NCBI GenBank assembly: GCA_022511245.1
Contig: JAFLRV010000003.1
Coordinates: forward strand, 7,559-44,990
Length of the DNA: 37,432 nucleotides
Source of the DNA: Coprobacter sp.
Lineage (GTDB): Bacteria; Bacteroidota; Bacteroidia; Bacteroidales; Coprobacteraceae
Direction: 5' to 3'
Position 1 is the stretch's first letter. Every line of letters begins with the position of its first letter. Both the position numbers and the translations under genes were made by a program. Of the stretch, positions 1 to 37,432 are shown in pieces. The notes beneath the pieces were generated by a model. That model ran no database searches. It worked only from the letters and a program-made list of their open reading frames with translations, and was not told the origin of the DNA.

Positions 1-541
1 CCCGGTAGAAGATACGGGCACCCTGCGGGTCGGAGTCGAAGAACCAGCGGATAATGGTGCGCTCCAGGTCGGTCTGTCCGGCTCTGTCGCGGCTTACCCG
101 GTTGGTAGCCTCTCCGGCCGGAATAGTCGGGTCTTCTGTATATACATTTTTAGTTTGAGGCTGCAGGTTTAAGGTGGGCTGCATGGAGAAATAATATATT
201 TTGTCTTCGGGTTTTGTAATCGCTCCGCTTGCTGCGTCTATACCCCAACCGAGCAAGTTTGTTAAATTAATGACAGAAACCGGATTGAATTTTTTGTTTA
301 CCGTGATATGTGTGGGTTCATATCCTTTCGATTCGACATAAATATCGGTGGGGTGGTATCCGCGTTTTACTTTGATTTTTGCCGGCAGATTTACATTTTG
401 TTTTTTATTGTCGTAAGATATGGTTACAGGGGTATACATTTCATCATTACGTAATGTTATTTTTGCTTTTGTTCCACAAAAAATAGATGCACATGATGAA
501 AATAAAAAGACACAGGCTGTTGCTATAATTATATTTTTCAT
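1..541 (-). CDS. Lipoprotein with PEGA-like repeats, partial (runs off the left edge)
   Basis: My minus-strand translation from ATG at 541: MKNIIIATACVFLFSSCASIFCGTKAKITLRNDEMYTPVTISYDNKKQNVNLPAKIKVKRGYHPTDIYVESKGYEP... It has a signal peptide with lipobox (FSSC), a PEGA-like segment and GWGIDAASGA, and stays open to the window edge. Confidence 0.7.
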   Translation of the reverse strand, partial: MKNIIIATACVFLFSSCASIFCGTKAKITLRNDEMYTPVTISYDNKKQNVNLPAKIKVKRGYHPTDIYVESKGYEPTHITVNKKFNPVSVINLTNLLGWGIDAASGAITKPEDKIYYFSMQPTLNLQPQTKNVYTEDPTIPAGEATNRVSRDRAGQTDLERTIIRWFFDSDPQGARIFYR

Positions 542-859
542 TATTGTTTTATTTTACTTGTTTTTATTTACAAATTGTATTCTCTATTTGATAATGTAAT
601 GAAATAGAAATATTTAAGAGTCTCGAATGTAGATAACCATAAGCATAATGTTTATATGTTTTTATTGTAGAAATCAAGAGAGTATGGTACCTCTCACCGA
701 GAGATAACAATACATGATTTGATAATTAGATGATAGACAGGGGGCTGTGTAAGAAATAGAAATGATGCCCTGTTGCCGGTATAAAAGGATGGATACAGGC
801 CGTTAAAGTTGCGGTGTCGGGTTTTCATAATGTTGCTTTTTAAGTTGTACCATATTGTC

Positions 860-1040
860 TTATCAAGCCAACATCATAAAAAAAGCATGAGTTGGCTGTA
901 TACGGATAGAGGTACTGCCATACCCACGCAACATATAAGCACAACCCACGCTATGCGCGGGCGTTTCGTGCCTATTGAGACTTGTTACGTTTGAAAATTG
1001 GCAGTTTTCTATCCAAGTTCAATAGCAAAAAACGCTATTT
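860..1040. other. Hairpin-rich intergenic element (candidate structured RNA or repetitive element)
   Basis: AGCCAAC/GTTGGCT (866-897), CCCaCGC-tat-GCGcGGG (945-961), CCTATTGAgACTTG (971-984) against CAAGTTCAATAG (1014-1025), and AATAGC-aaaaaac-GCTATT (1021-1039). The last two are mutually exclusive. Confidence 0.4.
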
Positions 1041-1142
1041 TATACAATAAAAGTGCATCTCCTATATGGAAATACGCTGCAAATATAAAGAAAATTTTTT
1101 ATTTGTAATAGGTTACGATATATTTTAGCTAAATTGTAAAAA

Positions 1143-3923
1143 TTAGTGCGCTTCCAGCCAGTTTTTGCCGACACCGGCTTCGGCAATGAGGGGAACACGC
1201 AGGGTGTAGGCGCTTTCCATCTCCTCTTTTACAATCTGTTTTACCGTTTCCAACTCTTCGGGATACACATTGAAATTGAGTTCGTCGTGTACCTGCAGAA
1301 TCATGCGGGAGCGCAATCCCTCTTTTTCGAACCGGTCGAAAATGCGTATCATCGCTATTTTGATGATATCGGCCGCACTGCCCTGTATGGGTGCGTTAAT
1401 CGCATTTCGTTCGGCATATCCCCGTACAACGGCATTCCGGGAGTTGATGTCCGGCAACACTCTTTTTCGGCCGCTGACCGTCTCCACATATCCTTTTTCA
1501 CGGGCTATGTCGATGCTCTTGTTCATGTATTCCTTGATTTGGGGGTAGGTTTCGAAATAACCCTCTATCAACTCTTTGGCTTCGCTGCGGGGGATGTTCA
1601 GCCGGTCGGCCAGCCCGAATACCGAAATACCGTAAATAATGCCGAAATTGGCCGTTTTAGCCTTTCTCCGCATCTCTTTGCTGACTTCGGCAATGGGGAT
1701 TTTGTAAATTTTGGCCGCCGTTGCGGCATGTATGTCTTCTCCCGAAGTGAACGCCTCTATCATATTGGCGTCGCCGCTGAGGTCGGCCATGATACGGAGT
1801 TCTATCTGGGAATAGTCGGCCGAGAAAAAAAGGCAGTCTTTGTCCGGAATGAATGCCCGGCGGATTTCCCGGCCCTCGTCGTCCCGTATGGGAATATTCT
1901 GGAGATTGGGATTGCTCGAACTCAATCGTCCGGTCGCTGTTACCGTCTGGTTGAAAGAGGTGTGTATTTTTCCGGTTTGAGGATTGATAAGTTCCGGCAA
2001 GGCATTGATGTAGGTGCTGAGCAGTTTTCGTATTCCCCGTTGCTCCAGTATTTTGCCTACGATAGGGTGTTTGGTGCGCAATTTCTCGAGCACCTCTTCG
2101 GTGGTGGAGTATTGACCGGTTTTTGTCTTTTTGGCTTTCTCGTCGATTTTAAGTTTGTCGAACAGAATCTCGCCGACCTGTTTGGCCGAACTGATATTGA
2201 ACGTTGTTCCGGCCATTTCATAAATCTCTTTTTCCAGCGTTTCGGTTTTGGCCGAGAGCAGGAGAGAGTATTGATGAAGAGCTTCCGTATCTACGTTTAC
2301 ACCGGCCAGCTCCATTTCAGCCAGCACCCGGACAAGGGGCATCTCTATGGCATAGAAAAGATTTTCCAGTTTTTCTTTCCGGAGTTCTTTTTCAAATACA
2401 TTCTTCAGTTTTAACGTGACGTCGGCATCTTCGGCTGCATAGTCGCATACTTTTTCGGGAGATACCGCCTGCATGGAGAGCTGGCCTTTTCCTTTGGGAC
2501 CGATGAGCTCTTCAATGGAAATGGTCTTGTAGTGCAGATAAATTTCGGCAAGATAATCCATATTGTGCCTCTGTTCCGGCTGAAGCAGGTAGTGGGCAAT
2601 CATGGTGTCGAAAAACGCACCTTTGACCGTGATACCGTAATTTTTCAATACGATGTAGTCGTATTTGATATTTTGGCCGATTTTCAAAGAAGCCGGGTTT
2701 TCCAACGCCGGTTTGAAAATATTCACGATTTCCTGTGCCTCTTCCCGATTTTCGGGAACGGGGATGTAGTAGGCCTCATTTTCCTGCAAAGAGAAGGAGA
2801 TACCCACCAGTTGTACCTTCATCGGTTCAACACCGGTAGTTTCCGTGTCAAATGCGAATGAACCGGCAACCGTTAATTTTTGGGCCAATTTGGATAAATC
2901 TTCCTTATTATCAATCAGATAATAGTTGTGTGAGGTCGATTTTAAGTCCTCGAGAGTTGAATATTTTTTTTCTTCCGGTAAATGGTCTTCGAATATGTCA
3001 AAGAGAGAACCTTGAACAGGTGTTTTTGAAACGGTTGGTTTCGAAACGGTTTCTCCTAAAACCCGTTCGGCTAAATTTTTAAATTCGAGTTCTTCGAAAA
3101 TGCGGCGCAGACAATCTTCATCGACCGGACACCGGCTGAGTTCTTTTTCATCGAACTCAATCGGAACGTCGGTTTTTATCGTAGCCAAAAATTTGGAGAA
3201 GCGGATTTGTTCGATATTGGCTTCCACTTTTTGCCGGAGGGCACCTTTCAGTTTATCGGTATTTTCCAGCAGTGTCTCGATATCGCCGAATTCCTGTACC
3301 AGTTTGGTCGCCGTTTTTTCGCCGACACCGGGACAGCCGGGTATGTTGTCCGAAGAGTCTCCCATCAGACCCAGTATGTCGATGACCTGTTCCGGCCGGT
3401 CGATTCCGAATTTTTGTTTGACCTCTTCCACTCCTCTCACTTCAAAACCGTTTCCGCCGTATTTGGGTTTATATATAAAAATGTGGTCGGTAACCAGTTG
3501 TCCGTAATCTTTGTCCGGAGTCATCATATAGGTGTCGTATCCCGCTTTCTCGGCCCGTTTTGCCATAGAACCGATAACATCATCGGCCTCGTATCCCGGA
3601 ACTTCGATAATGGGAATACGGTATGCCTGTATAATCTCTTTGATAATGGGAACGGCTTTCCGTATGTCTTCGGGCGTCTCTTCCCGTTGCGCTTTGTACT
3701 GTTCGTAAGCCTCGTGGCGGAACGTCGGCCCGGCCGGGTCGAAACCGACGGCTATATGGGTCGGATTCTCTTTTTTCAGCACCTCTTCAAGGGTATTTAC
3801 AAAGCCGAGAATGGCCGAAGTATTCATCCCTTTCGAATTGATGCGGGGATTCTTGATAAAAGCATAATAAGCCCGGTAAATGAGGGCATAAGCGTCTAAA
3901 AGGAACAGTTTTTTTTCTTGCAT
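1143..3923 (-). CDS. polA: DNA polymerase I
   Basis: 926 aa. Has a 5' nuclease domain, a 3'-5' exonuclease domain with DTETTG, and a polymerase domain with TATGRLSSSNPNLQNIPIR, DYSQIELRIMA and QVHDEL. Confidence 0.98.
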   Translation of the reverse strand: MQEKKLFLLDAYALIYRAYYAFIKNPRINSKGMNTSAILGFVNTLEEVLKKENPTHIAVGFDPAGPTFRHEAYEQYKAQREETPEDIRKAVPIIKEIIQAYRIPIIEVPGYEADDVIGSMAKRAEKAGYDTYMMTPDKDYGQLVTDHIFIYKPKYGGNGFEVRGVEEVKQKFGIDRPEQVIDILGLMGDSSDNIPGCPGVGEKTATKLVQEFGDIETLLENTDKLKGALRQKVEANIEQIRFSKFLATIKTDVPIEFDEKELSRCPVDEDCLRRIFEELEFKNLAERVLGETVSKPTVSKTPVQGSLFDIFEDHLPEEKKYSTLEDLKSTSHNYYLIDNKEDLSKLAQKLTVAGSFAFDTETTGVEPMKVQLVGISFSLQENEAYYIPVPENREEAQEIVNIFKPALENPASLKIGQNIKYDYIVLKNYGITVKGAFFDTMIAHYLLQPEQRHNMDYLAEIYLHYKTISIEELIGPKGKGQLSMQAVSPEKVCDYAAEDADVTLKLKNVFEKELRKEKLENLFYAIEMPLVRVLAEMELAGVNVDTEALHQYSLLLSAKTETLEKEIYEMAGTTFNISSAKQVGEILFDKLKIDEKAKKTKTGQYSTTEEVLEKLRTKHPIVGKILEQRGIRKLLSTYINALPELINPQTGKIHTSFNQTVTATGRLSSSNPNLQNIPIRDDEGREIRRAFIPDKDCLFFSADYSQIELRIMADLSGDANMIEAFTSGEDIHAATAAKIYKIPIAEVSKEMRRKAKTANFGIIYGISVFGLADRLNIPRSEAKELIEGYFETYPQIKEYMNKSIDIAREKGYVETVSGRKRVLPDINSRNAVVRGYAERNAINAPIQGSAADIIKIAMIRIFDRFEKEGLRSRMILQVHDELNFNVYPEELETVKQIVKEEMESAYTLRVPLIAEAGVGKNWLEAH

Positions 3924-3953
3924 TTACGAACGTGTTTTGGTCTTTTCGGATTT

Positions 3954-3980
3954 AAATATCGGGTTTTTCTGCCGATATTT
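3954..3980. repeat. 9-bp perfect inverted repeat in the polA/polyprenyl synthase divergent intergenic region
   Basis: AAATATCGG-gtttttctg-CCGATATTT. Confidence 0.6.
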
Positions 3981-4049
3981 CGGGTAAATTTACAATAAAT
4001 ATACCGAATCTCTTCTTTTATTACTATTTTTGCACATCATTAATTGGGT

Positions 4050-5024
4050 ATGGACAAGCTATCGACGATACAACAACCGGTTCAGAGAGAAATAGAGAGC
4101 CTTAACAGCACGATTCGTATGGCTTTGCAGACGAATAGCCAACTGATGAATTCGGTTGTGGATTATTATCTGGGGGCAAAGGGAAAACAGATAAGACCGC
4201 TGCTCGTTCTGCTTTCGGCCCGGTTGTGCGCTCCGGTAAACGAAGCGACCGTAAATGCCGCCGCCGCCATCGAATTGTTGCATAACGCCAGTCTTATCCA
4301 TGATGATGTTGTCGATGAGTCGTTACAGCGTCGGGGACGGAAAACGGTGAACGGAATCTGGGACAATCGCATTGCGGTTCTGGTCGGCGATTATTTCGTT
4401 TCCTGTGCGTTGAAATGTGCCGTAAAAACCGGCCTTATTTCGATTGTCGATACGTTAGGAATGTTAGGACAGGAATTGGCGAAAGGGGAGATAGACCAAA
4501 TCTCCAATGTAGAGGCCCATGTTATCGATGAATCGGCCTATTTTGAGGTGATTCGCCAGAAAACGGCATCCCTGTTTGTCTCCTGTATGCAGATGGGAGC
4601 GTTGTCGGTCGGTGCTTCGGAGGAGGTCATCTGTAAGTTGATGGCTTTTGGCGAGAAGTTGGGCCTTTGCTTCCAGATAAGAGACGATATTTTCGATTAT
4701 TTCGGGGATTCGGCAATAGGAAAGCCCACCGGAAATGATATCCGGGAGGGGAAAGTCACCTTGCCGTTGCTTTATGCTTTGCAACATGGAAAAGAGGAGG
4801 AGGTTCTTCAAATGAAAGCATTGCTGGCAAAGAAAATATTGTCTGTAGAGGAGATCGAAACATTGACCCGTTTTGCCCGGAATAACGGAGGTATAGAATA
4901 TGCCGTACAGGTCATGGAGCATCTTCGGGAAGAAGGGTATCAGGTTTTGTCTGAATTTGAAACTTCTCCCGTAGTAGATTCATTAAAGCAGATTCTGGAT
5001 TATACGATTGAAAGAAGCAAATAA
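4050..5024 (+). CDS. Polyprenyl (octaprenyl-type) diphosphate synthase
   Basis: Contains GKQIRPLL, LIHDDVVDES and FQIRDDIFDYFG (both Asp-rich motifs). The supplied ORF opens at TTG 4044; ATG at 4050 is the more likely start. Confidence 0.93.
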   Translation: MDKLSTIQQPVQREIESLNSTIRMALQTNSQLMNSVVDYYLGAKGKQIRPLLVLLSARLCAPVNEATVNAAAAIELLHNASLIHDDVVDESLQRRGRKTVNGIWDNRIAVLVGDYFVSCALKCAVKTGLISIVDTLGMLGQELAKGEIDQISNVEAHVIDESAYFEVIRQKTASLFVSCMQMGALSVGASEEVICKLMAFGEKLGLCFQIRDDIFDYFGDSAIGKPTGNDIREGKVTLPLLYALQHGKEEEVLQMKALLAKKILSVEEIETLTRFARNNGGIEYAVQVMEHLREEGYQVLSEFETSPVVDSLKQILDYTIERSK

Positions 5025-5046
5025 AGTTGTTGATAATTTGAGGAAT

Positions 5047-5084
5047 GAAAAAAGCCCGACATACAAAAATGTCGGGCTTTTTTC
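5047..5084. terminator. Bidirectional intrinsic terminator
   Basis: gaaaaaagcccgacat-acaaaa-atgtcgggcttttttc: perfect stem with A-tract and T-tract, between convergent polyprenyl synthase (+) and deoC (-). Confidence 0.92.
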
Positions 5085-5100
5085 AGAAGCAAATCTGTGA

Positions 5101-5982
5101 TTAGAAAAATTTCATCTCTTTTCCGGCAATGGAACTTAACAACTGGTTGGCCAACCGGCTCGCTCCGATACGGAAGTACTGTTTGTCGAGCCATTTTTCT
5201 CCCAGAACGGCCGATACGATGCAGTAATATTTGACGGCATCTTCTGTGGAGACAATCCCTCCGGCCGGTTTAATCCCTACGGTTCGGCCGGTTTTTTCAT
5301 GATATTCTTTAATGGCTTCACACATGACATAGGCGGCTTCCCATGTCGCTGCCGGTTCTGTTTTCCCGGTCGAAGTTTTTATGAAATCGGCTCCGGAGTA
5401 CATAGCCAGAATCGCCGCTTTTTTGATATTTGAGGCTGTTTTCAATGCCCCTGTCTCAAGAATGACTTTCAGTCGTGCCGTGCGGCAGGCGGCTTTTATT
5501 TCCTCTATTTCATCGCACATTTCGGCATATTCTCCCGCTAAAAAGTTTCCCACATTGAGTACGATGTCTATTTCATCGGCTCCGTCGGCAACCGCCATCG
5601 ATGTTTCGGCGATTTTTATCTCGGTGAAGGTCTGGGCCGAAGGAAATCCGCCCGATACGGCCGCAATATTGACATCTGAAACCTCCAGATTCATTCGTAC
5701 GGTCGATACAAAATTGGGATAAACACACAGAGCCGCCACGTTTTTCATATCGGGATGTTCATTCTCGAAATCATTTACCCGACGGGTAAAATCGGCCACA
5801 GTCCCGTTTGAATCGGTGGTGTTCAACGTGGTTAAATCGATGCAGCTGAACAAGAACTGGTATATCTCGCTCCGGCAATTCTTTTCCAGATTGTCACGCA
5901 GAATCTTTTCGACGTTCTGTTTTACCGTTTCATCGTTCAATCCGGTGGCATATTCTTTCAGCACTTCATTGTATCTGTCCAT
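5101..5982 (-). CDS. deoC: Deoxyribose-phosphate aldolase
   Basis: 293 aa. DEIDIVLNVG, KVILETGAL, GADFIKTSTGK and VGIKPAGGI motifs. Confidence 0.96.
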   Translation of the reverse strand: MDRYNEVLKEYATGLNDETVKQNVEKILRDNLEKNCRSEIYQFLFSCIDLTTLNTTDSNGTVADFTRRVNDFENEHPDMKNVAALCVYPNFVSTVRMNLEVSDVNIAAVSGGFPSAQTFTEIKIAETSMAVADGADEIDIVLNVGNFLAGEYAEMCDEIEEIKAACRTARLKVILETGALKTASNIKKAAILAMYSGADFIKTSTGKTEPAATWEAAYVMCEAIKEYHEKTGRTVGIKPAGGIVSTEDAVKYYCIVSAVLGEKWLDKQYFRIGASRLANQLLSSIAGKEMKFF

Positions 5983-5985
5983 ATC

Positions 5986-6312
5986 TCAATATAATTTAGG
6001 ATTATCGATGTGTCTGTTTTTATCTCTTTGTGTTTTTTTGTCTATGTTTTTTTGCAGTGCTTCGGTCAGGTTTATTCCCGTTTGGTTGGCCAGACAGAGC
6101 AGAACCCAAAGCACATCGGCCATCTCATCGCCCAAATCGGCAGCCGATTCTCCCTTTTTGAAAGATTGGTCGCCGTATTGGCGGGCGATTATCCGGGCCA
6201 TTTCTCCCACCTCTTCGGTGAGTATCGCCATGTTGGTCAGTTCGCTGAAATATCGAACGCCGTATTTTTTAATCCACTGGTCTACCGTGTTTTGTGCTTC
6301 CTGTATTGTCAT
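5986..6312 (-). CDS. MazG-like nucleotide pyrophosphohydrolase
   Basis: LTEEVGEMARII...DLGDEMADVLWVLLCLANQTGI is a MazG/dUTPase-type EExxE...ExxD pattern. The supplied ORF begins at 6339; the internal ATG at 6312 (MTIQEAQNTVDQWI) fits better and avoids overlap with dtd. Confidence 0.85.
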   Translation of the reverse strand: MTIQEAQNTVDQWIKKYGVRYFSELTNMAILTEEVGEMARIIARQYGDQSFKKGESAADLGDEMADVLWVLLCLANQTGINLTEALQKNIDKKTQRDKNRHIDNPKLY

Positions 6313-6316
6313 AACC

Positions 6317-6772
6317 TTATTCTTTGTTTTTGGAATCAATCCAAATAGTGACCGGTCCGTCGTTGATTAATCCCACTTTCATGTCGGCACCGAATACGCC
6401 GGTTTGTATTTTATGGGAGCCGATTTCATCGGAAATATATTTACAGAATCCTTCGTACATGGGGATGGCATGCTCCGGCTTCGAGGCTTTGATGTAAGAC
6501 GGCCGGTTCCCTTTTTTGGTAGAGGCTTGCAGCGTGAATTGGCTGACAACCAGAATTTCCCCGTCGATTTCCCGCACAGAGCAGTTCATAACCCCCTTTT
6601 CATCGTTAAATATCCGCAATCCGGTTACTTTTTTCGCTAACCAGAAAGCATCTTCCGACGTATCGGCGTCTTCGACCCCTGTCAGAACCAACAACCCTTG
6701 TCCTATGGATGCCCGAAGCTGACCGTCGATGTGTACCGATGCTTGCTGTACTCGTTGTATAAGAACTCTCAT
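6317..6772 (-). CDS. dtd: D-aminoacyl-tRNA deacylase
   Basis: MRVLIQRVQQASV, VVSQFTLQA and NDGPVTIWID; 151 aa. Confidence 0.96.
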   Translation of the reverse strand: MRVLIQRVQQASVHIDGQLRASIGQGLLVLTGVEDADTSEDAFWLAKKVTGLRIFNDEKGVMNCSVREIDGEILVVSQFTLQASTKKGNRPSYIKASKPEHAIPMYEGFCKYISDEIGSHKIQTGVFGADMKVGLINDGPVTIWIDSKNKE

Positions 6773-6827
6773 ATCTTTTTTATCTCCATACGAAGGTACG
6801 GTTTATTTTCCAAAAAGAAAAAGGTTC

Positions 6828-8642
6828 CTATTCTTTCTTTGATAGTGTCGAGACCAGGAGGCGGGCTTTGGCGCTTCCGATAAGCGCTGCAAGTTCTTCA
6901 AAAGGTGCGTTCTGGATTCTTTTTACACTTTTGTAATGGGTCAGCAGTTTGTTTTTGGTCTGTGTTCCAATTCCTTTCACCGAGTCCAGTACAGACGCTG
7001 TTTGCGACTTGCTGCGTTTGTCCCGGTGAAATTGAATGGCAAAACGATGCACCTCATTTTGTATATGTTCCAGTAAATGGAACAGGGGAGTCTGTTGTTT
7101 GATGCCGATAACGAGCGGCGGAAATCCGAAAAGAAGCTCCGATGTTCGATGCCGGCTGTCTTTAGCCAGTCCGGCGATAGGAATGGATAAATGAAGTTCA
7201 TCTTCGACAATCTGGCGTACGACCTCCATCTGACCTTTTCCACCGTCGGTAATAATCAGGTCCGGAAGGCCGCTCCCTTCGTTCAGCAGTCGTTGATACC
7301 GACGGCGGACAACCTCCTGCATCGAAGCGTAATCGTCGGGACCTTCTACCGTTTTGATAATGTATTTTCGGTATTCTTTTTTCGATGGCTTCGCTTTTCT
7401 GAAGACAACGCAGGCCGCTACAGCATGGCTCCCTTGTATATTTGAATTGTCGAAACATTCGATGTGCATAGGCAGTTTATCCAAACCGAGTTCTTTTTGT
7501 ATCTCTTTCATCAGACGGACGCTTTTTTGCTCCGGATTCATTTTCTCGGCATTTTTCAGTTTGTCTATTTTGTACTGCTTTACATTTTGTTCGGATATTT
7601 CGAGCAATTTTCGTTTGTCTCCTCTTTGCGGAACGATAAATGTTTTGTTCTCAAATTCAAGATTGGGAAGAAAAGGTACGATAATTTCTTTCGATTCGCT
7701 TTTGAAGCGGCTTTGCAGTTCTGCGATACCCAAGCCCAGAATGTACTCTTTTTCTTCCTCCAGCCGTTTTTTGTATTCTATGGTAAAACTTTGTACAATG
7801 GAGCCGTTGCGCACGTGCAGGTAGTTTACATATGCTGCATTTTCCTCTTCATCGTAGGAAAAAACATCGATATTGTGAATCGTCGAGCTGACAATAACCG
7901 ATTTTGCCCGGTATTTTTCGATGAGAAGGAATTTCTCTTTAATGGTTTGGGCTTCCTCGAATTTTAATTCATCCGATAATTTTTTCATTTGCTCTACCAG
8001 ATATTCGCACAACTGTTGTGTGTTTCCGTTCAATATCTGTCGTATCTGGGAGATGTATTCCATGTAATTTCCTTCGCATTCCAGCCCTTCGCAAGGCCCT
8101 TTGCAGTTTTTGATATGGTATTGGAGGCATACTTTGAATTTCTTTTTGCGGATATTTTCCGGCGTAAGGGCAAGGTGGCAGGTGCGTATCGGATAGAGGT
8201 TCCGGATGAGTTCAAGTACTGTTTTGGCCAGATGCACATTGGCGTAAGGCCCGTAATACTTGGAGCCGTCTTTGATGACTTTTCGGGTCAGAAATATGCG
8301 GGGAAAATGTTCGTTTCGTATCGTAATCCACGGATAGGTCTTATCATCTTTCAACAATACGTTGTATCGCGGTTTATATTCTTTGATGAGACTGTTTTCC
8401 AGATGTAATGCATCTTCTTCACTTTTTACGACGATATATTTTATATCGCAGATGTTTTTCACCAAAATATTCGTTTTGGCCGAGTCGTGGATTTTATTGA
8501 AATAGGAGGAGACCCGTCTCTTTAGGTTTTTGGCTTTCCCGACGTAGATGATTTTTCCCTCTTTGTCGAAATATTGGTACACTCCCGGCGTATCGGGCAG
8601 GAGGGAAAGAATGTTTTTTATATGTTCTTTTCTTTCGGTCAA
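6828..8642 (-). CDS. uvrC: Excinuclease ABC subunit C
   Basis: 604 aa. GIY-YIG domain (PGVYQYFDKEGKIIYVGKAKNLKRRVSSYF), IECFDNSNIQGSHAVAACVVF, C-terminal helix-hairpin-helix. Confidence 0.97.
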   Translation of the reverse strand: MTERKEHIKNILSLLPDTPGVYQYFDKEGKIIYVGKAKNLKRRVSSYFNKIHDSAKTNILVKNICDIKYIVVKSEEDALHLENSLIKEYKPRYNVLLKDDKTYPWITIRNEHFPRIFLTRKVIKDGSKYYGPYANVHLAKTVLELIRNLYPIRTCHLALTPENIRKKKFKVCLQYHIKNCKGPCEGLECEGNYMEYISQIRQILNGNTQQLCEYLVEQMKKLSDELKFEEAQTIKEKFLLIEKYRAKSVIVSSTIHNIDVFSYDEEENAAYVNYLHVRNGSIVQSFTIEYKKRLEEEKEYILGLGIAELQSRFKSESKEIIVPFLPNLEFENKTFIVPQRGDKRKLLEISEQNVKQYKIDKLKNAEKMNPEQKSVRLMKEIQKELGLDKLPMHIECFDNSNIQGSHAVAACVVFRKAKPSKKEYRKYIIKTVEGPDDYASMQEVVRRRYQRLLNEGSGLPDLIITDGGKGQMEVVRQIVEDELHLSIPIAGLAKDSRHRTSELLFGFPPLVIGIKQQTPLFHLLEHIQNEVHRFAIQFHRDKRSKSQTASVLDSVKGIGTQTKNKLLTHYKSVKRIQNAPFEELAALIGSAKARLLVSTLSKKE

Positions 8643-8647
8643 GACAA

Positions 8648-9172
8648 TCAGAATTTGATAAGGGCTTCCACGTCAACGCCCGGAGGAAAAATCTCCCGGC
8701 CTTTCAGAAATTCAAGTTCGGTAATGAAGTTGATGTATATTTTTCGGGGGTGAAATCGCTCTACCAGATGGTATGCGGCCAACATTGTCCCTCCGGTTGC
8801 CAGCAAATCATCGTGCAATACGACAATATCTTCGGATTGAATAGCGTCTTTATGTATTTCGATTGTATCTTTCCCGTACTCTTTGTCGTAACTTTCACTC
8901 CAGGTATCTGCCGGCAGTTTGCCGGGTTTCCGTATAGGAACAAATCCGGCTTCCAGTTGGTTCGCCAGAATGGCTCCCATTATGAACCCTCTGGATTCTA
9001 TGCCGACCACTTTGGTAATGCCTTTTTCTTTATACAGATCGGTTAGATGTTTGCTCAGCTCCCGAAGGCATTCCGGCTCTTTGAATACAGTGGTCAAATC
9101 TTTGAATACAATTCCTTTTTGGGGAAAGTCATAGACGTCTCTTACCTTATTTTTAATCTCATCTAATGTCAT
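8648..9172 (-). CDS. apt: Adenine phosphoribosyltransferase
   Basis: 174 aa. PQKGIVFKDLT, GIESRGFI and VVLHDDLLATGGTM (PRPP loop). Confidence 0.96.
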   Translation of the reverse strand: MTLDEIKNKVRDVYDFPQKGIVFKDLTTVFKEPECLRELSKHLTDLYKEKGITKVVGIESRGFIMGAILANQLEAGFVPIRKPGKLPADTWSESYDKEYGKDTIEIHKDAIQSEDIVVLHDDLLATGGTMLAAYHLVERFHPRKIYINFITELEFLKGREIFPPGVDVEALIKF

Positions 9173-9206
9173 ATCTTTCTGTTTTTCTATGGGTTGTTAT
9201 TTCTCT

Positions 9207-9222
9207 TGTTCCACGTGGAACA
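9207..9222. promoter_or_regulatory. parS: Candidate parS site (ParB binding site)
   Basis: Perfect 16-bp palindrome TGTTCCACGTGGAACA, matching the conserved bacterial parS core GTTnCACGTGnAAC. It ends one base before the mnmG stop codon (9223-9225). Confidence 0.75.
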
Positions 9223-11097
9223 TTATTTCCGGGCCAAGATAAGCAGGATGTTGATGTCGCTGGGCGATATACCCGGAATTCTCGATGCCTGTGCAATCGT
9301 TTCGGGGTTGATTCGTGCCAGTTTCTGCCGGGCTTCAATCGAAATTTGTTTAATACTATGGTAATCAAACCGGTCTTTGATTCGGATATTCTCAAGACGT
9401 CTTATCTTGTCTGCTATCAGCTGTTCCCGTTCGATATATCCCTTGTATTTTATCGAAATTTCAGCCGCCTCCATAATCTCTTCTTTCCGGTTGGGAATTT
9501 TGTCTATCTCCGTTTTAAAATCGGGAATGATATCGGCTACTGTTTTTACGTTTAATTGGGGGCGAAGGATTAAATCTATCAGTTTGATTCCCTGCTTTAA
9601 CGGGGTTGTGCCGAATTGCTCCAGCTGTGTATTTACCTGTTGTGCTTTGACTGAATAGTTTTCCGCAAATTCGATTATTCGGTCACGATGCTCTTTTTTC
9701 TCGGTTAACAGGCGGTATCGCTCCGGAGTGGCCAGCCCGATTCGGTACGACTTTTCTGTTAATCGCATGTCGGCATCATCCTGCCGCAACAAAATTCTGT
9801 ATTCGGCTCTTGAGGTAAACATCCGATAGGGTTCATCGACGCCTTTCGTAACCAAATCATCGATGAGTACACCAATATAGGCTTCGTCCCGTCCTAAAAT
9901 AAATTCGCTGTTTCCGTGACATTTCAAGTGTGCATTTATTCCGGCGATAAGACCTTGTCCGGCGGCCTCTTCATATCCGGTGGTTCCGTTAACCTGTCCG
10001 GCGAAGAAGAGGCCCGAAATGGTTTTGGTCTCCAGCGTATGCCGAAGTTGTGTCGGGTCGAAATAATCGTATTCGATAGCATATCCCGGCCGATATATCT
10101 GTATGTTCCGGAATGCCGGAATTTTTTGCAGCGCATTTAATTGAACCTCGATGGGCAGGGAGGAGGAGAAACCGTTCAGGTAAAATTCGCGGGTGGTTTC
10201 ACCTTCCGGCTCTAAAAATAATTGATGCTCTGTTTTATCGGGAAAAGTAACGATTTTGGTCTCGATGCTCGGACAATAGCGAGGTCCTATACTTTGTATT
10301 TGTCCGTTGAAAAGGGGAGAATCGGGCAGTCCTTTCCTTAAGATTTCATGAACTTCTTCATTGGTGTAGGTAATCCAGCAGCTTTGTTGCCGGAGTTTTC
10401 GGGGTTCGAAATCGAGGTAGGAAAATTTGTGGAAGTCATTTTCTCCGACTTGTTCTGTGGTCAGGCTGAAATCGATGCTCCGGCCGTCGATGCGTACCGG
10501 CGTACCGGTTTTCATCCGGCCGACAACAATCCCTTCTTCCCGCAATTGTTCGGATATCCCGTAAGACGCCGGTTCCGAGATGCGCCCTCCTGCCAGTTGT
10601 GTTTTACCGATATGCATCAGGCCGTTCATGAACGTTCCCGATGTAATAACGACCGATTTGGCGGTAAATGTCACATTCATTCCCGTGATGACACCGGTAA
10701 CCGTATGATTCCTGATAATCAGTTGTTTGACAGTGTCCTGCCACATGAAAAGATTCGGCGTATTTTCGATGATTCCGCGCCAGGTCTCTATGAATTTAAC
10801 CCGGTCGCTTTGGGCTCTCGGACTCCACATGGCCGGGCCTTTGGAGCGGTTCAGCATTCGGAACTGAATCGCCGATTTATCGGTCACGATACCGGTGAAT
10901 CCGCCCAATGCATCGATTTCCCGAACAATCTGTCCTTTGGCAATTCCTCCGATAGCCGGATTGCAGCTCATTTGGGCGATTTTGTTCATATCCATAGTGA
11001 CAAGGAGCGTTTGCGACCCCAGATTGGCGGCGGCACAGGCTGCTTCACAACCTGCATGTCCGGCTCCTATTACTATCACATCATAATCGAATTTCAT
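9223..11097 (-). CDS. mnmG: tRNA uridine-5-carboxymethylaminomethyl modification enzyme MnmG (GidA)
   Basis: 624 aa. DVIVIGAGHAGCEAACAAANLG, SCNPAIGGIAKGQIVREIDALGG and GQVNGTTGYEEAAGQGL. Confidence 0.97.
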   Translation of the reverse strand: MKFDYDVIVIGAGHAGCEAACAAANLGSQTLLVTMDMNKIAQMSCNPAIGGIAKGQIVREIDALGGFTGIVTDKSAIQFRMLNRSKGPAMWSPRAQSDRVKFIETWRGIIENTPNLFMWQDTVKQLIIRNHTVTGVITGMNVTFTAKSVVITSGTFMNGLMHIGKTQLAGGRISEPASYGISEQLREEGIVVGRMKTGTPVRIDGRSIDFSLTTEQVGENDFHKFSYLDFEPRKLRQQSCWITYTNEEVHEILRKGLPDSPLFNGQIQSIGPRYCPSIETKIVTFPDKTEHQLFLEPEGETTREFYLNGFSSSLPIEVQLNALQKIPAFRNIQIYRPGYAIEYDYFDPTQLRHTLETKTISGLFFAGQVNGTTGYEEAAGQGLIAGINAHLKCHGNSEFILGRDEAYIGVLIDDLVTKGVDEPYRMFTSRAEYRILLRQDDADMRLTEKSYRIGLATPERYRLLTEKKEHRDRIIEFAENYSVKAQQVNTQLEQFGTTPLKQGIKLIDLILRPQLNVKTVADIIPDFKTEIDKIPNRKEEIMEAAEISIKYKGYIEREQLIADKIRRLENIRIKDRFDYHSIKQISIEARQKLARINPETIAQASRIPGISPSDINILLILARK

Positions 11098-11531
11098 ATG
11101 GCTGATTTTTGTGGGGTATTTCTCATCTTCAACGCTTCATTTTCATGGATTGTCATGATTTCCCGTTCTCCTTCTCCTTTGTCGTTTATTCCGCATAGAT
11201 GGAGAATCCCGTGTATGATAATCCGGTGAATTTCTTCCTCGAATGCAACGCCGTATTCTTTGGCATTGCTCGCTACCGTATCCGTGCTGATGAAAATGTC
11301 TCCGCTGATTCGATTTCCCTGTGTGTAATCGAATGTAATAATATCTGTGTAATAGTCATGCTGGAGATATTCCCGGTTTACGGCAAGAATTTTTTCGTCA
11401 GAACAGAAAATATAGGCTATATCTCCGCATCGGTTGCCATATTTCTCCGCCACCCGGCGAATCCATTCGCTGGTTTCTCTTTTTTTTATCGCCGGGAAAT
11501 CGACCTCTTCGGCATAATAGCTGATTGCCAT
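11094..11531 (-). CDS. ybeY: Endoribonuclease YbeY
   Basis: IHRIIIHGILHLCGINDKGEGE is the H3xH5xH-type zinc motif. It overlaps mnmG by 4 bp (ATGA), suggesting coupling. Confidence 0.93.
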   Translation of the reverse strand: MAISYYAEEVDFPAIKKRETSEWIRRVAEKYGNRCGDIAYIFCSDEKILAVNREYLQHDYYTDIITFDYTQGNRISGDIFISTDTVASNAKEYGVAFEEEIHRIIIHGILHLCGINDKGEGEREIMTIHENEALKMRNTPQKSAI

Positions 11532-11663
11532 ATGATGAAATTTTTTGTATTCCGTGCGTACAAAGATAGCAATCTTTTATGGAAAAGCGCAGTGCAGAAA
11601 AACAAATACTTTGGCCAAGAGATACGGGGAGTGTTCCGGGCTATTTCTTGTGCCGCTACCTGT

Positions 11664-12896
11664 TTATCTGAAGAAAACATAGGCGGTAAGTATCGCCGCT
11701 ACGATTCCGATTAAATCGGCAAATAATCCGTATCCGGCGGCGTATCGGGTGTTTTTTATGCCTACGCTTCCGAAATAGACCGCTAAGATGTAAAAGGTGG
11801 TATCTGTGGCTCCTTGTATGGTAGAGGCGACCCGTGCAACAAAGGAGTCGGCTCCGTAGGTAGCCATAGCATCGACCATCATACCTCTGGCTCCGCTGCC
11901 GCTTAACGGTTTCATTAAAGCGGTCGGAAGGGCTCCTACAAACTCGGCATCGATGCCGCAGGCTTCGATAGCCGAAGTCATACCCGATATGATGATATTC
12001 ATGGCTCCCGATGCCCGGAATATGGCGATAGCGACCAGCATGGCCACCAGATAGGGAATAATGGTGACAGCTGTTTTGAATCCCTCTTTGGCTCCTTCAA
12101 TAAAGGCGTCGTAAATATTGATGCGTTTATATATTCCGGCTAAAATAAAGCCCGTAATAATGCTGAACAGAATGAAATTGGCTCCGAATCCGGAGTACAG
12201 AGAGACTTTTTCCTGCGGCAGTCCCATGAAAAACCAAATGATGCCGCCGATTACGGCTGTCAATCCGAAAAGTGATGAAAAAATGACTTTGTCGAATATA
12301 TTGATTTTTTGTTTCAAACAGACGGCAATAAGTCCGATTAAGGTGGAAAAATAGGTGGCGATTAAAATGGGCAGGAACACATCCGACGGATTGGCGGCTC
12401 CCATCTGAGCCCGGTATACCATGACACTCAACGGTACGAGCGTAAGTCCGGTCGTGTTCAGTACCAGAAACATAATCATCGGATTGCTGGCCGTTTCTTT
12501 GTGCGGGTTGAGCTCCTGCAGCTCTTTCATGGCTTTCAGTCCCAGCGGGGTCGCCGCATTGTCCAGTCCGAGCATATTGGCCGATACGTTCATAAAAATG
12601 GAGCCGAAAGCGGGGTGTCCTTTGGGGATGTCCGGAAACAGTTTGCCAAACAGGGGGCTTATCAGCCGGGAAAAAAAGGCAATGACGCCTCCCCGTTCTC
12701 CGATTTTCATCAGGCCCAGCCACAATGACAATACGCCGGTGAGTCCCAAAGATATTTCAAACGCCGTTTTGGCCGATGAAAAAGAGGCGTTCATGATATC
12801 TGACCATATTTCGAGATTTCCTCCGCATACGGATTGGATTACCGCAACGACAAAGGCGATAAGAAAAAAGGCAATCCAGATGTAATTTAGTACCAT
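11664..12896 (-). CDS. Fused SpmA/SpmB-like nucleoside-recognition (Gate) domain membrane protein
   Basis: 410 aa polytopic protein. N-half has MNVSANMLGLDNAATPLGLKAMKELQELN (SpmA-like); C-half has LPTALMKPLSGSGARGMMVDAM and ATDTTFYILAVYFGSVGIKNTRYA (SpmB-like). Confidence 0.85.
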   Translation of the reverse strand: MVLNYIWIAFFLIAFVVAVIQSVCGGNLEIWSDIMNASFSSAKTAFEISLGLTGVLSLWLGLMKIGERGGVIAFFSRLISPLFGKLFPDIPKGHPAFGSIFMNVSANMLGLDNAATPLGLKAMKELQELNPHKETASNPMIMFLVLNTTGLTLVPLSVMVYRAQMGAANPSDVFLPILIATYFSTLIGLIAVCLKQKINIFDKVIFSSLFGLTAVIGGIIWFFMGLPQEKVSLYSGFGANFILFSIITGFILAGIYKRINIYDAFIEGAKEGFKTAVTIIPYLVAMLVAIAIFRASGAMNIIISGMTSAIEACGIDAEFVGALPTALMKPLSGSGARGMMVDAMATYGADSFVARVASTIQGATDTTFYILAVYFGSVGIKNTRYAAGYGLFADLIGIVAAILTAYVFFR

Positions 12897-13142
12897 GATA
12901 TCTTGTTTTGGAACAGTCGAACAAATTTATGCAAATTTATCAGATTTTCCTTTTTTCGGGATTTAATCTTTGGTTTGGTGGGGGACAATGACTTTTCTCC
13001 TGATTGTTTCTGAAAAGTATTTTTATGTATAACTGTTTGTATTATAGTTGTTTATTGTGTTTTTGCGCACAGAGGAAAATTTATCGTTCATTTTCTGGTA
13101 AGCATATTTTTGCTAATTTTGTTTGCGTTAAAGAATAACGGT

Positions 13143-14111
13143 ATGAAGAAAAAAGTTTTGATTACTTACAATATGTTGCGGCCGGGTTATGCCGACCTCA
13201 TGGAAAAATACGATGTTACTTTTCCTCCTGAAGGCCGGGAAAGTTTTACTTACGATGAAGTGTTGGATATGATTTCGGAATACGATGCTTTGCAGTCGAT
13301 GTTTAATTTTCCGGTGGACAAAAAACTGATGGATGCAGCTCCGAAACTGAAAATCATATCGAATTATGCTGTCGGGTATGACAATATAGATGTTTCGTAT
13401 GCGACACAGAAAGGTATTCAGGTAACAAATACGCCGGATCCGGTAACGGAACCGACCGCTGATCAGGCGATGGGTTTGCTTTTGGCTCTTTGCCGCCGGA
13501 TTTCGGAATTGGACCGCCGGTTGCGTATTCCCGGCGCCGTAAAAGTTGAGTTGCTGGCCAATCTGGGCCTTTCGTTGTACGGAAAAACTATCGGAATTAT
13601 TGGTATGGGCCGCATCGGACAGGCATTGGCCCGACGGGCTAAGGCGGCCGGTATGCACATCGTTTATCATAACCGGCACCGGGTTGATTCGGCCATAGAA
13701 GAAAAATATCAGGCGGTATATCTCCCGTTGGATGAATTGCTTTCGGTATCGGATGTCGTCTCGTTAAATGCGCCGTATAATGAGGAAACATACCATTTAA
13801 TCGGGAAAAGGGAATTGTCTTTGATGAAAGAACAGGCTGTTTTGATTAATACGGCCAGAGGGCCTTTGGTCGATGAACAGGCTTTGGTCGAGGCGTTGAG
13901 AGATAAAAAAATATGGGGTGCAGGTCTGGATGTTTTTGAATTCGGCGATTATCCGCTGCCGGCACTGCTGGAGTTTGACAATGTGGTCATGACACCTCAT
14001 ACCGGAACACAGACTATCGATGTCCGTCATGAAATGGCGGCTTATGTATCGCGCAATATTATCCATTTTTTTGAAGGAAACGGCCCGGTTTCCAAAGTAA
14101 ATCTGAAATAG
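13143..14111 (+). CDS. D-isomer-specific 2-hydroxyacid dehydrogenase
   Basis: GKTIGIIGMGRIGQALARRAKAAGM (Rossmann), INTARGPLVDEQALVEAL and TPHTGTQT. The supplied ORF starts at 13110; ATG at 13143 (MKKKVLITYNM) is more likely. Confidence 0.92.
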   Translation: MKKKVLITYNMLRPGYADLMEKYDVTFPPEGRESFTYDEVLDMISEYDALQSMFNFPVDKKLMDAAPKLKIISNYAVGYDNIDVSYATQKGIQVTNTPDPVTEPTADQAMGLLLALCRRISELDRRLRIPGAVKVELLANLGLSLYGKTIGIIGMGRIGQALARRAKAAGMHIVYHNRHRVDSAIEEKYQAVYLPLDELLSVSDVVSLNAPYNEETYHLIGKRELSLMKEQAVLINTARGPLVDEQALVEALRDKKIWGAGLDVFEFGDYPLPALLEFDNVVMTPHTGTQTIDVRHEMAAYVSRNIIHFFEGNGPVSKVNLK

Positions 14112-14118
14112 AAAAGCA

Positions 14119-14820
14119 ATGACGGCACAACAGTTGAAAGAACATCTTTTTTCCCTTGCCGATGCAGAAAAGGCAAAAATATTGAGCGGATTTTTCAAGA
14201 CCGGGCCGGGAGAATACGGTGAGGGCGATGTGTTCATCGGTGTTTCTGTACCGATGATACGCTCCCTTGTAAAACAATATAAAAACGAGATTCTTTTGTC
14301 CGATGCCGAGCTGCTGCTGGGCGATGCGGTACATGAATGCCGCCTGCTCGGTCTTTTGCTGATGGTTGCTTTGTTCGACAAGGCCGATGCCGCCGGGAAA
14401 AAAGAGATTTTTGAATCCTATCTTTCGCATACACAGGCTATAAATAACTGGGATTTGGTCGATTTAACGGCATACCGGATTGTCGGGACTTATTTGATGG
14501 ATAAAGAACGCAGCCTGCTCTACTCCTTGTCGGAGAGCCGGAATCTGTGGGAACAGCGGATTTCGATTGTTTCGACCTGGATTTATATCCGCAAGGGAGA
14601 GTTCGGGGATACGTTGAGGTTGGCCGATATCCTGTTGCAGCACAAACATGATTTGATTCAGAAAGCGGTAGGCTGGATGCTGCGGGAAATAGGCAAACGG
14701 GACAAAAAGGTATTGATTGATTTTTTGGAACCGAGATACCGTAACATGCCCCGTACCATGCTGCGGTATGCCATAGAGAAATTTTCTCCGGAAGAGCGGG
14801 CCTATTTTATGAAGAAATAA
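14119..14820 (+). CDS. DNA alkylation repair protein (AlkD-like, HEAT-like repeats)
   Basis: 233 aa. YGEGDVFIGVSVPMIRSLVK, NNWDLVDLTAYRIVG, QKAVGWMLREIGKRD and MPRTMLRYAIEKF are typical of the AlkD family. Confidence 0.9.
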   Translation: MTAQQLKEHLFSLADAEKAKILSGFFKTGPGEYGEGDVFIGVSVPMIRSLVKQYKNEILLSDAELLLGDAVHECRLLGLLLMVALFDKADAAGKKEIFESYLSHTQAINNWDLVDLTAYRIVGTYLMDKERSLLYSLSESRNLWEQRISIVSTWIYIRKGEFGDTLRLADILLQHKHDLIQKAVGWMLREIGKRDKKVLIDFLEPRYRNMPRTMLRYAIEKFSPEERAYFMKK

Positions 14821-14828
14821 AAGCGATT

Positions 14829-15581
14829 TTATGCGTTTTTACCGAATATTCTGGCAAATATAAACCGAAAAGCAAACCAGATATGCAGCGTAACGGTCGA
14901 GAATTTTCCATAATAATTCCCCATAATCGCAAACCGTTCCTTTAAAGATGCCTTCCGGTTTTGGGTGGTCATTCCTTCGTTCAGGTAATTGACCAGTATT
15001 AACCGGCTGTTGCAAAATGTCTTGGCTTTTTGCATACATCGTATGCACCAGTCGAAATCGGCGGAGAAACGGTATTGCAAATCGTAGTCGGGGGCGATGC
15101 TGCGTTTGGCGATAAACGCTTGGTGGCAGACCAGCATACCCATGCGAAACTTTTTCCAGGATAATTGTTCCGGTGCTTTTAGGCGGCGCATCCCGATAAA
15201 ATTCCGGTTCGAGTCGACCAATGCCGTTTCTCCATAAATGATATCCGGACGGGAATAACCTATCGAACGGTAAATTTGTTCCAATGTTTCATCGGAATAG
15301 AGGGTGTCGCCGGCATTCAAGAACAGTACATATTCTCCCGTTGCCAGATGAAGCCCCTTGTTCATGGCATCGTAAATGCCGTTGTCCGGTTCGCTTATCC
15401 ATTGGTTTATCCATGTCCGGTTTCGGTGGAGAAATTCTTTTGTCCCGTCTTGTGAATCGCCGTCAACGATGATGTATTCGAAGTTCGTATAAGTCTGTTC
15501 ATGTACACTTTTCAAGGTGGTTTCCAGCGCTTCCCGTGCGTTTCGGGCTACGGTGATAATGGAGAATAAGGGTTGTATCAT
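14829..15581 (-). CDS. Family 2 (GT-A) glycosyltransferase
   Basis: FSIITVARNAREALETTLKSVHEQTYTNFEYIIVDGDSQDGT and SEPDNGIYDAMNKGLHLATGEYVLFLNAGD. Confidence 0.93.
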   Translation of the reverse strand: MIQPLFSIITVARNAREALETTLKSVHEQTYTNFEYIIVDGDSQDGTKEFLHRNRTWINQWISEPDNGIYDAMNKGLHLATGEYVLFLNAGDTLYSDETLEQIYRSIGYSRPDIIYGETALVDSNRNFIGMRRLKAPEQLSWKKFRMGMLVCHQAFIAKRSIAPDYDLQYRFSADFDWCIRCMQKAKTFCNSRLILVNYLNEGMTTQNRKASLKERFAIMGNYYGKFSTVTLHIWFAFRFIFARIFGKNA

Positions 15582-16852
15582 GATTGAGATCGGATATTCA
15601 GCAGTTCTTGATAGAGCGTTCTATATTGTGACGCAATAGTTTTTTCGCTGTACTTTTTTCTGGCATTTTCGATGCATTTTTCCTGTAACGGCCGATTCCC
15701 TTTGTGCTGATATGCCCATAAAATGCCGTTGCCCAAATCGTCGGCCGACGGATATCGGGCCAGATATCCTGTTTCCAGATGGTCTATGATGTCGGTTTGT
15801 CCGCCTTGGTTGAAGGCAACCGTCAGTGTGCCGCAGGCCATAGACTCTATCAGTGTCTGGCCGAATGTCTCATAATGAGACGATACGACGGTTACATCGG
15901 CGGCCGAATATAATCCGGCGATGTCGGACATGTCCGACATCGGGCCTAAATAGGTGTATTTGCAGGGAATGGATTCGAGGAAATGGGGTGCATTTTTTAT
16001 ATTTCCGAACAGGAGCAAATGTAATTTCCCGATTTTTCTGACGGGGGCCGTATGAAGTGCCCGGCAGAGCATGTCGAAGCCTTTTATCGGGTCATTCAGT
16101 TTGGCCGCTCCGAATAAAACGACGAATTCATCGGAAGATATGGATAATTTCTGTCGGATGGTCTCCGGCTCTTGCCGGTAAAAAATATCGGTATCCAACG
16201 TGTTGGGGATAATTGCATGAGACAAATCGCCGGTCAGGGCGCTTTGCCGGGCTTTTTGTTGCAGCCATCGGCTTACACTCACAAACGTAATGTTCGACTG
16301 TCTCAGAAATTTCTTGTTTTTCCATGTCCGGAACGATAAGTCCTGAGACGACGGGTGCTGTAATTGGGGGCAGTTTCCGCAGCGATGCAGGTAACGGGTA
16401 CATGTTCCCGGATGATGACAGATACCGGTTATCGGCCATAAGTCGTGCAGGGTCCATACGACCGGTTTTCCCAAATCGCAAAGTTTTTGAATGTCGTTCA
16501 AGGACAAAAGCCCCTGGTTAATCCAATGCAGATGAATGATGTCGGCCTCTTGCACTTCCGGGCAGGAGGTCAGGTCGAATCCTGTGTTGGCGATGGAAAC
16601 GGAAAAAAGATTTTTTCGGGAATAGCGGTTATGAAAGAATATGACGAACCGTTCCCATGCAAATCTGATAAACCCGATACAGCGGGTCCGGCGATTTTTT
16701 TCGACCGCTATAATGCGGGGATGATTCGAAGATTTCTTTTTGACCAGAAGTTTTACATCGATATCTGTTTTTTGAAGTGCCGACATGAGACGGAGACAGG
16801 CAATCGCCGCCCCGCCGGTAGTTTCGTTTGTATTGACAAGCAGTACTTTCAT
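15578..16852 (-). CDS. GT4/GT-B family glycosyltransferase
   Basis: MKVLLVNTNETTGGAAIACLRLMSAL; SAADVTVVSSHYETFGQTLIESMACGTLTVAFNQGGQTDII. It overlaps the next GT by 4 bp. Confidence 0.92.
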   Translation of the reverse strand: MKVLLVNTNETTGGAAIACLRLMSALQKTDIDVKLLVKKKSSNHPRIIAVEKNRRTRCIGFIRFAWERFVIFFHNRYSRKNLFSVSIANTGFDLTSCPEVQEADIIHLHWINQGLLSLNDIQKLCDLGKPVVWTLHDLWPITGICHHPGTCTRYLHRCGNCPQLQHPSSQDLSFRTWKNKKFLRQSNITFVSVSRWLQQKARQSALTGDLSHAIIPNTLDTDIFYRQEPETIRQKLSISSDEFVVLFGAAKLNDPIKGFDMLCRALHTAPVRKIGKLHLLLFGNIKNAPHFLESIPCKYTYLGPMSDMSDIAGLYSAADVTVVSSHYETFGQTLIESMACGTLTVAFNQGGQTDIIDHLETGYLARYPSADDLGNGILWAYQHKGNRPLQEKCIENARKKYSEKTIASQYRTLYQELLNIRSQS

Positions 16853-16959
16853 AAAAACAGAAATGTAATTACTTTACGAAGATACTATTTTTTCATCTCT
16901 TTAAAATAAAGACAGTTTGAAAAAATAGTTACATTTGCATATAGATATAACCTGAGTAT

Positions 16960-17847
16960 ATGAATTATTGTTTAAACAGGATTCAGAAGTGGCTGAACGA
17001 GGGTGGGCAGACGATAGCGAGTTTGCTTAAGATTGTTCTTTATTCCAAATGGTCGGTTCCGATGCCTGCGACAATTAATACTGTCGGAGAAATCGTCATT
17101 TTGGGGAACGGTCCCTCTTTGAATGTAACGGTTGAAGACTCACCGGCTTTTTTGCGAAACAAGATGTTGCTGGCGGTTAATTTCGCCGGTTCGACCGAAT
17201 TGTTCCGGCAGTTGTGTCCCGGATTGTATGTTTTGGCTGACCCCTATTTTTTCGATGCTTCGAAAGATAAGTCGGTCGAGCTGTACCGGATGCTGGCCGA
17301 CACAGTGACTTGGGAAATGTATCTTTTTGTTCCGGTAACCTCCCGGAAAAGAAAGTGGTGGCAAGAGATATTGAGCACCAATCCGCATATTCATATCGTT
17401 ATGTACAATACCACTCCGGTGGAGGGATACAGGTGGTTTACCCGGCTGGCTTTTCGCAAAGGGTGGGGTTCGCCTCGTCCCCGCAATGTTTTGATTCCCT
17501 CCATTATGCTGGCGTTGCGTTTGGGATTCAAGAAGATATATCTGGCCGGAGCCGACCATTCGTGGCTTCCCGGCTTGTCGGTGAATGATGCCAATCAGGT
17601 GATTACCCGCCAGCCGCATTTTTATAAAGACAGCGAACAGCACAATAAGCAGGTCGATGCACAATATGCCCATATTCATTTGCATGAAGTTTTGTACAGC
17701 ATGTATATTGCGTTCAGGTCATATTTTATTATCCGGGATTATGCCGAATATGTGGGGACTAAAATTGTAAATATTACGCCGGGTTCTTATATCGATGCTT
17801 TTGAGCGGGAAGTTCCCGAACGGAGTGAGCCGGGTCGCATTTTTTGA
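16960..17847 (+). CDS. GNGPSL-motif protein resembling GT42 sialyltransferases/DUF115; putative nonulosonic-acid transferase
   Basis: 295 aa. EIVILGNGPSL near the N-terminus (17104-17121) and later RNVLIPSIMLALRLGFKKIYLAGADHSW, similar in layout to GT42 (CstII-like) IAGNGPSL...AVAIALGYKEIYLSGIDFY. Adjacent to a NeuA-like gene. Confidence 0.6.
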   Translation: MNYCLNRIQKWLNEGGQTIASLLKIVLYSKWSVPMPATINTVGEIVILGNGPSLNVTVEDSPAFLRNKMLLAVNFAGSTELFRQLCPGLYVLADPYFFDASKDKSVELYRMLADTVTWEMYLFVPVTSRKRKWWQEILSTNPHIHIVMYNTTPVEGYRWFTRLAFRKGWGSPRPRNVLIPSIMLALRLGFKKIYLAGADHSWLPGLSVNDANQVITRQPHFYKDSEQHNKQVDAQYAHIHLHEVLYSMYIAFRSYFIIRDYAEYVGTKIVNITPGSYIDAFEREVPERSEPGRIF

Positions 17848-17867
17848 TAGATTTATCAGGATAGGGT

Positions 17868-18575
17868 ATGAATGAAAAAATGAAAATATTGTATGTTATT
17901 ACCGCTCGTGGCGGAAGTCGGGGGATTCCCCGTAAGAATATCAAATCGCTGGGCGGTAAGCCGTTGATTGCCTATTCCGTCGAGCTGGCCCGCAGTTTGA
18001 GTGCCGATGAGGATATTTGCGTGTCGACCGATGATGAAGAGATTATTCGTGTGGTCGAAGGATTGGGGCTGCATGTCCCGTTCCGCAGACCGGCCGAGCT
18101 GTCGGGAGACCATTCCGGTTCATATGAAGTTTTGCTGCATGCCCTCGATTATTACGAAAGCATAGGCCGGCATTATGATGTCATGGTTTTGTTGCAGCCG
18201 ACCTCTCCTTTTCGGAAAGAGTCTTTTGTTCGTGAAGCGCTGGAGTTGTATACGCCCGATATAGATATGGTCGTATCGGTTCGGGCGGCGGCATCGAATC
18301 CCTATTATCATTGCTATAAAGAGGGAAATGACAGTTTTCTGCAACCTGTCATGGGCGATGTGAGGTTTACCCGGCGGCAGGATGCGCCTCCGGTGTGGGA
18401 GCATAACGGTTCCATCTATGTCATTAATACCTCCTCTCTTCGAAAAATGAGTTTGGGTGAGTTTACCCGTTGCCGCAAATATGTGATGGACGACATGTAT
18501 TCTGTCGATTTGGATACGCTTTTCGACTGGAAGGTGGCCGAACTGTTGTTGCGGGAGAAACTGGTGTCTCTTTAA
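17868..18575 (+). CDS. Acylneuraminate/nonulosonate cytidylyltransferase (CMP-NulO synthetase, NeuA/PseF/LegF type)
   Basis: ILYVITARGGSRGIPRKNIKSLGGKPLIAYSVELA, VSTDDEEI, LLQPTSPFR and WEHNGSIYVI; 235 aa. Sugar specificity cannot be resolved by eye. Initiation could be at ATG 17868 or at the second Met (17880). Confidence 0.88.
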   Translation: MNEKMKILYVITARGGSRGIPRKNIKSLGGKPLIAYSVELARSLSADEDICVSTDDEEIIRVVEGLGLHVPFRRPAELSGDHSGSYEVLLHALDYYESIGRHYDVMVLLQPTSPFRKESFVREALELYTPDIDMVVSVRAAASNPYYHCYKEGNDSFLQPVMGDVRFTRRQDAPPVWEHNGSIYVINTSSLRKMSLGEFTRCRKYVMDDMYSVDLDTLFDWKVAELLLREKLVSL

Positions 18576-18585
18576 TCGCCGGGTG

Positions 18586-20052
18586 TCATCTCCACGAAAT
18601 CTTACTTTGTGCGTATTTTTGTATGTCTTTTAAGATGCGGGAATTCATTTTTCTGTTGATAATGTAATACAACAGCAATCCGGTCGCACTTTGCAGGATG
18701 AGCAGCAGCCAGTCCGGACGGATGATGGCGGGCAGCAGCAGCATCGGAATCGATACGAGTACGGTGATGGCGAAATAGGGTATCATGTCCCGGATTTGTC
18801 GGATGACACTGTATTGTAGAATGTTGCCGCTGACGTAGGCCATCAGACAATAATGCAGTATGCTGACAATGACTTGCCCCCATACCAGTGCTGTAATTCC
18901 CATTTTCAGTGTAATCCAGATGGCGGCCAGAGAACACAGGTCTTTTATGATTTCGAGATAAAACATAATTTTGACTTTACCCACTCCTAAAATGCAGTTG
19001 TTGAGAAATACGGTTAAGGTGGTAAAGATTCCCCGAAATACAAGCAGTTGAAAGAGCAGTATGGCGGGGTCCCATTTATGTCCGAACAATGTTCTGAACA
19101 ATGGTTCGGCGATGATAATAAGGAAGATGTATGCCGGAAATACGATGAACGAAGTGAATTTGTTCATTTTGCCGATTGTCCGGTGCAGCCGTTCCCGGTT
19201 GTCTTGCATATTGGACAGCACCGGAAGGAAAGAGGAGCCTATGATTTGCCCCAAAGCGGTAATCCCCATTTTGCTCCATTTGTCGGCCTGCGTATAGTAG
19301 CCCAATTGTTTCAGGTTGTAGCGGGCGCCGATAATGAAAGAATAGATGTTGAGGAACAGGGTATTGAGCAGCGATGTCAACATTACGCCCGAACCCACCT
19401 TAAATATTTCAGACAGGGCTTTTTTGCTGAATGTCCACGACGGTCTCCATGTCGTATATTTCCATAATATTGCCGATTTCACCGAAGAAAGTGCCAGTGC
19501 CTGAGCTACCATCGCCCACGCCCCGAATCCTTTCAGTGCCATGACCAGTGCTATGATTCCGGAGATAAACAGACCGGCTGTATTGGCAAATACGATGGGT
19601 TTGGCGTTCATGGCTCTCATCAGCTTGGCCGTTTGTACCATTCCCAATGCCAGTATGATAAAGTTCAGAAACATGATGCGGGAAATGGCAATCAGGCGGT
19701 TGTCGTGAAAAATATTGGCGATGAGAGGTGCAGAGAACCACAAAATGACATATAGAATGATGCTGACTCCGATGTTGAAAAAGAAAACCGTGCTGAAATC
19801 GGTTTGGGTCGCATGTTTTTTCTGAATGAGGGCCGATGAGAATCCGCTGTCGATAAATAAATTGGCAAAAGCCGAAAATACGGCAACGGCACCGATGAGA
19901 CCGAAATCTTCAGGCATGAGGACTTGAGCCAGCACAATTCCGGTAATCGCATACAGGATTTGGGTGGCTATACGGTCTATGGTATTCCACATCAAAGTAT
20001 CGGCCGTTTTTGTCTTTAGGTCGATATTCTCGCTATGAGGCTCTTTTTCCAT
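18586..20052 (-). CDS. Polysaccharide/oligosaccharide flippase (Wzx/MOP superfamily)
   Basis: 488 aa polytopic. TADTLMWNTIDRIATQILYAITGIVLAQVLMPEDFGLIGAVAVFSAFANLFIDSGFSSALIQKK is characteristic of WzxC-like proteins. Confidence 0.92.
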   Translation of the reverse strand: MEKEPHSENIDLKTKTADTLMWNTIDRIATQILYAITGIVLAQVLMPEDFGLIGAVAVFSAFANLFIDSGFSSALIQKKHATQTDFSTVFFFNIGVSIILYVILWFSAPLIANIFHDNRLIAISRIMFLNFIILALGMVQTAKLMRAMNAKPIVFANTAGLFISGIIALVMALKGFGAWAMVAQALALSSVKSAILWKYTTWRPSWTFSKKALSEIFKVGSGVMLTSLLNTLFLNIYSFIIGARYNLKQLGYYTQADKWSKMGITALGQIIGSSFLPVLSNMQDNRERLHRTIGKMNKFTSFIVFPAYIFLIIIAEPLFRTLFGHKWDPAILLFQLLVFRGIFTTLTVFLNNCILGVGKVKIMFYLEIIKDLCSLAAIWITLKMGITALVWGQVIVSILHYCLMAYVSGNILQYSVIRQIRDMIPYFAITVLVSIPMLLLPAIIRPDWLLLILQSATGLLLYYIINRKMNSRILKDIQKYAQSKISWR

Positions 20053-20150
20053 CTGTTGCGCAAAATAACAATATATTTTTCAATCTTTTTCGAAAAATAG
20101 AATTAAAGTACATCTTTATATTATATATTTACCGTTAAAAAGAGCGATAT

Positions 20151-21440
20151 ATGAAAATTCTGGTCTCTACCCCGACGCTGTGCCATCCCGATTTCCCGCA
20201 TTCGCCCAATACCGGTTTCGGGATTATGGTCTCCTGTATAGCTGAAGCTTTGGGAAAAGCCGGGCAAAAGGTATATGTCAACAACTCCTCTTTTTTCGGA
20301 CCGTCATCGGAGCGGCTGGGATATCATCTGTTGCAGCGCAAACTGCGGGTCTTGCTGTTTTCATCCAGAATCAAAGACGTAGTACGGGGATTCCGGTATG
20401 CTTTTCTGGCACGGACGCAATCGTGGTGGACACGATACAATATTTTCAAATATTATGTGAGTATCGGTTATAACGAGCGGGTAATCCGGCAGATTGCCCC
20501 CGATCATATACATATAAACGGACTGACCTTGAGTACGCTGCCTTTTCTTGTAGCGGCTGTCAGAACGGGCTTCCCGTTTACCGTCACGCTGCACGGGTTA
20601 AATTCGTTGGATGATTCTGTCGCTCTGTCTCCCTTTTTGAAAGCGTATGAATTTCGGATGCTGCGCTTGCTGCTTGAAAATCAGGTGCAGGTTTCCATTG
20701 TCAGTTCCGGAGGATTCCGGAAGATTGTGAACCGGTTCGGCGGGAAACACTATCCGACATTGAGTGTCGTTTTAAATTCCGTTTCTCCGATTCGGCGCAC
20801 TTATCCCGATGTGCCGAGAAAAAAACGGATTCTTTGCGTCGGGAATATAGACCGGCGAAAGAATCAGGCACAGCTGGTGCGGGCTGTTGCCCTGTTGAAA
20901 GACCGGACGGATTTTGATGTCTTTTTCATCGGGAATGATAATCTGAACGGGGAAGTGCAACTTTTAGCACAACGATTGGGGGTGAGTGACCGGTGTCATT
21001 TTACCGGAACGCTGCCGCATGAAGAGGTTTTTTCGATGATGAATGAGGCTTGGTGCACCTGTTTGTTGAGCAAAGACGAGGGTTTTGGACTTTCTTTTAT
21101 CGAGGGTTATTGTTTTGGTCTTCCGGCCATCTGTTTTGCCGATATCGATGCCGTTTCCGATATTTCTGACGAACGGTGCACCCTATTGATAGAAGAACGA
21201 ACCGATGAGGCTGTTTCCGGGTCGATTTCATCGGTTTTTGACCGGGACTGGGACCGGGACTATATCCGGCTCTTTTCCCGCCGGTTTTCGCCCGATATAT
21301 TGTCTGACGCTTATCTCTCGTTGTTCAAGGCTGCTCCTGCTGCATCTTTGACAGAGCCGGAGATTTGCCGACTGATGGATGATTATATGGCGCTGGGGTG
21401 GAGTAAAAAGAATTTTGAAAAAGCCGAACCGGTTTGTTGA
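20151..21440 (+). CDS. GT4-type glycosyltransferase
   Basis: RKKRILCVGNIDRRKNQAQLVRAVALLK and CTCLLSKDEGFGLSFIEGYCFGLPAICF. Confidence 0.9.
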   Translation: MKILVSTPTLCHPDFPHSPNTGFGIMVSCIAEALGKAGQKVYVNNSSFFGPSSERLGYHLLQRKLRVLLFSSRIKDVVRGFRYAFLARTQSWWTRYNIFKYYVSIGYNERVIRQIAPDHIHINGLTLSTLPFLVAAVRTGFPFTVTLHGLNSLDDSVALSPFLKAYEFRMLRLLLENQVQVSIVSSGGFRKIVNRFGGKHYPTLSVVLNSVSPIRRTYPDVPRKKRILCVGNIDRRKNQAQLVRAVALLKDRTDFDVFFIGNDNLNGEVQLLAQRLGVSDRCHFTGTLPHEEVFSMMNEAWCTCLLSKDEGFGLSFIEGYCFGLPAICFADIDAVSDISDERCTLLIEERTDEAVSGSISSVFDRDWDRDYIRLFSRRFSPDILSDAYLSLFKAAPAASLTEPEICRLMDDYMALGWSKKNFEKAEPVC

Positions 21441-21471
21441 AAAATAAAAGGCACACATTTACATGCGTGCC
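21440..21471 (-). terminator. Intrinsic terminator for metG
   Basis: Minus strand reads GGCACGCAT-GTAA-ATGTGTGCC (9-bp stem, one G-U) followed by TTTTATTTTT. Confidence 0.75.
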
Positions 21472-21496
21472 CGTATAGAGAGGAATGTAAAATCGG

Positions 21497-23536
21497 TTAT
21501 TTTACTTCAGAGCCGGGTTTTACTCCGTCGGAGGGTTCGATAACCACCAGCCGGCCGTCGGCATCTTCAGCCGACAGAATCATGCCTTGAGATTCTATCC
21601 CTTTCAGTTTGCGGGGGGCTAAATTGGCCACAAAACATACGTTTTTGCCGATTAAATCTTCCGGTGCGTAGTGTTTGGCGATTCCCGATACAATCGTGCG
21701 TCCGCCCAATCCGTCGTCGATTTTAAACTGCAACAGTTTGTCGGCTTTGGGGACTTTCTGACACTCCAGTACTTTCCCGACCCGGATATCCAGTTTCAGG
21801 AAATCGTCGAACCCGATGTTTTCCCGAATGGGTGCGGCCTGATGATTTTTCAGTTCGTTGGCCTTTTTGGTATCCAGCAGTTTTTGTACTTGAGCCTCAA
21901 CGGCGCTGTCTTCTATTTTTTCGAAAAGAAGCTCCGCCGGATTCAATGAATCGCCTTCGGCCAATATGTCGGTGTGTCCGAGCAGAGACCATTCGGCGGC
22001 TTTCATTCCCAGCATATCCCGTAGTTTTTGGGCCGAGAACGGCAGGAACGGTTCGAATGCGATAGCCAGATTGGCTGCAATCTGCAACGAGAGATTCAAT
22101 ATTGTAGCGACCCGGTTCATATCTGTTTTGGCCAGCTTCCAAGGTTCTGTGTCGGCCAAATATTTGTTCCCGATACGGGCCAGGTTCATGGCTTCTTTAA
22201 GTGCATCTCTGAACCGGTAGTGTTCCAGATAAGTTTCCATTTCAGCCTTTACGCCGGCAAATTCGGCCAGTGTCTGCCTGTCGTAATCAGACAATGTTCC
22301 GCAAGCGGGCACTTTGCCTTCAAAATATTTGTGGGTCAGAACCATCGCCCGGTTTACGAAATTGCCCAATACGGCGACCAGCTCGTTGTTGTTGCGTGCT
22401 TGAAAGTCTTTCCACGTAAAATCGTTGTCTTTCGTTTCCGGAGCGTTCGCTGTCAGGACATATCGCAAAACATCCTGTTTTCCGGGAAAATCCTCCAGAT
22501 ATTCGTGCAACCATACCGCCCAGTTGCGGGAGGTGGATATTTTGTCACCTTCCAAATTGAGGAACTCGTTGGCCGGCACGTTGTCGGGCAGGATATAGCT
22601 TCCTTCGGCTTTCAACATGGCCGGGAATACAATGCAGTGAAATACGATGTTGTCTTTTCCGATGAAATGAACCATTTTTGTCTCTTCATCTTTCCAGTAC
22701 AGCTCCCATTTGTCGGGCAACAGTTCTTTCGTATTCGAGATATATCCAATCGGGGCGTCGAACCACACATAGAGGACTTTGCCTTCGGCGCCTTCCACCG
22801 GAACCGGCACGCCCCAGTCGAGATCCCGGCTGACCGCACGGGGTTGCAATCCCATGTCAATCCATGATTTACATTGTCCGTATACGTTTGTTTTCCACTC
22901 TTTGTGGTCTTCCAGAATCCATTTTTTCAGAAATTCTTCGTGTTTGTCGAGAGGCAGATACCAGTGTTTGGTTTCACGCATGACCGGAGTGCTGCCGCTG
23001 ATGGCCGATTTCGGATTTATCAAATCGGTTGCGTTCAGCGATGTTCCGCAGGCTTCGCACTGGTCGCCGTATGCTTTTTCGTTATGGCAGTGGGGGCATG
23101 TTCCGGTAATGTACCGGTCGGCCAAAAACTGCTGGGCCTCTTCATCGTAATATTGTTCCGATGTTTTTTCGATGAATTCGCCTTTTTCATACAATTTCCG
23201 GAAAAAGTCCGATGCCATTTTGTGGTGTATTTCGGAGGAAGTCCGGGAATAGATGTCGAACGATATGCCGAATTCTTCGAACGATTTTTTTATGATATTG
23301 TGGTAACGGTCGACAATGTCCTGCGGCGAAACTCCTTCGGCTTTGGCTTTCAGCGTAATGGGGACTCCATGTTCGTCCGAGCCGCCGATCATGATAACGT
23401 CTTCCCCTTTCAGCCGGAGGTATCTGGTGTATATATCGGCCGGGACATATACGCCGGCCAGATGTCCTATATGTACAGGTCCGTTTGCGTAAGGTAACGC
23501 TGTCGTGACCAAAGTTCGCTTAAATTTCTTTTCCAT
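21497..23536 (-). CDS. metG: Methionyl-tRNA synthetase with C-terminal tRNA-binding domain
   Basis: 679 aa. [18 protein letters not shown], the [18 protein letters not shown] zinc knuckle, and C-terminal [24 protein letters not shown] (EMAP/Trbp111-like). Confidence 0.97.
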
Positions 23537-23581
23537 GCAGTCGTGATTGTTTTTAATGTAGTGGGGTCCGTTTCCGAACGA

Positions 23582-24961
23582 TTATTTTATTCCTGTAAGT
23601 TTTCGGATGTTGTTGGGAATGTCCGTGTTGTCGAGCCGTCCCGAGAATTGCTCCTGCCCTGCTCCGATGGCATAGACGGGAACGACTACTCCGGTGTGGT
23701 TGCCCGATGTCCAGCCGATGCGGGCTTTTTGATTGACAAGGGTTACGACGGCGTTGGTCAAGGCATTTACTGTATTATAGAGACTGGTTACGTCCTGCGA
23801 GTTTCTGGCAATAAATGTCGATTCGAAAATTCTCATCAGATTGGCTTCTTCGCTGTAACTTACCGGAATGTATTCCCACAGACCCAGCTGCTCTTTCAGT
23901 ACTGTTTTCATGTCGTCCCATGTCGTTGCAGGGGCATTTTTCAGGATGTTTGAAAGATTTTCTTCCGATGCTTTTTGATGTTGCAGAATACCGACAGGAA
24001 GACTCTTGTCGTGGATACCCAGTCCCATACCGCCGGTTTCATGGTCGGCTGTTACGATAATGAGGGTCTCTTTCGGGTGTTTCAGGTAAAAATCATAAGC
24101 CACTCTCACGGCGTCGTCAAGGCCAATCGTCTCTTTTATGGCTGTCGCCGCATCGTTGGAGTGTCCTGCAAAATCAATCGTTCCACCCTCTATCATCATG
24201 AAAAATCCCTGTTTCGGGTTTTGCATAAACCGGTTGATACAGGCTTCCGTCAGGTCTTTTAACGAGAGTTCTTCCGGTTTGCGGTCTATTTCGTAGGGTG
24301 TGTGGCGGGTTCCGACGGTGTCGTAGAGCAGTACCATTTTTCCGGTTGAAGCGGCCTTGCGGTAATCTTCCGGTCCGGCACATACCGTGTATCCGTTTTG
24401 TCTGAAATAGGTGTACAAGTCTGTATCTTCCGGGTTGCTGTTGTTTCGGGGCTGCAGGAGGGAGGAGCCGCCAAAGAAGTCGAAACCGCTTTCGGCAGCC
24501 TGTTTCCCGATGGCATAGTATAATTCCCGGTCGGGTTGGGAGGCATAGAATCCGGCCGGAGTAGCGTGGTCTATCGATACGGTCGTAATGATGCCGATTT
24601 GCCGTCCTTCGTTTTGAAGTTGTCTGCTTATTGCTGTAAGGGCGTGCGTTCTTGCCGAGTCCATCCCCGATGTTCCGTTCGAGGTTTTTATGCCGGTGGC
24701 CAATGCCGTTGCGGCGGCCGCGGAATCGGTAATGCGGGAATCGGCCGAATAGGTGGTCGCATGGCTGGTTACCGGAAAGTCCAAAAACAGAAGATTCCGG
24801 GCCGATTGGGTGGCTTCCAGATATAATTGGGTGGCTTCCACATGGCTGAAGCCCATACCGTCGCCAATAAAATAGAAAATATATTTGGGGCCTTTGCCGT
24901 GAGCCGGGAGGATTCCCCCTATAAAAAATGCGAAAAGAATAAGTTTGAAAATTTTGTTCAT
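23582..24961 (-). CDS. Alkaline phosphatase (PhoA superfamily), exported
   Basis: YFIGDGMGFSHVEATQLY, ITDSAAAATALATGIKTSNGTSG (nucleophile Ser), EGGTIDFAGHSND and VTADHETGG. The signal peptide starts at the internal Met (24961), so the ORF start at 25060 is probably wrong. Confidence 0.93.
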   Translation of the reverse strand: MNKIFKLILFAFFIGGILPAHGKGPKYIFYFIGDGMGFSHVEATQLYLEATQSARNLLFLDFPVTSHATTYSADSRITDSAAAATALATGIKTSNGTSGMDSARTHALTAISRQLQNEGRQIGIITTVSIDHATPAGFYASQPDRELYYAIGKQAAESGFDFFGGSSLLQPRNNSNPEDTDLYTYFRQNGYTVCAGPEDYRKAASTGKMVLLYDTVGTRHTPYEIDRKPEELSLKDLTEACINRFMQNPKQGFFMMIEGGTIDFAGHSNDAATAIKETIGLDDAVRVAYDFYLKHPKETLIIVTADHETGGMGLGIHDKSLPVGILQHQKASEENLSNILKNAPATTWDDMKTVLKEQLGLWEYIPVSYSEEANLMRIFESTFIARNSQDVTSLYNTVNALTNAVVTLVNQKARIGWTSGNHTGVVVPVYAIGAGQEQFSGRLDNTDIPNNIRKLTGIK

Positions 24962-24983
24962 TGTATATTGATTTATATAATAG

Positions 24984-25005
24984 TTGTAAAGATACTTCTT
25001 TACAA
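24984..25005. promoter_or_regulatory. Perfect 8-bp inverted repeat upstream of the alkaline phosphatase gene
   Basis: TTGTAAAG-ATACTT-CTTTACAA, 23 bp upstream of the preferred ATG (24961). Confidence 0.45.
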
Positions 25006-25082
25006 GGAAAGCATTTTTTTGAAGATAAAAAAATGTAAAAGATTTTGTACTCTTTAACAATATTGATGGTTATCTCCCTTTT

Positions 25083-26588
25083 TTACCGATTCATGGCCAG
25101 CATTTCTTCGATCATTTCCCGTTGGTTCGACAGTCGGGGAATTTTATGTTGTCCTCCCAGTTTCCCTTTTTCTTTCAGCCAGTCGTGGAACAGATTTTTA
25201 CGGGCGACAATGATTTCGAGCCGGTCCAAAGCAATACCTTTGTACCGTTTGGCTTCGTAATCGGAATTGAGGGACTGGAGTGTGGCATCCAGAATCTGGG
25301 CAAACTGTTCCAAAGAACAGGGCATTTTTTCAAATTCGATGAGCCATTGATGACGGCCTTTCCCTTTTCCGGACATATAGACGGGTGCCGCCGTGTAGTT
25401 GGAGATTTCGGCTCCGGTCTCGGCGCAGGTTCGAGCCAGTCCTTTTTCTGCGTTGTCGACCATCAGTTCTTCACCGAACGCATTTATAAAATGTTTGGTG
25501 CGTCCCGATACGATTACTTTTACCGGATGGGTCGATACTATTTTTACCGTATCGCCGGTCTGGTATCTCCATAATCCGCTGTTGGTGGTAATGACCAGTG
25601 CATAGTTTTTCCCTGTCTCGATTTCCCAAATCGGGAGCGTTCGGGGATACTCCTTGTTGATTTCTTCTATCGGAATAAATTCAAAAAATATGCCCAAGTC
25701 AAGCATCAGCAGCATACCGGGAGATGAATCGTTCTGTATGGCGAAAAATCCTTCGGACGCATTGTATGTCTCGACATAGTGCATCCGGGAAGAGGGGATG
25801 AGTTCTTGATATTGAGTCCGATACGGTTCAAAACTAATTCCTCCGTGAAAAAAGACTTCCAAATCGGGCCATATTTCGGTTAAGTATTTTTTTCCGCTTT
25901 TGTGAAGCAGTTGTTTGATTAAAACAAGAAACCATGAAGGAACTCCCGACAGGCTGGTGACGTGCGAATGGAGCGTCTTTTCACATATTGCATCCAGCTT
26001 CGCTTCCCATTCCGGCATCAGGGCAATTTTTTTGTCCGGGATGCGAATCAAGTCGGCCAACGGATTGATATTTTGGATAAGCACGGCCGACAAATCTCCG
26101 CAACGGCAACGGGCCGACAGGTTGCTGATATCGTGACTGCCGCCCAGAATCAACCCTTTGCCTGAAAAGAAGCGGCTTTCGGGGTTCATTTGCAGGTAAA
26201 GGGCAATGCAGTCTTTCCCTCCGCGATAGTGACACTCGTGCATCGCTTCGGTGCTGACGGGGATAAATTTACTTTTATCGTTCGTTGTGCCCGACGACTT
26301 GGCAAACCATCGTATTTTGGAGGGCCATGTCAGGTTTGTTTCTCCTTTCTGCAACCGCTCCACATAGGGTTTCAGCTCTTCGTATGTGATTAAAGGTACC
26401 TGTTCCGAAAATTGAGTATAATTGGAAATGTCCGCAAAACGAAATTGCTGTCCCAGTTCTGTATTTCGGGCTTTTTTCAATAGATTGTCGAGTTGCCGGG
26501 TCTGAAATTCCTGTCCGTATTGGCTATAAAGAGCAATCTCTTTTTGCCGGGCTGTAAAAATACGGGACAGAATTTTGGTTGTATTCAT
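25083..26588 (-). CDS. GH3 auxin-responsive promoter family protein (acyl-acid amido synthetase-like)
   Basis: KIRWFAKSSGTTNDKSKFIPVS (ATP/AMP-binding motif), NASEGFFAIQND, LWRYQTGDTVKIVSTHPVKVIVSGRTKHFINAFGEELM. ATG 26588 (MNTTKILSRIF) preferred over 26648. Confidence 0.9.
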   Translation of the reverse strand: MNTTKILSRIFTARQKEIALYSQYGQEFQTRQLDNLLKKARNTELGQQFRFADISNYTQFSEQVPLITYEELKPYVERLQKGETNLTWPSKIRWFAKSSGTTNDKSKFIPVSTEAMHECHYRGGKDCIALYLQMNPESRFFSGKGLILGGSHDISNLSARCRCGDLSAVLIQNINPLADLIRIPDKKIALMPEWEAKLDAICEKTLHSHVTSLSGVPSWFLVLIKQLLHKSGKKYLTEIWPDLEVFFHGGISFEPYRTQYQELIPSSRMHYVETYNASEGFFAIQNDSSPGMLLMLDLGIFFEFIPIEEINKEYPRTLPIWEIETGKNYALVITTNSGLWRYQTGDTVKIVSTHPVKVIVSGRTKHFINAFGEELMVDNAEKGLARTCAETGAEISNYTAAPVYMSGKGKGRHQWLIEFEKMPCSLEQFAQILDATLQSLNSDYEAKRYKGIALDRLEIIVARKNLFHDWLKEKGKLGGQHKIPRLSNQREMIEEMLAMNR

Positions 26589-26617
26589 TTTGCTTAAAAT
26601 GATTCGGTACTTTATGA

Positions 26618-26648
26618 CAAAATTAGCGAATAATATGTGCCATTGCAA
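26618..26648 (-). promoter_or_regulatory. Predicted Bacteroidetes-type promoter for the GH3 gene
   Basis: Minus strand: TTG (26648-26646), 20 bp, TAATTTTG (26625-26618). This matches TTG-N19-21-TAnnTTTG and lies 29 bp upstream of ATG 26588. Confidence 0.55.
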
Positions 26649-26700
26649 CAGTTAACCTGTTTTTTTATGGTCATGCGATTTTCTTCTTTTTGTTTCCGGG

Positions 26701-26734
26701 AAAAAACAAGAGCCGATACCTGACGTATCGGCTC
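26701..26734 (-). terminator. Intrinsic terminator for the DEAD-box helicase gene
   Basis: Minus strand: GAGCCGATAC-GTCAG-GTATCGGCTC followed by TTGTTTTTT. Confidence 0.85.
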
Positions 26735-26751
26735 CGTATGGGGGAGTGGTT

Positions 26752-28491
26752 TTATTTTTTTCGTTTCGAAGAAAACTCTTTTTGATTTTTTCTTCTGTCT
26801 TTTTTCTCGTGACGGGGCTTTTCCCGGTATCCGGCCTCTTTTCTTTTCCGTTTGGGGGCCCGTTCCATTTTGTCGGCTTCTTCCACCGCAATGCGCTGTC
26901 CGAAGAAATTGACATTGCGCAGGCCTTCAATAACACTTCGGGCCCCTTTTTCTTCGATTTCGAAGAAAGAGAAATTGGAGAGCAAATCTATTTTCCCGAT
27001 AATGACTCTCTTGCGCACATAGGTATTAATCAGATCGATGAGGGTATTGGGATAGAGTCCGTCTGTTTTCCCCAGATTGATAAACAGCCGTTTGAAGCCC
27101 GGTTCGGCTTGCCGGTTGCGTTTACTGCGGTCGCTGTCGTTATCTTTTTCCCGTTTTTTTTCGTCGGGGATGTCGAGTTCCCTTGCATCGGCGTAGTAGT
27201 CCAGCAGGCGGTTAAATTCGAGCGAAACGACCCGTTTTATCAAGTCTTCATTGCTGAGCCATTCCAGTTTGCGGAATATGGGTTGAAGGTAAGAGGCGAT
27301 TTCTGCCTCATTTACCTGTACTTTTTCGATTTTATCGACCAGATTGAACAGCTGTTTTTCGCAAATCTGTTTTCCGTTGGGAATGGTCCCTTTCTCAAAT
27401 TTTTTGCCGATGGTGCGTTCTATCTCTTTCATCCGACCTTTTTCCTTCGTATGGACGATTGCGATAGAGGTTCCGGTTTTTCCGGCCCGGCCGGTGCGTC
27501 CGCTGCGGTGCGTATAGGTCTCGATATCTTCGGGAAGCCCGTAATTGATGACATGCGTCAAGTTATCTACGTCGAGCCCCCGTGCCGCAACATCGGTAGC
27601 CACCAGCAGCTGCAAGTTCCGTATGCGGAATTTCTGCATTACGGCATCTCGCTGGGCTTGAGAGAGTTCTCCGTGCAATGAGTCGGCGTTGTAACCGTCC
27701 TGTATCAGCTGGTCGGCGATTTCCTGTGTTTCGCGCCGGGTACGACAGAAAATGATACCGTATATGTTGGGATAGTAATCGGCGATTCTTTTCAGGGCCA
27801 GATATTTATCCTTAGCATGCACCATATAGTAAACATGCTTGACGTTTTTAGCCCCTTCATTTTTGCCGCCGACGATGATTTCCTGCGGATGGTGCATATA
27901 TTTCCGGGAGATGCGGGCGATTTCATCGGGCATGGTGGCCGAGAAAAGCAACATGTTGCGGTTATCGGGAACTTCTGCCAAAACGGCATCGATACTTTCG
28001 GCGAATCCCATATTCAGCATTTCATCGGCTTCGTCCAGAATAACGGTGTGGACCAGCTCCAGATTAACCATGCCCCGATTCATTAAGTCGAGCAGGCGTC
28101 CGGGTGTGGCTACAACGATGTGTACCCCTCTTTTCAAGGATTTTATTTGGCTTTCAATGCTGGAGCCTCCATAAACAGGCAGAATCCGCAATCCGTCGAT
28201 ATATTTGGAATAGTCGGTCAGGTCGCTGGCGATTTGCAGGCACAATTCCCGTGTCGGGCTCAAGACAAGCGCCTGAGGTTGATTCTTTTTTAAGTTGATT
28301 TTTTGGATGACCGGCAGTCCGAATGCGGCGGTTTTTCCCGTTCCGGTCTGTGCCAGAGCCACCATATCGGTTTTTTCATGCAACAAACGGGGAATGACCT
28401 CTTCCTGTACAGGCATCGGGTTTTCGTAACCCATTTCGGTGATTGCTTTTAAAATGGCCGGGCAAACACCTAACTCTTCGAATGTATTCAT
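26752..28491 (-). CDS. DEAD-box ATP-dependent RNA helicase (DeaD/CsdA-like) with C-terminal DbpA-type RNA-binding domain
   Basis: ALAQTGTGKTAAFGLP, LSPTRELCLQ, LDEADEMLNMGF, FSATMP and THRSGRTGRAG; basic C-terminal tail. Confidence 0.96.
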   Translation of the reverse strand: MNTFEELGVCPAILKAITEMGYENPMPVQEEVIPRLLHEKTDMVALAQTGTGKTAAFGLPVIQKINLKKNQPQALVLSPTRELCLQIASDLTDYSKYIDGLRILPVYGGSSIESQIKSLKRGVHIVVATPGRLLDLMNRGMVNLELVHTVILDEADEMLNMGFAESIDAVLAEVPDNRNMLLFSATMPDEIARISRKYMHHPQEIIVGGKNEGAKNVKHVYYMVHAKDKYLALKRIADYYPNIYGIIFCRTRRETQEIADQLIQDGYNADSLHGELSQAQRDAVMQKFRIRNLQLLVATDVAARGLDVDNLTHVINYGLPEDIETYTHRSGRTGRAGKTGTSIAIVHTKEKGRMKEIERTIGKKFEKGTIPNGKQICEKQLFNLVDKIEKVQVNEAEIASYLQPIFRKLEWLSNEDLIKRVVSLEFNRLLDYYADARELDIPDEKKREKDNDSDRSKRNRQAEPGFKRLFINLGKTDGLYPNTLIDLINTYVRKRVIIGKIDLLSNFSFFEIEEKGARSVIEGLRNVNFFGQRIAVEEADKMERAPKRKRKEAGYREKPRHEKKDRRKNQKEFSSKRKK

Positions 28492-28514
28492 TTCATGTGA
28501 TGTCGTTAGGGGTG

Positions 28515-28546
28515 CAAAGATAGCGATAAATATCGGTATCTGTCAA
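28515..28546 (-). promoter_or_regulatory. Predicted Bacteroidetes-type promoter for the DEAD-box helicase
   Basis: Minus strand: TTG (28546-28544), 21 bp, TATCTTTG (28522-28515), 23 bp upstream of ATG 28491. Confidence 0.55.
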
Positions 28547-29604
28547 TTTCTGAGGAGAATCTGTCTCAGTTTGCTGCGTTTTTCAGGGGTAACGCCGAGT
28601 TCTGTTTCGAGGTATTTGGCAACACTGCCGTATGTACGGATGATGTTGTCGATACCGCAGGAGAGATACCGTTCGTCGGCCGACAACAGGGTGGTTATGG
28701 CTTCCTGAACATGTACGGGATATTTGTCGCAGTTGGAATAAACCGTTCTTTTGTTGATGCAGGAGTTGGAGAGCAGATAGTCTCCCAAAATGACCTCTTC
28801 CGGCATTTCCAGTGCTTCCATAATCAAGGCAACGGCAAGACCTACATCGTCTTTTCCCAGATTGCTGCTGATAACGACCGGATAGTTATCCTCGACGATA
28901 AGTTGGTTAAACATGGAACGATAGGCATTTTGGGCTTTTTCGGACAGTCCTACGTTCATGTCCTGCATGAAAATGACCGCATCGCCCCGACGGAGTTCAT
29001 TGTCTTTTATCTTCTGGCACAAGGCGGTTTCTCCGGGCAGAGAGATGGGCAGGTTGATAATGTTGTCCAGATGCCATGTTTGCGGCGGCATGCGGAATGT
29101 TTCGGGATTGCGGAAGTCGATTAATGTGCGCACTCCCATCGCATTGAGCCGTTTGATGCCGGATTCATCGGCGGTATTGAGTTGCCCCGAACGGTATATC
29201 ATTCCCCAGCGGATGTATTTCTGGCTGCTGTTTCTGTACCCTCCTATGTCTCTGAAATTTTGGACGTTGCCCATTTTGGGGGTACGGGCTGCGGTAATGA
29301 CATCGTATTTATCGAAAAAACGGACCAAGAAACAGGCCCGTTCGAGATTCCGACCTGTTTTTATCCGCAACGCCTGGTCTGAAACGGGACATTCTGCCAG
29401 CGGTTCGGCTGTCGTATCGAAATTGTCGGGATGGGTGGAGCGGTATATTTTTACCGTGCCGGTGGTTATCTTCGGGAAAAGCTCCCATTTGATAAGGTAT
29501 TCGAAATCGCCGATTTCTTCACAGACCACTTCTATTTCGGGCTGTGAGGCGGAACAGGCGTACAGGAAAATAAGCAGCAGCGACAATGGGACATATTTCA
29601 GCAT
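28543..29604 (-). CDS. Tyrosine-phosphatase-fold lipoprotein with degenerate active site (predicted pseudophosphatase)
   Basis: Lipobox LYAC; NVQNFRDIGGYRNSSQKYIRWGMIYRSGQL is typical of the Tyr_phosphatase family. The P-loop reads PVVISSNLGKDDVG instead of the expected HCxxGKDRTG. Confidence 0.85.
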   Translation of the reverse strand: MLKYVPLSLLLIFLYACSASQPEIEVVCEEIGDFEYLIKWELFPKITTGTVKIYRSTHPDNFDTTAEPLAECPVSDQALRIKTGRNLERACFLVRFFDKYDVITAARTPKMGNVQNFRDIGGYRNSSQKYIRWGMIYRSGQLNTADESGIKRLNAMGVRTLIDFRNPETFRMPPQTWHLDNIINLPISLPGETALCQKIKDNELRRGDAVIFMQDMNVGLSEKAQNAYRSMFNQLIVEDNYPVVISSNLGKDDVGLAVALIMEALEMPEEVILGDYLLSNSCINKRTVYSNCDKYPVHVQEAITTLLSADERYLSCGIDNIIRTYGSVAKYLETELGVTPEKRSKLRQILLRN

Positions 29605-29707
29605 AAAACCTCTGGATGAATTGTTCTGTGCAAATATATACTACACGAGGTATAATGCGATGCCGAATTGTATTATTTTAAATATATCCCGAATTTTTTG
29701 TAAATAA

Positions 29708-30637
29708 TTAATCGTTGGCGCTATACTTTTGGGCGAATTCCGGAGAGATATAGTTTTCGTAAGATTGGCACACCTCCGATGCGAACGAGATGCCTGTATC
29801 TATAATATCCTTCCATTCGTCGTCGTTGAGTTCTGCCAGCCGCTCCCGTGTAATGTCGTTTTTCAGCAATCCGAAGATGAATCCGGCGTTGAAGTTGTCG
29901 CCGGCTCCGATGGTGCTGACCGGAGTGATGTCGGCGGTTTTGCAACTCATCTGTTTCTGGCCCGAGTAAAGTTCCACATTTTTTTCTCCACCCGTGTAAA
30001 TGAAATGGGGGCAGTAAAATTTAATGCGGTCTTTGTATATTTTTTCCCCGTCGTTCATTTGAAAAAGATTTTCAAAATCTTCGTCAGAGCCTTTCACCAC
30101 ATCGGCATACTCCAGGTTTTCAAGCACTGCGGGCATGACTTTCATGGCTTCGTGTGCATGCGATTTTCTGAAATTGATATCGTAATAGATAATGGCTTTC
30201 CGGGTTCTGGCGTATTCAAGAAATTCGATTATTCTCGGCCGCAGAACCGGATTTATAGCGTAATAGGAGCCGATAATGAGAATGTCATCGGCATCGATGC
30301 GCGGCCACACGACATTGAGCCGGCTTTCGGGATATTGGGTGTAAAACATGTATTCGGTGCGGTTGTCCTCTTTTAAAAATGCGAGCGATACCGGAGACTT
30401 GCCGTCATAAAATACGTCGATATAGTCTGTCGTTATGTTGTTTTCCCGCATGAAAGAGAGTATCGTATCGCCCACCTTGTCTTGACCCAGTTCCGAAATA
30501 AAACAGGCCGGGACGTGCAGCCGTCCCAAAGAAATCATGGTATTGAACACAGACCCTCCGGGCAATGCTTTGGTCGGTTGCCCGTTTTTGAAAATAATGT
30601 CAAGAATGGTTTCTCCTATCCCGATTACTTTGCGCAT
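29708..30637 (-). CDS. PfkB-family carbohydrate kinase
   Basis: KVIGIGETILDIIFKNGQPTKALPGGSVFNTMISLGRL and PVSTIGAGDNFNAGFIFGLL. The supplied ORF start (30823) overlaps the upstream SIS gene; ATG 30637 (MRKVIGIGE) preferred. Confidence 0.93.
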   Translation of the reverse strand: MRKVIGIGETILDIIFKNGQPTKALPGGSVFNTMISLGRLHVPACFISELGQDKVGDTILSFMRENNITTDYIDVFYDGKSPVSLAFLKEDNRTEYMFYTQYPESRLNVVWPRIDADDILIIGSYYAINPVLRPRIIEFLEYARTRKAIIYYDINFRKSHAHEAMKVMPAVLENLEYADVVKGSDEDFENLFQMNDGEKIYKDRIKFYCPHFIYTGGEKNVELYSGQKQMSCKTADITPVSTIGAGDNFNAGFIFGLLKNDITRERLAELNDDEWKDIIDTGISFASEVCQSYENYISPEFAQKYSAND

Positions 30638-30648
30638 ATTTTTATCGT

Positions 30649-31266
30649 TTATTCTGTTTCGTGACTTTGTTGTCGTGACAGTTGTCCCAAATATCCGCCG
30701 TGATGACGCAGTGCATATTGTTTGCTGTCGAATTTCGTAGCTTCCATCGTGCTGACCACCAGAATATCTCCGATAACGGTCATCATGGTGGTCGATGTCG
30801 TAGGGGTGAGGTTGAGGGGACATACCTCATCGGGGCCGCCGGTAAAAAGGCAGATATCGGCTTTACGGGCCAGTTCGCTGTCTTTGTTTCCGGTAATGAC
30901 GATAAATTGCATTTCGGGTCTCAACCGGGCGGCCAGCGTCAGCAGTTCGAGTATTTCCCGTGTTTTGCCGGAATTGGAAATAACCAGCATGACATCGTTT
31001 TCCTGTAAAATTCCCAAATCTCCGTGTTGGGCTTCACTGGGATGCAGAAAAACCGCCGGAATACCGGTTGAGCAGAAAGTTGTCGCAATGTTCATGGCGA
31101 TTTGTCCGGCTTTGCCCATACCGCTGGTAACCAATTTCCCCTTTTTCAAATGTACCTTGTCAACGATTAAAGCAACCGCTTTTTCAAAATCGTCGGTAAC
31201 CGGAATATTTAAGATGGCATCGGCCTCCCTGCGTAAAATGGATTGAATATGTTCTTTTGTAGACAT
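30649..31266 (-). CDS. SIS-domain sugar-phosphate isomerase, KdsD/GutQ-like without CBS domains (candidate D-arabinose-5-phosphate isomerase)
   Basis: KLVTSGMGKAGQIAMNIATTFCSTGIPAVFLHPSEAQHGDLGILQENDVMLVISNSGKT...PLNLTPTTSTTMMTVIGD...ALRHHGGYLGQL; 205 aa, ending where CBS domains would start. Confidence 0.85.
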   Translation of the reverse strand: MSTKEHIQSILRREADAILNIPVTDDFEKAVALIVDKVHLKKGKLVTSGMGKAGQIAMNIATTFCSTGIPAVFLHPSEAQHGDLGILQENDVMLVISNSGKTREILELLTLAARLRPEMQFIVITGNKDSELARKADICLFTGGPDEVCPLNLTPTTSTTMMTVIGDILVVSTMEATKFDSKQYALRHHGGYLGQLSRQQSHETE

Positions 31267-31272
31267 AGAGCG

Positions 31273-31824
31273 TTACGGTTTTGGTTCCAAATTTTCGATA
31301 ACCGATATACAGTCTTCGATATTGTCGGCTATCCTATAATTAAGATGCTTTTTCGATGCGAAACGTTGCGTGTAAAAAACATCGAATTGGCGGAGCAAGT
31401 CGCTGTAAAAATTGGCTGTATTGCAGAAAATCACTTTTTTCCGGTGATATCCCAACCGGCCGGCGGCTATTATGGTGAACACTTCGTCCAATGTCCCGAA
31501 TCCTCCCGGCAATGCAATAAAAATGTCCCCCAGTTCCAGCATCTTTTGCTTGCGTTCATGCAGGTCGTTTACTATAATCTGCCGGTTGGGCAGAGAACTT
31601 TTTTTTCCTGCGTCGCAGATTTTTTGCGGGATAACCCCGACAATCTTTCCGCCATGTTCCTGCACATGCAAGGCTGTCTCTTCCATCAGTCCGGAGCAGG
31701 AGCCGCCGTAAATCAGCGTGCGGCCGCTCTTTCCTATCCAGTTGCCCAGCGTTGCCGCTTCGTGGAAATATTTCCGGTCGATGGTATTTCCGGCCGAACA
31801 AAAGACACCGATATTGTTTAGCAT
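31273..31824 (-). CDS. LOG-family protein (TIGR00730, lysine-decarboxylase-like Rossmann fold)
   Basis: GVFCSAGNTIDRKYFHEAATLGNWIGKSGRTLIYGGSCSGLMEETA and LPGGFGTLDEVF (PGGxGTxxE). Confidence 0.93.
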   Translation of the reverse strand: MLNNIGVFCSAGNTIDRKYFHEAATLGNWIGKSGRTLIYGGSCSGLMEETALHVQEHGGKIVGVIPQKICDAGKKSSLPNRQIIVNDLHERKQKMLELGDIFIALPGGFGTLDEVFTIIAAGRLGYHRKKVIFCNTANFYSDLLRQFDVFYTQRFASKKHLNYRIADNIEDCISVIENLEPKP

Positions 31825-31931
31825 TGATGTGATATTAAAAATGCAAGGCGAAGATATGTCTTTTATTTAAAAATAGAAAGTTCTGGGACGTTTTTCAAGA
31901 AATAAAGGCGGCGTATTCACAGAAGAAAGGC

Positions 31932-31960
31932 ATACCGGCTGGTTTTTACCGGTATTTTTT
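31932..31960 (+). terminator. Intrinsic-terminator-like hairpin with no plus-strand CDS upstream
   Basis: ATACCGG-ctggttttta-CCGGTAT followed by TTTTT; the flanking genes are LOG (- strand, starts 31824) and M16 (+, starts 32099). Confidence 0.5.
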
Positions 31961-32065
31961 CATTTTATTTTGCTGATTGCAGAGAAAAAAGACAGCAGCA
32001 ATCCGGCAATATCCCAAAACAGGTATTTTTGGGAACAGAACTCTTTCGGTTCGCAATAAAATGAC

Positions 32066-32073
32066 TACTTTTG
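32066..32073 (+). promoter_or_regulatory. Bacteroidetes -7-like box upstream of the M16 gene
   Basis: TACTTTTG matches TAnnTTTG, 25 bp before the ATG. No convincing -33 TTG at the right spacing. Confidence 0.35.
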
Positions 32074-32098
32074 GGCATTGAATATATATGATTAAGTT

Positions 32099-33319
32099 AT
32101 GTCTTGTCTCTCTCTTGTACTGCCGAATGGACTTCGCATCGTTCACTTGCCTTCCTCTTCGCCTGTTTCGTATTGCGGGTTTTCCGTGAATGCCGGTACA
32201 CGGGACGAGTCGGTCGGAGAGTTCGGATTGGCTCATTTTGTGGAGCATATGATATTCAAGGGAACGGCGCGTCGCCGCTCGATGCACATTCTGAACCGGA
32301 TGGAGCATGTCGGGGGAGAATTGAATGCCTACACGGCCAAAGAAGAGACATTGATTTATGCCACTTTTTTGGAGGAGCATTTGGGGCGGGCTGTCGAGCT
32401 GCTGTCGGATTTGGTTTTGCATTCCTGTTTCCCTTTGGCGGAAATAGAGAAGGAGGTCGATGTCATATTGGATGAAATCAATTCGTACCGGGACAATCCG
32501 TCGGAGGCTATTTATGATGATTTTGAAAATTTACTTTTTGACGGCCATTCGCTGGGGCATAACATTTTGGGCGTAAAGTCCGATTTGCTTCGTTTCGATA
32601 CCGCTTCGGGATGCAGTTTCCTTCACCGTTATTACCGTCCGGGCAACATGGTCTTTTTCTCTATGGGAAGAGCCTCATTCAAGCGGATTGTTACTTTGGT
32701 TACCAAATATTTCGGAGCGGTTCCCGACCGTCCCGATTGCAACCGGCGTTTTGCTCCGGCAGATTACCGCCCCTTTACCCGAACCGAACAGCTGGACACG
32801 TTTCAAGCCCATGCCCTTATCGGGAACCGGGCCTGTTCCATATACGATGACCGGCGCACGGCATTGTATCTGCTGAACAATATTCTGGGAGGGCCGGGAA
32901 TGAACAGCCGGCTGAATATCTCTTTGCGGGAAAAGACAGGATATGTATATACGGTGGAGTCATTGCTGACCTCTTATACCGATACGGGTGTTTTTGCCGT
33001 CTATTTCGGAACCGACCATAAAAATACCGACCGGTGTCTCCGATTGGTATATAAAGAACTGAAAAAATGCAGGGACAATAAACTCACCTCGCTCCAGCTG
33101 TCGAGAGCCAAAAGACAGCTGATGGGGCAAATCGGAATCGGGACCGACAACCGGGAGAGTCTCGCTTTGGGGCTGGGTAAAACATTCCTGCATCGCAACC
33201 GGTACGACTCTATGGAAGAGGTCTATCATCGGCTGGAGCAGGTGACGGCCTCCGACATTTTGTCGGTGGCCAATGAAATATTCGATGAAAAGACCCTTTC
33301 GATGCTTGTTTATGATTGA
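32099..33319 (+). CDS. M16 family zinc metallopeptidase (processing-protease/insulinase-like)
   Basis: FGLAHFVEHMIFKGT (HxxEH), followed by NAYTAKEETLIYATFLEEHLGRAVELLSDL...EKEVDVILDEI. Confidence 0.95.
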   Translation: MSCLSLVLPNGLRIVHLPSSSPVSYCGFSVNAGTRDESVGEFGLAHFVEHMIFKGTARRRSMHILNRMEHVGGELNAYTAKEETLIYATFLEEHLGRAVELLSDLVLHSCFPLAEIEKEVDVILDEINSYRDNPSEAIYDDFENLLFDGHSLGHNILGVKSDLLRFDTASGCSFLHRYYRPGNMVFFSMGRASFKRIVTLVTKYFGAVPDRPDCNRRFAPADYRPFTRTEQLDTFQAHALIGNRACSIYDDRRTALYLLNNILGGPGMNSRLNISLREKTGYVYTVESLLTSYTDTGVFAVYFGTDHKNTDRCLRLVYKELKKCRDNKLTSLQLSRAKRQLMGQIGIGTDNRESLALGLGKTFLHRNRYDSMEEVYHRLEQVTASDILSVANEIFDEKTLSMLVYD

Positions 33320-33341
33320 TTCGGGACCCGACCCATACAAA

Positions 33342-35795
33342 TCATGCGGCATTTGTACGGTGGTTGCCGGATTTTCTCATCTGCCATATCCCGGCAACGG
33401 CCAGCAATACCAGAATCGCTATAATCGAAGCATAGGCGATGCCGGTAGTAACTGCAATGGAGCGGGGTTCGAACCGGAATACGATTTCGTGCTGTCCGGC
33501 CGGGATATCCAGTCCGCGCAATACATAATTGACCCTTGCCATAGACACTTCCTGCCCGTCAACAGTGATGTTCCATCCCCAAGGGAAGTAAATCTCGGAG
33601 AATACGGCGCTTCTTCCGTTTTTCGTATTGGCGTTATATCGCAGTTCGTTGGGTTGGTACGACGTCAGATATATCGTGTCTCCGGGAGCGGCCGAATCTG
33701 TATATTTGCCGAAAAGTTCCTGTTCCGATTTGTTGGCTATTGCCGTTGTTTTTTCGTTGAATTCGGTCAAAGCATTCATTTCTTCTCTGGGAGAATCCAC
33801 CCATTTCACCGATGAAATGAACCAGGCATTGCCGGCAGCCTCCTCATTGAAAATTACCTGTGGCGTCTGCCTGTCTTCACCGTCTACGATAAAATATTTC
33901 GTATTGAGCATGTTCAGGACATGCAGGTTGTTTTTAATCAACTGATATTTTATCAAATCGTCGTACCGTTGCAGTTTGGCGGCATGGTATCCGCCAACCG
34001 ATTTGTGATAATACGATGTTGCCGCATCGTTGAACGGGTCTTTTGTCAGGTTGTATACTCTGTAATGCGGGTCCGGGTCGGCCAGAATGGCGATATCGGC
34101 TTCGGTTTTCGGGAACGGATTTTCGATGGTTCGTTCGGGAACGAAATGGCGGGAGTTGAGGTATCGTTTGTTTATCGTGTACATGTCACCCAGCACGAGA
34201 ATCCCGATAGCTGCCATCCATATTGTTTGGCCGATTTTTCCGATGGAATAGAGCCAGAGGAATATACAACCGGCAAGAATAAACAGAACACTTCTCCACG
34301 CATCTGCCGTGAATATCGATTGGCGCACGGCAATCAGATAAGAAAACAGCTCATTATATTCCGGGTTCTGTCGCAACAGTTCAGTTTCCTGGTTGCTTGT
34401 AAAGCTGAAGAATACCGAAGGAAACAGAGCGAACAGCAACGCCATTCCTCCCGTAAGTCCGAAAGCGATGTACGCATAATGGCGTTTTCGGGAAAGTGTT
34501 TCGGGGTTTTCCGTGATTTCTTTCAATGCGAGTATGGCCAACAGAGGGATGCAGAACTCGGCGATGACGAGAATACTGGATACGGTTCGGAATTTGTTGT
34601 ACATGGGAAAATAGTCGATAAACCATTGGGTTACCGGCAGGAGATTATGCCCCCAAGACAATAAGACAGAGAAAATGGTTGCGCCTAAAAGAGCCCATTT
34701 CATCGACCCTTTGACTATCAGACAACCCAATACGAAAAAGAACATTATCAATGCCCCTGCGTAGACCGGTCCGGCAGTATAGGGCTGGTCTCCCCAGTAA
34801 CGGTTCATCTGGACGATGTAGGGTTTCATATTGAAGGGGATATTCTCAAAGGCCTCCGAATCGGGGTTGTAACCGATAGGGCCGGAAGCTCCTCCTTTTG
34901 TGTCGGGAATGAGCAGCGTCCATGTTTCACCGATTCCGTAGCTCCACTGGGTGATGTATTCGGTCGATAGTCCGGCTTTCGATTTTTCGGTATTTTGTGC
35001 CCCCTGTTCCAATCCGGCCTGTCCGCGCATTGTTTCCTTTGAATACCGATAGGTGTGGTACAAGTTGGGCAGGTTGGCTCCGACAGCCAGCATTCCGGCA
35101 ATGGCCAGTACGCCGGTCGCTTTGAAAAAACGGGAGAGTTGCTTTTGCCGGATGGCATCAATCAGGAACGCTGTTACGACAGCGGCAATCACAAACAGAA
35201 AGTAATATGTCATCTGAATATGATTCGAAACAATCTGCATCATCCCGAAAAAGGCGGTCAGCGCAGCTCCGGTCAGGTATTTCCCCCGATAGGCCAGCAG
35301 GATACCGGCAATTGTCGGCGGGATATAGGCCAGCGTAATGAATTTCCAGATGTGGCCGGCAGCGATGATGATAAAAAAGTAGGAAGAAAAGGCATATGCT
35401 ATGGCTCCGGTCAGTGCCAGCGGCCATTTGACATGCAGCGTTATCAGCAGGATAAAGAATCCCAGCATCATGATGAAGACCAGAGAGGCCGGTGATTTTA
35501 TCCATAAGCGGTACACATCGGAGATGCGGCTGATCCACGCATTGTTTCCGTAGCTCGGCGATATCTGGAAATTGGGCATTCCCGAAAAAATGGAATTGGT
35601 CCACCGGGTTGTTTCACCAGTAAGTTCCTTAAATGCAACCCCTTCCTGTCCGATGGCAATGCCTTGCTGGACATCTCCCTGAAACAGCGTTCGCTGCTCG
35701 AAGATATCGGGTGCGAAATATACATAGGATAACAAAATCATAAACAGCACCGACCCGATGTAGGGGAGTGCCTTTTTTATCATCTGACTCTTCAT
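33342..35795 (-). CDS. YfhO family multi-pass membrane protein
   Basis: 817 aa. N-terminal multi-TM, YFPMYNKFRTVSSILVIAEFCIPLLA, and C-terminal FSEIYFPWGWNITVDGQEVSMARVNYVLRGLDIPAGQHEIVFRFEP. Confidence 0.9.
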   Translation of the reverse strand: MKSQMIKKALPYIGSVLFMILLSYVYFAPDIFEQRTLFQGDVQQGIAIGQEGVAFKELTGETTRWTNSIFSGMPNFQISPSYGNNAWISRISDVYRLWIKSPASLVFIMMLGFFILLITLHVKWPLALTGAIAYAFSSYFFIIIAAGHIWKFITLAYIPPTIAGILLAYRGKYLTGAALTAFFGMMQIVSNHIQMTYYFLFVIAAVVTAFLIDAIRQKQLSRFFKATGVLAIAGMLAVGANLPNLYHTYRYSKETMRGQAGLEQGAQNTEKSKAGLSTEYITQWSYGIGETWTLLIPDTKGGASGPIGYNPDSEAFENIPFNMKPYIVQMNRYWGDQPYTAGPVYAGALIMFFFVLGCLIVKGSMKWALLGATIFSVLLSWGHNLLPVTQWFIDYFPMYNKFRTVSSILVIAEFCIPLLAILALKEITENPETLSRKRHYAYIAFGLTGGMALLFALFPSVFFSFTSNQETELLRQNPEYNELFSYLIAVRQSIFTADAWRSVLFILAGCIFLWLYSIGKIGQTIWMAAIGILVLGDMYTINKRYLNSRHFVPERTIENPFPKTEADIAILADPDPHYRVYNLTKDPFNDAATSYYHKSVGGYHAAKLQRYDDLIKYQLIKNNLHVLNMLNTKYFIVDGEDRQTPQVIFNEEAAGNAWFISSVKWVDSPREEMNALTEFNEKTTAIANKSEQELFGKYTDSAAPGDTIYLTSYQPNELRYNANTKNGRSAVFSEIYFPWGWNITVDGQEVSMARVNYVLRGLDIPAGQHEIVFRFEPRSIAVTTGIAYASIIAILVLLAVAGIWQMRKSGNHRTNAA

Positions 35796-35809
35796 GGCGA
35801 TGTATAGGG

Positions 35810-37228
35810 TTAATAACGGTAGTGTTCCGGTTTGAATGGCCCGTCAGGGTTCACCCCGATGTAAGCCGCCTGTTTGTCGGTGAGTTGCGTCAGTTTGACA
35901 CCCAGTTTGCCCAGATGCAGGCGGGCGACCTCCTCATCGAGTTTTTTGGGCAGCCGGTATACGCCTGCTTCGTACGGGGTGGTGTACAGTTCGATTTGTG
36001 CCAGTGTCTGGTTGGTAAACGAGTTGCTCATCACAAATGACGGGTGTCCGGTGGCGCAGCCCAAGTTTACCAGCCGGCCGTCGGCCAGCAGGATGATGGA
36101 ATGTCCCTCCGGGAAGAAATAGCGGTCAACCTGCGGTTTGATGTTCCGACACGTTATTCCGGGATAGCTTTTGAGCTTGTCTACCTGTATTTCGTTGTCG
36201 AAATGGCCGATGTTGCATACGATGGCACAATCTTTCATCCGAGCCATGTGTTCGATGCGTATAATATCGCAGTTGCCGGTAGTAGTTACATAAATGTCGC
36301 CTTCGGGGAGAGCATCTTCGACGGTGGTCACTTCATATCCCTCCATAGCGGCCTGCAAAGCGCAAATCGGGTCTATTTCCGTGACAAGAACCCGAGCTCC
36401 GTATGACCGCATCGACTGGGCGCAACCTTTGCCCACATCACCGTATCCGCATACCACGACGACTTTTCCGGCCACCATGATGTCGGTGGCCCGTTTTATG
36501 CCGTCGGCCAGCGATTCCCGGCAGCCGTAATGGTTGTCGAATTTCGATTTGGTAACCGAGTCGTTTACGTTGAAGGCCGGGAACAGCAGTTCTCCCTGCT
36601 GCATCATCTGATACAACCGGTGAACTCCGGTGGTTGTTTCTTCGGAAACCCCTTTAATTTCGGGGAGTATCCGGCTCCAGAATCCGGCGTCTTCGGCCAG
36701 TACCGCTTTGAGTATTTTGACCAGTTCAACCCCGTCCTGCGTTTCGGGAGTATCTTCCAGTACCGACGGGTCTTTCTCGGCCCGATAGCCCATGTGCAGC
36801 ATAAGAGTTGCATCGCCGCCGTCGTCGACAATCAGATTGGGGCCTTTACCGCCCGGAAACCGCAATGCCTGCAACGTACACCACCAGTACTCTTCAAGAG
36901 TCTCACCTTTCCAGGCAAATACGGGGACGCCCGATGCCGCTATTGCGGCGGCGGCATGGTCCTGTGTCGAATATATATTGCAGCTTACCCATTGTACTTC
37001 GGCACCCAGTTCGGCCAGCGTCTCTATCAATACCGCCGTTTGGATGGTCATATGCAGAGAACCCATGATGCGTGCTCCTTTCAACGGTTTTTCCTTCCGG
37101 TATTTTTCCCGGAGAGCCATCAAGCCGGGCATCTCTTTTTCAGCCAGTTCAATTTCTTTGCGGCCAAAGTCGGCCAAAGTCATGTCGGCGACTTTGTAAG
37201 GTAAGTCCGAAAACAATTTTTCTGCCAT
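35810..37228 (-). CDS. ahcY: Adenosylhomocysteinase
   Basis: 472 aa. [46 protein letters not shown]-terminal KPEHYRY. Confidence 0.98.
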
Positions 37229-37432
37229 ATCCGATACATTTTTGTCGGTACAAAAATAGGAGAAAAAAATGAGTTGGGGAAATAATCGGGGAATAATCGG
37301 GAAACGGAAGAGTCGGGAGATATAAAAACAAGTATATAATATTTTATTCGGATGTGTTTTTTTTCGGACGTGTCACGACACACAGCTGTCCCAAGAAAAA
37401 ATTAACAAAAAGGGAAAAACATTTTAGCGCGT

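Follow-up and report, generated by a model that had tools for sequence, protein, structure and literature searches.

A predicted chromosomal parS site beside mnmG in a Coprobacter genome and its conservation in Bacteroidota

The original survey of parS sites, from which the consensus was taken, is reportedly that of Livny et al. from 2007. The chromosomal parS consensus is TGTTTCACGTGAAACA (reviewed in PMC7333895), and additional parS sites in Pseudomonas and Caulobacter are tolerated only if they fall within about 600 kb around the native site or the origin (PMC7333895). A related palindrome, the Noc-binding site (NBS) of nucleoid occlusion in Firmicutes, is read by a ParB paralogue, and a specificity study reports that parS readers carry R173 and G201 whereas Noc carries Q173 and R201 (PMC7383237). 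In gut bacteria including Bacteroides caecimuris, a Hi-C study places parS clusters at the origin crossing (PMC10197239).

The window, i.e., the whole stretch of Coprobacter sp. DNA that was analyzed (37,432 nucleotides), contains the perfect 16-bp palindrome TGTTCCACGTGGAACA at 9207-9222, to which no strand is assigned. Positions 9208-9221 match the 14-bp parS core GTTnCACGTGnAAC exactly, and the palindrome is predicted to be a parS site from its sequence, uniqueness and positional conservation. It lies in the gap between mnmG and apt, which is exactly 50 bp long (9173-9222), with the mnmG stop codon ending at 9223 and the apt start codon at 9172. The preliminary description had given the same palindrome and the same gap length, and both were found as described, with the gene names mnmG and apt backed by NCBIfam. 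The 3' end of mnmG (gidA; 9223-11097, minus strand; TIGR00136, 814 bits against a cut-off of 525) abuts the palindrome, and the next genes downstream are apt, encoding adenine phosphoribosyltransferase (8648-9172, minus strand; TIGR01090 above cut-off), and then uvrC (6828-8642, minus strand; TIGR00194). Upstream of mnmG lies ybeY (11094-11531, minus strand; TIGR00043), an arrangement found in the source genome and in many related loci. The order mnmG-parS-apt-uvrC is conserved in relatives, although apt is not beside the palindrome in many of them.

Elsewhere in the window, glycosyltransferase, cytidylyltransferase-like and flippase-like genes, named by eye from their translations, stand amid housekeeping genes at 14829-21440 and together resemble a surface polysaccharide cluster. 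This region includes a 295-aa protein without a Pfam match (16960-17847). A GH3-family protein, i.e., of the family of plant auxin-conjugating enzymes, is encoded at 25083-26648.

The window holds a single exact copy of GTTNCACGTGNAAC, and the runner-up differs by two mismatches; the preliminary description had likewise noticed no second palindrome of this type there. At up to three mismatches the matches in the window equal the chance expectation (14 observed, 12.6 expected). In the 2.18 Mb draft genome, GTTnCACGTGnAAC is found at one place alone, even when one mismatch is allowed; the genome-wide scan proposed in the preliminary description thus returned one site and not a scattered motif. 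The draft consists of 235 contigs, and more parS sites may be absent from the assembly. Base composition predicts 0.002 exact matches for the window and 0.13 for the genome.

Conservation of the site next to mnmG in relatives had also been put forward as a check. In a sample of 60 relatives from the order, the exact site was found in 53, a match to mnmG in 55 and a match to ParB in 57. Among the sites listed for 45 of these genomes, 64 of 75 are no more than 300 bp from mnmG, and 44 of these 45 motif-bearing genomes have at least one such site. Five genomes lack mnmG (G013, G018, G022, G048 and G058, in agreement with TIGR00136), and all five are among the seven without an exact site, an overlap with a chance of 21 in 5.46 million (hypergeometric, calculated by hand). 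We also collected 198 Bacteroidota loci with readable flanks, drawn from 80 named, 30 order and 89 phylum loci whose species partly overlap. For 180 of the 198, an exact site lies no more than 250 bp from mnmG, while the reversed control pattern gave none; the palindrome is conserved beside mnmG beyond chance. Some of the remaining 18 loci have a one-mismatch or displaced site, and a few have none. Sites are densest just downstream of mnmG, at 2.0 per kb over the first 500 bp, compared with 0.97 per kb over the corresponding 500 bp upstream, and their density falls to near zero past a few kb. In Chryseobacterium and many others outside Bacteroidales the site flanks mnmG on both sides; one Chryseobacterium vrystaatense genome contains just two sites, both of which flank mnmG, and that of B. 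fragilis (G060) has one exact site in total. All five genomes compared within the genus share the same twelve core bases, while the two free positions vary and the flanks diverge.

Several genomes depart from this pattern. Genome G022 (2.7 Mb, 40 contigs, 99% complete) has ParB but lacks both mnmG and an exact parS; the contig with mnmG and parS may be absent from the assembly, or the two may have been lost together. In G059, the mnmG contig carries six one-mismatch parS-like sites and no exact one (C112, 922-7686), possibly a centromere array that has degenerated or been re-specified. One MAG of the Paludibacteraceae lacks a site adjacent to mnmG but has four exact ones 3.6-4.9 kb downstream of it (L041, about 11424-12750), which indicates that parS can move within this neighbourhood. 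In G002, the second parS (L010, 1501-1514) lies inside a putative SAM methyltransferase gene, 13.7 kb from the mnmG site, so sites can sit in coding sequence.

These comparisons also bear on other explanations of the palindrome. It can fold into a 6-bp stem and a 4-nt loop, and a pattern scan flags it as terminator-like on the plus strand, as might be expected of an RNA hairpin acting between mnmG and apt as terminator, attenuator or mRNA stabilizer in an operon. However, mnmG-apt transcription runs on the strand opposite to the one with the flagged T-rich tail, shuffled sequences fold as well as the region does (z -0.74), and sites also occur upstream of mnmG and in tandem. Read in the sense of mnmG, the 3' sites include 40 C..A variants, which are unpaired in RNA, versus 26 T..G variants, which would form a U-G wobble; the corresponding numbers at 5' sites are 16 and 14. 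Because C..A variants are as common as those compatible with U-G pairing, as a dyad read in duplex DNA would show, the palindrome is a DNA site and not an RNA hairpin. We therefore rejected an intrinsic terminator or other RNA hairpin, whose stem is not conserved as RNA pairs and whose T-tract is not on the transcribed strand, and consider it very unlikely.

An operator for a transcription factor of apt or mnmG, independent of ParB, would suit a palindromic, intergenic site with a G-box-like CACGTG core. Yet the gene downstream changes (apt, uvrC or others) while the site persists, the site occurs on either side of mnmG and, in G002, within another gene, and its sequence equals the known parS consensus in a group where ParB is present in nearly all sampled relatives. 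This makes such an operator highly improbable. A chance palindrome has nothing in its favor beyond the single occurrence in the genome; only about 2e-6 exact matches are expected in this gap, and conservation at the same place across the phylum refutes chance, the probability of which is vanishingly small.

The preliminary description had made its proposal depend on ParB being present in the genome, and a parA-parB operon was found outside the window on contig C89. ParB_N, HTH_ParB and AAA_31 are all above the Pfam cut-offs in parA-parB, TIGR00180 is above its cut-off for ParB, and the nearest solved relative of ParB is Spo0J (1vz0). The ParB sequence, which is truncated by the end of the contig, contains the motifs GERRFRA and ENIQR and has the helix-turn-helix region GKKRATIANYLRLLK...GHAR. 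Assigned by spacing in Caulobacter numbering, it has G170, K171, R173, N178, G201 and R204, i.e., the parS-type set, with K and not S at position 172. Position 184 is also K, which has been described as permissive (PMC7383237). Reading the palindrome as an NBS was rejected, as the core is the parS one, ParB has R173/G201 and not Q173/R201, and the contig-truncated protein scores 240 bits in the Noc model, below the cut-off of 315.

We consider it very probable that the palindrome is a chromosomal parS of this Bacteroidales genome and a ParB nucleation site. The claim of a nucleation site in the origin domain, made when the palindrome was first noticed, is supported by parAB, by the uniqueness of the site, by its conservation at mnmG and by the GC skew of relatives, while binding is deduced. 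By analogy with well-studied ParABS systems, we infer binding, CTP-clamp spreading and segregation. A ParB dimer would dock on both half-sites through its helix-turn-helix and next load as a CTP clamp onto the flanking DNA, with CTP-dependent sliding. ParA, encoded beside ParB elsewhere on the chromosome, would then move the complex so that newly copied origin regions separate.

As the source genome is a 235-contig draft, the distance to the origin comes from relatives. GC skew was sampled by 20-kb stretches in two complete genomes, G002 of the same genus and B. fragilis G060. In G002, the skew turns from minus to plus near 2.29 Mb with the cumulative minimum at 2.297 Mb; the two parS sites follow at 2.362 and 2.375 Mb and parB at 2.525 Mb, and dnaA lies at 0.1 kb. 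In B. fragilis, the skew turns at about 4.49 Mb with the cumulative minimum at 4.493 Mb, and the only exact site is at 4.597 Mb and dnaA at 3.64 Mb. The suggested comparison with the GC-skew origin thus places parS 65-105 kb from the skew minimum and about 1 Mb from dnaA in both relatives, i.e., in the origin domain and not at the origin itself. This distance fits within the tolerance zone of about 600 kb in Pseudomonas and Caulobacter. A long distance between oriC and dnaA is common in Bacteroidetes (PMC4755523) and amounts to about 1 Mb here, which explains why dnaA is missing from the window.

The skew minima of the two relatives fall in the same gene block (L229, G002:C1:2297421-2300057; L237, G060:C1:4492938-4497576), with genes named by eye as quinolinate synthase-like (nadA-like), SpoU-type methylase-like, small secreted and radical-SAM-like. 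DnaA-box-like 9-mers with one mismatch are densest there at a scale of 3 kb (6/63 in G002 and 9/81 in G060). This block is a candidate oriC of Bacteroidales.

A search for ScpA (PF02616) gave no match in any of 31 Bacteroidales genomes, the source genome included, while the controls gave a match in 9 of 14. SMC_prok_B had no match above cut-off in the same 31 genomes, in which sub-cut-off Smc-like proteins are possible. The combination of Smc and ScpAB that characterizes an SMC-ScpAB loading site was thus not found. Given that these Bacteroidales lack ScpA and a clear Smc, ParB is not expected to load canonical SMC-ScpAB. The apparent absence of ScpA and of any clear Smc from the 31 genomes is, as judged from family models, new here. 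The Hi-C study likewise found no known condensin in two Bacteroidetes (PMC10197239). ParABS is nearly universal in these Bacteroidales despite the missing ScpA and SMC_prok_B.

The remaining question is why the site is beside mnmG. In other phyla, mnmG is often part of an origin-proximal mnmG-rsmG-parAB cluster. The simplest account is that Bacteroidota inherited parS at mnmG and kept it, and it is reasonably probable that parAB and dnaA moved off and left parS at mnmG, an ancestral origin-proximal cluster being the most likely source. A selective reason for the mnmG address is possible. Selection instead of inertia might keep the centromere there if ParB nucleation couples segregation to expression of mnmG, which functions in tRNA wobble modification, or to the gene order of the origin domain, with ParB working without SMC-ScpAB; we find this rather unlikely. 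The very strong, phylum-wide retention of the site at one gene could also mean that parS doubles as a local regulator, where ParB spreading tunes expression of mnmG and apt and thereby holds the site at mnmG. In other bacteria, spreading ParB can influence neighbouring genes. However, origin-proximal, single-copy sites fit partition well without regulation, and we assign such a role a low probability. It is compatible with the palindrome being parS and does not exclude it.

The parS site is itself an ordinary bacterial centromere element of a known kind, and the interest lies in its fixed address. While dnaA, oriC and parAB have drifted apart in Bacteroidota, parS remains no more than a few hundred bases from mnmG. 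The mnmG-parS pair could therefore serve as a simple marker of the origin domain in genomes and metagenome bins from Bacteroidota when dnaA is a misleading guide. In Bacteroides it offers a site at which the origin could readily be labelled through ParB, and it provides a natural test of what keeps a centromere in position. Additionally, without ScpA or a clear Smc, Bacteroidales would suit the study of ParB-parS without canonical condensin loading. What appears new, from the positions of the predicted sites, is that parS is locked to mnmG throughout the phylum and lies apart from parAB. We do not claim priority, as our literature search, which found no reported parS-mnmG link in Bacteroidota, was limited, did not include the main 2007 survey and is not proof that the link is unreported.

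Compared with known systems, the site shares with chromosomal parS of ParABS the 14-bp core, the palindrome, one or few copies, a place in the origin domain and parAB in the genome. It differs in that it is not by parAB or dnaA, is fixed at mnmG, and belongs to a genome in which no clear Smc-ScpAB was found. The parS clusters of Bacteroides caecimuris and Muribaculum intestinale have the same consensus and served to place the origin, and the accessible part of that study makes no mention of a link to mnmG (PMC10197239). The oriC of E. coli, with its start about 110 bp upstream of mnmG, is likewise an origin element by this gene. However, the element at mnmG in Bacteroidota is the predicted parS, and 65-105 kb separate it from the skew minimum in the two genomes compared.
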